Assembly (NCBI RefSeq): GCF_000385925.1
Contig: NC_021175.1
Span: 1,652,213-1,716,212, forward strand
DNA: 64,000 bases
Source of the DNA: Streptococcus cristatus AS 1.3089
GTDB taxonomy: Bacteria; Bacillota; Bacilli; Lactobacillales; Streptococcaceae
Direction: 5' to 3'
Every line of letters starts with the position of its first letter. Position 1 is the stretch's first letter. The position numbers and the translations under genes were made by a program. Of the stretch, positions 1 to 64,000 are shown in pieces. The notes below the pieces were generated by a model. It was given only the letters and a program-made list of their open reading frames with translations, had not been told where the DNA came from and ran no database searches.

Positions 1-19
1 CCTAAGCCTCCTACTTTCT

Positions 20-883
20 TTACTTGAAGCTCATCCGTCTATTCAGCAGCCAATTTTGACCTAGCCAGAGGAGGGCTACTGCCGTGAGCACTACTCCAAC
101 TATATAGTATGTTTCTTGGCTTGTCAAGAGCTTTTGCCATTCGATACGGATACCTAGGAGCTTCTCAAATTCTTGCTGGAGCTGACTCTGGTCCGCAAAA
201 ACTTCAGTCAGAGACTCCTTCATCAGGACTTGTCTGAAAAGGGAAGCCATGTAGGTTGAAGGAGTCAGCTTCATGAGATTTTGGGCAAGGCTGGGCAGAG
301 TCCCAATCGGAATATAGGTTCCCACTAGAAAACCAGAGGCCGCACCGATGACCGTTGCATATTGACCCAAGGAATTCACCGATTTGAAATAAGGAACAAC
401 TAGCGCATTGAGGAGACTAGCCAGCAAGCTATTGAGTAACATAAGGCAGGCCAGCTGGGGAAGAAGCCCCCAGTCAAAGGAAATCTTGTCCGCTAGAATA
501 AAGTAGGTTAGCATGACAGCAAACATGAAGACTTGCATGACAAAGCCAATCACAAAGGCACTGATTAAGTAGCTAAATCGCAAGCCCCATTGCCCTAAAT
601 CTGTGATAAAGAGGTCGGCAGTCACCTTTCTTTCTCGGTCTTCCGTCTGTTGTGAAAAAGCTGATAGGGTAGTTGTCAAGGCGGTGACCGCCAGCGTTCC
701 GCTAATCAACCAGAAATCAAGCAAGTCCGTCGCATGGCTACTGTCTGACCAAGAGCCTTTCATGTTGTTCTTTAGAAAAACCAGATATAACACAAAGGGA
801 ATAATGGCTCCAAAGAGAGAGAGGATCACCCCACTATGATTGCGGAAATAGAGTAAAAAATTTCGTTTGATCAACATTAACAT
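20..883 (-). CDS. ABC-2 type transporter permease
   Basis: This is a 287-aa integral membrane protein with about six hydrophobic segments (roughly residues 11-33, 55-77, 100-130, 138-160, 170-195, 258-278). That is the normal topology of ABC-2 permeases for drugs, polysaccharides or peptides. It starts directly after the stop of the ATPase gene (884-1750) on the same strand, so the two form a transcription unit and presumably one exporter. The substrate cannot be read from the sequence. The family call is solid; drug or bacteriocin efflux is inference from family habits and from the BceAB-type genes downstream. Confidence 0.85.
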   Translation of the reverse strand: MLMLIKRNFLLYFRNHSGVILSLFGAIIPFVLYLVFLKNNMKGSWSDSSHATDLLDFWLISGTLAVTALTTTLSAFSQQTEDRERKVTADLFITDLGQWGLRFSYLISAFVIGFVMQVFMFAVMLTYFILADKISFDWGLLPQLACLMLLNSLLASLLNALVVPYFKSVNSLGQYATVIGAASGFLVGTYIPIGTLPSLAQNLMKLTPSTYMASLFRQVLMKESLTEVFADQSQLQQEFEKLLGIRIEWQKLLTSQETYYIVGVVLTAVALLWLGQNWLLNRRMSFK

Positions 884-1750
884 TTAACGTACCTCTCTTC
901 CTGTCAGGGCCATAAAGGCATCATCCATCGTCCCTGCTTGAAATTCAAATTGTTCAATATAAGAGCCAAGCTGGCTCAGTAAAGTCAAGGCTTCTTGGGT
1001 CGTTTCAGGATAAAAGAAAAATTCATTCTCCTTGCCTTGCTCAAATTCACAGCTAGTCGGCAAAGCAGCCTTCAAGCTCTCTGAATGCTGGGTCAAAATC
1101 CGCAAAACATTGCGGGCATAGCGCTCCTTGATCTGGTCGGCAGAGCCTTGCGCAATGACTTGACCATGGTCTACGATATAAATCTTATCCGCATCGTCTG
1201 CTTCATTGAGATAGTGGGTGGTCAGGACTACGGTCATCTTTTCCTTCTGCTGCAGTTCTTTGAGCAGCTTCCAAATGCTTTCTCTAGTCTGGATATCCAG
1301 GCCTGTCGTCGGCTCATCTAGAAAAAGCAGGTCGGGACTATTGAGCAGCGCACGTGCAATGTCTACCCGTCGCTTTTGTCCGCCAGAAAGTGTCCCGTAG
1401 CGCTGTTTGGCAAAGCTAGTCAGCCCCAGTTGCTCGATTAATTTCTCAATCTTACCAGTCGCCACCTGCTTGTACTGCTTGGCACGGATTTGCAGATTTT
1501 CAACTACTGTCAAATTGGCATCTAGCACACTATTTTGAAAGACCACCCCCAGCTTGGCTTGTTCTGCATAAGTGATTTGTCCTGATGTTGGCTGCAAAAG
1601 TCCAATCAACATCTGAATCGTTGTCGACTTGCCCGCTCCATTAGGACCCAGAATTGCTGTAAAACTACCTGCCTCAATTTCTAAATTCAGGCCGTTAACC
1701 GCTACCTTATCGCCATAAACTTTGGTTAGATTTTTCGTTTCTACTAACAT
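884..1750 (-). CDS. ABC transporter ATP-binding protein (ABC-2 exporter partner)
   Basis: This 288-aa cytoplasmic ATPase energises the permease that follows it. Walker A (GPNGAGKS) lies at residues 35-42, the signature LSGGQKRR near 120, and Walker B LLFLDEPTTG near 140-150, followed by the switch His in TTHYLNEADD. A C-terminal extension of about 80 residues (RILTQHSESLK onward) is usual for DrrA/CcmA-type ATPases. It is the first gene of the pair; its stop and the permease start abut. No regulator for this pair is visible next to it. Confidence 0.9.
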   Translation of the reverse strand: MLVETKNLTKVYGDKVAVNGLNLEIEAGSFTAILGPNGAGKSTTIQMLIGLLQPTSGQITYAEQAKLGVVFQNSVLDANLTVVENLQIRAKQYKQVATGKIEKLIEQLGLTSFAKQRYGTLSGGQKRRVDIARALLNSPDLLFLDEPTTGLDIQTRESIWKLLKELQQKEKMTVVLTTHYLNEADDADKIYIVDHGQVIAQGSADQIKERYARNVLRILTQHSESLKAALPTSCEFEQGKENEFFFYPETTQEALTLLSQLGSYIEQFEFQAGTMDDAFMALTGREVR

Positions 1751-1864
1751 GATTTTCCTCCTGTCTTAACTTCTGAGACTATGATAGCAAGTCTTTTTTG
1801 AAAAATCTCGGCTTCTTGGACAAGCGGTAAAATGAGGGAGATGAGAGGTGAAAATCCAGCCATC

Positions 1865-1890
1865 AAAAAATCCCCGACCAAGGGTCAGGG
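1865..1890 (-). terminator. Rho-independent terminator after the BceB-like permease
   Basis: On the minus strand an 8-bp stem (CCCTGACC / GGTCGGGG, one G-T pair, loop CTT) is followed by ATTTTTTG. It lies eight bases past the permease stop codon. Confidence 0.85.
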
Positions 1891-1897
1891 AAGCTTA

Positions 1898-3898
1898 TTA
1901 GCGGGCGACAATCTTGCGGTAACTGCGGGAAGTTAGTAAGAATACTAAAATATAGGTCAGGAGGAAGACGCCGCAAGTTGCAAGTGTTGTCTGGATTAAA
2001 AGAGGAAGATTGGTCACCCCTAATAGAGCAACTATCAAGCGCAGCATATGAAAGACTGCTGCTATATGTAGAAAAGCAAAGATAAGAGGTAGGAAGAAAA
2101 CAGTCAAAATCTGCTTGCGAATGGTACTTCTGGTCTGCTTTTCATCTAAACCAACTTTTTGTAAGATAATAAAACCATCACGGTCTTCATAGCCTTCAGA
2201 GATTTGCTTGTAGTAAATCACGAGAACAGCTCCTAGGAGGAAGATAACGGAGAGGAAGACACCGATGAAGAGCAAGGTTCCGGTAAGTTCCTGATAACTC
2301 TTTTCTGCGCTATGACGGTCACTGGCCATTGCGTAGCTACCATCTTGGGCCTGTTCCTGATCCAAAGTGTCTCTCAACGCCAGCTGGACTTGCTCGACAA
2401 ATTTCTTACTGTCCTTAGTCTCCGAAGCAATTCCAATGTAGTAGTGATGAGCCGCATCAAGACCAACCGCTTTACTATCATTGACCACCATATAGAGGCC
2501 CTGCTCCATGGCCACATCGTTTGGATTAGGGATTTTCCCATGCGTGAAATTCGACGGTAAAATCTGCTTAATCTTCCAGTCCTTGCCATTCACTCGGAGA
2601 GGCTGGTCCTTATTTAAGGAAACATTTTTTCCATAGACAAGAGTTTCATCGTCTGCCAAGTCTATCTTTTTCCCTGTCATTTTTTCATAATCCTGACGAT
2701 TGATGACCGTAATTGTGCCAGCAGACTTGGTCAAGATACTTGGATCCGAATTCAGCTCGCCTTGCATTGGAACAGTGATATCATTTCCAGCCAGTTTCAT
2801 GATGAAGGATGATTGATAAAGATAGGCAGTATAGTTTGGCTTCTTCAGACCTGTTTCCTGAGCGACTTGCTGGACCTTGTCCAACAGTGCTTCCGTCTGA
2901 TCGGTTGATTTCGGCAGGACGACGCTGACATTATAATCCTTCGGATGCAAGGTAGTAATATAATCCTGACCTCCAACATAGATATTGATTGTACCAACTA
3001 GAGTCACGAGGAGCATGGTGGACAAGATGGAAATGGTTGCCAAGCCTGCTGCATTTTTACGCATCCGCGAGATGAGATTGGAAACAGAAATGAAATTCTG
3101 CGTTTTATAGTAGTAGCCCTTGCGCTTTTTGAGAAATTGCAAGAGTGTAATCGAACCTGCATTAAAAAGCAGATAAGTTGCTAGGATAACCATGAGCACA
3201 GCTATAAAGAAATTGCCGATTGCAGCGACAGGTTTTGTAACGGTCAAAGCCATGTAATAAGCCACACCCATGAGCAGGAGCCCCAGCAAGGTTTGCGGCA
3301 AAAGGAAGCGTCCCTTCTTCTCGCCAGCTTTCTTTTCTTTCATTAGATTAAGAGAGCTATGGCGTAGAAGGCGTAAAGAATTGAGCAACAATATCACTGC
3401 AAAAGCGACACCCAGACTAGCTAGAGTTATCCAGACATTTTGCCATTGGAAGGTCGAGGCAAGGACTACTGGTAGACCCATCAATTTCAAAAGGACTGCG
3501 TAAAGCATCTTGTCCAAAGCTAAGCCAGACAAGACCCCCAGACCGACCGTAGCCAGATAAAAAACGCAGAGTTCAAAGAAGGTCATGACTAGCAGGTGAC
3601 GTTTTTCCATCCCCAGCACGCTATAAACCCCGAGCTCCCGTGAGCGGTTCTTCATAACAAAGCTATTAGCATAAGTAATGAGAATGAGCACTGCAATCTG
3701 AATGACTCGGATGCCAAACTGCAGGGTCATGCGAGCTGCTGTACCGCCATAAGAGGTCTCCATATTGGGGCTATGAGCCAGTGAGACAAAACTATACAAA
3801 ATCGCTGTTGCCAGTACCGTCGCCAAAGCAAATGGATAATACAAACTGCGATTTTTGATCAGATTTGATAAAGCCAGTTTACTCGTTAGTTTGAACAT
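1898..3898 (-). CDS. BceB-type FtsX-like permease (peptide antibiotic resistance)
   Basis: About 666 aa, with the BceB layout: one N-terminal helix, an FtsX-like block of helices (about 50-300), a large extracellular domain (about 310-520) and a second FtsX block at the C terminus. With the ATPase just upstream it forms a BceAB-type transporter, a family that protects against bacitracin and other cell-wall-directed peptides and also signals to a partner histidine kinase. I start it at the internal Met (MFKLTSKLALSN), because GAGGTGGG lies just upstream; the longer frame reads MRWAI first. It overlaps the end of the ATPase gene by about 20 bases. The substrate is not readable. Confidence 0.9.
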   Translation of the reverse strand: MFKLTSKLALSNLIKNRSLYYPFALATVLATAILYSFVSLAHSPNMETSYGGTAARMTLQFGIRVIQIAVLILITYANSFVMKNRSRELGVYSVLGMEKRHLLVMTFFELCVFYLATVGLGVLSGLALDKMLYAVLLKLMGLPVVLASTFQWQNVWITLASLGVAFAVILLLNSLRLLRHSSLNLMKEKKAGEKKGRFLLPQTLLGLLLMGVAYYMALTVTKPVAAIGNFFIAVLMVILATYLLFNAGSITLLQFLKKRKGYYYKTQNFISVSNLISRMRKNAAGLATISILSTMLLVTLVGTINIYVGGQDYITTLHPKDYNVSVVLPKSTDQTEALLDKVQQVAQETGLKKPNYTAYLYQSSFIMKLAGNDITVPMQGELNSDPSILTKSAGTITVINRQDYEKMTGKKIDLADDETLVYGKNVSLNKDQPLRVNGKDWKIKQILPSNFTHGKIPNPNDVAMEQGLYMVVNDSKAVGLDAAHHYYIGIASETKDSKKFVEQVQLALRDTLDQEQAQDGSYAMASDRHSAEKSYQELTGTLLFIGVFLSVIFLLGAVLVIYYKQISEGYEDRDGFIILQKVGLDEKQTRSTIRKQILTVFFLPLIFAFLHIAAVFHMLRLIVALLGVTNLPLLIQTTLATCGVFLLTYILVFLLTSRSYRKIVAR

Positions 3899-4661
3899 AA
3901 TCGCCCACCTCACTTGCCATGACTGTCAGAGTATCGGAAATTTCTTGGAACATCTGCCGCTCGGTCTTGTTGCCGCGAAAGATTTGGTTATAAAGAATCC
4001 CGTCCTTGATAAATAGCACCCGCTTGGCCCGACTGGCAGCTGAAGTCGAGTGGGTCACCATGAGAATGGTCTGGCCGCGGTCATTGATATCGTCAAAGAC
4101 ATCCAAAAGAGCAGCTGAAGACTTGGAATCCAAAGCTCCTGTCGGCTCATCCGCCAGCAAAATCTCAGGCTCTGTGATGATGGCACGGGCTACTGCAACC
4201 CGTTGCTTCTGACCACCAGAAATTTCATAAGGGAACTTCTCTTGAAGTTTGTTAATCCCCAGCTCATTGCAGGTCGTCACCAGCTTTTGCATCATCTCAG
4301 TAATAGGACGACGCGAGAGCACCAAAGGCAGGAGGATATTATCCTTGACCGACAGGGTATCTAACAGATTAAAATCCTGAAATACAAAGCCTAATTTCTC
4401 TCGGCGAAAGCTGGAAGCCTGACTGTTCTTGATGGTTGCTGTGTCAGTTCCGTTGAGAAAGACGCGGCCCTCAGTCGGCTTGTCCAACATGGCTAGGATA
4501 TTGAGCAGGGTGGACTTCCCAGAGCCTGATTCTCCCATGATGGCCACATATTCGCCTTTCTCCACTGTAAAGTGAATGTCCTTCAGCGCCTCTACTTGAC
4601 TGCCCTGAAAACGGGTTTTATAAATCTTTTTCACGTGTTGTACATCTAATAAGGTCATCAT
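3879..4661 (-). CDS. BceA-type ABC transporter ATP-binding protein
   Basis: A 260-aa ATPase of the MacB/LolD/BceA group: Walker A GESGSGKST near residue 44, Q-loop FVFQDFNLLD, signature ISGGQKQR near 145, Walker B ILLADEPTGALDSKS. The GALDSKS run after Walker B is characteristic of this group. It overlaps the permease gene on the same strand, so expression is coupled. The adjacent kinase and response regulator suggest induction by the peptides it handles, which is known for the family but inferred here. Confidence 0.92.
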   Translation of the reverse strand: MMTLLDVQHVKKIYKTRFQGSQVEALKDIHFTVEKGEYVAIMGESGSGKSTLLNILAMLDKPTEGRVFLNGTDTATIKNSQASSFRREKLGFVFQDFNLLDTLSVKDNILLPLVLSRRPITEMMQKLVTTCNELGINKLQEKFPYEISGGQKQRVAVARAIITEPEILLADEPTGALDSKSSAALLDVFDDINDRGQTILMVTHSTSAASRAKRVLFIKDGILYNQIFRGNKTERQMFQEISDTLTVMASEVGDYVQTNE

Positions 4662-4740
4662 GATCTCCTTTTCTATAATTCCATTTTAATACAGAAACAA
4701 CTTTATTTCCATATTTACTAATTTTTAAATGCCAATATTT

Positions 4741-5499
4741 TTATCTCTGCACCAGATAAGCAATCAGTGCGATGATCCAGAGATGGGCTGGGTAAAAGAT
4801 ATAAAAGAAATACTTGCCCCACTTGCCATTGTAGCCTCGCTCGCCATTGTAGAGACGGAGGAAGGGTAAGACGGTAATAAAGGCCCAGTCTGAATTGTAG
4901 AGCATCATCGAAAGGGTCGCTCCCATGGTTGGGTAGATTTCAATGCTCAGACAGAAGAGTAGAAAAGTCAAGACAATGTAAGAAAGAGTTCTGAGGGCAG
5001 GCTGATTGCGGAAGATATAGCTAATCAGCATCAAAGGAATAATGGTCATGCCACCTTCTGTCAAAAAAACTCCTGCCAAACCAATTAAGACTGCTGCTCC
5101 AATCCGCAAATAGCGCTTCTCATCCATAACCTCTTCACCATTTTTGGAAAAACCAAATACAAGATTAAGTACTAGAACGCCGCAGGCTAAGCTGAGAAAG
5201 ATATTATTCTCAAGATGAATTCCCTTGCTATGAAAGAGCATGGTCAGGATACTATTGCCCAGCTGCATGATAGCCGCCCAGATAAACAAGCGTGCATTGT
5301 AGGCCAAGCGATTACGCGTATGCAGAAAGCCTTCTACTGCGCTAAAAGCAAACCAAGCGGCTACACAGCGGGTCAGCAGGTGAAAAATCCCGTCCCAGCC
5401 CGTCGGCAAAAGCCCTGGAATCTTACCAATATGATCAAAAACCATTAAAAAGGCCATGAAAAGCTTGAGTTGGAATGCATTTAATCCTCTTGTTTTCAT
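4741..5499 (-). CDS. TraX family membrane protein
   Basis: A 252-aa polytopic membrane protein beginning LNAFQLKLFMAFLMVFDHIG, matching the start of TraX-type proteins, with about seven hydrophobic segments. TraX of the F plasmid acetylates pilin; chromosomal streptococcal homologues have no fixed role, and acyl transfer to a surface molecule is only a guess from the family. It sits between the histidine kinase gene and the BceAB-type transporter on the same strand, with about 80-110 bp gaps on both sides, so it could belong to the same response. An RBS-like AAGGAGAT precedes the ATG. Confidence 0.8.
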   Translation of the reverse strand: MKTRGLNAFQLKLFMAFLMVFDHIGKIPGLLPTGWDGIFHLLTRCVAAWFAFSAVEGFLHTRNRLAYNARLFIWAAIMQLGNSILTMLFHSKGIHLENNIFLSLACGVLVLNLVFGFSKNGEEVMDEKRYLRIGAAVLIGLAGVFLTEGGMTIIPLMLISYIFRNQPALRTLSYIVLTFLLFCLSIEIYPTMGATLSMMLYNSDWAFITVLPFLRLYNGERGYNGKWGKYFFYIFYPAHLWIIALIAYLVQR

Positions 5500-5610
5500 T
5501 TCATATCTCCTTGTCTTCTTTATACATCTATCTTACAAAAAAAGAAAGGCCGGTACCATAACCTAACCTTTCAATTTCACTTACCAATCTTACAAATTTG
5601 TAAGAATGCC

Positions 5611-6591
5611 TTATTCAAATATCATCTTCTTCTCTGAAAAGCTAATCATGACAGTTGTTCCCTTTCCGACCTGCGAAGCGATGCTGATCTGGTGCCCTAG
5701 CTCATCTGCGATTTTCTTGGACAGATAAAGCCCCAAACCAGACGACTGCTGGGTCAAACGGCCATTATAGCCCGAAAATCCTCGCTCGAAAACCCGCAAC
5801 AAATCCGCATCCTGAATGCCCAGACCGCTGTCCTTGATATAAAGCGTATCCTCCTGAAAATAAATTTCAATTCCGCCTTGACTGGTGTATTTCAGACTAT
5901 TCGACAGCACTTGCTCCAAAATAACGACGAACCATTTCTTATCTGTGATGATGGTTCGGTCCAGATCATGCAGACTGAGACTCAGGTCCTTTTGGATAAA
6001 GAAAATCGCATATTTCTTGACAATCTCCTTGACCAAATCTTCAACATTTTCCTTTTTCAAGACCAAATCCTCGTGGAAACTCTCCAAACGAAGGTACTGC
6101 AAGACGATATTGACATAGGACTCGATCTTAAAGAGCTCTTGCTCCAGCTGGTTCTTGACCTTCTTGTCCTCAATCTCTCCAACCAGCAAGGAACTAGCCG
6201 CAATAGGCGTCTTGATCTGATGAGCCCAGAGCGTATAATAGTCCATCAGGTCATTTAACTTCTCCCTCTCCTCAATCGCACGGTTCTTCTTATCCATTTC
6301 CAAAAGAGCCAGTTTCTCAAAAAGGAGAGCCTCTAAGGCTGTCTGAGGCCGACCTGAGGCGTAGAAGAGCTGGTTGCGGTAGTCCTTATAGGCGCTAGCT
6401 AGATCCATTCCCAAGAAAAAGCTAGCGAGGAGGAAGGCTAAGAGCAGCTGATACTCTAGTAGACTGCGCCCATCCTCGAAAATAAAGGCAAACATCCCCA
6501 TAACCGAAAATATAACTAACAAGAGCGACAAAATGAAGCGACGAGAATAGAGATGGTGTCTCAAAAAGAAAAATTTATCCTGCATGTCCAT
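5611..6591 (-). CDS. Intramembrane-sensing histidine kinase (BceS-like)
   Basis: 326 aa: two helices near residues 15-36 and 47-65 with almost no extracellular loop, which is the hallmark of BceS/LiaS-type intramembrane kinases. The phosphoacceptor is His124 in LWAHQIKTPIAAS. The N-box NSLKYTSQGG and G-boxes DSGLGI and SSGLGLYLSKKI make a complete ATPase domain. It overlaps the end of the response regulator gene by about 17 bp. The family normally senses flux through its BceAB transporter rather than the antibiotic itself; a matching transporter lies 1 kb downstream. Confidence 0.9.
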   Translation of the reverse strand: MDMQDKFFFLRHHLYSRRFILSLLLVIFSVMGMFAFIFEDGRSLLEYQLLLAFLLASFFLGMDLASAYKDYRNQLFYASGRPQTALEALLFEKLALLEMDKKNRAIEEREKLNDLMDYYTLWAHQIKTPIAASSLLVGEIEDKKVKNQLEQELFKIESYVNIVLQYLRLESFHEDLVLKKENVEDLVKEIVKKYAIFFIQKDLSLSLHDLDRTIITDKKWFVVILEQVLSNSLKYTSQGGIEIYFQEDTLYIKDSGLGIQDADLLRVFERGFSGYNGRLTQQSSGLGLYLSKKIADELGHQISIASQVGKGTTVMISFSEKKMIFE

Positions 6592-7261
6592 TGGTCAAAC
6601 CGTACCCTATCCCTTTTTTCGTCTCAATGAAATACTTCAGACCGTGCTCCTCCAGCTTCTTGCGCAAACGGGCAACATTGACAGACAAGGTATTGTCATC
6701 TATAAAGAAATCACTGTTCCAGAGCTCCTTCATCAAGTCATCACGCGCCACGATACTACCGGAATGCTCAAAGAGCACCCGCAAGATCTGAAATTCATTC
6801 TTGGTCAACGTTACAAGCTCGCCCTCATAGACCAAATCCATGGACTTAAGATTTAAAATCACGCCCTGATATTCCAAAAGGCTTTGATCCGTTCCAAACT
6901 CATACGATCGCCTCAGCAGGCCTTGAACTTTTGCCAGAAAGACATTATTATCAAAAGGCTTGGTCACATAGTCATCTGCGCCCATATTGATGGCCATGAC
7001 GATATCCATGGACTGGTCGCGCGAAGATAGAAACATAATTGGCACCGTCGAAATCTTCCGAATTTCCTGGCACCAATGGTAGCCGTTAAAGAGGGGCAGA
7101 CCAATATCCATCAGCACCAGCTGGGGCTCCTCCTTGACAAAGGTCGTCAAAACCTGCATGAAATCCTCAATCGCCACAACCTGATAGCCCCACTGCTCCA
7201 GCATTTTTTTGATCATTTGACGGATAACCGCATCATCCTCGACCAGTAAAATCTTGTGCAT
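6575..7261 (-). CDS. OmpR-family response regulator (BceR-like)
   Basis: 228 aa. The receiver domain has the acidic pair in LLVEDD, phosphoacceptor Asp52 (LVLMDIGLP) and Lys101 (TKPFDNN). The C-terminal winged helix (about 125-225) carries LTKNEFQILRVLFEHSG and SVNVARLRKKLEEHG. It is the first gene of the kinase unit. It is expected to activate the BceAB-type genes (3.9-4.7 kb); no binding site was identified with confidence. Confidence 0.92.
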   Translation of the reverse strand: MHKILLVEDDAVIRQMIKKMLEQWGYQVVAIEDFMQVLTTFVKEEPQLVLMDIGLPLFNGYHWCQEIRKISTVPIMFLSSRDQSMDIVMAINMGADDYVTKPFDNNVFLAKVQGLLRRSYEFGTDQSLLEYQGVILNLKSMDLVYEGELVTLTKNEFQILRVLFEHSGSIVARDDLMKELWNSDFFIDDNTLSVNVARLRKKLEEHGLKYFIETKKGIGYGLTNGHAG

Positions 7262-7383
7262 TCCATTTCCTCACTCATTTTTCTTACTGCTATTATATCA
7301 AATTCTCCCTTAAATCACAGAGACTTTTTTAGTTTGAAAATCATATTGTTTTCAGAAATTTTCAAGAAATCATTCAAGAAGTG

Positions 7384-7412
7384 TTGACAAAAATAGAGTA
7401 AAAAGATAAAAT
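7384..7412 (+). promoter_or_regulatory. Sigma-A type promoter of the Nramp-like gene
   Basis: TTGACA (7384-7389), a 17-bp spacer and TAAAAT (7407-7412). It lies 55 bp before the ATG at 7467, which has AAGGAG upstream. Confidence 0.75.
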
Positions 7413-7466
7413 AACACTACATTCAGAATTGTCTGAAAATTCATTTTTTATAATAAGGAGATTATT

Positions 7467-8726
7467 ATGCTAGAACAAACTCAGACATCTACCTGGCAGT
7501 CAAAACTGAAAGCCCTCGGTCCCGGGATCCTCATGGCCTCTGCTGCTGTTGGTGGCTCTCACATTGTTTCCTCGGCTCAAGCAGGCGCCAAGTATGGCTG
7601 GGCTTTGATGGGACTGGTCATCTTGGCCAACCTCTTCAAATATCCCTTCTTCCGCTTCGGTGCTGAGTACACCTTAGAAACTGGTCATAGCCTGGTTGAA
7701 GGCTATGCTCAAAAAGGAAAAGTCTACTTGGGCATCTTCTTCGTTTTAAATGTCTTCTCCGCCTTGGTCAATACAGCAGGGGTCGGGATTCTCTGTGCTG
7801 CTATCATCGCCAGCGCCTTTCCAAATGCCCTTGGGCTCAGTATTACTCAATGGTCGCTGATTCTCATCATCCTGATCTGGGCAATGCTACTCTTTGGTGG
7901 CTACAAGTTCCTTGATGGCCTTGCCAAATGGATCATGTCCGCTCTAACCTTTGCAACCGTTATTGCGGTCATCGTTGCCATTATCAAGCATCCTGAGTAC
8001 GGAGCAGACTTCGTTGAAAAGACACCTTGGCAGATGGCTGCCTTACCTTTCATCGTTTCTCTCATGGGCTGGATGCCAGCTCCAATCGAGATTTCAGCAA
8101 TCAACTCCCTCTGGACTGCTGAGAAAGGAAAATCTGTTAATATCTCTGTCACGGACGGACTTTTTGACTTTAATGTTGGTTATATTGGAACGGCCATTCT
8201 GGCCATCTTCTTCGTCGCTATGGGCGCTCTTATCCAGTATCCAACTGGTCAAGCAGTTCAGGATGCTGGGGCTGCCTACATCCAGCAATTCGTTGGGATG
8301 TACGCATCTGTCCTTGGTGATTGGACACGGATTCTGATTACTTTCATTGCCTTTCTCTGTATCTTCGGTACCGTTATTACCGTTATCGATGGCTATTCTC
8401 GTGTAAACGCTGAATCCCTACGCCTCCTTCTCAATGAAGAGAAGACTTCTCAAAAAAATCTGCATATCTGGATGACAGCTACAGCCATTATCGGTGGCAT
8501 TATCATCTACTTCTTCCAAGGTAGTGTGGCCCTCATGCTTCGTTTTGCCATGATTGCTTCCTTCCTGACGACTCCATTTTTTGCCCTTCTAAACTATCTC
8601 CTCGTTACGAGCGAAAATAAACATCTGGGTAAATGGCTAAAAGGTCTTTCCATCCTTGGTTTGATCTTCCTCTTTAGCTTCGCTTTATTCTTTATCTACG
8701 CCATCCTCATCGGTAAAGCTTACTAG
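7467..8726 (+). CDS. Nramp-family transporter, atypical metal site
   Basis: 419 aa with about 11 transmembrane segments and the Nramp opening LGPGILMASAAVGGSHI. Classical Mn/Fe Nramp proteins have a DPGN motif in helix 1 and an MPH motif in helix 6, which bind the metal. Here the corresponding places read VGGSH and MGWMPAPIE, so the canonical Asp, Asn and helix-6 His are absent. It therefore belongs to a divergent branch, and Mn(II) uptake should not be assumed. It stands alone with its own promoter and a terminator hairpin directly after it. Confidence 0.8.
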   Translation: MLEQTQTSTWQSKLKALGPGILMASAAVGGSHIVSSAQAGAKYGWALMGLVILANLFKYPFFRFGAEYTLETGHSLVEGYAQKGKVYLGIFFVLNVFSALVNTAGVGILCAAIIASAFPNALGLSITQWSLILIILIWAMLLFGGYKFLDGLAKWIMSALTFATVIAVIVAIIKHPEYGADFVEKTPWQMAALPFIVSLMGWMPAPIEISAINSLWTAEKGKSVNISVTDGLFDFNVGYIGTAILAIFFVAMGALIQYPTGQAVQDAGAAYIQQFVGMYASVLGDWTRILITFIAFLCIFGTVITVIDGYSRVNAESLRLLLNEEKTSQKNLHIWMTATAIIGGIIIYFFQGSVALMLRFAMIASFLTTPFFALLNYLLVTSENKHLGKWLKGLSILGLIFLFSFALFFIYAILIGKAY

Positions 8727-8729
8727 ATC

Positions 8730-8779
8730 AAAAGAGCTGGAAATACTGAAGAATATCTTCAGCTTTCCGCTCTTTTCTT
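8730..8779 (+). terminator. Terminator of the Nramp-like gene
   Basis: AAAAGAGC ... GCTCTTTTC arms enclose a further GAAGA/TCTTC stem, followed by a T-rich run just past the stop codon at 8726. Confidence 0.75.
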
Positions 8780-8845
8780 TTTCCCTTTCTGACAACTAGC
8801 CCCTACTTATGCTATACTGTAAGAAGATAGAATATGGAGAACGAT

Positions 8846-10051
8846 ATGGGAATAATTTTTGATTACCTAGACCAAGTAGCTTACGACAGTATCTACGACA
8901 CCCCCTTTAATGAACTGGATATGCTGATGCTGACGGAGATAACTTATCTGCCTTTTGACCAGATTGTGTCTGATCAGATATCCCCTGATTGTACTTGCCG
9001 CTTGTTTGAAGCTGCTGAAAAGATGCCCCAAGATTTGTCCATGTTGGTGACTAAAAATCGTCTGAAACTTTTAGAAAAGGTAGCTAGCTCAACCCGCTTC
9101 AAAAATATCAAGCTCATGGGCTATGTCAATGATATTGACCCTGATGTCCAAAAGCAGTTTGCAGCTATGATCTTCAAAATCAAGCCCGATAGTTATGTCC
9201 TGACCTTCCGCGGAACTGATGATTCCATTATTGGCTGGAAAGAGGACTTCCACATGACTTATATGGATCAGGTACCAGCTCAAAAAACGGCGGTCAATTA
9301 TCTGCGAAAAGCCATGGATGTTCTGCCTGGTCAGTTCATCCTGACTGGTCACTCAAAGGGCGGAAATCTAGCCTCCTACGCTGCTAGTCAGATCGAGCCA
9401 GAATATCAAGAGCGGATTCAGATCATTTACAGCTATGATGCCCCTGGACTGAATCACTCGGTCATCACCAGTCAAGGCTACCAAACTATTTCAGACAAGA
9501 TAAAGCGCTACATTCCGCAAGGCTCTATCGTCGGAATGATGCTCGAAACACCCAAGCAGGCTCAGATTGTCAAAAGTACAGCTATCGGCGGTCTGGCCCA
9601 GCACGATACCTTCACTTGGCAGATCAGTGACCAGACTTTTGTCCTACTGGACAACCTCAATCCAGACAGCCTTCAAGTAGATAAAACTCTGAAAAACTGG
9701 GTTGATAGCGTTTCTGATGAGGAATTAAAAGACTTTTTTGACCTCTTTTTCGGTCTCATCCTAGATGCTGGTATCAGCTCCATTAATGACCTCACCAAGC
9801 TGGAAAATTTCAACAAAATCTTAGCTGTTTTTGAAAATGCTAACGCCCTCACAGACCATGAGCGGGAAATGCTGACGCGATTAGCCAAACTACTGGTAGA
9901 CATGCGCTACCAGTCTTGGAAAGACGACATAAACCTGCTGAAGCCTAGCAAACTTGTCCAAGAGGTCAAGGAAAATCTATCCGAATTCACTAAGAATCTT
10001 CCTTTCACAAGCAATGATCCCGCTCAAACAGATGAACCCAATGAGCAATAA
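8846..10051 (+). CDS. Mbeg1-like (DUF2974) alpha/beta hydrolase
   Basis: About 401 aa, cytoplasmic. The nucleophile elbow GHSKGGNLASY (around residue 175) and a preceding beta strand YVLTFRGTDD match lipase/esterase-like DUF2974 proteins, which are common in lactic acid bacteria with no assigned substrate. Asp of YSYDAPG and a later His (GGLAQHDTFTW) are reasonable triad partners. I start at the second ATG (MGIIFDYLD), because GGAG sits 8 bases before it; the first ATG at 8834 has no RBS. The C-terminal quarter is helical and charged. Confidence 0.8.
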   Translation: MGIIFDYLDQVAYDSIYDTPFNELDMLMLTEITYLPFDQIVSDQISPDCTCRLFEAAEKMPQDLSMLVTKNRLKLLEKVASSTRFKNIKLMGYVNDIDPDVQKQFAAMIFKIKPDSYVLTFRGTDDSIIGWKEDFHMTYMDQVPAQKTAVNYLRKAMDVLPGQFILTGHSKGGNLASYAASQIEPEYQERIQIIYSYDAPGLNHSVITSQGYQTISDKIKRYIPQGSIVGMMLETPKQAQIVKSTAIGGLAQHDTFTWQISDQTFVLLDNLNPDSLQVDKTLKNWVDSVSDEELKDFFDLFFGLILDAGISSINDLTKLENFNKILAVFENANALTDHEREMLTRLAKLLVDMRYQSWKDDINLLKPSKLVQEVKENLSEFTKNLPFTSNDPAQTDEPNEQ

Positions 10052-10089
10052 GCTATAAATACAGCACTTGGCAATTCTCTAATATAAAA

Positions 10090-10138
10090 GAAAAACACTC
10101 CTGTCAAAATCTAGAAAACTAGATTCAGGAGTGTTTTA
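10090..10138. terminator. Bidirectional terminator hairpin
   Basis: AAAACACTCCTG and CAGGAGTGTTTT are perfect complements, with an inner TCTAG/CTAGA stem and T/A tracts on both sides. It lies between the hydrolase gene (plus) and the DUF805 gene (minus), so it can serve both. Confidence 0.8.
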
Positions 10139-10295
10139 TTATGGCTAATAAGTGAATTCTCTAAAATTTGAAGCAAGCTGAGCTCTCAACAAAGAGAAAC
10201 CAGAAATCCACTATCAAACACCATCGTACGAGAAAAACAGTTGATGCAAGTAGCATAATGACTAAGCATACTATTTTTCTTGCTTAATCATTAAA

Positions 10296-10691
10296 TTACT
10301 GCGTTTCTTGGTCGGTTTTAACATCTAATTCTACAATATTATTGCTTGGAAAAGCTAACAAAACAAGGAGTGCAATTGAGCCTACCCAAGGAATAAAAGT
10401 GATAAAAATCAGAGCCCAGTGAAAACCAGCATCTCGTAGACGACGAATGGTTAGAGCTAAGGCAGGCAAGAAAAAGATGACTAACCAAATGATACCAAAA
10501 TTAGTCAAGGAATTTACTGTTTCAATTGCCTCAATACTGTTTGGATTAGATACTACAGTTGAGTAAATTATCATGTACAAAAAAACAGCAAGAATAAAAT
10601 TGGTTAGGTAAATCCACCAGTACTCAGAACGTGTAGAGCGACCAGAAAAATCCCAATAGCCTTTGACAAAATTTTTATAAGCATTAATCAT
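10296..10691 (-). CDS. DUF805 membrane protein
   Basis: 131 aa with three or four hydrophobic helices. The N-terminal block NFVKGYWDFSGRSTRSEYWW and central TIRRLRDAGFHWALIFI are the two conserved DUF805 signatures. The function of the family is unknown. A paralogue of the same design (13407-13868) lies on the opposite strand beyond metG. Upstream TTGTAA and TAAACT boxes, 17 bp apart, are a weak promoter candidate. Confidence 0.85.
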   Translation of the reverse strand: MINAYKNFVKGYWDFSGRSTRSEYWWIYLTNFILAVFLYMIIYSTVVSNPNSIEAIETVNSLTNFGIIWLVIFFLPALALTIRRLRDAGFHWALIFITFIPWVGSIALLVLLAFPSNNIVELDVKTDQETQ

Positions 10692-10949
10692 AAAACAAAC
10701 CTCTTTACTTTTTTATCAGTTTATCATATCTAACACATTTTTACAAGATTTTCAGAAAAAAACTTTCTTCTATAAAGAAATACCATGTACCTTAATCCAC
10801 ATCAACTGAGGAAAGCTACTCTAACAAATTCTTCTTTTCCCTCAGTTTAAGACAAGGACTATCACTATTTCATAATCCTGAATCATGAATTTCCAGATAC
10901 TTAGGACTTTCTCCACTTCCTTTATTTTCTACCAATTTTCTTATGCTAT
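10692..10949. other. Non-coding gap between DUF805 and the metG terminator
   Basis: AT-rich sequence without a convincing ORF or RNA gene; nothing recognised apart from the DUF805 upstream region at its left end. Confidence 0.5.
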
Positions 10950-10991
10950 CAAAAGAGCCCTCAGCAAAATAAGCTTGCTGGGGGCTTTACA
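10950..10991 (-). terminator. metG terminator
   Basis: On the minus strand GCCCCCAGCAAG ... TTGCTGAGGGC is followed by TCTTTTG, about 55 bp past the metG stop. Confidence 0.8.
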
Positions 10992-11045
10992 TTAGATGAA
11001 ATTAACACGAATGTTATCAATTAAAATAATGGACTACAAAATTCT

Positions 11046-13043
11046 CTACCCAATCAAACTTCCATTTGGTACTTTCTCGTCTACAGTTAGGAGAGTCAGT
11101 TGGTCACCGTGCTCGGCTGAGAGAATCATACCTTGACTGATACGGCCCATCATTTTGCGGGGTTTGAGGTTGGCTACGATTTGGACTTTTTTACCGACCA
11201 GTTCTTGCTCGTTTGGATAGTATTTGGCAATACCAGAGAGGATTTGGCGGTCTTCGCCGTCTCCTGCATCCAAGCGGAATTGGAGCAGCTTATCAGAGCC
11301 TTCAACCTTAGAAACTTCTTTGACTTCTGCAACTCGGATTTCTACCTTATCAAAGTCGTCAAATTTGATGGCGCTACGATTAAGTTTGAGCTCGACTTCT
11401 TCTGGCTTCCATTCCTTTTCAACCGCAGGTTTGTTGCCTTCCATTTGTTCTTTGATATAGGCAATTTCTTCTTCCATATCCAGACGTGGGAAGATTGGCG
11501 TTCCTTTTTCTACAACTGTCAGACCTGCTGGGAGCTGGTCAATTGCTAGGTTTTCCAACGAAACTGCTTGAGGCAAGCCCAGTTGACTGAGAACAGCCTT
11601 GCTGGTTGTCATCATAAACGGCTCAATCAAGTGCGCCACAACACGCAGACTCGCTGCTAAGTGGCTCATAACTGCTGCCAGTTCTTTGACCATGGCTTCA
11701 TCCTTAGCCAGAACCCAAGGAGCTGTTTCATCGATGTATTTATTGGTGCGGGAGATGAGCGTCCAGACTGCTTCCAGCGCGCGTGGGTAGTCAACTGCAT
11801 CCATGTGTTTGTAGTAGTCAGCGATGGACTCAGCTGCTACTTGAGCCAGAGCTCCGTCAAAGTCCGTCACATTTTCTTCATAAGCTGGCACCTGACCATC
11901 AAAGTACTTGTTAATCATAGAAACCGTACGGTTGAGGAGGTTTCCTAGGTCATTGGCCAGCTCATAGTTGATACGGCCAACATAATCTTCTGGCGTGAAA
12001 GTTCCGTCTGAGCCAACTGGAAGACTGCGCATGAGGTAATAGCGCAGAGCATCCAAACCATAGCGTTCTACCAGCATTTCAGGATAGACCACATTGCCCT
12101 TAGACTTGGACATCTTGCCATCCTTCATGACAAACCAACCGTGACCAATCAAACGTTCAGGCAATTTGATATCCAACATCATCAGAAGGATTGGCCAGTA
12201 GATGGAGTGGAAACGCAGAATGTCCTTGCCCACCATGTGGAAGACTGTTCCGTTCCAGAATTTGTCAAAGTTCCCGTGCTCATCTTGACCGTAGCCAAGA
12301 GCTGTCACATAGTTGAGCAGGGCATCAAACCAAACATAGACAACGTGTTTAGGATTTGATGGGACTGGTACTCCCCATGTAAAGGTTGTACGAGAAACTG
12401 CCAAATCTTCCAAACCTGGCTCGATGAAGTTTTTCAGCATTTCATTGAGTCGACCATCAGGTGTGATAAAGTCTGGCTGAGATTTGAAAAATTCTACCAA
12501 GCGGTCTTGGTACTTGCTGAGACGCAGGAAATAAGACTCTTCTGACACCCACTCCACTTCATGTCCAGATGGCGCGATTCCGCCAGTTACTTTCCCATTT
12601 TCATCACGGAAGACTTCTGCCAGCTGGCTTTCAGTAAAGAATTCCTCATCAGATACAGAATACCAGCCTGAATATTCACCCAAATAGATATCATCTTGGG
12701 CCAAGAGTCTTTCAAAGACATCGGCTACAACCTTTTCGTGGTAGTCATCTGTCGTCCGGATAAATTTATCGTAAGAAATATCCAGCAGTTTCCAGAGTTC
12801 CTTGACCCCAACTGCCATGCCATCAACATAAGCCTGCGGACTGATACCAGCTTCTTCAGCTTTTTGCTGGATTTTTTGACCGTGCTCATCAAGACCAGTC
12901 AGATAGAAAACATCATGGCCCATGAGGCGCTTGTAGCGAGCCAGAACATCACAGGCAATGGTCGTATAGGCAGAGCCAATGTGGAGCTTGCCAGACGGGT
13001 AGTAAATAGGTGTCGTAATATAAAACGGTTGTTTTGTAGTCAT
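11046..13043 (-). CDS. metG: Methionyl-tRNA synthetase
   Basis: 665 aa, full length for the dimeric MetRS with a C-terminal tRNA-binding domain. It charges tRNA(Met) with methionine in the cytoplasm. The HIGH-type motif is KLHIGSAY (HIGS at residues 21-24); KMSKS is present as [11 protein letters not shown] near 305-315. The anticodon-binding helical domain covers about 390-530. The EMAP/Trbp111 domain (about 560-665) contains [21 protein letters not shown]. It stands alone, with a terminator downstream. The zinc-knuckle cysteines of some MetRS are absent, as expected for the streptococcal form. Confidence 0.97.
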
Positions 13044-13349
13044 TTTTTAATCCTTTCAAGGCTAATGAAACCTTTTTTGATAACACTTCATTATATCATA
13101 TTTCCTAGCGATTGAAAGAGGATAACTGACATTGATTTTAGGCCTTCTTCTCTTCAAATAAATAAGGACGATAGGTTTTATTCCATAGTTTCTTTCGACA
13201 ATAGTAATAGTAAATAACAGCTCTATTCATCAAATCAGTTGAGAAACAAGCTTCTTAGTTTGTTCATAATTTTTCTCTAGGGCTATAATAAAACAGCTTG
13301 ATTTAGCCATCTATTTTATTCTAGCCAAAGATCGCTATTTCCCCAAAAC
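13044..13349. other. Intergenic region upstream of metG and DUF805
   Basis: About 300 bp of AT-rich sequence separating divergent genes. I see no T-box or SAM-riboswitch signature for metG and no small ORF with an RBS. Confidence 0.5.
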
Positions 13350-13378
13350 TTGCCAATTCTTGCTAAATATAGTAGAAT
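13350..13378 (+). promoter_or_regulatory. Promoter of the second DUF805 gene
   Basis: TTGCCA (13350-13355), exactly 17 bp, then TAGAAT (13373-13378), 28 bp before the ATG; AAGGAG precedes the start. Confidence 0.7.
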
Positions 13379-13406
13379 ATATAAAAATATTTAAGGAGAT
13401 TACTAC

Positions 13407-13868
13407 ATGATTGATGCATATAAAAAATTTTGGAAGGGCTATGTGGATTTCACTGGTCGCTCAACTCGCCCAGAATATTGGTGGCCCATTCTCTGCCATT
13501 TTTTAGTAATAATACTAATACTTTGTACTGCTCTTCTGATTGAGACGGTTTTGAACTCTGAGATTGGAGGATCCTTATTTTCTGGCCTGATGGTTGTCTA
13601 TTACATTGCAATTCTGCTTCCCTCTCTCGCCATTAAAGTTCGACGATTGCGAGATGGTGGCTATCATTGGGCTCTTCTCTTTTTGTACTTGGTCCCACTT
13701 TTTGGCTATTTTATTCTGTTTATTTTTTATTGTCAGCCTACAAAATATGAACTCCTTAGCAATGATTCCTATAATAATACAGACTACCAAGATCAGCAAT
13801 TTAGCCAAAATCCCTATCAAGAGCAGCAAAATTACCAACAAAATTTTGTAACAACTGAAAACGAGTAA
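13407..13868 (+). CDS. DUF805 membrane protein with Q/N-rich tail
   Basis: 153 aa. The N-terminal block FWKGYVDFTGRSTRPEYWW and the central KVRRLRDGGYHWALLFL are DUF805 signatures. It is a paralogue of the protein at 10296-10691, but adds a hydrophilic tail of about 35 residues rich in Gln, Asn and Tyr (DYQDQQFSQNPYQEQQNYQQ). Function unknown; the tail is probably cytoplasmic and disordered. Confidence 0.85.
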   Translation: MIDAYKKFWKGYVDFTGRSTRPEYWWPILCHFLVIILILCTALLIETVLNSEIGGSLFSGLMVVYYIAILLPSLAIKVRRLRDGGYHWALLFLYLVPLFGYFILFIFYCQPTKYELLSNDSYNNTDYQDQQFSQNPYQEQQNYQQNFVTTENE

Positions 13869-13897
13869 AGTCCATTGAAACAAGCAAAAAGCATTCT

Positions 13898-13960
13898 ACT
13901 TTAACAGGCCTCCCTAAAGGTTAGATTTTTGTGTCTAACTCTTTGGGAGGCCTGTTAAAT
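13898..13960. terminator. Long bidirectional terminator hairpin
   Basis: TTTAACAGGCCTCCCTAAAG pairs with CTTTGGGAGGCCTGTTAAA (one mismatch) around a short loop with its own TTAGA/TCTAA stem. It separates the convergent genes ending at 13868 and 13992. Confidence 0.85.
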
Positions 13961-13991
13961 TCATCTGATTTTTTATGTTTGTTAGACCATA

Positions 13992-14576
13992 CTATTTTTC
14001 CACAGCTTCATTATAGATTCGAATCCAAGGAGCAACTTGATTCATCACATCTAAAAACTGTAATAAGTCAATATATTTTTGATCCGTATAAGGCCCAAAA
14101 GCCAGACGAATATCTTTGTTAGAACTCATTGGATTGTAATACAGATAAAGGTGATGAATTTTTACATACCTTGTTTCTTCCACCTCCTCAATCTTAATGG
14201 TCACATCAGCTAAATCAGAAAGCCTAAGAAATTGGAAATAACCATCCACCCGTATGATAGCATCCTTGTAGAGATAGAGAGATAGACTTTCATGCGCATA
14301 ACGAGAGTTACTATAAATCAATTGAAAATCCTTTTCAAGCTCTGGAAAGTGAGAATAAAGTTCTTGACAGCGTCGCAAACTCTTTTCTCTATTGACTATA
14401 GCAAGGCAAGTAAAGAGACCACTCATCCCTATTAGCAAGATGATTGAAATCAGGATCATTCTTCCCCCGACTTCATCTGTCTGTGACAAAGCCAAGAGCA
14501 AAACGAAAGCCCCTAGACCACAAAAAACAGGAAAAAGTAATTCCTTATAAAATTTAAAATTTATTTTTTCTTGCAC
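13992..14576 (-). CDS. Conserved membrane protein of unknown function
   Basis: 194 aa. Two adjacent helices near the N terminus (about 11-28 and 38-58) are followed by a soluble domain of about 130 residues containing SLYLYKDAIIRVDGYFQFLRL and HLYLYYNPMSSN. The soluble part is beta-rich and resembles PH-like domains in outline only. I do not recognise the family. It is on the same strand as, and immediately downstream of, the EcfT gene, but the 46-bp gap gives no clear link. Confidence 0.6.
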   Translation of the reverse strand: MQEKINFKFYKELLFPVFCGLGAFVLLLALSQTDEVGGRMILISIILLIGMSGLFTCLAIVNREKSLRRCQELYSHFPELEKDFQLIYSNSRYAHESLSLYLYKDAIIRVDGYFQFLRLSDLADVTIKIEEVEETRYVKIHHLYLYYNPMSSNKDIRLAFGPYTDQKYIDLLQFLDVMNQVAPWIRIYNEAVEK

Positions 14577-14622
14577 CGATTGATCCTCTCAATCCAAACC
14601 TGGCTAGTTTTCCACCTTTAGC

Positions 14623-15459
14623 CTAGGCCCAAGGATTATAAAAGCGTCCTTGATTGACAACGAAAAGAAGAAGGCTGAGGGCTAGTAGAAGGACAGACAC
14701 CACGATTACAAGTTTGTCTAGCTTGCTGAAGGCTTGCTGGGTGTACCAGGTCCGCTTCTTGTTTTCCCCAAAGCGGCGCAGCTCCATGGCCGTTGCGATA
14801 GTATTGATTCGCTCGAGCGAGCTGAAAATCAGGGGAATGACGATTTGCAGATTGCCCTTGACCCGTTTGCTGAGGGGAGCTTTCTTGGATAATTCTTGTC
14901 CACGCGCCTCTTGAGACATCTTGATTAGGTAAAATTCCTCCTGTAAATCCGGAATATAACGCAGGGTCAGACTGACCGCATAGGCGATCTTATAAGAAAG
15001 GCCGATTTGATTCAGACTGGAAGCAAATTGACTGGGATGGGTGGTCATGAGAAAGATCACCGCTAGGGGAATCGTTGAGAAATACTTGAGCAAAAGATTC
15101 AAGAGATAAAAGAGTTCCTGAAGCGTGAGATTATAAGCACCCCATCCTGTCCAGAGCAAATTCTTGGCTCCATAAATCTCCACCCCATACTGAGGAGCAA
15201 ATAGATAGACCATGAGAATATTCAGCGCCGCAAAGGTTCCCGCAAAAGCCAGAACGAAAGAAATATCTTTCAGCCGAATCTCAGACACTCGAAATAACAT
15301 CAGGGAAGCCAGAGCCACAAGAAGGAGGAAACGCGTATCGTAGCTCATCATGGCTGCCACCGAAACTAGGATAAAAAAGATAAGTTTGCTGGCACCAGAC
15401 AGACCATGGAGAAAAGTCTTTCCGGCATGGTAGCCAATCAATTTTTGTTGATTAAACAT
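14623..15459 (-). CDS. ECF transporter transmembrane protein EcfT
   Basis: 278 aa with about five hydrophobic helices (roughly residues 25-60, 65-85, 105-125, 240-262) and a long cytoplasmic helical region holding the paired coupling motifs, here SQEARGQEL (A-R-G type) and [12 protein letters not shown]. These contact the two ATPase domains. It overlaps the ATPase gene by 8 bp. No S component is adjacent; two orphan S components lie at 30.2 and 31.9 kb in this window. Confidence 0.9.
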
Positions 15460-17137
15460 GACTTTCCTCCTTTTTTTGCATGTAAAATTGAGTCAGAGCT
15501 AGCGGATCCACTCCCAGCTTCTCAGCTAGGCTAAAAATCGAAGTCTCCTTTAGATTAGCCGCTGCAATCAACTCATGATTGGACAAAATCTGAGCAGGCG
15601 ACTGGTCTGCTAAAATCTGGCCGTCCACCACCACGATGGCCCGATCCGAATAATCCAACATAAGCTGCATATCATGGGTAATCATGATAATCGTGTGTCC
15701 CTGCTGGTTTAGCTCATCGAGAAAGTCCATCATCTCTGTATAGTGGCGCTGATCCTGACCAGCTGTTGGCTCATCCAAAAGGATAATCTCTGGATTTAGC
15801 ACCAAGATAGAAGCAATGGTCACCCGCTTCTTCTGACCAAAAGACAGGGCTGAAATCGGCCAACTGCGGAATTCATAGAGACCACAAGTTTTGAGCACAG
15901 CATGAACCCTTTCTTCAATTTCCGCCTCTGCCAAACCACGCAACCGCAGTCCCAGCGCTACTTCATCAAAGATCATTGTGGTCGAAATCATCTGATTGGG
16001 ATTTTGCAGGACATAGCCAATCCGCTCCGCTCGCTCCTTGATAGAGTCTCCCTTGATATCCTGTCCCTGCCAACGATACTCCCCTTCTGTATCAATAAAA
16101 CGACAGAGAGCCTTGGCTAGCGTAGACTTGCCAGCCCCATTTTTCCCAACGATGGCTATCCGCTCACCCTTGAAAACCTTCAGACTGATATCCCGCAAAA
16201 TAGGTCTATCGCTCTGATAGGCAAAGGAAACATGGTCGAGTTCTAAAAGAGCTTCATGCCTACTGTCAATCTGCTCTGTTTTTTGCTCGGTCAGATTCTG
16301 TGAGAGTCCTGTAAGTTCCAGCTTGGTCAAATCAGCCAGATGAGTCGCGCTTGCCACATCAAAACCAAGCTGCCGCAAAGCTGTAATATAGAGAGGTTCT
16401 CGAATCCCATTTTCTGCTAAGAGGTCCGTCTTGAGCAAGTCATCCGGCGCACCGTTAAAAAGAATCTGACCATCATTGACGAGGACAACTCGGTCAACAG
16501 GTCGATAAAGCACATCTTCCAAGCGGTGCTCGATGATGATGGTCGTGGTTGCAGCTTCTCTATGAATCTGATCAATCAAGTCAATCGTATCTTGACCAGA
16601 CTTGGGATCGAGATTGGCCAAAGGCTCATCAAACAGCAAAATTGGACTCTCATCGATCAAGACACCCGCCAGACTGACCCGCTGCTTCTGCCCGCCAGAC
16701 AAGTCTTGAGGACGATGGTCCAAAAGCTGCTCTAGATCTAGCTGCTTCGCCCAACGCAGAACTTTCTCCCGCATCAAGGGCAAGGCCACCATATCATTTT
16801 CCAGAGCAAAGGCCAGATCCTCTGCTACACTGAGTCCGATAAACTGACCATCCGTGTCCTGCAAAACCGTGCTGACAAGATTTGACTTGTCATAAATACT
16901 ACTATCAAAGGCTGTCTGCCCCTTAATCAAGAGTTGCCCACTGGCCTGTCCCTTGTAAATATTGGGAATAATGCCGTTTAAACACTGGCCCAAGGTTGAC
17001 TTACCAGAGCCAGACGGCCCAATCAGCAGCACCTTTTCCCCTTCATAAATGGTCAGATTGATATGCTTCAAAGTCGGCTCCGACTGAGCCTGATATTGAA
17101 AACTAAAATCTTCAAATTGAATAATTGGTTTTTTCAT
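15452..17137 (-). CDS. ECF transporter fused double ATPase (EcfA-EcfA')
   Basis: 561 aa with two complete ABC domains in one chain. Domain 1 (about 5-240): Walker [10 protein letters not shown], signature LSGGQKQR, Walker [13 protein letters not shown]. Domain 2 (about 295-520): GKNGAGKST, signature region [21 protein letters not shown]. Such YkoD-like fusions replace the separate EcfA and EcfA' proteins in dedicated (group I) ECF importers of vitamins and similar micronutrients. It is coupled to EcfT by overlap and preceded by a nucleoside phosphorylase gene only 6 bp upstream, which hints at a nucleoside or purine-like substrate (inference). Confidence 0.92.
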
Positions 17138-17143
17138 GTTTTT

Positions 17144-17905
17144 CTATAAGGCCAGAGCGATCTGAATCGCCAGATTGGCCACCTTGTCTTTCTCGTCTAA
17201 GTCCGCATGATTAGCCAGATTGCGCATGTCCCAAGCCTCCTCAGACAGATGATCCGCCGCATAAAAGAACTGGCAAACTTGAATGCCACGAAAGGCCGCC
17301 AAAGCCGCTACAGCCGAGCACTCCATATCCACACAGATAGCTCCCGCCTCTTTTCTCCTGCGTAGCTTGTCCACAGTCTCTCGGAAAATGCCGTCGGTCG
17401 TCCAAACCTTGCCCAAGCTATGGGAAATCCCTCGCCGCTCAAGGAAATTTACCAGAAAATCCTGCAAGCCAACATTGACCGCTATCTCCGAACTAGCCGG
17501 CTGATAATGATAGCTAGTCCCCTCATCGCGCAAGGCTGCTGTTGGAATAATGACGGATGTTGCTTTGATATCCTCGTCCAGCACACCACAAGTCCCAAAG
17601 AGAACCAGCTTTCTCATACCAAAAGCAATCAAATCCTCCAGAATAGCCACACAAGCGGAAGCTCCAACTGGAGCGTTGAAAAGAGCTAGCTCCTGACAAT
17701 CCGCAAAGACCCGATAAATAGGAATTTCAATGTTGGCCATAGATGTCGTCGTAATCAACTCATGGTCAAAATCCGCCAGCATTCGGGCAAAGGTCTCCCG
17801 AGCAAAGCAGGACACTGCCGTCTGCGGAAATCCTTCAATAGGCTCTATCAAATCCTCTGGATTAATGATGGCCTTACGGTTTTGATCAAACTCTTCAAGA
17901 ATCAT
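17144..17905 (-). CDS. Nucleoside phosphorylase family protein
   Basis: About 253 aa of the PNP/UDP phosphorylase superfamily. The core LVLFGTCGVLDEDI supplies the glycine-rich phosphate loop; GAICVDMECSAVAALAAFRG is the conserved nucleoside-binding MExxA region. It cleaves a nucleoside with phosphate to base and ribose-1-phosphate; uridine-like specificity is possible but not provable here. It is 6 bp from the ECF ATPase gene, so salvage and uptake may be coupled. The start is uncertain: an upstream ATG at 17932 adds nine residues, and neither has an ideal RBS. Confidence 0.85.
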   Translation of the reverse strand: MILEEFDQNRKAIINPEDLIEPIEGFPQTAVSCFARETFARMLADFDHELITTTSMANIEIPIYRVFADCQELALFNAPVGASACVAILEDLIAFGMRKLVLFGTCGVLDEDIKATSVIIPTAALRDEGTSYHYQPASSEIAVNVGLQDFLVNFLERRGISHSLGKVWTTDGIFRETVDKLRRRKEAGAICVDMECSAVAALAAFRGIQVCQFFYAADHLSEEAWDMRNLANHADLDEKDKVANLAIQIALAL

Positions 17906-17932
17906 CGACTTATTTTTCCCTTTCTTTAGCAT

Positions 17933-18233
17933 GAAATAGCCAGCTAGCGTCCACTGACTCTATCCTACTATTGTATCATAAAAAGGTGGTCTACTGACTA
18001 TCACCAGCATATTTTCTAGCTAGCCAAGGATATAGGCAGACTCTATAGCAAGGACCGGTTCAAGCGCATTTCAAAACAAAAAAGATTGGGATAAAGCAAC
18101 TGCCCCTCAAGCGCTAGATCAATATCTAGCTATCGGAGGGCATTCAATCTGAATGAGAGTTTTCACATAAAAAGATTATTCATCCATAAATGGAAGCTAA
18201 ACTGGCTGAGTCCAGTCTTGGCATGAACAAAGA
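17933..18233. other. Gap with no gene
   Basis: No ORF supported. A GCCCCTC ... GGAGGGC arm pair around 18100-18150 with an inner CTAGAT/ATCTAG stem may be a hairpin or repeat remnant. Nothing else recognised. Confidence 0.4.
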
Positions 18234-18521
18234 CTACAAAACAAGCTCTTGGCAATCGAGAAATAGATGTTTGACAGTATTGCTTAAATGATGTTCTATT
18301 TCAAGTTTTCTCTTTCGCCCACAGTGTGATTTTGCGAGTTTATAAGATGCTTGGGCTTTGTTGAGAGAATAACTTGCTGATTTTATATGTCATTTCCATT
18401 CCCGACTAATGCTGGAAGGATGACGATGAAGTAATTTCCCTCTTTGAGAGAAATTCAATACTTTTGCACGGTAAATCAGAATACTTTCGTGTTCTTCTAT
18501 GGTAAAATGGTGATAGCTCAT
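18234..18521 (-). pseudogene. Decayed IS30-family transposase (N-terminal part)
   Basis: From an ATG with AAAGGA upstream (18521) it reads MSYHHFTIEEHESILIYRAK ... HPSSISREWK, the IS30 helix-turn-helix region. It then meets a TGA at 18390 and continues in the same frame as HIKSASYSLNKAQASYKLAK and CGRKRKLEIEHH, which match the next IS30 segment, before a TAG at 18234. The catalytic DDE region is missing. It is therefore a truncated and nonsense-mutated remnant lying just outside the bacteriocin-like island. Confidence 0.8.
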
Positions 18522-18629
18522 GAGATTTCCTTTCGTAACTAGTTCGTTCAATTCTATTTTACTAGAAAATCTTATGAGTTTTTTATTGTGCACTTATACT
18601 GTATATTCAAGGCCAAAAAAGCAAGTCGA

Positions 18630-18705
18630 TTGACCTGCTTCTGCTTTACTTTTCTTGCGCTAATGCTTTAAAATCTTGTCCTAGGATGGGTTTTATTCCT
18701 AGAGT
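18630..18705 (-). pseudogene. 3'-end fragment of a DUF4299 gene (left flank of island)
   Basis: On the minus strand this reads TLGIKPILGQDFKALAQEK then stop, against VQPILGQDFEGLAQEK at the end of the intact DUF4299 gene (25391-26266). A TGA immediately precedes the match, so only about 19 codons survive. The DNA aligns with 25380-25445 at about 85% by hand count, apart from a 6-bp CTGCTT duplication. The two copies bracket the island as direct repeats. Confidence 0.8.
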
Positions 18706-18811
18706 TCATTAGTATCATAATATTGCTACGAAATGCTTTAATCCAAATATTATACAAACTAGTTATAGGTAAACTTAAGATTGGAAACCACCAATCTCCA
18801 TTTTTTAAATG

Positions 18812-20842
18812 TTAATGAAACTCATCCATATTAATAACTTTACTTGCTCTAGCAATAACATCCTTATCATGAGTCACGACAATAACAATCTTTTCCTCGC
18901 TCACTAATTTCTCAACCTCATTTAGGAACAATTCAGTTGAGTTTCTGTCCAAATTTCCTGTAGGCTCATCGAATAGATAGATATCTTTTTCTTGCGATAA
19001 ACTCCTCATGAGTAGAATTTTTTGCTTCTGACCTTGCGAAATATTGGTGGCTTTCCCATCAATCTGATGACTCAGAGCTACATTGAGATTCAGACCATCA
19101 AAATTATTTAATTCATAGTTTTCCTTATTAAATAAGTTAAAATTAATATTTTTTGAAACACTTCCGGGGAACACATGAAATTCAGATGAATACACGCTTA
19201 AATAATCAAAAATATTAGTCTCCTCTAAAGTAGAAAAACTTTCTATCCCATTCAGTACAATATCACCCTCTGTTGGAGAAGACAATCCCTGAATAATATT
19301 CAAAAGAGATGATTTCCCAGTTCCATTACCGCCTATAATGACGGTTAATTCACCACTATTAAACTCACAATTTAATTTATTAAATACCAACTTTTCATCC
19401 CATTTTTTATATAAATTTCGGCATGACAATTGTTCAATTTTAGATACTGGAATTGTAACAAGATTACTTTCCAGCCCTACTTCCTCTAGTCCAATAAACT
19501 CAAAGGAATATTGACTTTTTTTCAATGCTACCCAAGATGTAATTAAAGAATTCAAAATGCTGGATAAAAGTAATAGAATCAAAATACTATTTGAATACTC
19601 TGATATATGTGCGTAATCTCTAATAATATTCACAGTAACAATCAAAAATGAACCAGTTAAAGCGATAAATATCTGCGTAGAAGCTAATAGTCTATTGGTA
19701 ATATGTGTACTATCTAGTTTCGTTCCCAACAGTTCATCTAGTCTTTTATCAAATTCTTTGATAAAGTCGCCAGATTTTTGGAAACTTATAATATCTTGCA
19801 AACCATAAATTGTATTTTCTACAAGAGAGCTAAAGTTAGAACTCTTAGCAATGAATTCTCGCTGATTTTTTACAACTTTACGTATCTCAAAATTAACATA
19901 TAAACCAAGAATAGCTATATATAAGCATGTAACTGCGAAAATTATGATATTCACTTTTAATAACAATAACAGTAGCAAACAAAACACTAAAAGCTGCACC
20001 TTTAAGTAAAATTTTTGCATAATACCTGTTGCTGATAATAATAAATTCCAAAAATAACTACTAACGTACTCATAATTCTTAGTTAAGGAAAAATCATTTA
20101 ATTGGTTCTGATAAAAAGAGGACAGAATATCATTTAAAAAATCATTCTCAATCTTTCCTTTTAATCTCGTTTCTAATATAGAGAACTGCCAATACAAATA
20201 TGAAGCTAATATTATTGAAGCTAGGGTAAATAGCTGAATACTAAACTGAATGTTAAGCAGACCAGACATCGTTATTTGTAGTAAAAAAGCAATAGCAACA
20301 GGTAAACTAATTTTAGCTAATCCCAAGAAAAAGATTGCAAACTTTCTCTTCCAACCAAGTGAAGCTAGAAATCTATGATACAACTTATCTACATAGCTTA
20401 TCGTAACAGCAGCTTTTCTATCTTCTGAATTAACACTCTCACTCTTTTGGGGAATTAAAACAATTCCTACACTCTGACTAAAAAGTTCTAATCTTGAAAT
20501 TTTCTCAATTTCCTCATTTGCAGGATCAGAAACCGTCAATGAATTACTGTCTCCATCTAATACAACAATATAATGAGGTAAACCAGCTCTTTCTACTACC
20601 ATCAAATAAGGAAATGATACGTTATTTAACAAACTAGGAGTGTCAATTTGATAAGAATCCGCATCAATACCATAGCTTTTTAATACATCTTCTATTTCAA
20701 ACAAAGACAGTCCTTGGTGATTATTATTATCAAATTGTAGACTATCTAAATGTTCTAATTTTGGGAAATAGTAAGAAATGATTGTCTTTACACAAGCCAT
20801 TCCACAATCCAGCAAAGTTGCTTGTTTATAGTGACTAACCAT
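18812..20842 (-). CDS. Peptidase C39-containing ABC exporter for bacteriocin-like peptides
   Basis: About 676 aa. The N-terminal C39 protease starts MVSHYKQATLLDCGMAC: oxyanion Gln7 and catalytic Cys13. The catalytic His is in LPHYIVVLDGD (about residue 90) and Asp in VSDPANEE. Then come about six membrane helices (about 165-435) and an ATPase with Walker A GGNGTGKSS, a variant signature ISQGQKQK, and Walker B YLFDEPTGNLD. Such proteins cut leader peptides after a double-glycine-type site while exporting the cargo. I start at the second Met because AAGGAG lies 7 bases before it. It is the last gene of the island; its likely cargo is the two peptides at 23.1-23.3 kb. Confidence 0.92.
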   Translation of the reverse strand: MVSHYKQATLLDCGMACVKTIISYYFPKLEHLDSLQFDNNNHQGLSLFEIEDVLKSYGIDADSYQIDTPSLLNNVSFPYLMVVERAGLPHYIVVLDGDSNSLTVSDPANEEIEKISRLELFSQSVGIVLIPQKSESVNSEDRKAAVTISYVDKLYHRFLASLGWKRKFAIFFLGLAKISLPVAIAFLLQITMSGLLNIQFSIQLFTLASIILASYLYWQFSILETRLKGKIENDFLNDILSSFYQNQLNDFSLTKNYEYVSSYFWNLLLSATGIMQKFYLKVQLLVFCLLLLLLLKVNIIIFAVTCLYIAILGLYVNFEIRKVVKNQREFIAKSSNFSSLVENTIYGLQDIISFQKSGDFIKEFDKRLDELLGTKLDSTHITNRLLASTQIFIALTGSFLIVTVNIIRDYAHISEYSNSILILLLLSSILNSLITSWVALKKSQYSFEFIGLEEVGLESNLVTIPVSKIEQLSCRNLYKKWDEKLVFNKLNCEFNSGELTVIIGGNGTGKSSLLNIIQGLSSPTEGDIVLNGIESFSTLEETNIFDYLSVYSSEFHVFPGSVSKNINFNLFNKENYELNNFDGLNLNVALSHQIDGKATNISQGQKQKILLMRSLSQEKDIYLFDEPTGNLDRNSTELFLNEVEKLVSEEKIVIVVTHDKDVIARASKVINMDEFH

Positions 20843-20918
20843 TATTTTCTCCTTTTTCAACACTTATCTTACTATAGCCATCAACTTCAATGATGCTATT
20901 CGAAGTTTGATTTGTGGT

Positions 20919-21414
20919 AGGAACCCTTAAATTTCTCCTGTATTGTTTGTATGTAAAGTATAAATCCCATCAAAATCTTTAGGGACTGTAATAAATACAT
21001 CGCCAACAAGAGTATCTATAAATATTTTTCGAAGGTAGCATTTTTCCCTAAGGAAATAGTTACATATAACTTGTCTTTCCCTTCTGAACTCAGAGCCAAA
21101 TTAAAACCATGTTGTGAAAATGGTAGATATAGACTATCTGAACTCATTTTAACGTTTTTAGATATATTATTCGCTGATTCTTCGGAAACTTTTCCTTCTA
21201 TTTGAACACTTGTTTCATCTGATTCACTCTTGAGAACTTTAACATCAATTGCTTGCTTTGAGCCATAAAACTCTAACGTTTTAATACTTTTAGAAGAAAG
21301 AGCCCATGATTGTTTCACACTGATTGTCGTCTCTCCTCGTTTTAAGGTTAATAAAATTCCAGCTACTACAAACAGTAACAACAGCCCAATTACAATTCCT
21401 ATTTTTTTCATCAT
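20919..21414 (-). pseudogene. DUF4097-like membrane-anchored protein, frameshifted
   Basis: The open frame (21016-21414, 132 aa) has an N-terminal anchor helix (IGIVIGLLLLFVVAGILLTL) and a beta-rich domain with repeated acidic and Ser-rich strands. It ends abruptly at NATFEKYL. Reading on in the next frame from the same point gives KIFIDTLVGDVFITVPKD and then ...YTLHTNNTGEI-stop, the usual DUF4097 beta-helix repeat with G-D-V pattern. One extra A in the run after TTCG would restore a single protein of about 165 aa. The gene lies in the transporter unit of the island, between the permease and the C39 exporter. Its role is unknown. Confidence 0.65.
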
Positions 21415-21422
21415 TAGTCCTC

Positions 21423-22115
21423 CTACTTAAATTCTTTTTTACTAAATACAGCTAACGCAAGCACAAGTACTGCTATACTCACCACTATAGGATAGCATAC
21501 GTTTGTAAGGGTAAATTGACTTACCTCAGGGGAAGCTTTCAAATTTAAAGTCATAAGTAAATAGTCTTTCACACTCTCACCAGAATTTGGAAGGACGTAA
21601 GCCAATAGGTTATCAAATAGTAAAATGTAGAGTGTATAAATCATACATGACTCATAAACCTTATCAAATATTTGAAAAATCAATAACGAGATACTGATAA
21701 TAACCAAATAGTATGGTAGTTGGTGTAAAAATGTCGAAACAATCAACACCATGTCCCCTTCCAAATAAACAAGAGCTGTTAAACTATAAAAAATAGACAC
21801 ATATAATAAAGACAAACAAAAGGTTCCCAAAGTTTTATATAAAAACAACTTCCATCGTTGTTTTTCTTTTGTGAGCAAAATATTAATCGTACGGAAACTA
21901 TAATCTTCTCCCCAGAAAAATAAATTAGTAGAGATGAAAAGCAAAGGAATAAAACCACTCACATTTGAAATCAAAACTCGAAATGCCGGATCATTTTCAT
22001 TTGATGACTTAAAAAACAAGGAGAATAACAAAATTAATAATCCTATCAACAAACTAGGAAGCACTCCTCTTTTTTCCCAGTAAAATTTATACATATCTGC
22101 CTTAAGAGAATTCAT
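21423..22115 (-). CDS. ABC-2 permease, probable self-immunity transporter
   Basis: 230 aa with six hydrophobic segments (about residues 20-36, 50-68, 98-118, 128-148, 160-175, 205-225), opening MNSLKADMYKFYWEKRG, the typical start of small lantibiotic-immunity/ABC-2 permeases (LanE/LanG and BcrB-like). It follows the ATPase gene by 24 bp on the same strand. In this setting it most likely removes the island's own peptides from the membrane. That is inference from position; the sequence gives no substrate. Confidence 0.8.
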   Translation of the reverse strand: MNSLKADMYKFYWEKRGVLPSLLIGLLILLFSLFFKSSNENDPAFRVLISNVSGFIPLLFISTNLFFWGEDYSFRTINILLTKEKQRWKLFLYKTLGTFCLSLLYVSIFYSLTALVYLEGDMVLIVSTFLHQLPYYLVIISISLLIFQIFDKVYESCMIYTLYILLFDNLLAYVLPNSGESVKDYLLMTLNLKASPEVSQFTLTNVCYPIVVSIAVLVLALAVFSKKEFK

Positions 22116-22138
22116 GACTCTCCTCCTTTCTTAAATCA

Positions 22139-23002
22139 TCAGATAATATTACGCAAATAGTAGTCCTCAAAGCGTTCCTTCTTAATATAAATATCCTGTA
22201 TCACTAGATTTGACGCGACACTATATTGCAAAATAGGCATTAATTTTTCCTTTTCTGTAACAACCAGATAGTCATCCTGCTCAAAATGAACAATGCCCTC
22301 TTTTTCTAAAAACATTTTTAGAATCTGATTATCACTTGTCTTTAGGAAAATTTTTTCAGAAAAATCATTCGCTAGCTCTTTTGAACTCATCACATTTAGA
22401 ATCTTTCCTTTTTTCATGATGATATACTTATCTGTTATAAATTCCAATTCTGACAGAATATGACTCGAGATTAAAAAAGTAACTCCTAACTGATCCCTTA
22501 AATTCAAAATCATCTTTCTTAAATCTGAAATCCCTTGAGGATCTAAACCATTCACGGGTTCATCTAAGATAATAAGCTCTGGATTATCCAAAAGCGCAAT
22601 CGCAATCGATAACCTCTGCTTCATTCCAAGGGAATAGTTTTTTACTTTTCGATCCCATGACGGTTCAGGCAAGTGAACCAATTCCAACATTTTTGTGATA
22701 TCTGTCTTTAAACCAAATCTTGTTTTATAATATTGCAGGTGTTGACGTCCAGTCAAGTTTGGGTAGAGGGCAGGTGATTCGATAATACTGCCGATCTTAT
22801 GCTGCGAAACACTCTCGATTTCTCCCTTATCAGCTCGAATTAGTCCTAGAAGAATCCTCATTAACGTTGTCTTTCCTGCACCATTTTCACCGATAAGACC
22901 ACATATTTCTCCTTGTTCAATATCAAAGGAAATATTATGGAGAACCTGTTCTTTCCCATATGTTTTATCGATATTTTTAAGACTTAAAATCACACGATTC
23001 AT
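22139..23002 (-). CDS. ABC transporter ATPase, probable self-immunity transporter
   Basis: 287 aa. Walker A GENGAGKTTL near residue 38, signature YSLGMKQRL near 125, Walker B LIILDEPVNGLDPQG; the YSLGMKQR signature is typical of BcrA/LanF-type ATPases. The C-terminal third is the usual variable extension. It follows the two peptide genes and their terminator, and precedes the permease. Known members confer immunity to lantibiotics or bacitracin-like agents; here immunity to the neighbouring peptides is inferred. Confidence 0.88.
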   Translation of the reverse strand: MNRVILSLKNIDKTYGKEQVLHNISFDIEQGEICGLIGENGAGKTTLMRILLGLIRADKGEIESVSQHKIGSIIESPALYPNLTGRQHLQYYKTRFGLKTDITKMLELVHLPEPSWDRKVKNYSLGMKQRLSIAIALLDNPELIILDEPVNGLDPQGISDLRKMILNLRDQLGVTFLISSHILSELEFITDKYIIMKKGKILNVMSSKELANDFSEKIFLKTSDNQILKMFLEKEGIVHFEQDDYLVVTEKEKLMPILQYSVASNLVIQDIYIKKERFEDYYLRNII

Positions 23003-23025
23003 CGTTTCTCTCCTTTCATTATATT

Positions 23026-23066
23026 AAAAAGTCTCTGACAAGGAGTGAACCTTGCCAGAGATTTTT
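23026..23066 (-). terminator. Terminator/attenuator after the peptide genes
   Basis: On the minus strand TCTCTGGCAAGG and CCTTGTCAGAGA form a 12-bp stem (one G-T) with loop TTCACT, preceded by AAAAA and followed by CTTTTTAAT. It lies between the peptide genes and the immunity ATPase, so peptide mRNA could be more abundant than transporter mRNA. Confidence 0.85.
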
Positions 23067-23074
23067 AGCTTACG

Positions 23075-23191
23075 TTAACTCCAGCAGAAGAATCCAATAC
23101 CTACAATCATTCCAACAATACCATATGGTGAAAGTGCACAAAATTGACCTGCCACAATGTCCTTTTTATTTTTATTGCTTAGTTTTTTCAT
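23075..23191 (-). CDS. Small bacteriocin-like peptide 1 (38 aa, two Cys)
   Basis: This ORF has a strong RBS (AGGAGG, 8 bases before ATG). It encodes a basic N terminus MKKLSNKNKKDIVAG and a hydrophobic, Gly-rich remainder starting QFCALSPYGIVG and ending GFFCWS. The same plan (IVAG, basic or polar residue, FC, ending FCW plus one residue) occurs in the neighbouring 32-aa peptide, which marks both as real genes. If the C39 exporter cuts after Ala-Gly, the mature product is about 23 aa with Cys at positions 3 and 21, suited to one disulfide. I do not recognise a described bacteriocin family. Antibacterial function is inferred. Confidence 0.75.
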   Translation of the reverse strand: MKKLSNKNKKDIVAGQFCALSPYGIVGMIVGIGFFCWS

Positions 23192-23207
23192 TACTTTATC
23201 CTCCTAT

Positions 23208-23306
23208 TTAATCCCAGCAAAATATACCTCTTCCATATGAGAGACCTATAATACAAAAGCGACCTGCTACAATGTGTCTTTTGACACGTCCAGTTAGTTT
23301 TCTCAT
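23208..23306 (-). CDS. Small bacteriocin-like peptide 2 (32 aa, two Cys)
   Basis: The ORF follows a strong RBS (AAGGAGG, 8 bases before ATG). Residues 1-15 (MRKLTGRVKRHIVAG) are basic; residues 16-32 (RFCIIGLSYGRGIFCWD) are short, hydrophobic and bounded by two cysteines. It is a paralogue of the 38-aa peptide 16 bp downstream. Spacing differs: 11 residues between the Cys here against 17 in peptide 1. A two-component bacteriocin, or a toxin with a second variant, are both possible. The upstream thioredoxin-like gene fits disulfide formation. Confidence 0.75.
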   Translation of the reverse strand: MRKLTGRVKRHIVAGRFCIIGLSYGRGIFCWD

Positions 23307-23358
23307 CAGAAAACCCTCCTTTTAAAAATTTTTATAATAACCAAATGAGATTCTCATC

Positions 23359-23949
23359 TCAATTATTTATTAACTGTTTTAAATCTTTAGACAACATTTC
23401 TTCGCTTCCTTGTTCTACATAAATTTGTTTCACTACACCATCTTTATCCACTATAAAGATAGTTGGGATAGCTTTTACATCAAAAAACTTAAAAGCTTGT
23501 AAATCTTGATCTATATAAATTGGAAAGGTGAAACCCTGATTCCTTAAAAATTTATGAGAGGTTTCAAGTGTTTCACGTTCACCATCGACTATATCCACCA
23601 TAAAGAAATCAACTTTATTTTGATATTTATCATAAAGTCGCTGAATGATTGGGAGCTCTTTTTGACAATCAGGACACCAACTAGCCCAAAATACCACAAC
23701 CTTTGGTCTAAACTTATAATCTGATAATTGAACCTGTGCTCCCTCATTGGAGGTTAACAATGCATTCTTGAATGTAGTATTTTTAGTTTTTGAAATATAT
23801 TGTTTTATTTCCTCTTCTTTTTTTAAAAGTAGCTCTTGTTTTGTTTCTTCTTGATGATGAGATTCCTGGTTTTGATAGTAAAATCCTGCTAAAAATAAAG
23901 AAGCTATCACAAGAAGAAACATTGTCTCTACAACATATTTTTTGGGCAT
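23359..23949 (-). CDS. Membrane-anchored TlpA/thioredoxin-like thiol-disulfide oxidoreductase
   Basis: 196 aa. One N-terminal anchor helix (residues 7-24, MVETMFLL-type with FLLVIASLFLAGFYY) is followed by a charged linker and a thioredoxin fold with active site WCPDC at 91-95 (Cys92, Cys95) and the cis-Pro loop KAIPTIFIVDKDG. It therefore acts outside the membrane. Its start codon shares one base with the stop of the 75-aa gene (TAATG), and it directly precedes the two Cys-containing peptides, which are its likely substrates. Oxidation rather than reduction is inference. Confidence 0.88.
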   Translation of the reverse strand: MPKKYVVETMFLLVIASLFLAGFYYQNQESHHQEETKQELLLKKEEEIKQYISKTKNTTFKNALLTSNEGAQVQLSDYKFRPKVVVFWASWCPDCQKELPIIQRLYDKYQNKVDFFMVDIVDGERETLETSHKFLRNQGFTFPIYIDQDLQAFKFFDVKAIPTIFIVDKDGVVKQIYVEQGSEEMLSKDLKQLINN

Positions 23950-24176
23950 TATTGACTATCCTCCACTTCTGAAATTTTAAAGCTTTCAATAATAGATAAT
24001 TCTTCTGGTAAGATTAAAACACGCTCTTCACCTGCATCTAAAATAGCTAAACGGAATAACTCCTTGTTTAACTCGATTCGTACCAACTTTTGCTCAGTGG
24101 TGTTATTTCGAACTATCAGACTGTGGCGAGTTTGTGTAAAAGTCTCGAGTGAGATACTAAAATCTTCCATTTCCAT
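23949..24176 (-). CDS. 75-aa protein of unknown function in the peptide unit
   Basis: A soluble acidic protein (MEMEDFSISLETFTQTRHSL ... IESFKISEVEDSQ) with no cysteine and no membrane segment. It is locked between the ComS-like ORF, whose stop overlaps its ribosome-binding site (TAGGAG), and the thioredoxin-like gene, which overlaps its stop. Translation is therefore probably coupled. A second ATG two codons in is better spaced from GGAG. It could be an accessory or immunity protein; I do not recognise it. Confidence 0.7.
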   Translation of the reverse strand: MEMEDFSISLETFTQTRHSLIVRNNTTEQKLVRIELNKELFRLAILDAGEERVLILPEELSIIESFKISEVEDSQ

Positions 24177-24179
24177 CTC

Positions 24180-24230
24180 CTATCCAGAAAACCAAAAACT
24201 AAGACTTAAGAATACTGCAAATCCAAACAT
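24180..24230 (-). CDS. ComS-like 16-aa hydrophobic pheromone candidate
   Basis: MFGFAVFLSLSFWFSG, preceded by AAGGAGG at 8 bases. ComS of S. mutans is a 17-residue peptide also beginning MF, hydrophobic, Trp-containing near its C terminus and encoded directly after comR; this ORF has the same size, character and place relative to a ComR-like gene. The C-terminal part would be the exported and re-imported signal. Alternatives: a leader peptide that only couples translation to the 75-aa gene, whose start is 3 bases downstream. Confidence 0.6.
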   Translation of the reverse strand: MFGFAVFLSLSFWFSG

Positions 24231-24265
24231 TTTTCTTTCCTCCTTATCTCTTGTTCTTTATGACT

Positions 24266-24312
24266 AGAGTATAGCGCTTTCAAAAAGAAGAAAACATGAC
24301 AAAAATGTCATG
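24266..24312 (-). promoter_or_regulatory. ComR-box-like operator and promoter of the peptide unit
   Basis: A perfect inverted repeat CATGACA-AAAA-TGTCATG (24295-24312) contains the GACA(N4)TGTC core of ComR-type boxes. Downstream on the minus strand is a TATACT -10 box at about 24268-24273, with no good -35 at 17 bp (TGTTTT), as expected for an activated promoter. The repeat sits directly after the regulator's stop codon; without a T tract it is unlikely to be only a terminator. Confidence 0.65.
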
Positions 24313-25236
24313 TCAGCTCTTCATTTCCTCAAAAGTTTTTAAATCTTTTTCTTTTTCTCCTAATATACGCGCTTCTAATACTGAGTCCCCAAATGCTTGA
24401 GCACAAACAATAGCTCTGTCATATAATTGGATAGCTTTTTCCTTATCCTGTTTATGAAATAAGGTACACATAGCATCTAGCATATCAATAATTGGCTTAT
24501 TTTGAAAATCCTGCGATATAATCATCAATGTGTTCATTGCCTTAACATAAGGCTCAAAAGTGGAGTAAGATTTTTCCATCCATTGAACAGCTAAAGAATC
24601 AAGCACCGTTCTCTTTAACATATAGGCTGTCTCTAAGTCTGATGAATTTGTTTCTCTCATAAGTTTTTTAGAAAGCATCCAAAATAGTTCATGATTATAC
24701 TCAGTCGGTCTTGCTAAACATGAAACAAAGTACAGCTTTATCAAAAGCAAATCATTCACCGAATAGTTTTTCCTTATCTTTACTTGTTCAAAATACTCAT
24801 CAAGCAAAGCATCGCCAAACCCTGCATCTTCACTTACAAAGACATCAAAACTAGCTTGTAGAGCACTAACTGCAATCTGCTCATCCTCAGGTAGACTGTC
24901 ATAATAGTGTTCGTAAACTCTATCAAACAACTCTTCCTTAACCTGGATCCTATCATCATCTCCATAAGTTTGAAACTTAATTAGTTTATCCTTTAATATC
25001 AAGTACCCTGAAGGTAAAATCATATGATCCATATCTACTATATGTGAAATTGGACAACCTAGTTTGTAAGCTATATACTCTACCTTGGATAAACTAGGAG
25101 AAGATTGACCTGATTCAATCCGTGCTAATTGGCGCACCGTTATCTCAGTTTCATCATCACAAAGAGCTTCACGAGTGATATGTTTCATCTCTCGCAACAT
25201 TCGGATTCTTTTACCCACTTCCTTCTTTATATCCAT
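24313..25236 (-). CDS. ComR-like Rgg-family pheromone-responsive regulator
   Basis: 307 aa. An N-terminal XRE helix-turn-helix (residues 1-66, with TVRQLARIESGQSSPSLSKV) is followed by a TPR-like helical domain. The stretch ITREALCDDETEITVRQLAR ... LIKFQTYGDDDRI is closely similar in pattern to ComR (ELTVRQLIRIE and LIKFPTY in the ComR I remember), so I place it with ComR/ScuR/SarF rather than SHP-type Rgg. ComR binds a short imported peptide and activates a GACA-TGTC box; such a box and a ComS-like ORF follow immediately. It probably controls the peptide cluster. RBS CAGGAG precedes the ATG. Confidence 0.85.
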   Translation of the reverse strand: MDIKKEVGKRIRMLREMKHITREALCDDETEITVRQLARIESGQSSPSLSKVEYIAYKLGCPISHIVDMDHMILPSGYLILKDKLIKFQTYGDDDRIQVKEELFDRVYEHYYDSLPEDEQIAVSALQASFDVFVSEDAGFGDALLDEYFEQVKIRKNYSVNDLLLIKLYFVSCLARPTEYNHELFWMLSKKLMRETNSSDLETAYMLKRTVLDSLAVQWMEKSYSTFEPYVKAMNTLMIISQDFQNKPIIDMLDAMCTLFHKQDKEKAIQLYDRAIVCAQAFGDSVLEARILGEKEKDLKTFEEMKS

Positions 25237-25379
25237 CTTAAGATCTCCTGATAATTAATTACTGAACAATATTATATTTTTTGATATAATTTACTACTTT
25301 TTATTAAACTAAGCAATTTTTGAAATTTCATATTACAAAACTTAACTACGCTAAACTATCTTTCGCACGCTAAATAGAC

Positions 25380-25445
25380 GTTGACCTGCTTTACTTTTCT
25401 TGTGCTAATCCTTCAAAATCTTGTCCCAAAATAGGTTGTACTTCT
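25380..25445. repeat. Right-flank direct repeat of the island
   Basis: The 3' end of the intact DUF4299 gene plus 11 bp beyond it. It matches 18630-18705 in the same orientation at about 85%, apart from a 6-bp indel. It could be an attachment-like site or mark an old tandem duplication. Confidence 0.65.
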
Positions 25446-26275
25446 AATTGATTGGCATCTAATTGATTGGCATCTAATTGCTGATAGAATGCTTCTGGTA
25501 GCAAGTCTAAAAATCTTGCATAATCCAAGCGAGCGATGGCTTGGTAGTCTTCTGCTTTTGAGCCATCACCAGAAATCTTCACTAGGTCAATCTCCCAAAC
25601 AAGCTCCTTGCGGGCCAGCTGCTCGGTATAAGGCACTGGTACAAAGGGCTCCTTTGGCAAAATCGTCTTGACTCCCTGGGCCAGGTGATAGATGCCGTGC
25701 ACCTTACCTTGAGCATCTGGGTAAAATTTTACGCTGGCAAGGTAGGCATCAGAGCCTTGAACCTTCTTGACCAGCTCTTCAAAACATGCCAATCCATCCT
25801 CTGCTAAAAATCTCTCGAGGCATTCCTTGTTGAGATAGATAGGGGAGAAGAGCTCTTGGCAATATACTAGACGAACCGCCTTATCCACTAGATAATGCTT
25901 GACCGTTTGTCGAAAATAAGCTTCAAAGTCAAAGCCTTCTAGCCCTTCTACCGCTTGCCCCAACTTGCTAGATAGGGCCTGGAGGAGAGGCTCTACAATC
26001 TCCCAGTCCGCTCTAGTAAGGAAATCTGGAATCACCACTTGATAGCCTTTTCGACTATCTGCATAGTTGACCTTGAAGAGAAATTGCGACTGGCCTACAA
26101 TCCCACACTCCATGTATTCGAGACGATTGAGGGGCTGACGGAGATAGACCACATCATAACTGTGTGACTCCGAGCCCTCCACCAAGGCTAAGATGTACTT
26201 GGCAGTCAAGACCTCCTGTTGTCCTAGAATGCTTTCTTTATTTGGGATAAAAAATGTTTTCGCCATAACCGACAT
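25391..26275 (-). CDS. DUF4299-like protein
   Basis: 294 aa (291 if started at the second Met, AKTFFIPNKE, which has the better-spaced GGA). Soluble, no signal peptide. I recognise it only as a streptococcal protein of the DUF4299 type; no catalytic motif is evident. Near the C terminus a 15-bp unit is repeated so that LDANQ occurs twice in succession (QLDANQLDANQLEVQP). Its last 16 codons are duplicated at the far side of the 6.7-kb island. Confidence 0.7.
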   Translation of the reverse strand: MSVMAKTFFIPNKESILGQQEVLTAKYILALVEGSESHSYDVVYLRQPLNRLEYMECGIVGQSQFLFKVNYADSRKGYQVVIPDFLTRADWEIVEPLLQALSSKLGQAVEGLEGFDFEAYFRQTVKHYLVDKAVRLVYCQELFSPIYLNKECLERFLAEDGLACFEELVKKVQGSDAYLASVKFYPDAQGKVHGIYHLAQGVKTILPKEPFVPVPYTEQLARKELVWEIDLVKISGDGSKAEDYQAIARLDYARFLDLLPEAFYQQLDANQLDANQLEVQPILGQDFEGLAQEK

Positions 26276-26360
26276 CCTTTGAAATCGTTTACATACAGTA
26301 TAACCTATTTTCCTGAAAGATACAGAAATAAACTTTAGATTTTTAGATAAAAAGCATAGA

Positions 26361-26386
26361 AAAACAGCCCCTGAAGGCTGTTTACT
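26361..26386 (-). terminator. trhO terminator
   Basis: On the minus strand AAACAGCC-TTCAG-GGGCTGTTT is followed by TTCT, immediately after the stop codon. Confidence 0.85.
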
Positions 26387-27373
26387 TTATACTGTAGCGA
26401 CCTGATCTAAGCTTTCTCCAATCGCAGCCAAACGTTCTATCACTTCTGCTTGGCTCAAGCCGTTTTCAGTCACATAGCGGTTGCGAGGGTGAACACGGCA
26501 TTCATGACAGCAGCCACGGAGGTACTTGTCTTCATTTTCTTCTGAAGTCAGGATGCGGCGGTTACACTCTGGATTGCCACAGTTGACATAGCGCTCGCAA
26601 GGAGTACCGTCAAACCAGTCTTTCCCAATCACAACTGGATCGACATGGTTGATATCAACCGAGATACGCTCATCAAAGACATACATCTTGCCGTCCCAAA
26701 GCTCACCTTGAACTTCTGGATCCTTGCCGTAAGTCGCAATTCCTCCGTGCAATTGACCGACATCCTTGTAGCCTTCACGTACCATCCAGCCTGAGAATTT
26801 CTCACAGCGAACGCCACCTGTACAGTAAACCACTACACGCTTGTCCATGAATTTTTCCTTGTTGTCACGGACCCATTGTGGCAACTCACGGAAGTTGCGG
26901 ATGTCTGGGCGAATAGCTCCACGGAAGTGTCCTAGGTCGTACTCATAATCGTTACGTGTGTCAAGGACAACGGTATCTTCGTCAAGAAGGGCTTCTTTGA
27001 ACTCTTTTGGTGACAAGTAAGCTCCTGTCGTCTCCAACGGGTTGATGTCATTATCAAAATCATTGTCTTCCAAGCCCAGGTGCACAATTTCTTTCTTGTA
27101 GCGAACAAACATTTTCTTGAAAGCTTGTTCGTTTTCTTCGTCAATCTTGAACCAAAGGTCTTCCATGCCCGGAAGGCTGTGCACATAATCCATGTATTTT
27201 TGAGTGGTTTCATAATCACCAGAAACCGTTCCGTTGATTCCTTCATCTGCTACCAAGATACGGCCTTTCAGACCGATAGATTTACAGAAGGCCAGATGAT
27301 CAGCTGCAAATTTCTCAGCATTCTCAATGGGAACATATTTGTAGTAAAGTAGGACGCGAATATCTTTTGCCAT
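26387..27373 (-). CDS. trhO: tRNA uridine(34) hydroxylase TrhO (rhodanese family)
   Basis: 328 aa. The N-terminal domain contains [16 protein letters not shown], the diagnostic TrhO/YceA motif. The rhodanese domain (about 125-225) has the active-site loop [12 protein letters not shown] with the catalytic Cys. The C-terminal Cys-rich block ([27 protein letters not shown]) is also typical. It hydroxylates U34 of certain tRNAs as a step toward 5-methoxyuridine-type wobble modification. Single gene with its own terminator. Confidence 0.93.
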
Positions 27374-27509
27374 AAGATTTCAACTCTCTTTTCTTTATAA
27401 AATTTTCTGAATTTTTAATTCATCAATTTATTATAACCTGATTAGAAAAACTGGGCAAAAGATTTGTTTGGAAAATAGCAGAGCAGTAATCTCTACGCAG
27501 AAAAGCAGG

Positions 27510-28001
27510 TTAGCCCTCTTTCTCCAATTCTTCCAAATACTTCTCAAAGCGCTTTTTCTGCCACTTGCTTAGACTCTCCAAGATAATATTAACCAGCAGC
27601 ATAAAAGGAAAGTGAATGACAAAAGTAATTAAAATAACAAATAGGAACATGGGGTGAAAAACACTGTTATGATAAATAGCATGATTGAGCTGAAAATTCT
27701 GGCAGGCAATCAAAAGGGTCAGAAAGCCTGTCGCAGCCAGCACACCCCAGATAGTCAGACTGAAACTATTGTAATAATTGGCTCCCAGATACTGAGTGCG
27801 ACACATGAAATAAAAACTGGTGATGAGAATCAAAAGTAAGAAGGGCTGGTAGTGAACGACTCCCCCATTCATTGCTACAGAACCCATATATAAAGCTAAA
27901 CTGCCACATAGCATGAGACTGAAACTCTCCATACCAGCCTTGTTGACTAGTTGTTCTTCGCGTTCGTCTAAGATTTGACGTTTAATAAGTTTTATTTTCA
28001 T
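27510..28001 (-). CDS. Membrane protein, DUF3278-like
   Basis: 163 aa with four hydrophobic helices (about residues 28-45, 52-68, 80-102, 118-142) and a start KIKLIKRQILDEREEQLVNK; DERxE near the N terminus recurs in the next genes upstream (KDERTEKL, TDERTLQL). It is probably DUF3278 or a relative; function unknown. It lies 9 bp after the CPBP protease gene, as last gene of a five- or six-gene unit. Confidence 0.65.
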   Translation of the reverse strand: MKIKLIKRQILDEREEQLVNKAGMESFSLMLCGSLALYMGSVAMNGGVVHYQPFLLLILITSFYFMCRTQYLGANYYNSFSLTIWGVLAATGFLTLLIACQNFQLNHAIYHNSVFHPMFLFVILITFVIHFPFMLLVNIILESLSKWQKKRFEKYLEELEKEG

Positions 28002-28010
28002 TTTAAGCTC

Positions 28011-28688
28011 CTATACTTCTACTCCCAAAATAGGGATTAACAACATCAGAATGGCAGGAAGTCCGTTATTTATCATGTGAACTGCGATACTGACTTCCAA
28101 GCGCCGAGTTCGACAAGCCAGCAAGGTCAAAATCACAGAGGCACCACCATAAATCACAAAAGACATAATATTGGTTGGGCCATGAAAAATCGCAAAGAGC
28201 AGTCCGCCTATGATATAGCCCCAGCTTTCATAGCCTTTAAAAATTTTTAGAGGAATGATGCCACGGAAAATAATTTCTTCTGCGATAGGCGCTAAAACAC
28301 CAAGCATGATGGCCAACAACATCGTATTTCCCCTTCGGAACTCCTCCATCAAAGAGGCCTGATTAGCCGTTGTCACTTCTCCATGCAGCCAACGGAGTAA
28401 TACTGTCCCAAGGACAGATATGAGCACCATGCCTAAGAGGCCTAGAGCAATTCGCTTCCCGTCTCCTTTTTGAAAGATTTTTCCAGACTGGGATAAGATT
28501 CCAGCCTTCTTTGCTAACACGATAAAGACCAGCAAAACTAGGAAAATCAGCGAAAGCCCAAGACCAATGGTCCAATGTTTAGGAAATTGATAAATTATTG
28601 CTAGCTGCTGAAATAGCAGAGGAAGAACATACAAGCCCAAGGCTAAGAAAGCGCAACTACCCCAGATCAATCGTTTCCACCAAGTCAT
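28011..28688 (-). CDS. CPBP-family intramembrane metalloprotease (Abi/CAAX-like)
   Basis: 225 aa, about seven helices. The three catalytic motifs are present: EEIIFRG (Glu-Glu-x3-Arg), LLFAIFHGPTN (Phe-x3-His) and HMINN near residue 210. Streptococcal relatives often occur with bacteriocin immunity or with small membrane proteins and may process peptides; a specific role here is not shown. It overlaps the upstream gene by 4 bp. Confidence 0.88.
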   Translation of the reverse strand: MTWWKRLIWGSCAFLALGLYVLPLLFQQLAIIYQFPKHWTIGLGLSLIFLVLLVFIVLAKKAGILSQSGKIFQKGDGKRIALGLLGMVLISVLGTVLLRWLHGEVTTANQASLMEEFRRGNTMLLAIMLGVLAPIAEEIIFRGIIPLKIFKGYESWGYIIGGLLFAIFHGPTNIMSFVIYGGASVILTLLACRTRRLEVSIAVHMINNGLPAILMLLIPILGVEV

Positions 28689-29161
28689 TCTTCATCCTCC
28701 AATTCCTGATCGAGCTTTGCCTGACCTTTGCCGTTTAGGTAAAGACTGATCTTGTCCATCGTCAAGCTTCCAAGCATAAACAGTATCATTGCAAGAGCCA
28801 GCTTGAGCAGATACAAAATGTTCAACATGCTAGCCAGATTTTCTCGCTGACCAAAGAAATCAATACCTATAAGGATGAGAACAAAGACAATGCCACCGCC
28901 AAAACGCTCTGCCCATTTTTCCTCTCTCACCATATCACGAACATCAATCCCTAGACTTAAGCGACGAAGCAAGGCATATAGACCTACTAGGGTAAGCAGA
29001 ATACCTTCTGGAAGATAGGCCAGCAAGCTCAGATGGAGGATATAAGCTTTGAAAAATACAGAGATAGCTAAGAAGAGGAACATTCCTAGTACCAGTTCTC
29101 CCGCAACTTTGCCGTCCAATTTCTCTGTTCGTTCATCTTTTATAACAGGCTGCTTCTTCAT
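28685..29161 (-). CDS. Membrane protein, DUF6773-like (copy 1)
   Basis: About 158 aa from Met at 29161 (MKKQPVIKDERTEKLDGK); the longer frame adds 13 residues. Four hydrophobic helices follow the KDERTEKL motif. It shares layout with the next upstream gene (VYTDERTLQLERKLGNE), so the two are paralogues. Function unknown; it is translationally coupled to the CPBP protease. Confidence 0.7.
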   Translation of the reverse strand: MKKQPVIKDERTEKLDGKVAGELVLGMFLFLAISVFFKAYILHLSLLAYLPEGILLTLVGLYALLRRLSLGIDVRDMVREEKWAERFGGGIVFVLILIGIDFFGQRENLASMLNILYLLKLALAMILFMLGSLTMDKISLYLNGKGQAKLDQELEDEE

Positions 29162-29205
29162 TTTCTTTCTCACTTTCTTATTTATAAGTTGAAGATTCAC
29201 TGATT

Positions 29206-29700
29206 CTAATTCTCATCATTTTCTAATTCTTGGTCCAATAAAACCTGTCTCTTCTGATAAAAATAATTGACCAACTGATCAAGTATGCTAGAAAAGGCAA
29301 TCATCAAAGCTAAAATAAAAATAAATTGCAAGATTGGATGATGACGAAAGAATGGTCGAATAGCTGAATTTCCACTCCACATCTGAACAGCCACGATTAC
29401 AATTGCTAAGATAGCCCCGTTAGCCAAACGACTTCTGAAACTTTTACGCCCAATAGATGGCTTGTAGCGTCTGATATCAAGTCCCAATTGCCAGCTACGA
29501 ATTCCAGCATACATTTCCATACCCAAAATAACTAGAATTTCTGGTAAGTAGCCTTCTACTGGCTCATGCCAAAGAGTAATTTTGACAAAAATAGAAATAA
29601 CGAGCAAAATAATCGCGAAAAAAGCAACTTCATTTCCTAATTTTCGCTCAAGTTGTAGAGTCCGCTCGTCTGTATAGACTTTTTGTGGTTTGTCTTTCAT
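29206..29700 (-). CDS. Membrane protein, DUF6773-like (copy 2)
   Basis: About 164 aa from MKDKPQKVYTDERTLQ. I reject the longer start at 29814, because it would overlap the whole C terminus of the regulator gene and give an unlikely N terminus. Four helices; Trp- and Arg-rich loop RRYKPSIGRKSFRSRL. Paralogue of the downstream gene. Tail ends VLLDQELENDEN, close to KLDQELEDEE of copy 1. Confidence 0.7.
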   Translation of the reverse strand: MKDKPQKVYTDERTLQLERKLGNEVAFFAIILLVISIFVKITLWHEPVEGYLPEILVILGMEMYAGIRSWQLGLDIRRYKPSIGRKSFRSRLANGAILAIVIVAVQMWSGNSAIRPFFRHHPILQFIFILALMIAFSSILDQLVNYFYQKRQVLLDQELENDEN

Positions 29701-29719
29701 TTTCTTACTCACTTTCTTA

Positions 29720-29917
29720 CTATTCTTCCCAAAACAACTGATCCAGCGTTTTATTGAGGCATTTACAAATGGCCAAGCATAGACTAAGGCTGGGATTGTA
29801 CTTGCCTGCCTCAATCAGGCCTATGGTCTGACGGGTCACACCAATAGCATCAGCCAAGTCACCTTGGGTCATGTCATGCTCAACCCGTGCCATCTTGAGC
29901 TTAAGATTTTTTGCCAT
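29720..29917 (-). CDS. XRE-family transcriptional regulator
   Basis: About 65 aa, essentially one helix-turn-helix domain: [20 protein letters not shown] then [20 protein letters not shown]. Such minimal YozG/YgzD-like regulators usually control the adjacent membrane-protein operon. The start at 29917 is chosen because AAGGATGG precedes it; the upstream frame (MTIRMVT) overlaps the preceding gene. Confidence 0.88.
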
Positions 29918-30101
29918 GGTCACCATCCTTATCGTCATTTTTTTGCCCGCCTATGGTGTAGAAAGTACAGCCGAGGGCAACATCAGCACAAGCGAGTATG
30001 ATAAAGGTTTGATTCTTCCGAATCATGCCCACAACTAGTAAAATTGTGGCTGATACAAGACAAATAAGCAGTATAAGCAGATCATTCACTTTTTTATTCA
30101 T
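29901..30101 (-). CDS. Small two-helix membrane protein
   Basis: 66 aa: helices at about residues 7-26 ([20 protein letters not shown]) and 30-50, then a charged tail [10 protein letters not shown]. Its end overlaps the XRE gene start, and AGGAGCG lies before its ATG. It heads the membrane-protein unit. Family not recognised. Confidence 0.7.
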
Positions 30102-30190
30102 ATCTACGCTCCTTTCATCTTCATAAGTCCATTATACAATATATTTTAAATAATGCAATATATAAATTACATTTTGTTTTTTATTTTGTA

Positions 30191-30222
30191 CAAAAAAAGA
30201 TTGGGATTTTCCCAATCTTGTA
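30191..30222 (-). terminator. Terminator after the UPF0397 gene
   Basis: On the minus strand AAGATTGGGA-AAA-TCCCAATCTT is followed by TTTTTG. Confidence 0.9.
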
Positions 30223-30235
30223 ATATCTAGTTCCA

Positions 30236-30778
30236 TTAATCTTTCTTAAGGCTGCCTGAGCGAGTCTGAGTACGGGCATAGGCGCTTAGCAAAACAGTAC
30301 CAATGACTGCTACTGTCACAGAATTCACCAGAATTGCTACAATACTTTGAGCAATAACCTTATTGACCGGCTCACCAGACACAATCACGTCACCAATCGG
30401 GCCGATTAGCCAAGCGATTGCATTTGCTCCAAACTGAATCAAGTTAAAGCGGATAATGTCCTTGACTTCAAATTTTCCTTCTTCCACTTGGAAGAATTTT
30501 CTAAAGAAGCCAACCAATAGACCGAAGACTCCGCTGCCAACAATCCAGAACCACCAAAGTCCGCCACCGCTCATAGCGTCTTTAATGGCATGGCCAATGA
30601 AGCCCATCAGGAAACCGACGATTGGTCCAAAGATGACGCTAAAAAGAGCTTGCAGAGGGTATTGGAGCTGGATGCTGGTATTGGGTACAGGAGTTGGGAT
30701 ATTGATCATTCCGATGACCACAAATAGGGCTGCTCCAATTCCTGTTGCGACTACGTTTCTGATTGTATTATTTTTCAT
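30236..30778 (-). CDS. UPF0397 family ECF transporter S component
   Basis: 180 aa, about five helices. The opening [20 protein letters not shown] and [20 protein letters not shown] are typical of UPF0397 (DUF1393) substrate-binding subunits of ECF importers, which in pneumococcus are encoded beside a fused EcfA and EcfT. Here no EcfA/T is adjacent; the only ones in the window are at 14.6-17.1 kb. It follows the SAM-hydrolase-family gene by 11 bp. The substrate is not established. Confidence 0.85.
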
Positions 30779-30789
30779 TTTCTTCTTCC

Positions 30790-31635
30790 TTAATTTTCAA
30801 TTCTCTTAATCTCAATATGCCATTGAGCACCGACACCAACATTGTAGGCCTTGGCAAAGGAACCTTGGTTGATAGCCAAGCCCACCCGATAGAGGGAATT
30901 GATGTATAAAATCGGCTGACCGATACGGACATCCGCAAAGGACTTGCCATAGGTCACTTGGTTTTGATAGACCAGCATATCATTGTTGTAGATAGTGACT
31001 TCAAAACGGTCGCCAAAGTTGGGCTCTAAGGTGCAGAACTCCTCACGCGTAATCGAAGTCCAAAGCGAGCCAAAGCGAACATCCAAAATATCAATGGCTC
31101 CACTAACCAAATTATCTGCTAGTCTTGTTTCCACAACAGGGATTTCAACAATTTCTTCGACACTCAGCTCTGGGCCAACTTCCTCAAAACTGATATGGCC
31201 GCTGGCTAGCTTGGCACCTGTGTAGGCATAGACATCTCGCCCATGGAAGGTATAAGAATGCTCGGTATTCTTGCGACGATTTTCCACTTCTGAAATCTCA
31301 CGAATAGCTACGATACCGACATGCTTTTTGATAAAGGACAGAGTACCATTGTCAGGTGTCACGATATATTGATTTTTACTGGTCTTAGCAACCACGCTTT
31401 TCCGCTTGGAACCCACTCCCGGATCCACGACTGAAACAAAAGTCGTTCCCTCTGGCCAATAATCTACCGTTTGAAAGAGACGATAACTACCCTCAAAGAT
31501 ATTGTAAGGAGTGATATCATGGGTCAAATGATGGATTTTCAGCGTTGGTGATTCCTCCAAAGCCACTCCAATCATAGCCGACACCGCTCCATCTACCAGA
31601 CCGAAGTCCGACTGCAGCACTAATATGTTGTTCAT
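30790..31635 (-). CDS. SAM hydrolase / SAM hydroxide adenosyltransferase family (DUF62)
   Basis: 281 aa. N-terminal [20 protein letters not shown], central [16 protein letters not shown] and [12 protein letters not shown] are the conserved DUF62 blocks that bind S-adenosylmethionine. Family members split SAM to adenosine and methionine with water; the halogenase branch is a special case and not indicated here. Being co-transcribed with an ECF S component suggests a link to uptake of a nucleoside- or vitamin-like compound (inference). Confidence 0.88.
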
Positions 31636-31857
31636 CTTATTCCTCCCAGGCCCTGAGCCTGATATTCTCCAAGTCCTCTAATCTTACCAAATTAGGCTCT
31701 TTTCGCTAGAGCTGGAGGCATAAAATTTTTTATAACCGTCTATTTCTCAAAGATATAGCATACAAGCTAGTGATTTTTTCTGGATTGAGCTTATGTCAGA
31801 ACAATTACCTGAGTAAGCTAAGATAGGAAAGTCCCACCTTTCGTCTGGCTTGACTTT

Positions 31858-32454
31858 TTATGACTGAGAGCCAGCTTTTGCACTGCGCTTTTTTACCAGA
31901 TATTGACCCAGCAGGCCACCGATTAAGGCACCTGCCACTACCATCACGATAAAACTAGCGATGGTCGGAAAATCCAACGGCAGCAAAATCCGATTGATAT
32001 ATTCCGCTGTCTTGCCACGCGCCACCAAGCTATCAATGTAAGCCCGACGTGCTAGCCACATCAGGATAATAGGGCCTGAATTGACAAAAGAGAAACAAAC
32101 AAAGGAAAGCAGATTCCAGAATTTATTTTCATATTTGCCCAAGCCTGCAATCGTGTCCGCCAAGAGACCGAACACCAAGCCTGGCAGACCAGCAATCATA
32201 AAATGACCAGACAAGAGGAAGAAGCCTCCCATCACCACGCCCAGTAAGCTAATCGCTCCGAATTTTTTAATCTTGCTTTGCAGCAACATATAAACGCTTC
32301 CGCCAAAAACTGCAGCAAAGACTGGAGCATAGAACATATTGCCAGCATTGTCAAAAAAGTGACCTACTAATACTCCTAGTCCGACACAGAGAAAGTAGAG
32401 TAGAGCAAAGAGTCCCGTCCATTTCAACTCTTTCAGTGTTAACGATGTCATCAT
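31858..32454 (-). CDS. Trep_Strep/MptD-type ECF transporter S component
   Basis: 198 aa with five or six helices (LKWTGLFALLYFLCVGLGVL; AISLLGVVMGGFFLLSGHF; TIASFIVMVVAGALIGGLLG). It matches the Trep_Strep integral membrane family treated as S components of ECF importers. Members usually stand next to EcfT and EcfA; here it is alone and preceded by a roughly 220-nt structured leader with its own promoter. RBS AAAGGA precedes the ATG. Substrate unknown. Confidence 0.8.
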   Translation of the reverse strand: MMTSLTLKELKWTGLFALLYFLCVGLGVLVGHFFDNAGNMFYAPVFAAVFGGSVYMLLQSKIKKFGAISLLGVVMGGFFLLSGHFMIAGLPGLVFGLLADTIAGLGKYENKFWNLLSFVCFSFVNSGPIILMWLARRAYIDSLVARGKTAEYINRILLPLDFPTIASFIVMVVAGALIGGLLGQYLVKKRSAKAGSQS

Positions 32455-32469
32455 CGATTCCTTTCTAAT

Positions 32470-32676
32470 TCTGAAGTCAAAACTTCATAAAACTATTGAT
32501 AGCTATATCCTTGATAAGTGAAAATACGCATTTTATGGCTTGCCATCCTTCCTACAGGAGGAGATTTTAGCAAGGTTTGCAGATCTAGCATCCTTGATAT
32601 GCTTGCTTCCCTCGGCACGGGTAAAATCCAGTGCTAGCAAGAAGTAATTTATTATGCTATTTTTCCATACTTATCT
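32470..32676 (-). ncRNA. Long structured 5' leader, candidate riboswitch
   Basis: From the predicted start (about 32676) to the RBS the transcript holds: an outer stem CTTGCT/AGCAAG enclosing GCAC/GTGC; a GCAT/ATGC hairpin; an outer stem CTTGC/GCAAG enclosing TCCTCCTGTAGGAAGGA; and near the start codon a TGAAGT/ACTTCA stem. The arrangement resembles a riboswitch aptamer. I could not match it to TPP, SAM, FMN, purine, THF, preQ1 or T-box consensus. Confidence 0.5.
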
Positions 32677-32682
32677 TTATTT

Positions 32683-32711
32683 ATTATAGCATTATGAAAA
32701 TAGAATGTAAA
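32683..32711 (-). promoter_or_regulatory. Promoter of the leader and Trep_Strep gene
   Basis: On the minus strand TTTACA (32706-32711), 17 bp, TATAAT (32683-32688), about 230 bp before the start codon. Confidence 0.75.
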
Positions 32712-32751
32712 TTAAATTTTCAGACTTTTCAAAGGATGATAGCTGACAAAA

Positions 32752-32926
32752 GAGGCTGGGACTTTTGTCCCAGCCTCCTCAATTGTCTTTGGATTATCAG
32801 CAAGACGAAGTGGTTGAGTGGGCTCTACTACGTTGATTTCATCAATTTTTACAGCCCTACGCAACTGTGCGGAGGTGGGACAACGAAATCGAATTCTAAC
32901 GAATTACCGATTTCTGTCCCACTCTC
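32752..32926 (+). repeat. R1 repeat, copy 1
   Basis: About 175-bp intergenic element starting GAGGCTGGGACTTTTGTCCC and ending CTGTCCCACTCTC. It abuts the metI stop codon. One inner stem has a compensatory change relative to other copies (C-G to T-A in GCTGAT/ATCAGC, here ATTGAT/ATCAAC). Confidence 0.85.
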
Positions 32927-32929
32927 TGT

Positions 32930-33622
32930 CTAGCGATGACTGATTTTTCTGGTTAAGAAATCGCCCAAAAACTGGATAAAGAAAATGAGGAGCAAGAGCA
33001 AAACAGTTGCTAAAACGGTCACGTCTTGGTTGAAACGTTGATAACCGTAAGCAATTGCTACGTTTCCAAGACCGCCTGCACCGATCGCTCCCGCCATGGC
33101 TGTTTCACCAACCAGCGAGATTAGGGTCACCGTTGTCACCCGAATCAAGTCTGGCAAACCTTCGCGCAGATAAACTCCGATGATATCCCATGTATTAGCC
33201 CCAACTGCCTGGGCCGCTTCAATCACACCGCGATCCAATTCCGATAGAACCACCTGTACTTGACGGGCAAAGAAAGGAAAGACTGCCAAAGATAGCGGTA
33301 CTAAAGCCGCTGTTGGCCCAATCCCTGTACCCACAATCATCCGTGTGAAGGGATTGATTAAAGCCAGGAGGATGATAAAAGGAATCGCCCGAAAGATGGA
33401 TGTGACCTTATCCAAGATGAAAAAGGCTGTTTTGTTTTCTAAAATACCACCCGGTGCTGTCAATACAAGGAAAAGTCCAGCTATCAAGCCTAAAATCCCA
33501 CCAATCAGGAAGGAAATAATTGTCATATAAAGGGTCAGATAAATCGCTGTTCCCCAGCCAGCCTGACCAGCCCAGCCCATCTTATAGACATTGGGCAAAA
33601 ATGTTTTAATCAAGTCTACCAA
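32930..33622 (-). CDS. metI: Methionine ABC transporter permease
   Basis: 230 aa, five to six helices. The EAA loop for contact with MetN reads EAAQAVGANTWDIIG, and GETAMAGAIGAGGLGNVAIAYGYQRF is the conserved MetI C-terminal block. It sits 1 bp after metN and imports methionine with MetN and MetQ. In pneumococcus the equivalent gene is also called metP. An R1 repeat follows the stop directly and may end transcription. Confidence 0.93.
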   Translation of the reverse strand: MVDLIKTFLPNVYKMGWAGQAGWGTAIYLTLYMTIISFLIGGILGLIAGLFLVLTAPGGILENKTAFFILDKVTSIFRAIPFIILLALINPFTRMIVGTGIGPTAALVPLSLAVFPFFARQVQVVLSELDRGVIEAAQAVGANTWDIIGVYLREGLPDLIRVTTVTLISLVGETAMAGAIGAGGLGNVAIAYGYQRFNQDVTVLATVLLLLLIFFIQFLGDFLTRKISHR

Positions 33623-33623
33623 T

Positions 33624-34688
33624 CTAAATTCCTCCCTTAAGCACCTTTAATTCTACGCCAGCAGCTTGCAAATTGCTCTGAGTTGCCGCAAGATTTTCTG
33701 CATTTCCAGATAAAATAACCACCATCTCCCCGACAGGCACATGATCTAAAATCTCAATGTTGGCATGTAAAATATTGGCCGAAACCTGATACTGCTTGTA
33801 GATATCGTTGATAATGGCTGTATCTGTCACCGTACCAGCATACTTCAAATGCGCCAAGACAGAATCCGCTGGCAGATCTTGCACAATCTTCTGTTGATTG
33901 ATTTTAACCATCGCTTCAGTGATACCTGTTGCCGTTGTGATAAAGTCTTGGGTCAATTCGTTCTGTGGATTGGTAAAGATATCCAAGACCGAACCTTCCT
34001 CAATCAATTTCCCATTCTGCATAACAGCCACACGATTGGCAATATCTTTGACAATCTGCATTTCGTGCGTGATGAGTACAATCGTCAGCCCCAACTTTTG
34101 ATTCAAATCCTGAAGCAAGGCCAAAATTTGCTTGGTTGTTTTAGGATCCAATGCCGAAGTCGCTTCATCTGAAATCAAGATCTTTGGGTCATTGGCCAAG
34201 GCTCTAGCAATCGCCACACGCTGCTTCTGACCGCCAGACAGTTGAGAAGGATAATTATCCGCTCGATCTTCCAGACCAACCAGTTCTAAAAGTTTGCGAA
34301 CCTTGTCCTCTTTTTCAGCAGCAGACAGGGAAGAGTGCTTCAAGGCAAATGCGACATTTTCCTTAGCCGTCATCTGGGCCATCAGATTGAAATGCTGGAA
34401 AATCATGCCAATGTCCTTGCGCTTTTCCCGCAGTTGAGCCGCATTCAGCTGGACTGTCCCCTTGTCGTATAGGACTGTCCCATCCACAGTGATGCGACCA
34501 CCAGATGGCTTCTGCAGGAGGTTAATAACCCGCACCAAAGTTGACTTTCCAGCACCAGAATAACCCACGATACCGTAAATATCCCCCTGATTGATGTGAA
34601 TGGTCACATCTTCAACCGCCTTGATGATACGATTTTTCTGTGTAAATGTGACATCAATACGGTCTAATTTGATAATTTCATTGCTCAT
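33624..34688 (-). CDS. metN: Methionine ABC transporter ATP-binding protein
   Basis: 354 aa. Walker A GYSGAGKST, Q-loop MIFQHFNLM, signature [10 protein letters not shown], Walker B ILISDEATSALDPKT; the SDEATSALDP form is typical of MetN. A C-terminal NIL (ACT-like) domain of about 75 residues (from about 270) binds methionine and inhibits transport in studied homologues. It overlaps the M20 peptidase gene by 11 bp, tying peptide breakdown to methionine uptake. Confidence 0.95.
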   Translation of the reverse strand: MSNEIIKLDRIDVTFTQKNRIIKAVEDVTIHINQGDIYGIVGYSGAGKSTLVRVINLLQKPSGGRITVDGTVLYDKGTVQLNAAQLREKRKDIGMIFQHFNLMAQMTAKENVAFALKHSSLSAAEKEDKVRKLLELVGLEDRADNYPSQLSGGQKQRVAIARALANDPKILISDEATSALDPKTTKQILALLQDLNQKLGLTIVLITHEMQIVKDIANRVAVMQNGKLIEEGSVLDIFTNPQNELTQDFITTATGITEAMVKINQQKIVQDLPADSVLAHLKYAGTVTDTAIINDIYKQYQVSANILHANIEILDHVPVGEMVVILSGNAENLAATQSNLQAAGVELKVLKGGI

Positions 34689-36054
34689 AACTTCTGATTA
34701 ACTCCTTGATTAATTCAATATGGGTATAATAATCGGCAATCTTGACATTTTCATCGCCACCATGATCCCGACTGTTGGCATTCCCCAAGCCAAAGGCAGC
34801 CATCGGAACTTCTAAAGCCTCAAAGACTGTATGCATGGGGCCTGTTCCTGCCGAGGTCGGAAGCACCGATATGCCCTCTGGATAAAAATCCTTGGCCAGT
34901 TCAATCACATTCAGGATAGAAGGAGCACTCATATCACTACGATAGCTCATTTCTCCCAATGTATAAGTTAATTCTACCTTATCATAGCCATTTTTGTCCA
35001 GTTGCTTGCGAATCTTGTCTAAGACATCATGAGGTTCTAAGCCTGGTACCAAGCGTACTTCCATCTTGGCAGATGCATATGCTGGGAGGATGGTTTTGAC
35101 TCCTTGTCCCTGATAGCCCGAACCGAAGCCTTCAATGTTAATGGCTGGCTCAAAATAGAAGCGACGGAGGAATTCCTGCCTTTCCTCTTTCAAGACTGGA
35201 AGCTGGAGGCCGTAAATTTCCTTCAACTCTTCTGGTGTCTTCAGAGCGTACTGGGCAATCAAAGCTAGCTCTCGCTCATTGGGCTCCTGTACTTGCTCAT
35301 AGATACCCTCCACCAAAATCCGACCGTCAGCACTACGCAGGCTAGAGATAGCATCCATCAAGTACCAAGAAGCTGAATTAATGACACCGCCATAGCTAGA
35401 ATGAATATCGACTTCCGCACTACGAACAGACATATCAAAGGTGACAATCCCCTTATTTCCACCAGAAATTTCAAGCTGGCCTAGATTATTACGCGTGCCC
35501 TGCTCCCAGACCAGCAAATCTGCTCCCCGCAAATGTTTCTTATGCTTGGCCAGATATTTATCCAAGTCTGTTGAAGCCGACTCCTCTGCTCCCTCCATCA
35601 TGAAAATGATATTGACTGGCAGCGAACCGTGCTCTCGGATATACTTACGCACCGCTGTCAAACGCGCCGTAATGTGTCCCTTGTCATCATCGACTCCGCG
35701 GCCATACATAACACCGTAGTGGACAGACAGAGTAAAGGGATCGTTGGTCCAAGGCTGGTCATTATCGGCCGGCACCGTATCATAGTGGTGATAGAAAATG
35801 ATAGTCTTGGCCTCAGGATTGTCCGACTGAAACTCTGCCAATACAAAGGGAGCCGTGTAACTGTCATCAATCATCACTTTAGCACCTGCGGCAGTGAAAA
35901 TTTCTCCCAGATAGGTAGCTACCTCCTTGAGCCCAATTTGCTGGGCAAAGATAGACTTTTTAGAAATCAAAGTCCGTAACACCTCAAAATAGTGTTGGGC
36001 CACCTCATCATTTTCAAACTTTTTAATTTGTTCACTCTCAGTTGAGAAAGGCAT
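34678..36054 (-). CDS. M20 family metallopeptidase (dipeptidase-like)
   Basis: 458 aa. Metal-site motifs: FYHHYDTVPAD with first His/Asp, YGRGVDDDKGH, the catalytic Glu pair MMEGAEESAS, and later EVRLVPGL. The dimerisation domain spans about 200-310. The position between metQ and metN, as in pneumococcus, suggests hydrolysis of Met-containing dipeptides after uptake (inference). Cytoplasmic, no signal peptide. Confidence 0.88.
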   Translation of the reverse strand: MPFSTESEQIKKFENDEVAQHYFEVLRTLISKKSIFAQQIGLKEVATYLGEIFTAAGAKVMIDDSYTAPFVLAEFQSDNPEAKTIIFYHHYDTVPADNDQPWTNDPFTLSVHYGVMYGRGVDDDKGHITARLTAVRKYIREHGSLPVNIIFMMEGAEESASTDLDKYLAKHKKHLRGADLLVWEQGTRNNLGQLEISGGNKGIVTFDMSVRSAEVDIHSSYGGVINSASWYLMDAISSLRSADGRILVEGIYEQVQEPNERELALIAQYALKTPEELKEIYGLQLPVLKEERQEFLRRFYFEPAINIEGFGSGYQGQGVKTILPAYASAKMEVRLVPGLEPHDVLDKIRKQLDKNGYDKVELTYTLGEMSYRSDMSAPSILNVIELAKDFYPEGISVLPTSAGTGPMHTVFEALEVPMAAFGLGNANSRDHGGDENVKIADYYTHIELIKELIRSYEQ

Positions 36055-36203
36055 GTGTAACTCCCACTAATCGCATCTGTTTAAAGATGATCTGCTATGA
36101 TTCACAAAAGAACAAAGACTTGCTGTCGTGTAAGTCTGTGACTCTGCGTTTTAATATTGCTAAGTCATCTCCGCTGATAAAAACTCTAACTAATAGCAGA
36201 TAA

Positions 36204-36236
36204 AGGGCTGGAGAAATCCATTCCCCGCCCTTTCTA
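36204..36236 (-). terminator. Terminator after metQ
   Basis: On the minus strand GGGCGGGGAATGGATTTCTC and CAGCCC form a stem with a bulge, followed by TTTAT. It may partly terminate before the downstream M20-metN-metI genes. Confidence 0.5.
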
Positions 36237-36260
36237 TCTTCAATTATTTTCTATAAAATC

Positions 36261-37136
36261 TTACCAAACTGGTTGATCCATACCATCTGAAGACTCTTCG
36301 ATGACTTTTTTAACTTCGTCAGTATGATAAGCCTTGATGATTTTCTTGATGGCATCTGCCTTGTCAGATTTTTCCCAATCTTTCTTAGCAGCAATCAAGT
36401 TGTACCAAAGTTTAGAATTTTCATCTGTCTTTTCTTTGTAAAGAGCGTTCTTGTAGTCAATACCAGCTTCACGAACGAAGGTATTGTTGACAACTGCTGC
36501 ATCTACAGAAGTAAGAGAAGCTGCTGTTTGAGAAGCATCCAATTCAGAAATTTTCAAGTTTTTCTTGTTTTCTTTGATGTTAGCAACAGTCGCAAGCTTC
36601 GTTGAATCCACGTCCAACTTGATCAAACCAGCTGCTTGAAGAAGGTTCAAAGCACGACTTTCGTTTGTTGGGTCATTTGGTACGGCAATGCTTCCGTTTT
36701 CTGGAATGTCTTTCACAGCAGTATATTTGTTTTTGCCATCTTTAGTACCAGAGTAAAGACGGATTGGTGCGATATACGTATCTGCTACAGACACCAAATC
36801 AGCATTGTTTTCTTTATTCCAGTTTTTCAGGTAGTAGTAGTGCTGGAAGGCATTGATATCCGCATCGCCGTCACGAACTGCTTGGTTAGGCTGAGAGTAG
36901 TCTGTAAATTGGGTAAACTCCAATTTAACGCCTGCTTTTTCCTCGTCAAGAATTTCCTGAACCTTGTCCCAACGTGCTTCTTCTGTATCGCTGAGGTTCA
37001 TCACGCCGACTTTTACAGTGACTGTTGCACTGTCTGCTGACTTAGCGTCTTTAGATGTTGAAGATGAGCAAGCTGCCAAACCAAATGCTGCTACAGCTAA
37101 GAGTGCTGTTGCACCAAACCATTTTTTCAATTTCAT
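36261..37136 (-). CDS. metQ: Methionine-binding lipoprotein MetQ
   Basis: 291 aa. Lipoprotein signal with lipobox LAAC (residues about 20-23) after a KKWFGATALLAVAAFG hydrophobic stretch. NLPA-family binding fold: VGVMNLSDTEEARWDKVQ, QFTDYSQPNQAVRDGDADIN, FQHYYYLKNW, IAVPNDPTNESRALNLLQAA. Delivers methionine (possibly dipeptides) to MetNI. It lies upstream of M20-metN-metI on the same strand. Confidence 0.93.
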   Translation of the reverse strand: MKLKKWFGATALLAVAAFGLAACSSSTSKDAKSADSATVTVKVGVMNLSDTEEARWDKVQEILDEEKAGVKLEFTQFTDYSQPNQAVRDGDADINAFQHYYYLKNWNKENNADLVSVADTYIAPIRLYSGTKDGKNKYTAVKDIPENGSIAVPNDPTNESRALNLLQAAGLIKLDVDSTKLATVANIKENKKNLKISELDASQTAASLTSVDAAVVNNTFVREAGIDYKNALYKEKTDENSKLWYNLIAAKKDWEKSDKADAIKKIIKAYHTDEVKKVIEESSDGMDQPVW

Positions 37137-37221
37137 GAGATAATCTCCTTATAAAATATATTTTTTCTAGTGAAAGGGTTGTAAGTTATTTCCGATTGCT
37201 TAGGGCAAGGAAAATCAGAAC

Positions 37222-38055
37222 TTACTTGATATCCTTGGCATCTGGCAAGTAAGTGCCGCCAAAGAATTCTTTTGATAATTTTTCAAGTGTGCCATCCTCG
37301 TAGAGTTCCTTGATCCGCTTGTTCATGAAGGTTTGAAGCTCTTCTTGTCCTGAAGCAAGGATTGGATAGACATACGGTTGTTGGTCACTTGGAAGTTCAA
37401 TCACTTCGACATTATCTAAACCTTGGTCTTTGATGATAGTATCTACTGTGATACGCTCAAAGATCTTGTAGTCTGAACGACCATCATTCAAATTAGCCAA
37501 GATTTGTTGGATTGTACCATCTGTGTAGTTGATGGTTGTTGGATTTGAACTGTGCTCTTCATTGTACTTTTCCAGTTGTTTGGCTGTTGAAGTACCTTGA
37601 ACAACCTCAGTGGACTTGCCTCCGATATCGTCCAGCGACTTGATATTCACTCCTTTACGAACCACCAAGACGGTTGGGTTTTTAGCGTAAGGGTTGGTAT
37701 AGAGGTATTTACCAGCACGGTCTTCTGAATAACTGATGTTATTGGCACCGATTTGGTAGCGGTCACTGTCCAAGCCAGAGAAAACAGAAGCCCATTTGGT
37801 CTTGTTGAAGTTGACTTCGTACTTATCTGAACCTTTGAAGATTTCACGAAGCACTTCAATTTCGTAACCAGTTAGTTTTCCATCCTTATCTTCATAAGAG
37901 AAAGGCTTAGTTGTTCCAACCGTTCCGACTTCAATCGTCTTTTTCTTTGTAGCACTATCTTTACTTGCAGAAGACGAGCAGGCTACAAGCAGCCCAACTG
38001 CAAGACTTCCTACCACAGCAGTGGCAGTGTATTTCAATATCTTTTTAATATTCAT
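37222..38055 (-). CDS. Amino-acid ABC transporter substrate-binding lipoprotein (cystine-type)
   Basis: 277 aa from MNIKKILKY, chosen because AGGAGGAG lies 8 bases upstream; the longer frame ([12 protein letters not shown]) has no RBS. Lipobox LLVACSSS. Type 3 binding fold: [20 protein letters not shown], the ligand-coordinating [27 protein letters not shown]. Closest in design to cystine/glutamine binders, and corresponds by position to the AatB-like gene upstream of metQ in pneumococcus. No permease for it is adjacent. Confidence 0.85.
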
Positions 38056-38259
38056 ATCTCTATCTCCTCCTAAAGAGCATGTTTCTATCATACCAAAAGT
38101 CGAAAATCCTGACCATTATATATTTTTTATCAAGGTGATAGATTTTCTTTATCACTGATTCGATTATTCAAACTATTTGAAAATATCGAAATCTTGTTTT
38201 TCTATGATAACAAAAGAAGAAGAGCTTGCCTAGTTCTTATTTTCTATGAAAGACTATAG

Positions 38260-39396
38260 TTATTTCTTATAGTGCTTGAGGAGAAAGAGGGCGTTTTCGA
38301 CATAGTAAGGCACAGAGACCTGAAAGGCTGCATCGTCAATCGTCATGCTATCATGGTGCAGGTCAGGCGCATCTGCTGCACCATTTGAGCCGATAAAAGC
38401 AAAGACACCAGGGATTCTTTCTTGATAAAAGGCAAAGTCTTCGCCAGCTGAAGATGGCTGGGCAGGCAGTAGCTCCCCGATGTTCTGGGAGTTTTCAAAA
38501 ATAAGCTCGGCCAATTCTGGATCATTATAGGTCACTGGCGGAGTCTGATCCCAGATAATAGTGACCTTAGCACCGAAATTCTCCGCCGTATGCTCCACAA
38601 TACGGATAAAATCCGCCTTCAAACGCTTTTGCAAATCAGGGTTAAAACAACGAATCGTGCCTTCAAAAAAGCCATTTTGCGGCAGAACATTCCAAGTCGC
38701 CCCAGCTTCAATGTGTGTCACAGACAAAACAACTGGCTCAAAGGGCGAGACAGTCCGAGAAATCAGAGCTTGGAGATTTTGAATCATGCTGGTCAGAGTC
38801 AGCACCGTATCCACTCCTAAATCTGGTCGAGCCGCATGGCTGCTGACTCCCTCAACAGTCACCTTAAACTTTTCCACACCTGCCATCATGGCTCCCGCCT
38901 TCAAGGCTATTTGCCCAGCTTTTAACTGGGGCATATTGTGAAAACCGATAATCGCAACCACATCATCCAGCAAACCCGTAGCCAGAACTTGACTGGCTCC
39001 CTGAGAGGTTTCCTCGGCTGGCTGAAAAATCAGGCGAATGGTTCCCTGTAAATCTTCTTCCATAGCCTTGAGCAACTCCGCTGCTCCCAAGAGACTGGCT
39101 TGATGAAAATCATGACCGCAGGCATGCATGACACTAGGATTTTGGCTAGCGTAAGGCAGACCTGTCTGCTCTAAAATGGGCAGGGCATCAATATCTGCCC
39201 TCAAGGCGATCACGGGCTTTCCTTGACCAATTTCGGCAATCAAGCCCGTCTCTAAGCCAGAGTCCAAAATTTTAATTCCTAAGTCTTGCAAATAGCGGCT
39301 TAGAAAGGCTGTCGTTTCATATTCTTGGCCAGACAACTCTGGATGCTGATGAAGATAGTGACGCGTTTTTACTAATTTATCATAGAATTGTTTCAT
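38260..39396 (-). CDS. M20D amidohydrolase (N-acyl amino acid / diaminopimelate deacetylase-like)
   Basis: About 378 aa from MKQFYDKLVKTRHYLHQHPE, where AAGGAG lies 6 bases upstream. Metal site: HACGHDFHQAS (Cys-Gly-His), FQPAEETSQGA (Glu pair) and IGFHNMPQL. C-terminal PSSAGEDFAFY carries a further metal contact region. The M20D group hydrolyses N-acyl amino acids; the exact substrate is uncertain. Promoter-distal spacing suggests a separate unit from the genes downstream. Confidence 0.88.
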   Translation of the reverse strand: MKQFYDKLVKTRHYLHQHPELSGQEYETTAFLSRYLQDLGIKILDSGLETGLIAEIGQGKPVIALRADIDALPILEQTGLPYASQNPSVMHACGHDFHQASLLGAAELLKAMEEDLQGTIRLIFQPAEETSQGASQVLATGLLDDVVAIIGFHNMPQLKAGQIALKAGAMMAGVEKFKVTVEGVSSHAARPDLGVDTVLTLTSMIQNLQALISRTVSPFEPVVLSVTHIEAGATWNVLPQNGFFEGTIRCFNPDLQKRLKADFIRIVEHTAENFGAKVTIIWDQTPPVTYNDPELAELIFENSQNIGELLPAQPSSAGEDFAFYQERIPGVFAFIGSNGAADAPDLHHDSMTIDDAAFQVSVPYYVENALFLLKHYKK

Positions 39397-39457
39397 AGCA
39401 GGCTCCTTCACTCTACATATCTATCCTCCAGTATAGCACAAAGCTAGACTAGGAAAC

Positions 39458-39495
39458 AAAAATAGAGAGCAGAATGAAGCATCCGCCCTCTCATC
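39458..39495 (-). terminator. Terminator after the DUF5105 lipoprotein
   Basis: GAGAG-GGCGGATG-CTT-CATTCTGCTCTC on the minus strand, followed by TATTTTTG. Confidence 0.65.
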
Positions 39496-39501
39496 TTGCT
39501 A

Positions 39502-40596
39502 TTAGGATATATCGCCTTCAAAAGCTCTGACGATGGATTCATAAGAATAATCACGTTCTAGAACCCATTTACCATCTGTTTTGACAAATTTCAACTGATA
39601 ATCTCGCTCTGGCGTAAGGAGAGGACGTGAGTCCATTCCAGCCATCATGTCATTGGCATAGCTCTTATCGGTAGCTTTATAGAGATCACTCAGACTTCCA
39701 TATTCAGAACGATGCTTATCATAAAAATCTTGACGGTAGGTATACATAGTTTTATTTAGACTGACCGTTCTCGGTTTGATCTTGATAACGATTGAATTTG
39801 GCATGTACTGGGCTACTGTATAATCAATTTCTGAGCGTTTAGCATTACTTTTCACATAGGCATCAATGAAAGCATTGATTTCATCATCACTAAAGGGATA
39901 ATCATGCAATTTACGTGTGAAATCTGCTGCAAAAGCTGCTCTATAATCTTTTTTATCTTGCTCCAAATCGCCACCTAAAACTAAATCGCCTTTGTCTTTA
40001 GAAGATTTTGTCTTTGCTTCTCCTCCCAAGAAAACAGAATTGAGGTAATCAGAAGCTAATTTCTTTGATTCGTCAACGTGATTAGGATATTTCGCAGGAT
40101 CAACCTTTAGTTTGATAGCTTCTGCTTTTTCATCCGAGCTATAGGTTTTCTTCTCATAGTGAAGTTCATATTTCTTGCCATCTTCAACCTTAAAGACCAG
40201 ATTACCAGAAAGAGTTTTTCCTTCCGCTAAATCTTCATAGCTCAGTGTTTTGAAGTTTTCTTTATCATCATAGACTCCGACTGGCTGGATTTTTTCGCCT
40301 TCTGAATCATAAAAAGCAATATCTGAGGAGGAAATCATGATTTTATCATTCGTTTTATTTTTAATTTCCAAAGACAAGGCCAAGTATTTTGCATCAGCTG
40401 ATCCGTTGCTTGGCATAATAAACTGACCTTCTTTAATCTGGATATCAACCTGCCCATTGCTGGCTGATTTTTTGACAGTCTTCTCCTGACTTGGCTTACC
40501 AGAATGTTTTTTATTTGGACTTGGAAGCAAGGCACAGGCTGTTAAACTCAGACCTGCCACAAGCAAAGCTGTGTATTTAAATACTTTTTTCATCAT
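39502..40596 (-). CDS. DUF5105/DUF4352-like lipoprotein
   Basis: 364 aa. Signal and lipobox LSLTACALL. Residues about 50-165 form a DUF4352-like immunoglobulin fold (YLALSLEIKNKTNDKIMISS); the rest resembles DUF5105, ending WVLERDYSYESIVRAFEG. Surface-exposed, role unknown; such lipoproteins are frequent in streptococci and often near stress or envelope genes. Confidence 0.75.
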   Translation of the reverse strand: MMKKVFKYTALLVAGLSLTACALLPSPNKKHSGKPSQEKTVKKSASNGQVDIQIKEGQFIMPSNGSADAKYLALSLEIKNKTNDKIMISSSDIAFYDSEGEKIQPVGVYDDKENFKTLSYEDLAEGKTLSGNLVFKVEDGKKYELHYEKKTYSSDEKAEAIKLKVDPAKYPNHVDESKKLASDYLNSVFLGGEAKTKSSKDKGDLVLGGDLEQDKKDYRAAFAADFTRKLHDYPFSDDEINAFIDAYVKSNAKRSEIDYTVAQYMPNSIVIKIKPRTVSLNKTMYTYRQDFYDKHRSEYGSLSDLYKATDKSYANDMMAGMDSRPLLTPERDYQLKFVKTDGKWVLERDYSYESIVRAFEGDIS

Positions 40597-40747
40597 TGTC
40601 TCCTTAATTTCTTAATACTGTGACTTTTCTATTTTATCATACTTGGCTAAACTGGTAAATAGCGGTTGAGATTGTCTATATATAAATGCAACATTGCAAT
40701 CGCTCGAATGACCAAGCAGATCAAATCTCTACTCTATCATAATATTT

Positions 40748-41308
40748 CTATGGAAAGAGCCACTTGATATGCGGAGCAAGTTGGGAAATTTCTTGATGAA
40801 GTTCATTGAAGCTAGCATTTTTCACATCAGCCAAGTTCAAAGAGACAGCACTCTCCTCTTGATTTTTAGGATAGAAATATAAAGTTCGACTGTCCGGTTC
40901 TGACGTAGATCGATAGATATCGTATTCAATTTGCTCAATCTCCTGCCACAAGAAGTACTTCTCTCTTTTAGCAGATAAGCCTCTCAGCCTTATTCCCATC
41001 TCATCCATCTCTAAAATCGGTGGTTTATGATTCGAAATATAGCCTAGAACGATCATAAAAATAGCGTCTATGCCCATTACCCAATAGACTGGATTGAGCA
41101 TATTGTTGCTTTCTTCAGTAATCTGCCTCCTTATTTGGTCTTCTTCGTTGATAGAAGCCCTATGAACCAGTTGATTGCTACTATTTTGACTTGTTGACTC
41201 AGGAGAGGCATCATTCATAGATACAGAAGACCTGATAAAAAAGATACCAAAGAGTAAGAGAAAGCCTATGACATAAAATCTTGCTCCATCGCGCTTGTAT
41301 ACTTTCAT
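40748..41308 (-). CDS. Membrane protein with PH-like domain
   Basis: 186 aa. One helix near residues 12-27, a Ser/Asn-rich extracellular segment, a second helix near 70-88, then a C-terminal domain (MGIRLRGLSAKREKYFLWQE, IEQIEYDIYR, LYFYPKN) with the strand pattern of bacterial PH-like or STM3941-type proteins. Function not recognised. Confidence 0.65.
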   Translation of the reverse strand: MKVYKRDGARFYVIGFLLLFGIFFIRSSVSMNDASPESTSQNSSNQLVHRASINEEDQIRRQITEESNNMLNPVYWVMGIDAIFMIVLGYISNHKPPILEMDEMGIRLRGLSAKREKYFLWQEIEQIEYDIYRSTSEPDSRTLYFYPKNQEESAVSLNLADVKNASFNELHQEISQLAPHIKWLFP

Positions 41309-41337
41309 TCTATTCCTATCCTTTCCAGATACATTTC

Positions 41338-41748
41338 CTATATGAGAACTCCTTCCAAATGATCCAATTCATGCTGGCAGATTTGCGCTGGAAAATCCTC
41401 TAAAGTGATAGTCTTCTTCAGCCAGTTCTGATCCAGATATTCGACCGTGATTTTCTGATAGCGAATGGTTGACCGACTGCCTGTCAAGGACAGACAGCCT
41501 TCTTCCGTTTCATAAGGGCCAGACTTCTGAATGAGAACTGGATTAAACATGACCATGGGCAGCATGCCATACATAAAAATAATCACCCGCTTTTGGGAAC
41601 CAATCATATTCGCAGCAAGGCCGACACAAGACTCTCTATGGGCCAACAAGGTATCCTGCAAATCCTGAGCCAAGAATAGATCATCTTTCGTGGCAGGAAC
41701 TGATTTTTGCTGTAAAAAGAAGGGATCTTTCACAATTGCTTTTTGCAT
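41338..41748 (-). CDS. Peptide-deformylase-like protein, short form
   Basis: 136 aa, against about 200 for the streptococcal main deformylase. Motif 1 is GLAANMIG where deformylases have G-x-G-L-A-A-x-Q, so the active-site Gln is replaced by Met. Motif 2 EEGCLSL with the metal Cys and motif 3 QICQHELDHLEG with HExxH are intact. It may still bind metal, but normal deformylase activity is doubtful. It ends right after motif 3 (VLI). Second deformylase-like genes are common in streptococci. Confidence 0.8.
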   Translation of the reverse strand: MQKAIVKDPFFLQQKSVPATKDDLFLAQDLQDTLLAHRESCVGLAANMIGSQKRVIIFMYGMLPMVMFNPVLIQKSGPYETEEGCLSLTGSRSTIRYQKITVEYLDQNWLKKTITLEDFPAQICQHELDHLEGVLI

Positions 41749-41828
41749 CTTTCACCTCAAATGGAAGAGGTTGGATTCCCTATCTCAGCCTCCTTAGTTT
41801 ATTTGAACACTCTCAACGCCTTATTTAC

Positions 41829-42728
41829 TTATTTTGCATAGCGTTCGCTAATATCTTTTGCGAGGACAAAATTTCCTAGTGTGGCTGAACCATTTCCTGC
41901 GACAGCCGGTGTGACAATGTAGTCACGCACATTTGGCACTGGCAGGTAACCATTGAGTAGGACAGTGAATTTCTCACGAACACGGTCCAACATGTGCTGC
42001 TGCGCCATCACACCACCACCAAAGACAATGACATCTGGACGGAAAGTCACTGTCGCTTGAATAGCTGCCTGCGCAATATAATAAGCCTGAATATCCCAGA
42101 CAGTACTATTGAGCTCAATATTTTCACCCCGTACACCTGTCCGCGCCTCTAAGCTAGGACCAGCCGCTAAACCTTCCAAACAACCCTTGTGGAAAGGACA
42201 AACGCCATTAAAGCCTTTTTCCTCATCCATCGGGTGCTTAGCTACATAGTAGTGACCCATTTCTGGGTGGCCTGTCCCCCCGACAAATTCACCACGTTGA
42301 ATAGCACCAGCGCCAATCCCCGTTCCAATCGTATAATAAACTAGATTTTCAATGCGGCCGCCAGCATTATTGCGAGCTACAACTTCACCATAGGCAGAGC
42401 TGTTGACATCTGTCGTAAAGTAAATAGGCACATTCAAAGCACGACGAAGCGCTCCCACAATGTCCACATTTGCCCAATGTGGTTTTGGAGTTGTTGTGAT
42501 GTAGCCATATGTTTTTGAATTAGGATCAATATCAATAGGACCGAAAGAGCCGACTGCCAGACCAGCTAGATTGTCAAAACGAGAGAAGAACTCAATCGTT
42601 TTATCCAGTGTCTCAATCGGTGTAGTCGTAGGAAATTGTGTCTTTTCTACAACATTAAAATTTTCATCGCCCACAGCACAGATAAATTTCGTTCCACCAG
42701 CTTCTAAACTTCCGTACAATTTTGTCAT
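41829..42728 (-). CDS. scrK: Fructokinase (ROK family)
   Basis: 299 aa from MTKLYGSLEAGGTKF, with AGAGGTG upstream; the longer frame starting at 42824 is rejected for lack of an RBS. ATP motif LEAGGTKFICAVG, catalytic GTGIGAGAIQ, the zinc-binding ROK signature GHPEMGHYYVAKHPMDEEKG ... CPFHKGCLEG with His and three Cys. Phosphorylates fructose released by ScrB. It lies downstream of scrA, separated by an R1 repeat. Confidence 0.93.
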   Translation of the reverse strand: MTKLYGSLEAGGTKFICAVGDENFNVVEKTQFPTTTPIETLDKTIEFFSRFDNLAGLAVGSFGPIDIDPNSKTYGYITTTPKPHWANVDIVGALRRALNVPIYFTTDVNSSAYGEVVARNNAGGRIENLVYYTIGTGIGAGAIQRGEFVGGTGHPEMGHYYVAKHPMDEEKGFNGVCPFHKGCLEGLAAGPSLEARTGVRGENIELNSTVWDIQAYYIAQAAIQATVTFRPDVIVFGGGVMAQQHMLDRVREKFTVLLNGYLPVPNVRDYIVTPAVAGNGSATLGNFVLAKDISERYAK

Positions 42729-42836
42729 TTCAAACACCTCTTGTATTCTTTGTATTCCATTATAGCATATTTCCATATTGGAAATGGCTCTATATTTTAG
42801 ATTTTCCTCTGTAAATCTTAGCACTCAAGTAAAAAG

Positions 42837-43010
42837 AGAGTGGGACAGAAATCGGTAATTCGTTAGAATTCGATTTCGTCGTCCCACCTCCGCACAGTTG
42901 AGTAGTGCTCTAAAAGCTGATGAAACCAGCCTAGTAGAGCCCACTCAACCACTGCGTCTTGCTCGACAATCCAAAGACAATTGAGAGGCTAGGACTTTTG
43001 TCCCAGCCTC
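42837..43010 (-). repeat. R1 repeat, copy 2 (inverted)
   Basis: Same element as at 32752, 48865, 54523 and 60002 but in the opposite orientation, so its GAGGCTGGGAC hairpin end faces the scrA stop. It lies between scrA and scrK and could reduce read-through into scrK. Confidence 0.85.
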
Positions 43011-43039
43011 TTTCCTTTGTTGACTTTCTCTAGCTATGA

Positions 43040-45052
43040 TTAAGCTTTCACTTCAATAATCGCATCGCCTTTGGCTACTGCACCTGTCGCAACTGGCGTT
43101 ACAGAAGCGTAGTCAGGTGTATTGGTCACGATGATCATGGTTGTATCATCCAGACCAGCTGCTGCGATTTTAGCTGAATCAAAAGTTCCAATAATATCAC
43201 CAGCCTTTACTTTAGAGCCTTGAGAAACTTTTTGATCAAAGCCTTCGCCATTCATAGACACTGTGTCAATACCAACGTGGATAAGGATTTCAGCACCATT
43301 AGCTGTCTTCAAACCATAGGCATGGCCTGTCGCAAAAGCGATCGTCACTTCTGCATCAGCTGGGGCGTAAACAACACCTTCAGTTGGCTTGATCGCAATC
43401 CCTTGTCCCATCGCACCACTTGCAAAGACAGGGTCATTGACATCAGCCAAAGCCACAGCCTGACCAACGATAGGAGCAACAATAGTTTCATCTTGAAGAG
43501 CTGCTGGAACATTGCCAGTTGTTTCTTCTTCGACTAATTTTTCAGTTTCAGCTTTTTCTTCAGCAGTTTCTTCGTCTTTATATCCGAACATATAAGTCAG
43601 AGCAAAACTCAAACCAGTTGTCAGAACGACCATAAAGATATATTGCATCAATTGACCATTCAGGTAAAGGAGTGTACCTGGAATAATTGTGATACCGAAA
43701 CTTGTACCTGCAAGCCCCATAATAGAAGCTAACCAACCACCAACAGCACCAGCACCCAGTCCAATTACAAACGGTTTAACAAAGCGCAAGTTAACACCGA
43801 AGATAGCTGGCTCAGTAATACCCAATCCTGCAGAAAGTGCTGCTGGGAATGCAAGAGCCTTGAGTTTTTTAGATTTTGTCTTCACAGCTACAGCCAAAGT
43901 CGCACCAGCTTGAGCTGTCATAGCAGCAGTGATAATCGCATTAAATGGATCTTTCCCAGTTTGAGATACCAATTGAGATTCCAGTAAGTTGAAGATGTGA
44001 TGAACACCAGTTACGACAATCAGTTGATGAACTGCACCGATAATCAAACCAGCAAGACCAAACGGAAGGCTAAGAAGGAACTCTGTACCATTCAAAACAT
44101 ATGACTCAACAATGTGGAAGACTGGACCAATCACAAAGAGTCCCAAAATAGACATTACAAGGAAAGTAAGGAATGGAACAAGAAGAAGGTCCAAGACATC
44201 TGGAATTTTCTTGTGTAGCCATTTTTCAAATTTCGCACCAAACAAACCTACAAAGAAGGCAGGAAGCACAGAGTTTTGGTAGCCAACTACTGGAATAAAA
44301 CCAAAGAAGTAAATTGGATGAGCTTTTGTTGCTGTAACTTCGCTAGTGAATTTCAAACTTCCAAGAACATCCATATTAGCAATTTTGTCTAAAATATCCT
44401 TAGAAGGATCAACAGCAAATTTAGTAGCCTGACCAGCTACATCCCAAGCATTTGGAAGTGCTGAGTTAACCATCATTAGACCAAGAACCAAACCAATGAT
44501 TGGGTTCCCGCCAAAGACTCTAAAAGCTGACCAGCAAATCAAAGCTGGGAAGAAAGCGAAGGCTGTATCAGTTAATACTACTGTATAAGTGTAGAAGTCA
44601 GTCGATTTGAAAGCATCCGCTGTGGTACCAAATAAAGATAAAACTTGATCCTGAGCAATTGCTCCGCGAACTCCCATGAAAAGACCTGTCGCAACAATAG
44701 CTGGAAGAATTGGTACAAATACGTCACCGAAAGTACGGATGGCACGTTGGAACCAGTTCCCTTGCTTAGCAGCTTCAGCTTTCATGTCATCTTTTGATGA
44801 AGTTGGTAAACCAAGTGCTACAACCTCGTCATAAATCTTATTAACCGTACCAGTACCAAAAATGATTTGATATTGACCTGAGTTAAAGAAAGCTCCCTGA
44901 ACTTTTTCTAGGTTCTCGACAGTATTTTTGTCGATTTTACCTTCATCTTTAACCATCACGCGCAAGCGAGTCGCACAGTGGGCTACACTGTTGACATTCT
45001 CACGTCCGCCAAGAGCTTCGATGACCTTTTTTGCAATTTCAGTATTAGTCAT
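43040..45052 (-). CDS. scrA: PTS sucrose-specific EIIBCA
   Basis: About 670 aa. EIIB (1-90) with phosphocysteine in VAHCATRLRV; EIIC membrane domain (about 110-480) with GITEPAIFG; EIIA (about 520-670) with the His in ILIHVGIDTVSMNG. It imports and phosphorylates sucrose. The start is the ATG at 45052 with AAGGAG upstream; an in-frame TTG two codons earlier is less likely. Divergent from scrB over a 180-bp control region. Confidence 0.95.
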   Translation of the reverse strand: MTNTEIAKKVIEALGGRENVNSVAHCATRLRVMVKDEGKIDKNTVENLEKVQGAFFNSGQYQIIFGTGTVNKIYDEVVALGLPTSSKDDMKAEAAKQGNWFQRAIRTFGDVFVPILPAIVATGLFMGVRGAIAQDQVLSLFGTTADAFKSTDFYTYTVVLTDTAFAFFPALICWSAFRVFGGNPIIGLVLGLMMVNSALPNAWDVAGQATKFAVDPSKDILDKIANMDVLGSLKFTSEVTATKAHPIYFFGFIPVVGYQNSVLPAFFVGLFGAKFEKWLHKKIPDVLDLLLVPFLTFLVMSILGLFVIGPVFHIVESYVLNGTEFLLSLPFGLAGLIIGAVHQLIVVTGVHHIFNLLESQLVSQTGKDPFNAIITAAMTAQAGATLAVAVKTKSKKLKALAFPAALSAGLGITEPAIFGVNLRFVKPFVIGLGAGAVGGWLASIMGLAGTSFGITIIPGTLLYLNGQLMQYIFMVVLTTGLSFALTYMFGYKDEETAEEKAETEKLVEEETTGNVPAALQDETIVAPIVGQAVALADVNDPVFASGAMGQGIAIKPTEGVVYAPADAEVTIAFATGHAYGLKTANGAEILIHVGIDTVSMNGEGFDQKVSQGSKVKAGDIIGTFDSAKIAAAGLDDTTMIIVTNTPDYASVTPVATGAVAKGDAIIEVKA

Positions 45053-45248
45053 TTGCAAAAATCTCCTTATAGATATTTTTAACTTTTTGAAAGCGATTTT
45101 ATCACCTTTACGAATATTATTTTACCATGATTCAAAAATATGTCAAGCGTTTTGCAGAAATTTTGATTTTTCGCTGTTAAAGGTTGATTTTTAAGCAGGA
45201 AACGTTTACTATAGTAATAAGAAATAATATGATTTGGAGGACAAAAGA
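45053..45248. promoter_or_regulatory. scrA-scrB divergent control region with operator-like sites
   Basis: Three LacI/CcpA-type palindromic sites are visible: TGAAAGCGATTTTA (about 45088), TCAAGCGTTTTGC (about 45146) and GGAAACGTTTACT (about 45198). A TATAGT -10 for scrB overlaps the last one. ScrR (46684) and CcpA are the likely binders. Confidence 0.65.
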
Positions 45249-46703
45249 TTGGCTTGGACGACTGAAAAACGCTACAAACGTTATGAAGACTGGACTCAGG
45301 AAGAGATGCAGCAGATCAAAGAAAACATGGCTAAATCTCCTTGGCGGGCCAGCTATCACGTGGAGCCTCAAACTGGTCTGCTCAACGACCCCAATGGCTT
45401 TTCTTACTTTGACGGCAAGTGGGTGGTGTTTTATCAAAACTTTCCTTTCGGAGCAGCTCACGGTCTCAAGTGCTGGGTTCAGATGGAAAGCGATGACTTA
45501 GTCCACTTCACCGAAACTGGTCTTCGAGTGCTGCCAGATACTGCTCTGGACAGCCACGGCGCCTACTCTGGCTCTGCCATGCAGTTTGATGACAAGCTCT
45601 TTCTCTTCTATACTGGTAATGTCCGTGATGAGAATTGGGTGCGTCACCCTTATCAAATCGGTGCCCTATTAGATAAAGCAGGCAATCTTGAAAAAATTGA
45701 CAAGGTCTTGATTGAGCAGCCTGCTGAAGCGACCGACCACTTCCGCGATCCACAGATTTTCAACTACAAAGGGCAATTCTATGCCATTGTCGGCGGGCAA
45801 AATCTGGATAAGCAAGGCTATGTCAAGCTTTACAAGGCTGTTGATAACGACTATACCAACTGGGAAGTCGTCGGTGATTTAGACTTCTCCAATGACAAGA
45901 CAGCCTATATGATGGAGTGTCCTAATCTAGTCTTTATCAACAACCAACCAGTTCTGCTTTATTGCCCTCAAGGTTTGTCTAAGGACATGTTGGACTATGA
46001 CAACATTTATCCAAATATGTATAAAATAGGTCAATCGTTTGACACAAGCAAAGCTGCTATGATTGATCCTAGCCCTATCCAAAATCTGGACTACGGCTTC
46101 GACTGCTACGCCACCCAAGCCTTTAACGCACCTGATGGCCGTGCACTGGCTGTCAGCTGGCTAGGCTTGCCTGATGTGGAATACCCTTCTGACCGCTTCG
46201 ACCATCAGGGGACCTTCTCCCTCGTCAAGGAATTGACCCTAAAAGACGGCAAGCTCTACCAATACCCAGTCCCAGCAATCAAGGACTTGCGAGTAGAGGC
46301 TCAGCCTTTCGCTGCTTTGGCAGAAAGCAAGAACAGCTACGAACTAGAGCTGAATCTCGCTGCGGACACTGAGCATGAAATCGTCCTCTTTGCAGACAAG
46401 GATGGCAAGGGCCTACGCATCAACTTTGACCTCAAGGCAGGGCAAGTGACGGTTGACCGTAGTCAGGCGGGCGAGCCATTCGCACTGGACTTTGGAAGCA
46501 TTCGAAGCTGTAACATTAACAAACAAGCTACAAATGCTAGTATATTTATAGATAAATCAATTTTTGAAATTTTCATCAATAAAGGAGAGAAAGTATTTTC
46601 CGGTCGTGTCTTCCCGAGAGAAGACCAGACAGGCATTGCCATTACCAAGGGCAAGCCAACCGGTACTTACTATGAATTAGATTATGGTCGCAAAGCTAAC
46701 TGA
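45249..46703 (+). CDS. scrB: Sucrose-6-phosphate hydrolase
   Basis: 484 aa, GH32. The nucleophile motif is LLNDPNGFSYFDGKW, the RDP motif DHFRDPQIF and the EC motif MMECPNLVF. It splits sucrose-6-phosphate to glucose-6-phosphate and fructose. I choose the TTG at 45249 (reading AWTTEKRYKR) since GGAGG lies 8 bases before; an upstream TTG at 45234 would put the RBS inside the gene. Overlaps scrR by 20 bp. Confidence 0.95.
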   Translation: MAWTTEKRYKRYEDWTQEEMQQIKENMAKSPWRASYHVEPQTGLLNDPNGFSYFDGKWVVFYQNFPFGAAHGLKCWVQMESDDLVHFTETGLRVLPDTALDSHGAYSGSAMQFDDKLFLFYTGNVRDENWVRHPYQIGALLDKAGNLEKIDKVLIEQPAEATDHFRDPQIFNYKGQFYAIVGGQNLDKQGYVKLYKAVDNDYTNWEVVGDLDFSNDKTAYMMECPNLVFINNQPVLLYCPQGLSKDMLDYDNIYPNMYKIGQSFDTSKAAMIDPSPIQNLDYGFDCYATQAFNAPDGRALAVSWLGLPDVEYPSDRFDHQGTFSLVKELTLKDGKLYQYPVPAIKDLRVEAQPFAALAESKNSYELELNLAADTEHEIVLFADKDGKGLRINFDLKAGQVTVDRSQAGEPFALDFGSIRSCNINKQATNASIFIDKSIFEIFINKGEKVFSGRVFPREDQTGIAITKGKPTGTYYELDYGRKAN

Positions 46704-47649
46704 TGTAGCAAAACTAGCAGGAGTCAGCCCCACAACTGTTTCCCGCGTCATCAACAGAAAAGGCTACTTGTCTGACAAAACGATTTCTAAAGTTGAAGCA
46801 GCCATGCGAGAGTTGGCCTACAAGCCCAACAATCTGGCGCGTAGCCTCCAAGGAAAATCAGCCAAGCTGATCGGACTCATTTTCCCCAATATCAGCAATG
46901 TCTTTTATGCAGAATTGATTGGCAAGCTAGAGCACGAGCTCTTTAAACAAGGCTATAAAACCATCATCTGCAATAGCGAGCATGACTCGGACAAGGAGCG
47001 TGAATACCTTGAGATGCTGGAAGCCAATCAGGTGGACGGCATCATTTCTGGTAGCCACAATCTAGGAATCGAGGACTACAATCGCGTAACCGCTCCTATC
47101 ATTGCCTTTGACCGCAATCTTTCGCCAGATATCCCTGTTGTTTCCTCAGACAACTATGGCGGCGGGGTGCTGGCTGCTCAGACCTTGGTCAAGGCTGGCG
47201 CTCAAAACATCATTATGATTACTGGTAATGACAATTCCAACTCGCCGACCGGCCTGCGCCATGCTGGCTTCGCCTCTGTTCTACCAGACGCTCCTATTAT
47301 CAATGTATCTAGCGACTTTTCTCCAGTCCGAAAGGAAATGGAAATCAAGCACATTTTGACCCACAAGAAGCCAGATGCTATCTTCGCATCAGATGATTTG
47401 ACAGCCATTTTAGTCATGAAGGTCGCTCAGGAGTTAGGCATCCAGATTCCTGAAGATTTAAAAATCATCGGCTACGACGGCACCTACTTTGTGGAGAACT
47501 ATTATCCTCAACTAGCGACTATTAAACAGCCACTGAAAGAGATTGCCAAACTTCTGGTCGATTTACTGCTACAAAAAATTGACAAGCAAGAAGTCACAAC
47601 GACTGGCTACTTCCTGCCAGTGAACCTCTTGCCAGGCAAAAGTGTGTAA
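46684..47649 (+). CDS. scrR: LacI-family sucrose operon repressor
   Basis: 321 aa. Helix-turn-helix LTDVAKLAGVSPTTVSRVIN at the N terminus with the hinge NLARSLQGK; periplasmic-binding-like effector domain (about 60-320) with IGLIFPNISNVFYAEL. Overlaps the end of scrB, so they are co-transcribed. It is expected to bind the sites between scrA and scrB. Confidence 0.94.
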   Translation: MVAKLTDVAKLAGVSPTTVSRVINRKGYLSDKTISKVEAAMRELAYKPNNLARSLQGKSAKLIGLIFPNISNVFYAELIGKLEHELFKQGYKTIICNSEHDSDKEREYLEMLEANQVDGIISGSHNLGIEDYNRVTAPIIAFDRNLSPDIPVVSSDNYGGGVLAAQTLVKAGAQNIIMITGNDNSNSPTGLRHAGFASVLPDAPIINVSSDFSPVRKEMEIKHILTHKKPDAIFASDDLTAILVMKVAQELGIQIPEDLKIIGYDGTYFVENYYPQLATIKQPLKEIAKLLVDLLLQKIDKQEVTTTGYFLPVNLLPGKSV

Positions 47650-47680
47650 TTTTCATTCAACCCCTACTAAATAAGAAAAT

Positions 47681-47716
47681 GGAGTTTGGGACAAAAAGAT
47701 TTCAATTTTTAAAAAT
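47681..47716. repeat. R2 repeat, left part (interrupted by IS30)
   Basis: GGAGTTTGGGACAAAAAGAT onward up to TTTTTAAAAATC matches the reverse complement of 59975-60015. The rest of the same R2 continues at 48766 after the IS. Confidence 0.8.
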
Positions 47717-48768
47717 CCCAATTTGTAAAATTAAGCTAGACAGAAAAAGCCATCTATGTTAGGCTCAGATAAACACCACATTTGTCTGAAAGGAACTAAC
47801 ATAAATGACCTATACTCATCTTACCACAAACGAGCTTGTAATGATAGAGGCTTACTATCAAGAAAACATAAAAGTTTCAGATATTGTGACTTCACTTGGC
47901 AGATCAAAACAGACAATCTACAATGTCATCAACTATCTGAAAGAGGGGCACTCTGCTTATGATTACTATAACCGATATAAAATCAATAAGAAACGCTGTG
48001 GCAGGAATAAAACCAGTCTTACGCAATCAGAAAAAGATTTCATCCAAACTCATTTAGAAAAAAATTGGAGCCTTGATGTCATTAAAGGAACTTATCCAGA
48101 TAGGGTTTCTTGTTCTATGAGAACTCTCTATCGACTAGCAGACCGTGGTATTCTAAAGAAAGAGGATCTCCCTTGGAAAGGCAAAAGAAAACCAATGGTC
48201 ATAGCGAAAAACGAGGAAAACAAGCATTGCGCAGAGATTTACGTGAGAGAGCAGACAGTTATCCTAATTTTAAGACGGAATTCGGTCATCTAGAAGGGGA
48301 TACAATTGTGGGAGAAAAACACAAAAGTGCAGTCATTACCTTAGTAGAACGCCTCTCAAAAGCCATCATCACACTGAAAACCAATGGACGCAAAGCAAGT
48401 GATATTGAGGCCTCCATCAATCAATGGTTGTCTCAAGTTCCCAGTCATCTCTTTAAGTCGATAACGTTTGATTGTGGGAAAGAATTTTCTAATTGGAAAT
48501 CTATTTCGAATGCACATGACATTGATATTTTCTTTGCGGATCCAGGATGTCCTGGTCAACGAGGTCTCAATGAACATTCTAATGGCTTATTAAGACGAAA
48601 TGGATTACCGAAACAAATGGATTTTACTAATATTTCTCAAAATTATTTATCAGCTATAGCTGATAAAAGAAATATAATTCCTAGGAAATCATTGAATTAT
48701 CAATCACCCTACCAAGTTTTTCTGAGTTACTTGAAAAGTCTAGCTTAATTTGACAATTTAGGAATTTT
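47714..48768 (+). mobile_element. IS30-family insertion sequence, about 1.05 kb
   Basis: Terminal inverted repeats of about 26-28 bp: left CCCAATTTGTAAAATTAAGC (about 47717-47736), right (minus strand) TCCTAAATTGTCAAATTAAG. It is inserted in an R2 repeat; the uninterrupted R2 at 59856-60015 shows the pre-insertion sequence. Encodes one frameshifted transposase. Confidence 0.85.
47805..48748 (+). pseudogene. IS30 transposase, frameshifted
   Basis: The N-terminal frame (47805-48293) carries the helix-turn-helix LTTNELVMIEAYYQENIKVS and CGRNKTSLTQSE. Around 48185-48200 the homology moves to the -1 frame (NGHSEKRGKQALRRD on), which contains the catalytic triad: Asp in HLEGDTIVG, Asp in TFDCGKEFSNW, Glu in GLNEHSNGLLRR, ending at 48748. 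No canonical slippery heptamer lies in phase at the junction, so I take it as a one-base deletion. Confidence 0.8.
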
Positions 48769-48889
48769 AATTATTAAGCCCTTCAAATCTATAATTAAAT
48801 GCGAAAAGCGAACAAAGCAGAATTCTGATTACCAGAAAACTAGTTTTGTTCGCTTTTTATATTTGAGGTCGGACTTTTGTCCTAGCCTC
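48766..48889. repeat. R2 repeat, right part
   Basis: AATTATTAAGCCCTTCAAAT through an AGCGAACAAA ... TTTTGTTCGCT hairpin to GAGGTCGGACTTTTGTCC. It is the reverse complement of 59862-59975, so R2 is inverted relative to the adjacent R1 when the two loci are compared. Confidence 0.8.
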
Positions 48890-49038
48890 TCAATTGTCTT
48901 TGGATTGTCGAGCAAGACGCAGTGGTTGAGTGGGCTCTACTACGCTGATTTCATCAGCTTTTACAACCCTACTCAACTGTGCGGAGGTGGGACGACGAAA
49001 TCGAATTCTAACGAATTAGCGATTTCTGTCCCACTCTC
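48865..49038 (+). repeat. R1 repeat, copy 3
   Basis: Same element as at 32752; it ends about 70 bp before the pullulanase stop codon. Confidence 0.85.
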
Positions 49039-49106
49039 ATTTTTATCTATCATGGCTGAGAAATATGGATTGCTACAACTGCTAGAGGAGAGTATTCTCT
49101 TCTATT

Positions 49107-52100
49107 TTATTGCTTCTTTCTAAAAGCGAGCAAGCCAGCAAAGAAGGCAAGAAAACCACCTAAAAGTGCAAGCAGAGAAGTTTCTGTGCCAGTTTTCGGC
49201 AAGACTTTTTCTGTCGAAGCAGTCTCACTAGGACTTACTTTGTCCTGCTGTGGCTCTGCGGCAAGTGGTTTTTGACTCTCTAACGATGGAGATGTAGTTG
49301 TAGATGGAACTTGAACAAGCTTATTCGACAAGCTAGGACTAGGGCTTTGTTCTTTTTGAAGCTCCTTAACGCTGCCTTGAGACGGATTTTGCTGGATATC
49401 TTTACTTGCATCTTGAGGTTTTTCTTCTTGAGCTGGACTCGCCTTTTTAATCCGCAAAATTGTAGCTGTTAGCGGAGCTAGAGTCAAGCCATTGCTGTTT
49501 CTGGTGACACCTGCTGGATTTGAAATAGCAGAAACTCCTGCGGTATTGCCATCAGCCACAACCTCTGCACCTGCTAGATGCTTGTAGGTTTCACCAAAGT
49601 TGAAGTTTCGCTCCTTTTTATCCGCATTGACAAAGACTGCATAAATATCTCCATTCGAAGCAACCACTTGATAGCCGAGAACAAGGTCTTCTTTCTCAAC
49701 ACCATCCTTGCCAGGCTGGGTGATGAGAGTCACATTTTGATCCACTTCATCTTTGGAACTGCGAGTGAAGGCGTCCGTTGATTTCCGCAGACTAATCAAG
49801 CCCTTCATATAAGCACGGCTCTTGGCATTTTCAGGGAATTTCTCCGAATCAGTCGCCTTGGTCCAGTCAAAATGATTGACCGCGTCGCTTGAATCATAAG
49901 AATCATGAATGAAATACGGGTATTCAAACGGCGTGCCGTCCTCATTGGTCAACAAATGCGCTTTGTTTGGAACCTTGTCTTCGGAAACAGGATATTTATA
50001 GGCAGGATCGCGGAATTGCTTGGTCCGGCCGTATTCTTGACCAGAGTGGATAAATGGTGTCCCTTGCGAAGTCAGCATCATCAGATTTCCTAGGCGCAGG
50101 CGGCGATGAATCTCTTGATTATTGGCAGTCACTGCCGGATCTTTCTTGATCGACTGGGCAATGATATCAAAGAGGGTCAGATTATCATGAGCTGCGATGT
50201 ATTGAATCACATCCCCTGGGCTATCCGCCTCAAAATTGGTTGGTTGTGCCTTGATATTCTTGAAGACATCTTCTACATTGCGTTTACCACCAGTGATAAA
50301 GGCTGGCGTTCCCTCATTTGGATAACCCGATTTCAAGGTGTTGCGAATGTCATCTGAGAAGACAGCCACCGTGTCTGTTGACTTCATCCAAGTCTGATCA
50401 GCAGGCTGGACTGCTTTATTTTCATCACCTGCATAAGTCTTCCAGCCCTCACCCAGCATAATGAGATTTGGATTGAGCTTTCTAGCTTCTTCAAAGGCTT
50501 TTTGGATGGACTCAGCATCGTGATCCCCCATCATATCAAAGCGGAAACCATCTACCTTGTACTGCTCTGTCAAGTACTTGATCGAATCCACCAAGATCCG
50601 TCTGCTCATATAGTGAGTAGTACCCAAGCGACCGCCACCAAAGCTGGTTCTCGGTGTACCATCCGCATCCATAAAGTGGTAGTAATTCGGCTCCAAATCT
50701 TCAAAGATAGAGGTCTTGGCTGTGTGATTATAGACCACGTCCATGATAACGCCCATGCCACGCTTATGAATTTCGTTGACAAGATTTTTAAATTCCTCAA
50801 TGCGCTTGGCTGGATCTGTCGGCGCGCTGGAGTACATACCTGTCAGCGAGAAGTAGTTTTGCGGGTCATACCCCCAGTTGTAATTGCTGTTGCTGGAAGC
50901 GTACTTGTCCATGCGCTCAGCATTTTTCAGCTCATTGACAAAGTAATAGCTCAGAACTGGCAAGAGCTGAACGTGGGTCACTCCCAAGTCTTTCAAATAA
51001 TCCAATTTCTCAATGAAAGCTGAGAAGGTCCCAAATTGAGATTTTAAATCCTTTGAAATAGCTGGATCTGAAGTGAAATCACGAACGTGCGCCTCATAAA
51101 TCAAGGCATCTTCCCGCTTCTTGAAGTTTGGAATATTAGCATAGGTTAAGTCTTTCGGTCCATATTCACTTGGATCTACAAAGGCCGCCTTAGCAATCTT
51201 GTAAGCATCCCCCTTGTCCGCATCTTCACTGTTCCAAGCGGCTAAAGACTTGGCATAGGGATCCAGCACAAGGACTTTTTTGCCGCCACGGCTAATTTCA
51301 TAATGATAGAAATATCCACGATAGTCAGAAAGACCTAGCCCGCTCTCAGGCGTCAAGCTGCTAGTCCATGTACCAGACTCACCCTTCTGCATAGCTATGC
51401 GCCCAAGAACCTTGTTCTGATCTTCCTTGTCATAGACCACCAAATCGACTTGGTCCGCACTTGGTGACCAGAAGGTTAAGTCCACTTGTTTGCCCGCCTG
51501 AGAAACACGCGCGCCCAAATCACCATCATACTTGTAAAGACTATCCTTCAGCTGCCAGTTCATGCTAGTTTTAAATTGGTCATTGCCATATTTGATAAGG
51601 TAAGGTGACTGAGCTTGGTTAAAATCACCGATTAACTTTGCGCTTTTATTCTTAGAATCCAGAACCACATCTTTAACAGTGACTTCTCCACCATCTTTGT
51701 TGGTAATTTTTAGGTTTTTCAGAATATCTTCTTTTTTAGCGTTTTCCAAGGTAGAGAAAGTCGCCTCAATCTCTGTCAGGCTAACATGCTGGGCTCCTGT
51801 CATGCGGATATCATTGACAAAGTAAGGGTTGGTATAAACCGTTGGATCCGCATCACGCAAGAAAATCTGGCTAGTTTTACCCAAATTTGCGAAATTATAA
51901 TCCTGTTTTTGAATCTTCACATCATCTCCTGACTTGCTTTCATCTAAAAGCAGGAAACCAACCATCTTTGCAGCCTCTTTCAGAGGAACATCTACGTAGC
52001 GACCGTATTTCCCAGTCTTTTCAAAGTCCACGCCATCAGGCCAATTTTGACCTGGATGTTGCACATCTCCCCAGAGCCAGAGGGATTTCTTATCATACTG

Positions 52101-52931
52101 ACCATCTGTACGATAATAATTGATCCGAAGCATTCCTTCTTTCAAGGGCTCGGATGTATGAGGATTGTAGTCTTTGTCAAACCAAACTTCATTCATCTGA
52201 GGACTCAGTAGCTCAACTGTCTTGTCTCCCGTAATGTTTTGACCTGCCGTATTGTTGATTAAGAGACTAACCTTGCTTCTTTTCTCTGCCATCTTGACAT
52301 CAAGGTAATAGCCATAATCATCTTTTTTAGCCGTCGCAAAACTAGTCGCACCAGTCGGCCAACCTCCCTTTTGACCAGAAGGCGTTTCAACATCATCCCA
52401 AGTCCATAAACCTAAGCTATCCAGATTCTCGGATGGTAGATTTTTGAAATGGAAACGCATATGGCCATCTGCGATAGCATTCTTTGGCGATGTCTCCGAC
52501 TGACTAGTTGATGCTGGCTTTTCTTTCTCGTCAGATGCAGCTGTTTCCTTTGCTTCTTTCCCAGCTGCTTCTGGAGTCGCACTAGAGTCTGCCCCCTCTG
52601 TCGGTTGGGCAGTTTGACTTACTACTGCTTCAGGCTGGGCGCTTTTCTCGATCTCTCCTTTTTGTTCGCTTTCTTTTTGCGCGGAACGATCCACTTCCTC
52701 AGCTTTTACTTCATCTGCTGGCTTAGGCAAAACTTCTGAATTAGTAACTGATACTGCTTCCGTTGCTGGGCTAGTCGTAGCCTTTGTCTCATCCGCTTTG
52801 GCTAACTGGGCACCTCCAAAGAGGAAGCCAGATGCAATAACTACAGATGCTACTCCGACTTTTAAGCGACGAATCCCAAAATAATGACGCTTTTCACTGC
52901 TCCGAGACTGTAGATGATAGTTTCTTTTCAT
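49107..52931 (-). CDS. pulA: Cell-wall-anchored type I pullulanase
   Basis: 1274 aa. YSIRK-like signal (KRHYFGIRRLKVGVASVVIA), a Glu/Ser/Thr-rich linker, two CBM41-like starch-binding modules (about 155-260 and 265-370, each with RxHY/RINYYR and LWxWxDV patterns), N1/CBM48 domains, and a GH13 catalytic domain with the pullulanase marker YNWGYDPQNYF, DVVYNHT, GFRFDMMGD (nucleophile Asp), LGEGW (acid Glu) and AAHDNLT. The sorting signal LPKTG begins at about 1244, with a hydrophobic tail and FRKKQ. Degrades alpha-1,6-branched glucans at the surface. A catabolite site overlaps its transcription start. Confidence 0.95.
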   Translation of the reverse strand: MKRNYHLQSRSSEKRHYFGIRRLKVGVASVVIASGFLFGGAQLAKADETKATTSPATEAVSVTNSEVLPKPADEVKAEEVDRSAQKESEQKGEIEKSAQPEAVVSQTAQPTEGADSSATPEAAGKEAKETAASDEKEKPASTSQSETSPKNAIADGHMRFHFKNLPSENLDSLGLWTWDDVETPSGQKGGWPTGATSFATAKKDDYGYYLDVKMAEKRSKVSLLINNTAGQNITGDKTVELLSPQMNEVWFDKDYNPHTSEPLKEGMLRINYYRTDGQYDKKSLWLWGDVQHPGQNWPDGVDFEKTGKYGRYVDVPLKEAAKMVGFLLLDESKSGDDVKIQKQDYNFANLGKTSQIFLRDADPTVYTNPYFVNDIRMTGAQHVSLTEIEATFSTLENAKKEDILKNLKITNKDGGEVTVKDVVLDSKNKSAKLIGDFNQAQSPYLIKYGNDQFKTSMNWQLKDSLYKYDGDLGARVSQAGKQVDLTFWSPSADQVDLVVYDKEDQNKVLGRIAMQKGESGTWTSSLTPESGLGLSDYRGYFYHYEISRGGKKVLVLDPYAKSLAAWNSEDADKGDAYKIAKAAFVDPSEYGPKDLTYANIPNFKKREDALIYEAHVRDFTSDPAISKDLKSQFGTFSAFIEKLDYLKDLGVTHVQLLPVLSYYFVNELKNAERMDKYASSNSNYNWGYDPQNYFSLTGMYSSAPTDPAKRIEEFKNLVNEIHKRGMGVIMDVVYNHTAKTSIFEDLEPNYYHFMDADGTPRTSFGGGRLGTTHYMSRRILVDSIKYLTEQYKVDGFRFDMMGDHDAESIQKAFEEARKLNPNLIMLGEGWKTYAGDENKAVQPADQTWMKSTDTVAVFSDDIRNTLKSGYPNEGTPAFITGGKRNVEDVFKNIKAQPTNFEADSPGDVIQYIAAHDNLTLFDIIAQSIKKDPAVTANNQEIHRRLRLGNLMMLTSQGTPFIHSGQEYGRTKQFRDPAYKYPVSEDKVPNKAHLLTNEDGTPFEYPYFIHDSYDSSDAVNHFDWTKATDSEKFPENAKSRAYMKGLISLRKSTDAFTRSSKDEVDQNVTLITQPGKDGVEKEDLVLGYQVVASNGDIYAVFVNADKKERNFNFGETYKHLAGAEVVADGNTAGVSAISNPAGVTRNSNGLTLAPLTATILRIKKASPAQEEKPQDASKDIQQNPSQGSVKELQKEQSPSPSLSNKLVQVPSTTTSPSLESQKPLAAEPQQDKVSPSETASTEKVLPKTGTETSLLALLGGFLAFFAGLLAFRKKQ

Positions 52932-52971
52932 AAATAAAAAACTCCTTTATTTTTCCTATAGAAAATACGTA

Positions 52972-53020
52972 TGCAAACGTTTTCTGTATTTATTATACAG
53001 ATTATCTATCGAAATGTAAA
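52972..53020 (-). promoter_or_regulatory. Pullulanase promoter with overlapping cre site
   Basis: On the minus strand TTTACA (53015-53020), 17 bp, TATAAT (52992-52997); a cre-like TGCAAACGTTTTCT (plus strand, 52972-52985) covers the expected transcription start, so CcpA would block initiation. Confidence 0.8.
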
Positions 53021-53322
53021 GGTTTTCACAGATCATTTTTTATTCCAAAGCTTTATGTATGATTTCAGATTAGTTTCATACGAAATTCACCAGCTCTCTC
53101 TTTGTTGCTTAAGATAATGAAACTAAATATTTCTTTAGACTCATCAAAAAAAAGCTTTTCTTTCATAAAGCTTTTCTTTTAAAGTTTTTTAATGTAGTTC
53201 AACCCCTGATTACTTTTTGGTGTTAGATTCACTACCGCTTTCCTTAGGTATCTCCTGCATTCAATAGCACTGTCTGTTCTTTTAGAAAGATAAGGTTTTC
53301 CCAAACTTTAAAGAAAATCAAA
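53021..53322. other. Gap upstream of pullulanase
   Basis: AT-rich; contains a direct repeat AAAGCTTTTCTTT at about 53150-53180. No gene recognised. Confidence 0.4.
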
Positions 53323-53556
53323 CTAATCTACATAGAAAAATCTTCTATAAATTCGCGCAATCGTTAAAATTATGATTAAAAGTATAGCTATTATAGACAA
53401 TACTATTTTCCCAAAACTTACTTCCGAACCGACTATAAAAATGTGAAAGAGAGGTGCCAATCCTACACCTATAGCAATTAGATAACTAACAAGGTTTATT
53501 GCACCAAGACCTGCAAAAAATGTTTCATTTTAAATACCCAACTTTTTAACTTTCAT
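53323..53556 (-). pseudogene. Small membrane protein gene with early stop codon
   Basis: Read from the ATG at 53556 the frame gives MKVKKLGI, a TAA at 53530-53532, then NETFFAGLGAINLVSYLIAI and a second helix (GKIVLSIIAILLIIILTIAR) ending FFYVD. Apart from this codon it would be a 77-aa protein with two helices. It follows the 71-aa gene at 53584 on the same strand by 28 bp. Confidence 0.6.
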
Positions 53557-53583
53557 TTTCTAATGACTCTCTCTAAATCAATT

Positions 53584-53799
53584 TCATTGCTTACTTCTCG
53601 CCTTTTCAAAGAAATTTGATAGTAAATGTGCTCCACTGAGGGCTATTACTATGTCAATTGGTAAGAAATAGTAATCCCATATAAAATGAGACACAATCAA
53701 TAATAGAAATAGAATACAATCAATATAACTATTCTTAAAATGTTCTGCGATTTTATGATATAGAAATACAGTAATAACTGAAATCAAAACAATCGTCAT
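53584..53799 (-). CDS. Small membrane protein of unknown function
   Basis: 71 aa with a strong RBS (GAGGAGGATAAGT before ATG). Helices at about residues 2-14, 26-45 (YIDCILFLLLIVSHFIWDYY) and 47-62, with a basic tail FFEKARSKQ. The pattern resembles small Blp/Abi-associated membrane proteins, but I cannot assign a family. Followed by the broken small membrane gene. Confidence 0.65.
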   Translation of the reverse strand: MTIVLISVITVFLYHKIAEHFKNSYIDCILFLLLIVSHFIWDYYFLPIDIVIALSGAHLLSNFFEKARSKQ

Positions 53800-54222
53800 A
53801 CTTATCCTCCTCTAATCTGCAAATAATCCATGTATTCACCTGCTCTAAGCTCTCCCTCTTCTTAGAATTTTTCAAGTGGCTTAAAGCTTTTAACAATACA
53901 ATCTATTAGATACTTCCTGTTTCCTATTATATCAATTATTATTTAGTCCATAAAGTTTTTATGTATAAATACCATACAAAAACAGACAGAAACTTCTTCA
54001 ACATTATCAATGTTTACTAGCAATTTAAACTTCCCCATATAGCCGTATTCAAATAGTTATTAAATCCAAAGATCTCCCTCAAAAACTCTCTTCTAAAGAA
54101 TTGCTCTTTAGGAGATTTTCTATTATCTCTTTCTTTTCTTACTTAGACTGACTAGACCATTCCTCATCTCTAAAAGACCTCGTAAAAATCGTAAGAAACG
54201 AAAGCGATTTATCCTATAAACA
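53800..54222. other. Long AT-rich gap
   Basis: No gene recognised. A hairpin TCTAAAGA-ATTGC-TCTTTAGG at about 54090-54115, followed on the plus strand by GATTTTCT, is a possible terminator. Confidence 0.4.
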
Positions 54223-54236
54223 GATATGAAAAGAGC

Positions 54237-54427
54237 GTTCGAGGTCTAGAATACCATGAATTTATAGGGAAAGTGACCAACCTAGACCTAGGTTACCATG
54301 AAGCTATAGGAAAAGTGACCAGCCGAGGCCTAGATTGCCATGAAACTATAGGAAAAGTGACCAGCCGAGACCTAGATTGCCATGAATCTATAGGAAAAGT
54401 GACCAACCGAGGCCTAGGTCGCCGTTA
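54237..54427 (+). repeat. 42-bp tandem repeat, about 4.5 units
   Basis: Unit starts GAGGCCTAGATTGCCATGAA and ends AGTGACCAGCC; four full imperfect units and a partial fifth. The period is a multiple of three and one plus frame stays open through all units (GLDYHE-x-IGKVT-x-R), but there is no start codon or RBS. Not CRISPR: no spacers. Confidence 0.8.
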
Positions 54428-54522
54428 AGATACAGCAAGCTAGACTGGTCCAGCTTTATACCTCTATCAGGGAAACTTCCTCTGATTTTTCAGCGACTAC
54501 AACTAGCAAAAAGCCAAAAAAA

Positions 54523-54697
54523 GAGGCTGGGACAAAGGTCCTAGCCTCTCAATTATCTTTGGATTGTCGAGCAAGACGCAGTGGTTGAGTGGGCTCTACT
54601 AGGCTGATTTCATCAGCTTTTACAACCCTACTCAACTGTGCGGAGGTGGGACGACGCAATCGAATTCTAACGAATTAGCGATTTCTGTCCCACTCTC
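54523..54697 (+). repeat. R1 repeat, copy 4
   Basis: Same element; it abuts the nusB stop codon exactly, so its hairpins probably form the 3' end of the efp-nusB transcript. Confidence 0.85.
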
Positions 54698-55129
54698 CTA
54701 TTCTTCTGTTATAAATTGACTCAAAATCCCATTGATAAACTTACTTGATTTTTCATCTGAGAATTGCTTGGAGAGTTCAATGGCTTCATTGACAGCTACT
54801 CGCTCAGGAGTATCAAACTCTGTGATTTCAAAGATGCCTAATCGCAGGATATTCTTTTCTACCAAGGTCAGACGCTCAACTGTCCAGCCTGCTTTTAAGT
54901 GCTGGGCAATTTTTTTATCCAATTCTTCCTTGGACTGGAGTACTCCCGTGACCAAGTTGAGTAGAAAGGCTGGGATATCGACCTCAGCATCTGTCTCCTC
55001 TTCGTCCTTATCGTAGGTATAGGCAAAGCGGCAAGACTCAATGGCATCACCTTCATATTCTAGACTCATCAAAGCCTGAAAAGCCCGCTGACGTAGCTCT
55101 CTTCTAGATTCTAACAAAACATCAGTCAT
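54698..55129 (-). CDS. nusB: Transcription antitermination factor NusB
   Basis: 143 aa from MTDVLLESRRELRQRAFQAL; the longer frame adds MMRISS. All-helical NusB fold with ERVAVNEAIELSKQFSDEKS and KFINGILSQ, which contact boxA RNA and NusE in rRNA antitermination. It slightly overlaps the end of the Asp23-family gene. Typical Firmicute order efp-Asp23-nusB. Confidence 0.95.
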   Translation of the reverse strand: MTDVLLESRRELRQRAFQALMSLEYEGDAIESCRFAYTYDKDEEETDAEVDIPAFLLNLVTGVLQSKEELDKKIAQHLKAGWTVERLTLVEKNILRLGIFEITEFDTPERVAVNEAIELSKQFSDEKSSKFINGILSQFITEE

Positions 55130-55511
55130 TGAGGAAATCCTCATCAAATAGATCTTTCAAATCTGGTTTTGGTGATTTTTCTGGAACAATGCCTGCCACA
55201 TGGATATTGACAGCAGACAGCTCCACTTCAGCCATATCGCTTACAGCGCTTTTGACTGCTTTTTGGATTGCAACTGCAACTGTTGGTACACTGATACCGT
55301 ACTCCAGATATAGGTAAATATCTACTGTTATGTCGCCACTTTCATCCGTATGAAGCGCAACACCACGTCCAAGCGTACGCATAGAGAGACTGTCTGACAT
55401 GCTTTTATTTGCAAAAGAATGAACGCCCTCCACCTTTGCCGTAGCAATGGCAATGATTTTTTCCAAAACTCGTGGCGCAATGACGATTTCGCCTAATTGT
55501 TCGTTTGCCAT
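55122..55511 (-). CDS. Asp23/Gls24 family envelope stress protein
   Basis: 129 aa. LGEIVIAPRVLEKIIAIATA, VEGVHSF and DITVDIYLYLEYGISVPTVA are conserved Asp23 blocks. The family is linked to cell-envelope homeostasis; this member belongs to the group encoded with efp and nusB. Soluble, no signal. Confidence 0.93.
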   Translation of the reverse strand: MANEQLGEIVIAPRVLEKIIAIATAKVEGVHSFANKSMSDSLSMRTLGRGVALHTDESGDITVDIYLYLEYGISVPTVAVAIQKAVKSAVSDMAEVELSAVNIHVAGIVPEKSPKPDLKDLFDEDFLND

Positions 55512-55541
55512 AAGAATTCCTTTCTATCTGAAAGATTAAGA

Positions 55542-56102
55542 TTACGCACGAGAAACGTAAGTTCCTTCTGCTGTATTGATGACCAGTTTTTGTCCAACTT
55601 CGATGAAGTCTGGCACGTTGACAACAAGACCTGTTTCAAGAGTTGCTGGCTTACCAGAACCTGTTACAGTAGCACCCTTGATAGATGGTTGTGTTTCTGT
55701 TACCACCAATTCAACAGTTGTAGGTACTGTCACACCGATCACTTCTGATCCGTAGAATTGGATTTTCACGTCTGAGTTTTCAAGGATGTATTTCAATTCT
55801 TCTTCTACGTTGACTACTGGGATTTCGTATTGGTCATAAGTCTCAGTATTCATGAAATAAGCAGTGCCATCCATTTGGTACAAGTATTGTGCTGGTACTG
55901 TTTCGATGATCGCTTGCTCAAATTTTTCTTCTGGACGGTAGCTAGTATCAAATGTAGAACCAGTACGGACATCACGCAATTTCATACGCATGATGGTATT
56001 TCCCTTACCTGGTTTGTGGTGGCTTGCTTCCAACACGCGGATCAATTTACCATCTGCAGTTTCAAAAGTCATTCCAGCTCTCAGCTTGCTTGCTTCAATC
56101 AT
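55542..56102 (-). CDS. efp: Translation elongation factor P
   Basis: 186 aa, three beta-barrel domains. The tip loop is HHKPGKGN with Lys33, the residue modified in many bacteria; the second and third domains include [14 protein letters not shown] and [20 protein letters not shown]. Relieves ribosome stalling at polyproline. Start has AGGTAAAAAAC upstream. Confidence 0.97.
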
Positions 56103-56163
56103 TTGTTTTTTACCTCTTTAATAAATAATTTACTCTTTATTCTACCATAAAGCTTGATAATTC

Positions 56164-57225
56164 TCAAATCACAATCAATTCTTTTGGAGCAAGGGTCAAG
56201 ACCTCACAACCAGTCTCTGTGATCAGAAGGTCATCTTCGATCCGAACGCCGTATTTGCCATCCAGATAGATGCCCGGCTCATCGGTCAGGACCATGCCCG
56301 CCTTGATAGGCTCTTCTGACTTGCCAAAGTAAGGAATCTCATGGATATCCAGCCCAATCCCGTGGCCAATCCCGTGGCTGAAGTAAGGGCCGTAGCCTGC
56401 ATCGTTGATAATTTGACGAGGAATCCGGTCAAAATCAATACAGCTGAGTCCAGCTTTAGCCGCTTCTATCAAGGCTTGATTGCTGCGCAGGACAATATCA
56501 TAAATTTCTCGCTCTTCATCCGTCACCTGCCCCACATGAACAGTCCGCGTCATATCGCTGACATAGTGATTGTAGTAGCAACCAAAGTCCATGGTCAGGG
56601 TTTCACCATTTTGAATGACCTTGTCACTAGCCACGCCATGTGGCATAGCAGAGCGGTAGCCCGAAGCGATAATAAAGTCAAAGGAGGCTCCTGAAGCACC
56701 TAACTGGCGCATGCGGGCATCTAAAAAGTTCATGACAGCCAGCTCTGTCGTCTGACCAGGCTTAATAAAGTCCAGCACGTCTAGGAAGGCTTGATCAGAA
56801 ATCTGGCAGGCCTTGCGAATGGTCGCGATTTCTTGCTCATCCTTGATCATGCGCAGATTTTCGATAAAACCTGTCATCGGCACCAACTTATGACCAGCAA
56901 ACACACTTTCCAGCATCTTGAAGTAAGCATAGGAAATTTCATCATCAAAACCGATTTTTGCCAACTGATCGTCTGCAATGATTTTAGCAATTTCACCAAC
57001 CGCATCCCGCGTTTCAACAATATCAAAGCCATCAACCACGCCCTTAGCAATCAAGGTATAACGAGAATCCGTCAGGAAAATCCGACGCGACTTGCTAATA
57101 AAAACTGTCGCCTCTGTCCCGCTGAAACCAGTCAGATAGTAAATATTCTTCAGATTGGTTACTAGGACAGCATCACACTCTGTCTGTTTTAAGGCTGCTT
57201 CAAATTTTTCAACTCTTGATAACAT
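56164..57225 (-). CDS. M24 Xaa-Pro aminopeptidase/dipeptidase
   Basis: 353 aa. N-terminal creatinase-like domain (1-125) and pita-bread domain with metal ligands in LTMDFGCYYNHYVSDMTRT (two Asp), HGIGHGIGLDIHE (His), LTDEPGIYL (Glu) and GVRIEDDLLIT (Glu). Cleaves peptides next to proline; PepP versus PepQ specificity is not separable here. Upstream of efp on the same strand. Confidence 0.92.
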   Translation of the reverse strand: MLSRVEKFEAALKQTECDAVLVTNLKNIYYLTGFSGTEATVFISKSRRIFLTDSRYTLIAKGVVDGFDIVETRDAVGEIAKIIADDQLAKIGFDDEISYAYFKMLESVFAGHKLVPMTGFIENLRMIKDEQEIATIRKACQISDQAFLDVLDFIKPGQTTELAVMNFLDARMRQLGASGASFDFIIASGYRSAMPHGVASDKVIQNGETLTMDFGCYYNHYVSDMTRTVHVGQVTDEEREIYDIVLRSNQALIEAAKAGLSCIDFDRIPRQIINDAGYGPYFSHGIGHGIGLDIHEIPYFGKSEEPIKAGMVLTDEPGIYLDGKYGVRIEDDLLITETGCEVLTLAPKELIVI

Positions 57226-57289
57226 GAGGTACCTCCGTAAAATATTTCATTTGATTATCGTAAAATAAAATCCTGCCGACAAAGAGCAG

Positions 57290-58708
57290 TTACTCTTCGT
57301 CTTTTGTTTCTTTTTGCGCCTTTTCCACATTGCGCTGATAGGCCTGAATCTGTCGCTCCAACTCCCGTTCGATCGCTGGTTCTGGCGCATATTTCTCTTC
57401 CCAGTCATCTGGTTTTAGGATTTTATGAGTCACGGGATCAAAATGCGCTTTTCCATCTGGGAAAATTTTCCCCATATTGGCCTGATGGACAATATCAAAA
57501 ATCCGCTCAGGATCGACTCCCATCAAGACAAAACTACCATAAGTAAAATACAGCATGTCAATCAGGGCATCTACTTGTCCAACTAAGGAAACCTCGGCCT
57601 CTCGCTTGCTCCGTACCTTGGCAGCAGCCTTATCTAAAGCCTCATGCATTCTAGCCATCGACTGGTCAAATTCTTCTTCTGAAGAGCTGGCAGCTCTGAG
57701 AAATTCAACTACTTCTTCCAGCTTAAAGTCAGCGCGGTGCCGTGCTTCTTCTGGTGTCCAAGCGATAGGTTCTTCCTGCGTACACTCATCCATGACTCCA
57801 TGGAAGGTCTTGACCTTATTGAAGTGGTGATCGCGGGACACAAAGACTTTCTCACTGGCCAAAATACCGAAATGTTCCAGCGCCCGATGAATCCCATCCT
57901 GACTATTGCTGCTAGTCGTATGCTTGGCTACTTCCTTGACAGAGCTGGTCCCATTTCCCATGGCAATAGACAAGCCAACTCCCGACAGCATTTCCAAGTC
58001 ATTGTCTGAATCTCCGAAGGCCATGACCTGATGGATATCAAAGCCATACTCTTGACCGACTAGACGAATCCCCTCCAGCTTGGACATCCCTTGATTGATA
58101 ATGTCCGCTGCATAGGGGCTCGAACGAGTAAATTTCAAATGGGGAAAATCCGCTTCAATTTTTTCACTCTCAGCTGGATCCGCCAAAATCAGCACTTGAT
58201 AAATAGGCTCTTGAATCAATTTCAACAGGTCTTCTTCATGCTGAGGCAAGGCCTTGCTCACAATCTTGTTAAAACCGTGGCTCACCGTCCGAGTCATGCT
58301 CCTAGGGATAAACTGGGTTGCCCACTGAGAAAAGGAACTCATACCAAAGGTCATAATTTTTGAACCTTGCATGGCCTGTTCTGTCCCCAAGGAAATCTCT
58401 TTCCGATGTTCTTTGGCATAGGCAATCAAATCACGCAGGCTCTGCTTATCAATCGGTGTGGCAGAAATAACCCTATCCTTTGAAAAAATATACTGACCAT
58501 TGTAGGTGACAGCAAAGTCTAAATCCAGCTTGTCCATAAAAGGCTTGACAAAGAAGGGGCCGCGGCCTGTCGCTAAACCGACCAAAATCCCTTGTTCTTG
58601 CAAACTCTTAATGGCAGCCTCTGTCGATTTCAAGACGGTTCGACTGTCATTAATCAAGGTTCCATCTATATCAAAAAAGACGGCTTTTATTTCCATTGAT
58701 TTTCTCAT
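57290..58708 (-). CDS. Cof-type HAD phosphatase fused to a MazG-like NTP pyrophosphohydrolase domain
   Basis: 472 aa. Residues about 5-270: HAD-IIB phosphatase with nucleophile FFDIDGTLI, GLATGRGP, and MAFGDSDNDLEM. Residues about 300-430: an all-alpha NTP-PPase/PRA-PH-like domain with KLEEVVEFLRAA (Glu pair), LVGQVDALIDMLYFTYG (Asp/Asp) and HQANMGKIFPDGK. The tail is charged and helical. The fusion suggests removal of a phosphorylated metabolite or a non-canonical nucleotide in two steps (inference). Confidence 0.85.
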   Translation of the reverse strand: MRKSMEIKAVFFDIDGTLINDSRTVLKSTEAAIKSLQEQGILVGLATGRGPFFVKPFMDKLDLDFAVTYNGQYIFSKDRVISATPIDKQSLRDLIAYAKEHRKEISLGTEQAMQGSKIMTFGMSSFSQWATQFIPRSMTRTVSHGFNKIVSKALPQHEEDLLKLIQEPIYQVLILADPAESEKIEADFPHLKFTRSSPYAADIINQGMSKLEGIRLVGQEYGFDIHQVMAFGDSDNDLEMLSGVGLSIAMGNGTSSVKEVAKHTTSSNSQDGIHRALEHFGILASEKVFVSRDHHFNKVKTFHGVMDECTQEEPIAWTPEEARHRADFKLEEVVEFLRAASSSEEEFDQSMARMHEALDKAAAKVRSKREAEVSLVGQVDALIDMLYFTYGSFVLMGVDPERIFDIVHQANMGKIFPDGKAHFDPVTHKILKPDDWEEKYAPEPAIERELERQIQAYQRNVEKAQKETKDEE

Positions 58709-58762
58709 TCTTTCCTTTTATGATACAATAAATTATAACACAATTCACGGAGAAGCTCATCT

Positions 58763-59725
58763 ATGAATAAGCAAATTTTAGTTTTACATACGGGTGGAAC
58801 CATTTCCATGCAGGCTGATGGAAGTGGCGCTGTCAATAGCAGCCAAGACAATCCCATGAACCATGTGGCTGTTCCCTTAGATGGTATTGAGGTAACAGTC
58901 GTTGATTTCTTCAACGTTCCCAGTCCTCACATCACTCCCCAGCACATGCTCGACCTCTACCAAAAAATCAAGGCTGACGCTGACCAATACGATGGTGTGG
59001 TCATTACCCACGGAACCGATACTCTAGAGGAAACCGCCTACTTCCTTGATACTATGGACCTGCCTGACATCCCTGTCGTTTTGACCGGAGCTATGAGAAG
59101 TTCAAATGAACTCGGCAGTGACGGAGTTTATAACTACCTGACTGCTTTGCGGGTGGCCAGTGACCAGAAAGCTCGTGGCAAGGGTGTCCTAGTCGTCATG
59201 AATGATGAAGTCCATGCTGCCAAGTATGTCACCAAGACCCACACCACCAATGTCAGCACCTTTCAAACTCCGACACACGGTCCTCTAGGCCTCGTTATGA
59301 AGCAGGAAATCCTCTATTTTAAAACAGCAGAGCCCCGCGTCCGCTTTGATCTGACTAGCATTTCAGGTCTGGTGCCCATCATTCCATCCTATGCTGGCAT
59401 GACAACGGAACTGCTGGATTTGCTGGATTGGCAAAAGCTAGACGGCCTCGTCATCGAAGCCTTTGGTGCTGGCAATCTGCCAAAAGAAACTGCCGAAAAA
59501 TTAACAGAGATGGCAAAAGCTGGGCTCCCCATCGCTCTGGTTTCTCGCTGCTTCAACGGCATTGCTGAGCCTGTCTACGCCTATGAAGGGGGTGGTGTCA
59601 AGCTACACCAAGCCGGAATCATGTTTGTCAAAGAGCTCAATGCACCGAAAGCCCGCATAAAATTGCTGATTGCCCTCAATGTCGGCCTAAGTGGTCAAGC
59701 ATTAAAAGATTATATAGAAGGATAA
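58763..59725 (+). CDS. Type I L-asparaginase
   Basis: 320 aa. First catalytic Thr in VLHTGGTISM and second in VITHGTDTLEETAYFLD, the standard pair of asparaginase signatures. No signal peptide, so cytosolic. Converts asparagine to aspartate and ammonia. Divergent from the HAD fusion gene with a 54-bp gap. Confidence 0.93.
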   Translation: MNKQILVLHTGGTISMQADGSGAVNSSQDNPMNHVAVPLDGIEVTVVDFFNVPSPHITPQHMLDLYQKIKADADQYDGVVITHGTDTLEETAYFLDTMDLPDIPVVLTGAMRSSNELGSDGVYNYLTALRVASDQKARGKGVLVVMNDEVHAAKYVTKTHTTNVSTFQTPTHGPLGLVMKQEILYFKTAEPRVRFDLTSISGLVPIIPSYAGMTTELLDLLDWQKLDGLVIEAFGAGNLPKETAEKLTEMAKAGLPIALVSRCFNGIAEPVYAYEGGGVKLHQAGIMFVKELNAPKARIKLLIALNVGLSGQALKDYIEG

Positions 59726-59855
59726 AATCCAAGCTTGTCTACTCGCTTGTTAGGCATTATTTCTTGATTTTCCTTGATAAATGCTGGATCCTTCGATATA
59801 AAGTTCCAAGTTCATAATTATTCTTAACCTCAAGCGAAGTTATAAATTCAAAAAA
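59726..59855. other. Gap before R2
   Basis: Nothing recognised. Confidence 0.4.
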
Positions 59856-60015
59856 GGAGTTTGGGACAAAAGTCCAACCTCAAATATAAAAAGCGAACAA
59901 AACTAGTTTTCTGGTAATCAGAATTCTGCTTTGTTCGCTTTTCGCATTTAATTATAGATTTGAAGGCCTTAATAATTAAGATTTTTAAAAATTGAAATCT
60001 TTTTGTCCCAGACTC
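59856..60015. repeat. R2 repeat, uninterrupted copy
   Basis: Bounded by GGAGTTTGGGACAAAA and TTTTTGTCCCAGACTCC; internal hairpin AGCGAACAAA ... TTTGTTCGCT. Interior is the reverse complement of the copy around 47.7/48.8 kb, while the adjoining R1 has the same orientation at both loci. Confidence 0.85.
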
Positions 60016-60166
60016 CTCAATTGTCTTTGGATTGTCGAGCAAGACGCAGTGGTTGAGTGGGCTCTACTACGCTGATTTCATCAGCTTTTACAGCCCTACT
60101 CAACTTTGCGGAGGTGGGACGACGAAATCGAATTCTAACGAATTACCGATTTCTGTCCCACTCTCT
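60002..60166 (+). repeat. R1 repeat, copy 5
   Basis: Same element as at 32752; the left hairpin arm is shared with the end of R2. It ends 14 bp before the UPF0291 stop. Confidence 0.85.
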
Positions 60167-60179
60167 CTTTTTCTTGTTG

Positions 60180-60437
60180 TTATGAATTTGGGTCATCCAG
60201 ACTGCGGCCATGAAGACCTTTCTCGCGCTGAACTTGGCGCAATTTTTCAGGCGTCACATCATTGCCATCCTCGTCAACTATCTTGATACCTTCAATGTGA
60301 TGGCGAACAGAGCGACGGTAGCCTTCGATATACTCTTCACGAAGCTTGGCTTGCTCTACTTTTTCCTCAGCAGTTAAACCTTCCGTTTTTTTCTTTCTAG
60401 CCAGTTCATTAATGCGTTCAATTTTTTTAGGATCCAT
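60180..60437 (-). CDS. UPF0291 (DUF896) protein
   Basis: 85 aa: [20 protein letters not shown] and [20 protein letters not shown] are the conserved family blocks (YnzC-like). Small helical cytoplasmic protein of unknown role. It lies 22 bp after glyS, the usual streptococcal neighbour. Confidence 0.92.
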
Positions 60438-60459
60438 GATTCTACCTCTCCCTTAGCTT

Positions 60460-62499
60460 TTATTTCGTATTAATCTGATTAAACTGCGCAAGTTGTCCCG
60501 CCTTAGCCGTCAGAGATGCGAGGAGAGCTAGGCGGTTGTTACGCACAGCTTCATCTTCTGCCATAACCATAGTATGGTCAAAGAAAGCATCGATAACTGG
60601 ACTGAGAGCAAAGAGTTGGTCCAAATTGGCAGCTAAGTCAGATGTCAGCTCTACTGCTTCAATGGCTGCAGCCAAGTCTTTTTCCTCTTGATTTTCAAAG
60701 AGTGCTGGATTGACATCTGTCTGGCCTTGGGCTTTCTCAGCTAGATTGAAGACACGAGACAAGCTCTCTACCGCTGACTTGAAGTTATCTTCCTTAGCTT
60801 TTTCTGCTAGAAGCGCAGCTGTTTCTACCAAATCGCGTACAACGAAATGAGTGCTTTGAAGAACAGCTGTCACGATATCCTTCGGAATGCTGCGGTCCAT
60901 CATTTTCTCAACACGGGCACGGAAGAAGTCCAGCACGGCCTCTTGATTGTCATAGCTTAGACTATCAAACTTGAGTTCGTAAAGTCGACCAAGAAGCTGA
61001 GCCAAGTCAATGTTCCAGCCAAACTTGTCCAAGATACGCACAACACCTTGAGTCGCACGGCGCAGTGCATAAGGGTCATTGGAACCACTTGGAATCAAGC
61101 CAACTGAGAAGAAGGACAGAATGGTATCCAGCTTATCAGCCAGCGCCAAGACGGCTCCGACCTTGGTGCCAGGCAATTCGCCATCGGCTGAAGTCGGCAT
61201 ATAGTGCTCCCGAATGGCAGCCGCCACCGCAGCATTCTCACCAGCCAGAAGAGCATACTTCTCACCCATGATGCCTTGCAACTCATCAAACTCACCGACC
61301 ATGCCAGTCAGCAAGTCAAACTTATAAATAGCCGCTGCACGAGCCAAGTCAGCTGTCTCAGCAGCATCCAATCCTGCTTCTTGCGCCAAGAGAGCCGCAA
61401 TCTTGCCCGTCCGCTCCATGTGCTCTGCTAGAGAGCCTATCTTTTCGTGGAAGGTCACATTGCTCAGCTTTTCAACCAAGTCAGCAATAGCCAGCTTTTG
61501 GTCTTCCCGCCAGAAGAATTCCCCATCTTCCAGACGAGCCACCAAGACCTTCTCATTTCCTTTGATGACATTTTCTAGATGCTCTGCATTTCCGTTGCGG
61601 ACAGAGATGAAGTGCGGCAAAAGTTTGCCTTTAGCATCGCGCACAACAAAGTAACGCTGGTGCTCTTTCATGGAAGTTACCAAGACTTCTTCTGGCACCT
61701 CTAAGTATTTGGCATCAAAATTACCTAAGAAAGCAGTTGGATATTCGACAAGATTCAACACTTCATTGAGCAAGTCTTCGTCAATCTCGATAGAAACCCC
61801 GTGCTTCTGCTCTAACGCTCGAATCTGCTCGACAATCATATTTTCCCGCTCAAGAGGACTGGCAATGACAAACTGAGCCCGTAGGTCATCTTCATAAGAA
61901 TCTGCTGAAGCAATCTCCGTTTCTTGACCCAGGAAGCGGTGTCCTCGGCTAGTACGACCGCTCTTTATATCCAAGAAATCCAAGTCAAAGGCCTGCTCAT
62001 CTAAGAGTACAGTCAAGGTGTGGACTGGGCGGATATATTCAAAGGTGTTGTTGGCCCAGTGCATGCTGACAGGGAAGGTCAGAGCTTGCAGAACTTCCGT
62101 CACTGCTGGGATGATTTCCTCAACCGGGCGACCGACCTCTTCCTTGGTCACATAGACGTATTCCTCTCCCTTGATTTCACGGAAAGTAATGTCCTCAACC
62201 GTCAAGCCCTTACCACGGACAAAACCTTCTGCAGCCTTGGTAAAGTTCCCATCTTCGTCCAGAGCGATTTTCTTAGAAGGGCCTTTGAAATCTTCGGTCA
62301 AATCGGACTGCTTGTCCGCCAAGCCAACCACGCGCACCGCCAAACGACGAGGCGTTGAGAACATTTCAATTTTCTCAAAAGTCAGACGATGGTCTGTCAG
62401 GAAGGCTCCCATCTTGTCGCGCAGCTGCTTCATGCTCGGTGTCACGACATAGGCTGGCATTTCTTCCAAACCTAGTTCAACTAATAAATTTTTTACCAT
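60460..62499 (-). CDS. glyS: Glycyl-tRNA synthetase beta subunit
   Basis: 679 aa, full length. [20 protein letters not shown] at the N terminus, the HD-like core, and the C-terminal DALR anticodon-binding helices ([13 protein letters not shown] ... [20 protein letters not shown]). Binds tRNA(Gly) in the alpha2-beta2 enzyme. Two bases after glyQ stop. Confidence 0.97.
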
Positions 62500-62501
62500 G
62501 A

Positions 62502-63419
62502 TTATTCTCCCTCCTCTGCCAAGAGTTTCTCACGAGTCTCTGCATCCAAAAGCGGATATCCTAGACGCTTGCGCTCAGCCACAAAGGTCTTGGCCACGAC
62601 ACGCGCTAAATTCCGAATACGGGCAATATAACCAGCCCGCTCTGTCACAGATACAGCGCCACGCGCATCCAAGAGGTTAAAAGTATGCGAGCACTTGAGA
62701 ACATAGTCATAGGCTGGGTGCACCAGATGCTCGTCCAGACAGCGCTTGGCTTCCGCTTCAAACTTCTCAAAATTCCCCAGGAGCAAGTCTTGATCGCTGA
62801 CCTCAAAGCTGTACTTGGAATGTTCATACTCAGGATGCGTGAAAATTTCACCGTACTTGACGCCATCAGCCCACTCAATGTCGTAGACAGAGTCCACTTC
62901 TTGGATATATGAAGCCAGACGCTCCAGACCATAAGTCACCTCAGCGGTCACCGGTTGAGTTGGCAGACCTCCGACCTGCTGGAAGTATGTGAACTGAGTG
63001 ATTTCCATCCCATCCAGCCAGACTTCCCAGCCCAATCCAGCCGAGCCAGTTGACGGGTTTTCCCAGTTATCCTCAACAAAGCGAATATCGTGCTCCAGCG
63101 GATCGATGCCCAAGAGCTCCAAAGACTGCAAGTAAAGTTCTTGGATATTGCTTGGAGATGGCTTCATGACCACCTGAAATTGATGGTGTTGATAAAGACG
63201 GTTAGGATTTTCCCCATAACGGCCATCTGCCGGCCGACGAGACGGCTCGACATAAGCAGCATTCCAAGGCTCTGGCCCAATAGCCCGCAGGAAGGTATAG
63301 GGACTCATCGTTCCCGCCCCCTTCTCATTATCATAAGCCTGCATGAGCATACAGCCCTGGTCATTCCAGAACTGCTGTAAAGTCAAAATTATTTCTTGAA
63401 ACGTTAACTTCTTAGACAT
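62502..63419 (-). CDS. glyQ: Glycyl-tRNA synthetase alpha subunit
   Basis: 305 aa, class II catalytic subunit: [40 protein letters not shown] (motif 2) and [20 protein letters not shown] (motif 3). Preceded by a T-box and by a short ORF that repeats its first seven codons (63532-63597). RBS AAAGGAG. Confidence 0.97.
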
Positions 63420-63531
63420 TTTTTACTCCTTTAATTTCTTGAGATCCTTGCGAAGCGTTCAAAAGGGAACGATTATTTCCCTTTTGAAAAGCTAGTACAT
63501 CGCTTAGACAAACCTCCCATAGCGGTTGTCG
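63420..63531 (-). other. Inserted segment between the leader ORF and glyQ
   Basis: Contains a perfect 10-bp hairpin CAAAAGGGAA-ATAATCG-TTCCCTTTTG at about 63461-63487. It lies between two copies of an approximately 28-bp sequence (RBS plus the first glyQ codons). Confidence 0.5.
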
Positions 63532-63597
63532 TTAGTCAATCGAACCCTTAGGTTCGCAATTGACTTTGGCGAGGTGAAATGTAAGTTTCTTAGACAT
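63532..63597 (-). CDS. 21-codon leader ORF duplicating the glyQ start
   Basis: RBS AAAAGGAG precedes an ATG; it reads MSKKLTF exactly as glyQ, then diverges to HLAKVNCEPKGSID and stops. The second half lies on a near-perfect hairpin (AGTCAAT-TGCGAACC-TAAG-GGTTCG-ATTGACT). It may be translated, as it has the same initiation signal as glyQ; whether it regulates is unknown. Confidence 0.5.
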   Translation of the reverse strand: MSKKLTFHLAKVNCEPKGSID

Positions 63598-63624
63598 TTG
63601 TTACTCCTTTTTTTGTTTCATTTC

Positions 63625-63845
63625 CAGCACTAGGTCTGTCCTCTGTTCTATTTGAACAAACAAAAGAACCACATCCGACAGTCCTAGGCTATTGTGACCT
63701 AGGGGCGTCAAAACGCGGTTCCACCCTAATTTATTACTTCATTACCTTTAAAAATATTAACCGAAAGCGCCATCTGCACTGCTTCCCTATCTGGCTCCCA
63801 CCAACCCAGACTCGCTAAAAAGTAGACAATGAGAATTCTTTCTAA
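63625..63845 (-). promoter_or_regulatory. T-box riboswitch of glyQS
   Basis: The T-box sequence AGGGTGGAACCGCG lies at 63714-63727 (minus strand), preceded by the AGTCTGGGTTGGTGGGAGCC stem region and followed by a terminator (CCTAGG repeats, GGTTCTTTTG). Uncharged tRNA(Gly) would stabilise the antiterminator. I do not assign the specifier codon. Confidence 0.88.
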
Positions 63846-64000
63846 AAACGATTATAGCAGAAAATAGATAATTTGTAAAATACTTCTTGGGCTTCAGCTA
63901 TAAATTCTTCCTATATAAATTCACTTTCTAATCAATTTATCAGATAAGCATTTTCATAGAAATTTTCAACAACTTTCATATATTAACCTAGTTACATTGA

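Follow-up and report, generated by a model that had tools for sequence, protein, structure and literature searches.

Class II systems such as pediocin (PedC/PedD) and its relatives combine a C39 exporter with the disulfide protein PedC, and pediocin-type immunity is provided by a single gene. Class IIa members have a core with a YGNGV motif close to its N terminus. In Streptococcus salivarius, the bacteriocin promoters are distant from the regulator and the peptides are of another type, which sets its salivaricin control apart from the locus described here. Like this locus, S. salivarius uses ComR-type regulators (ComR, ScuR and SarF) that act directly via ComR boxes, and a pheromone with a tryptophan and a C-terminal glycine, consensus MIAILPFWLVLG (PMC6703854).

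Two further systems share features with the locus. The pneumococcal rtg system (RtgR/RtgS, RtgAB) contains an Rgg-family regulator and a short Trp-bearing pheromone that turns on a peptidase-ABC exporter along with several GG peptides, and most transporter-less strains retain the regulator (PMC7018657). It differs in using Rgg rather than ComR, in its ComB-like accessory protein, and in its presumed immunity by small hypothetical proteins encoded behind most peptides; a thioredoxin is not mentioned anywhere in its main text (PMC7018657). Bactofencin A, a class IId bacteriocin of Lactobacillus salivarius, likewise has a short core, 22 aa long, that contains a single Cys-Cys loop, and its cluster includes a leader, an ABC transporter, a thioredoxin-family accessory protein and an immunity gene (PMC5465099). 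Its core, however, is highly basic, it has a single structural and a single immunity gene, and ComR control is not mentioned in the available text (PMC5465099). With bactofencin, pediocin and rtg as precedents, the architecture described below is of a known kind.

Gene content and proposed control of the island

The 64,000-nucleotide window (the whole stretch of Streptococcus cristatus AS 1.3089 DNA analysed) contains an island at 18812-25236. A sequence-only reading had proposed a set of genes lying on one strand, AT-rich compared with the neighbours, and forming a quorum-controlled export system with its own immunity. Every listed element is present on the minus strand, the GC content is 0.324 within the island and 0.431 in the remainder of the window, and the comparisons support the proposed system. 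The elements are as follows.

18812-20842, minus strand: C39 peptidase-ABC exporter, 676 aa (PF03412 2.2e-17, PF00005 3.2e-24)
21016-21414, minus strand: accessory protein gene with an N-terminal hydrophobic stretch, 132 aa, frame interrupted
21423-22115, minus strand: permease of the ABC pair, putative immunity, kept in 8/8 island copies
22139-23002, minus strand: ABC-2 ATPase, putative immunity (PF00005 3.2e-29)
23032-23061, minus strand: terminator-like hairpin between peptides and ABC genes
23075-23191, minus strand: peptide B, 38 aa, MKKLSNKNKKDIVAG before and QFCALSPYGIVGMIVGIGFFCWS after the predicted AG cut
23208-23306, minus strand: peptide A, 32 aa, MRKLTGRVKRHIVAG before and RFCIIGLSYGRGIFCWD after the predicted AG cut
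23359-23949, minus strand: TlpA/ResA-like thioredoxin, WCPDC, N-terminal hydrophobic stretch (PF08534 4.9e-22)
23949-24176, minus strand: small all-beta protein, 73 aa from ATG 24170 (75 from 24176)
24180-24230, minus strand: ComS-like pheromone ORF MFGFAVFLSLSFWFSG, 16 codons
24268-24273, minus strand: -10 element TATACT, 19 nt from the ComR box
24293-24314, no strand assigned: ComR box, GACATGACATTTTTGTCATGTT in the minus-strand reading, one mismatch to AACATGACAnnnnTGTCATGTT
24313-25236, minus strand: ComR-type peptide-sensing regulator, 307 aa (PF18710 ComR_TPR 1.9e-64 and HTH_3)

This island probably represents a self-contained, quorum-controlled system for a disulfide-closed, C39-exported bacteriocin with its own immunity. 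A lanthipeptide or radical-SAM RiPP class was rejected, since no corresponding modifying enzyme was found among the nine island products (Pfam, NCBIfam).

The regulator was correctly read as ComR-like. It contains the HTH and ComR_TPR domains of the family, matches the PDB ComR chain at 8.9e-53 and is 92-97% identical to the copies in seven other island genomes; PF18710 is also found in the E. quebecensis regulator (9.5e-60). The GACA-TGTC palindrome predicted beside it had no equal in 100 shuffles, and the same box occurs in six of the seven other island genomes. The box runs into the end of the regulator gene, and it scores as a terminator-like hairpin behind that gene as well; the palindrome also fits a terminator of the regulator gene, a point against the preferred reading. 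A TAnnnT element is located 19 nt from the box in 22 of 23 listed island boxes (the remaining one, at locus L189, is GATAAT), and at the same distance from none of nine other GACAnnnnTGTC sites in the same loci.

The predicted 16-codon ORF is confirmed; as in the ComR family, it is a nearby ComS-like ORF behind a AACAnGACAnnnnTGTCnTGTT-type box (one mismatch in the window). It differs by a single residue from that of the other producer, genome G217, and this one change is uninformative on constraint. Enterococcal relatives likewise have ComR boxes and ComS-like ORFs, together with a small protein at the same place, and the ComS-like ORFs contain WW in six of seven enterococcal-type loci looked at. 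The spacing from box to -10 element, together with the ComS-like ORFs of streptococcal and enterococcal loci, backs the proposed quorum control. After import of the ComS-like peptide, ComR would bind its C-terminal part and activate the promoter 19 nt from the box, so that more ComS, small beta protein, thioredoxin and both precursor peptides are made.

The small beta protein is present as claimed, and its length is corrected from 75 to 73 aa, counted from ATG 24170, as in relatives. Its AlphaFold2 model (pLDDT 87.5) is predicted to form an Ig-like sandwich of six strands. Comparison with an enterococcal 68-aa protein, which has the same place in the gene order, gave an hhalign probability of 16% (E 0.0016).

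The proposed terminator is present as a hairpin, and its support comes from its position, because three sites of this kind occur in the region against 2.0 expected. A hairpin followed by T's was also seen by eye at the corresponding place in loci L031-L036. Read-through of this hairpin would give a lower output of the transport and immunity genes in the putative operon.

Two-cysteine peptides and their relatives

Both window peptides are confirmed, each with an AG leader and two cysteines, and AG in both, together with a C39 gene in the same island, agrees with the leader and adjacent exporter of double-glycine class II peptides. Compared with G217, peptide A shows two residue changes for seven base changes and peptide B seven for 16, against 4.9 and 11.1 residue changes in simulated unconstrained change (P 0.015 and 0.012). 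Both ORFs are thus under coding constraint between the two producers. The C39 exporter would cleave the precursors after AG and export a core of 17 or 23 residues.

Outside the cell, the thioredoxin would close, or proof-read, the single Cys-Cys loop. The WCPDC protein is thioredoxin-like, as the sequence-only reading stated; it matches NF002854 ResA at 8e-26, under the model's cut-off, and is probably anchored in the membrane by its N-terminal hydrophobic stretch. Enterococcal-type thioredoxins weakly match the PedC/BrcD bacteriocin maturation family (6.1e-11, under cut-off), a likeness to pediocin. Membership in the PedC/BrcD disulfide isomerases was rejected: the relatives' thioredoxins score 42.4, 35.6 and 34.8 bits for TIGR01295, under its cut-off of 120 bits, and this model is not among the 25 NCBIfam families listed for the window's thioredoxin. 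In E. coli, the disulfide and activity of bactofencin persist without the accessory thioredoxin, according to the available text, and this dispensability counts against the preferred reading (PMC5465099).

Peptide-profile matches were found in 14 of 284 Streptococcus genomes, and among 395 Lactobacillales genomes from 80 genera in 17 genomes belonging to three genera. A lack of conservation beside the exporter had been named as evidence that would refute the proposed system; in all 14 matched Streptococcus genomes the peptide adjoins the C39 gene, the ABC pair or both, with an intact C39 gene missing nearby in five, which counts against the preferred reading. In the second-family genomes, peptides lie beside C39 and/or the ABC pair in 10 of 11 examined (13 matched). 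A motif scan of 35 loci, whose pattern was drawn from the family itself with AG/GG included, gave 88 matches on the coding strand and two on the opposite strand. The 37 distinct cores that it yielded come from 27 loci of Streptococcus and Enterococcus type, with Cys spacings of 10 (25 cores), 6 (five), 11 (four), 17 (two) and 9 (one), and a third Cys in one core. The C terminus is often CW. YGNGV is absent from all 37 cores, which distinguishes them from pediocin and rules out class IIa.

Of the 27 peptide loci, 21 (window included) contain at least half a C39 gene, 25 encode a permease of this type and 19 encode a thioredoxin. The thioredoxin was not found in G078, G277, five C39-less S. suis-type loci and G098 (contig end); these eight loci, and the interrupted accessory gene of the window, are points against the preferred reading. 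No such peptide was found at the C39 locus of E. caccae and E. moraviensis (two of six enterococcal C39 loci checked), which likewise counts against it. The regulator type varies between clades (ComR, RNPP_C or Agr), and regulators are exchanged between them; no beta protein was found where the locus is of the Agr or RNPP_C type.

The peptides might instead be signals, or host or biofilm effectors, with the ABC-2 pair as sensor, importer or clearance pump. C39 exporters export pheromones too, the cores are short (12-23 aa across the family), and core QICLYYWYGIGFLCWD is unchanged across seven S. suis-type loci, as expected of a signal. We consider this unlikely, as tandem arrays hold several different cores within a single locus (2-9 peptide copies in all but one of 13 enterococcal-type loci), the loci already have a signal gene of their own, ComS-like or of Agr type, and some island copies have the ABC genes without any peptide.

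Transport, putative immunity and peptide-less islands

According to the preferred reading, the ABC-2 pair and the accessory protein would confer immunity by removing the product or shielding against it. Both ABC-2 genes are located as predicted. The best NCBIfam model of the ATPase is the lantibiotic protection ATPase TIGR03740; membership was rejected, as both scores (203.3 bits for this ATPase, and 220.1 bits) are below the curated cut-off of 309.75. The permease has no Pfam or NCBIfam family above cut-off. The accessory protein is 193 aa in island relatives against 132 aa in the window, and its former DUF4097-like label finds no Pfam backing, with at most sub-threshold matches, for example to GAPT, DUF7330, DUF5605 and LiaF-like_C. 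The C39 exporter is borne out by both of its domains, with ATG 20842 as the more likely, corrected start; matches (E<=1e-30) occur in 12 of 284 Streptococcus genomes, three being short pieces.

Six of the eight mitis-type islands have no ComS, no thioredoxin and no peptides. All six retain ComR, the beta protein, the ATPase and permease genes and the accessory gene, and five of them also the ComR box. No ComS-like ORF was found in these six islands, and the peptide profile has no match elsewhere in their genomes. Most close relatives are non-producers, and the retained genes back the claim of a dedicated immunity. A caveat is that all three losses may stem from one exchange of a single block, and so may count once.

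The ABC-2 pair could also be the main exporter, with the C39 protein acting in maturation alone and the beta protein conferring immunity. The ATPase has the PSM exporter PmtC as its second-best NCBIfam (under cut-off), five S. suis-type loci have the peptide and the ABC pair but no intact C39 gene, and the beta protein is retained in all six non-producers. This arrangement is nevertheless quite improbable: the C39 protein carries both peptidase and ABC domains, and the Agr- and RNPP_C-type loci, where the beta protein was not found, still need immunity.

A decaying island, with most relatives and perhaps the window making nothing active, would agree with the interrupted accessory gene, with C39 shortened or missing in four of eight islands and with the peptides absent from six. 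Against such decay stand the constraint on both peptides, dN/dS values between the two producers of 0.11 (thioredoxin) and 0.15 (C39), and an ATPase that is open and 93-97% identical in seven other copies, and we regard it as highly improbable.

Implications for ComR sensing

Competence of the mitis group has been assigned to ComCDE (PMC6703854, PMC5131902), and Enterococcus is given with PrgX, ComR being placed mainly in Streptococcus (PMC9765709), as far as the available parts of these sources state. In the literature searched, no description was found of this peptide family or of enterococcal ComR control. It is conceivable, though somewhat doubtful as a whole, that the peptides constitute a new family of bacteriocins, with an AG/GG leader, a core of 12-23 residues and one C-x6/10/11/17-C loop, for which ComR is one of the old controls, that enterococci and mitis streptococci use ComR-type sensing for warfare and not for competence, and that the six peptide-less islands are eavesdroppers. 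These islands keep the receptor, the box (five of six) and the putative immunity genes without pheromone or weapon, so that the producers' pheromone would arm the defence of their neighbours. Perhaps the peptide-less islands are immunity armed in this way.

The island and its relatives extend predicted ComR-box/ComS-type control to enterococci and the mitis group. They also provide a defined family of candidate antimicrobials that are very small, easy to synthesise and accompanied by putative pheromone and immunity genes. Moreover, the natural islands with receptor and putative immunity genes but without pheromone make eavesdropping on bacteriocin signals testable by peptide addition alone.

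Gene order and control elements of the island

The island has a GC content of 0.324, versus 0.431 in the remaining window, in line with the AT-richness pointed out in the sequence-only reading. Its elements follow in transcription order.

Features of the island (window coordinates)
18812-25236, minus strand: whole island, in the order regulator, ComR box, -10, ComS-like ORF, 73/75-aa protein, thioredoxin, two peptides, hairpin, ABC ATPase, permease, accessory gene, C39 exporter
First gene, minus strand: ComR-type regulator (Pfam ComR_TPR 1.9e-64, PDB ComR chains)
24293-24314: ComR box, one mismatch to AACATGACAnnnnTGTCATGTT; 0/100 shuffles give one
19 nt beyond the ComR box: -10 TATACT
Behind the -10, minus strand: ComS-like ORF MFGFAVFLSLSFWFSG, 16 codons
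Minus strand: thioredoxin, hydrophobic stretch at the N terminus and WCPDC
Peptide A: leader-core MRKLTGRVKRHIVAG-RFCIIGLSYGRGIFCWD, AG ending the leader
Peptide B: leader-core MKKLSNKNKKDIVAG-QFCALSPYGIVGMIVGIGFFCWS, AG ending the leader
Between terminator-like hairpin and accessory gene, minus strand: ABC ATPase and permease
Last gene, minus strand: C39 exporter

Pfam and PDB matches agree with the ComR-like regulator noted earlier, and the GACA-TGTC palindrome has a single mismatch to the ComR-box consensus. The regulator gene ends within this palindrome, which would pass for a terminator-like hairpin by score too; it is read as a ComR box because of the consensus match, the 19-nt spacing and its recurrence in enterococcal loci away from the regulator stop. 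The frame of the accessory gene (21016-21414) stops after 132 codons in the window, with the remainder in other frames, and the gene is open (193 aa) in all seven island relatives. Its former DUF4097-like label finds no Pfam support. At the downstream edge of the island lies a short ORF with a GTG start (18390-18593), which looks like a transposase remnant. Elsewhere the window contains another strongly AT-rich stretch (53001-54000, GC 0.293) and the Streptococcus sRNA SpR19 (63706-63827, minus strand, 90.8 bits).

A perfect ComR box is located 60 kb beyond the window (G000:C1:1776505-1776526, in the window's own genome; around 5506-5527 of fetched locus L215), also 19 nt from a TATAAT. It is followed by two ORFs (57 and 90 aa) with GG leaders and by genes of 723 and 451 aa that look like comA and comB, respectively. 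No such second box, at one mismatch or fewer, was found in any of the seven other island genomes. The own genome also encodes a second ComR_TPR regulator (G000:C1:56127-56801; L210 3915-4838), with a GACATTTCTGTC site, TATAAT 19 nt away and the apparent start of an ABC ATPase downstream. The distant box possibly marks another bacteriocin operon controlled by the island's regulator, although either of the genome's two ComR_TPR regulators might act there.

The two-Cys peptides and their partner genes

A leader ending in AG is a double-glycine type site, the target of C39 peptidases, and we infer C39 cleavage after AG in peptides A and B. Compared with G217, the other producer, the cores differ at 2/17 (A) and 5/23 (B) residues and the leaders at 0/15 and 2/15. 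The corresponding dN/dS values are about 0.38 and 0.37, based on just 7 and 16 base changes, and 0.11 for the thioredoxin and 0.15 for C39. In neutral simulation, so few residue changes occur with P 0.015 (A) and 0.012 (B). G217 has a third peptide copy.

In sets of one genome per species, an 11-peptide profile matches 14/284 Streptococcus genomes (E<=0.005), and a 15-row profile matches 17/395 Lactobacillales genomes in 3/80 genera: four Streptococcus, twelve in a single genus of a second family, one in another. The second family is termed enterococcal here, since its loci look like named Enterococcus loci and Enterococcus proteins are among the matches of its small protein. In every Streptococcus match (14/14) the peptide adjoins the C39 gene and/or the ABC pair; the outcome that would have refuted the sequence-only reading, peptide ORFs not conserved beside the exporter, did not occur in these genomes. 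No intact C39 gene lies near the peptide in five of them (G014, G111, G119, G149, G156; labelled S. suis-type after protein P0037), a fragment being left in G149. Among 11 second-family genomes fetched of 13 matched, 10 have peptides next to the C39 gene; for one weak match (G530, 5.5e-4), a motif scan of the locus gave no confirmation.

Across 35 loci (556 kb), the motif scan gave 88 coding-strand matches against 2 on the opposite strand; its pattern was built from the family, so it is a specificity check and no independent discovery. The 88 matches represent 37 distinct cores in 27 loci, which are related, so that counts are not independent events. The two Cys are 10 residues apart in 25 cores, 6 in five, 11 in four, 17 in two and 9 in one; a third Cys occurs in a single core. 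Two 12-mers, WVCIGWGFICWG from Streptococcus and WVCVLWGAVCWG from enterococcal loci, are nearly identical cores. Enterococcal-type loci carry from one (L181) up to nine copies, with at least two in 12/13. The eight loci without a match are the six peptide-less islands, L188 and the Weissella hellenica plasmid pMBEL1842 (L223), and no two-Cys peptide of this type was seen in two of six named Enterococcus loci, L038 (E. caccae) and L041 (E. moraviensis). The plasmid, typed mobilizable, encodes (6807-9446) a 41-aa two-Cys peptide with an AG leader and a longer N-terminal stretch, adjoining genes for a CPYC thioredoxin and for a C39-type exporter, the latter at 25.6% to that of the window.

Partner genes were sought in the 27 peptide loci by tblastn with reference proteins of this analysis (E<=1e-4). 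At least half of the C39 gene is present in 21/27 (split over two ORFs in G126), the permease in 25/27 (exceptions L179 and L181) and a thioredoxin-fold protein in 19/27. No thioredoxin was found at this threshold in G078, G277, the five C39-less loci and G098, at a contig end. In E. quebecensis, the thioredoxins score 6.1e-11 and 7.5e-9 against PedC/BrcD ('bacteriocin maturation disulfide isomerase'), short of its cut-off in both cases.

By the membership tests (no YGNGV motif in any of the 37 cores, no modifying enzyme among nine island products), the system belongs neither to class IIa nor to the lanthipeptides or radical-SAM RiPPs. In its proposed working principle, the island resembles bactofencin A, which has a 22-aa core with one disulfide, an ABC transporter and a thioredoxin-family accessory gene that proved dispensable in E. 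coli (PMC5465099). Six core strings gave no match in the literature searched, and no cluster of this kind is described among the matches listed.

Receptors, boxes and putative pheromone ORFs

The same effector genes are found with three receptor types. Seven enterococcal loci (L039, L182-L187) and the mitis-type islands have ComR together with a small protein. The gene order in most ComR-type enterococcal loci runs from the regulator through small protein, ATPase, permease, accessory protein and C39 to thioredoxins and peptides, with variations in L183, L187 and L189. The ComR-like gene of L189, 36% identical to that of L039, is without the small protein. S. suis-type loci have an RNPP_C-type regulator (PF18768 1.1e-8), and L037, L042, L180 and L190 have AgrB (PF04647 9.9e-25), its neighbours presumably being a kinase and LytTR. 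Tandem arrays of several different two-Cys cores lie beside this AgrB-type gene. No regulator of the three types was seen beside the peptides in G078.

In the enterococcal loci, the stretch that separates the regulator from the small protein holds one to three ComR boxes. TAnnnT is located exactly 19 nt from 22/23 island boxes listed, the remaining one (L189) having GATAAT, and at that distance from 0/9 other GACAnnnnTGTC sites of the same loci. Short WW ORFs follow a box in 6/7 enterococcal-type loci checked (L186 outside the count), for example MELLNMVRELWWNQ (three copies, two variants), MEWLKRFREIWWNI, MKLWSILCNLWWRI and MGGFDIFGIWWVQ; the seventh, L189, has a single-W ORF instead. The WW motif is described as a type-II XIP feature (PMC5131902). 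The window's ComS-like ORF ends in FWFSG and differs from that of G217 by a single, residue-replacing base change, uninformative on selection; the ScuR pheromone consensus in S. salivarius is MIAILPFWLVLG (PMC6703854).

Islands with and without peptides

ComR (>=92% identity) and the ABC ATPase (>=93%) co-occur in 8/284 Streptococcus genomes (G000, G217, G220, G240, G084, G258, G029, G107), and protein matches named S. oralis and S. pseudopneumoniae place relatives within the mitis group. Only G000 and G217 contain ComS, thioredoxin and peptides. The six non-producers retain ComR, ATPase and permease, an accessory gene of full length and the 73/75-aa beta protein, at 73-77% to that of the window; no ComS-like ORF was found behind their box, and the peptide profile matches nothing elsewhere in their genomes. 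The box with its 19-nt spacing is retained in 5/6; in G107, where no box was found, a transposase-looking gene separates ComR from the beta protein. G084 and G240 have C39 at full length; G029, G107 and G258 have a short piece of it, interrupted by an internal stop in G258, and G220 has none.

The AlphaFold2 model of the beta protein (39 sequences, pLDDT 87.5) contains six strands, and its solved-structure matches, which are generic, indicate an Ig-like sandwich. Since the protein is retained in non-producers and, among peptide loci, found in the ComR type only, we infer a regulatory or immunity partner. Profile-profile alignment (hhalign) with the enterococcal 68-aa protein, which occupies the corresponding position in the gene order, gave a probability of 16% (E 0.0016).

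In 200-nt bins (G107 left out), pairwise identity is about 80-99% over ComR, the ABC genes and, in islands that have it, C39. It falls to 65-77% at the beta protein and gives way to a gap over thioredoxin and peptides. Judged from this pattern, a single event probably exchanged the whole ComS-thioredoxin-peptide block. In control, the island resembles the pneumococcal rtg locus, where RtgR is retained by most strains without RtgAB (PMC7018657). The genes kept without the product are best explained as immunity, and the retention of receptor and box without an own pheromone suggests that non-producers may answer to the pheromone of others.
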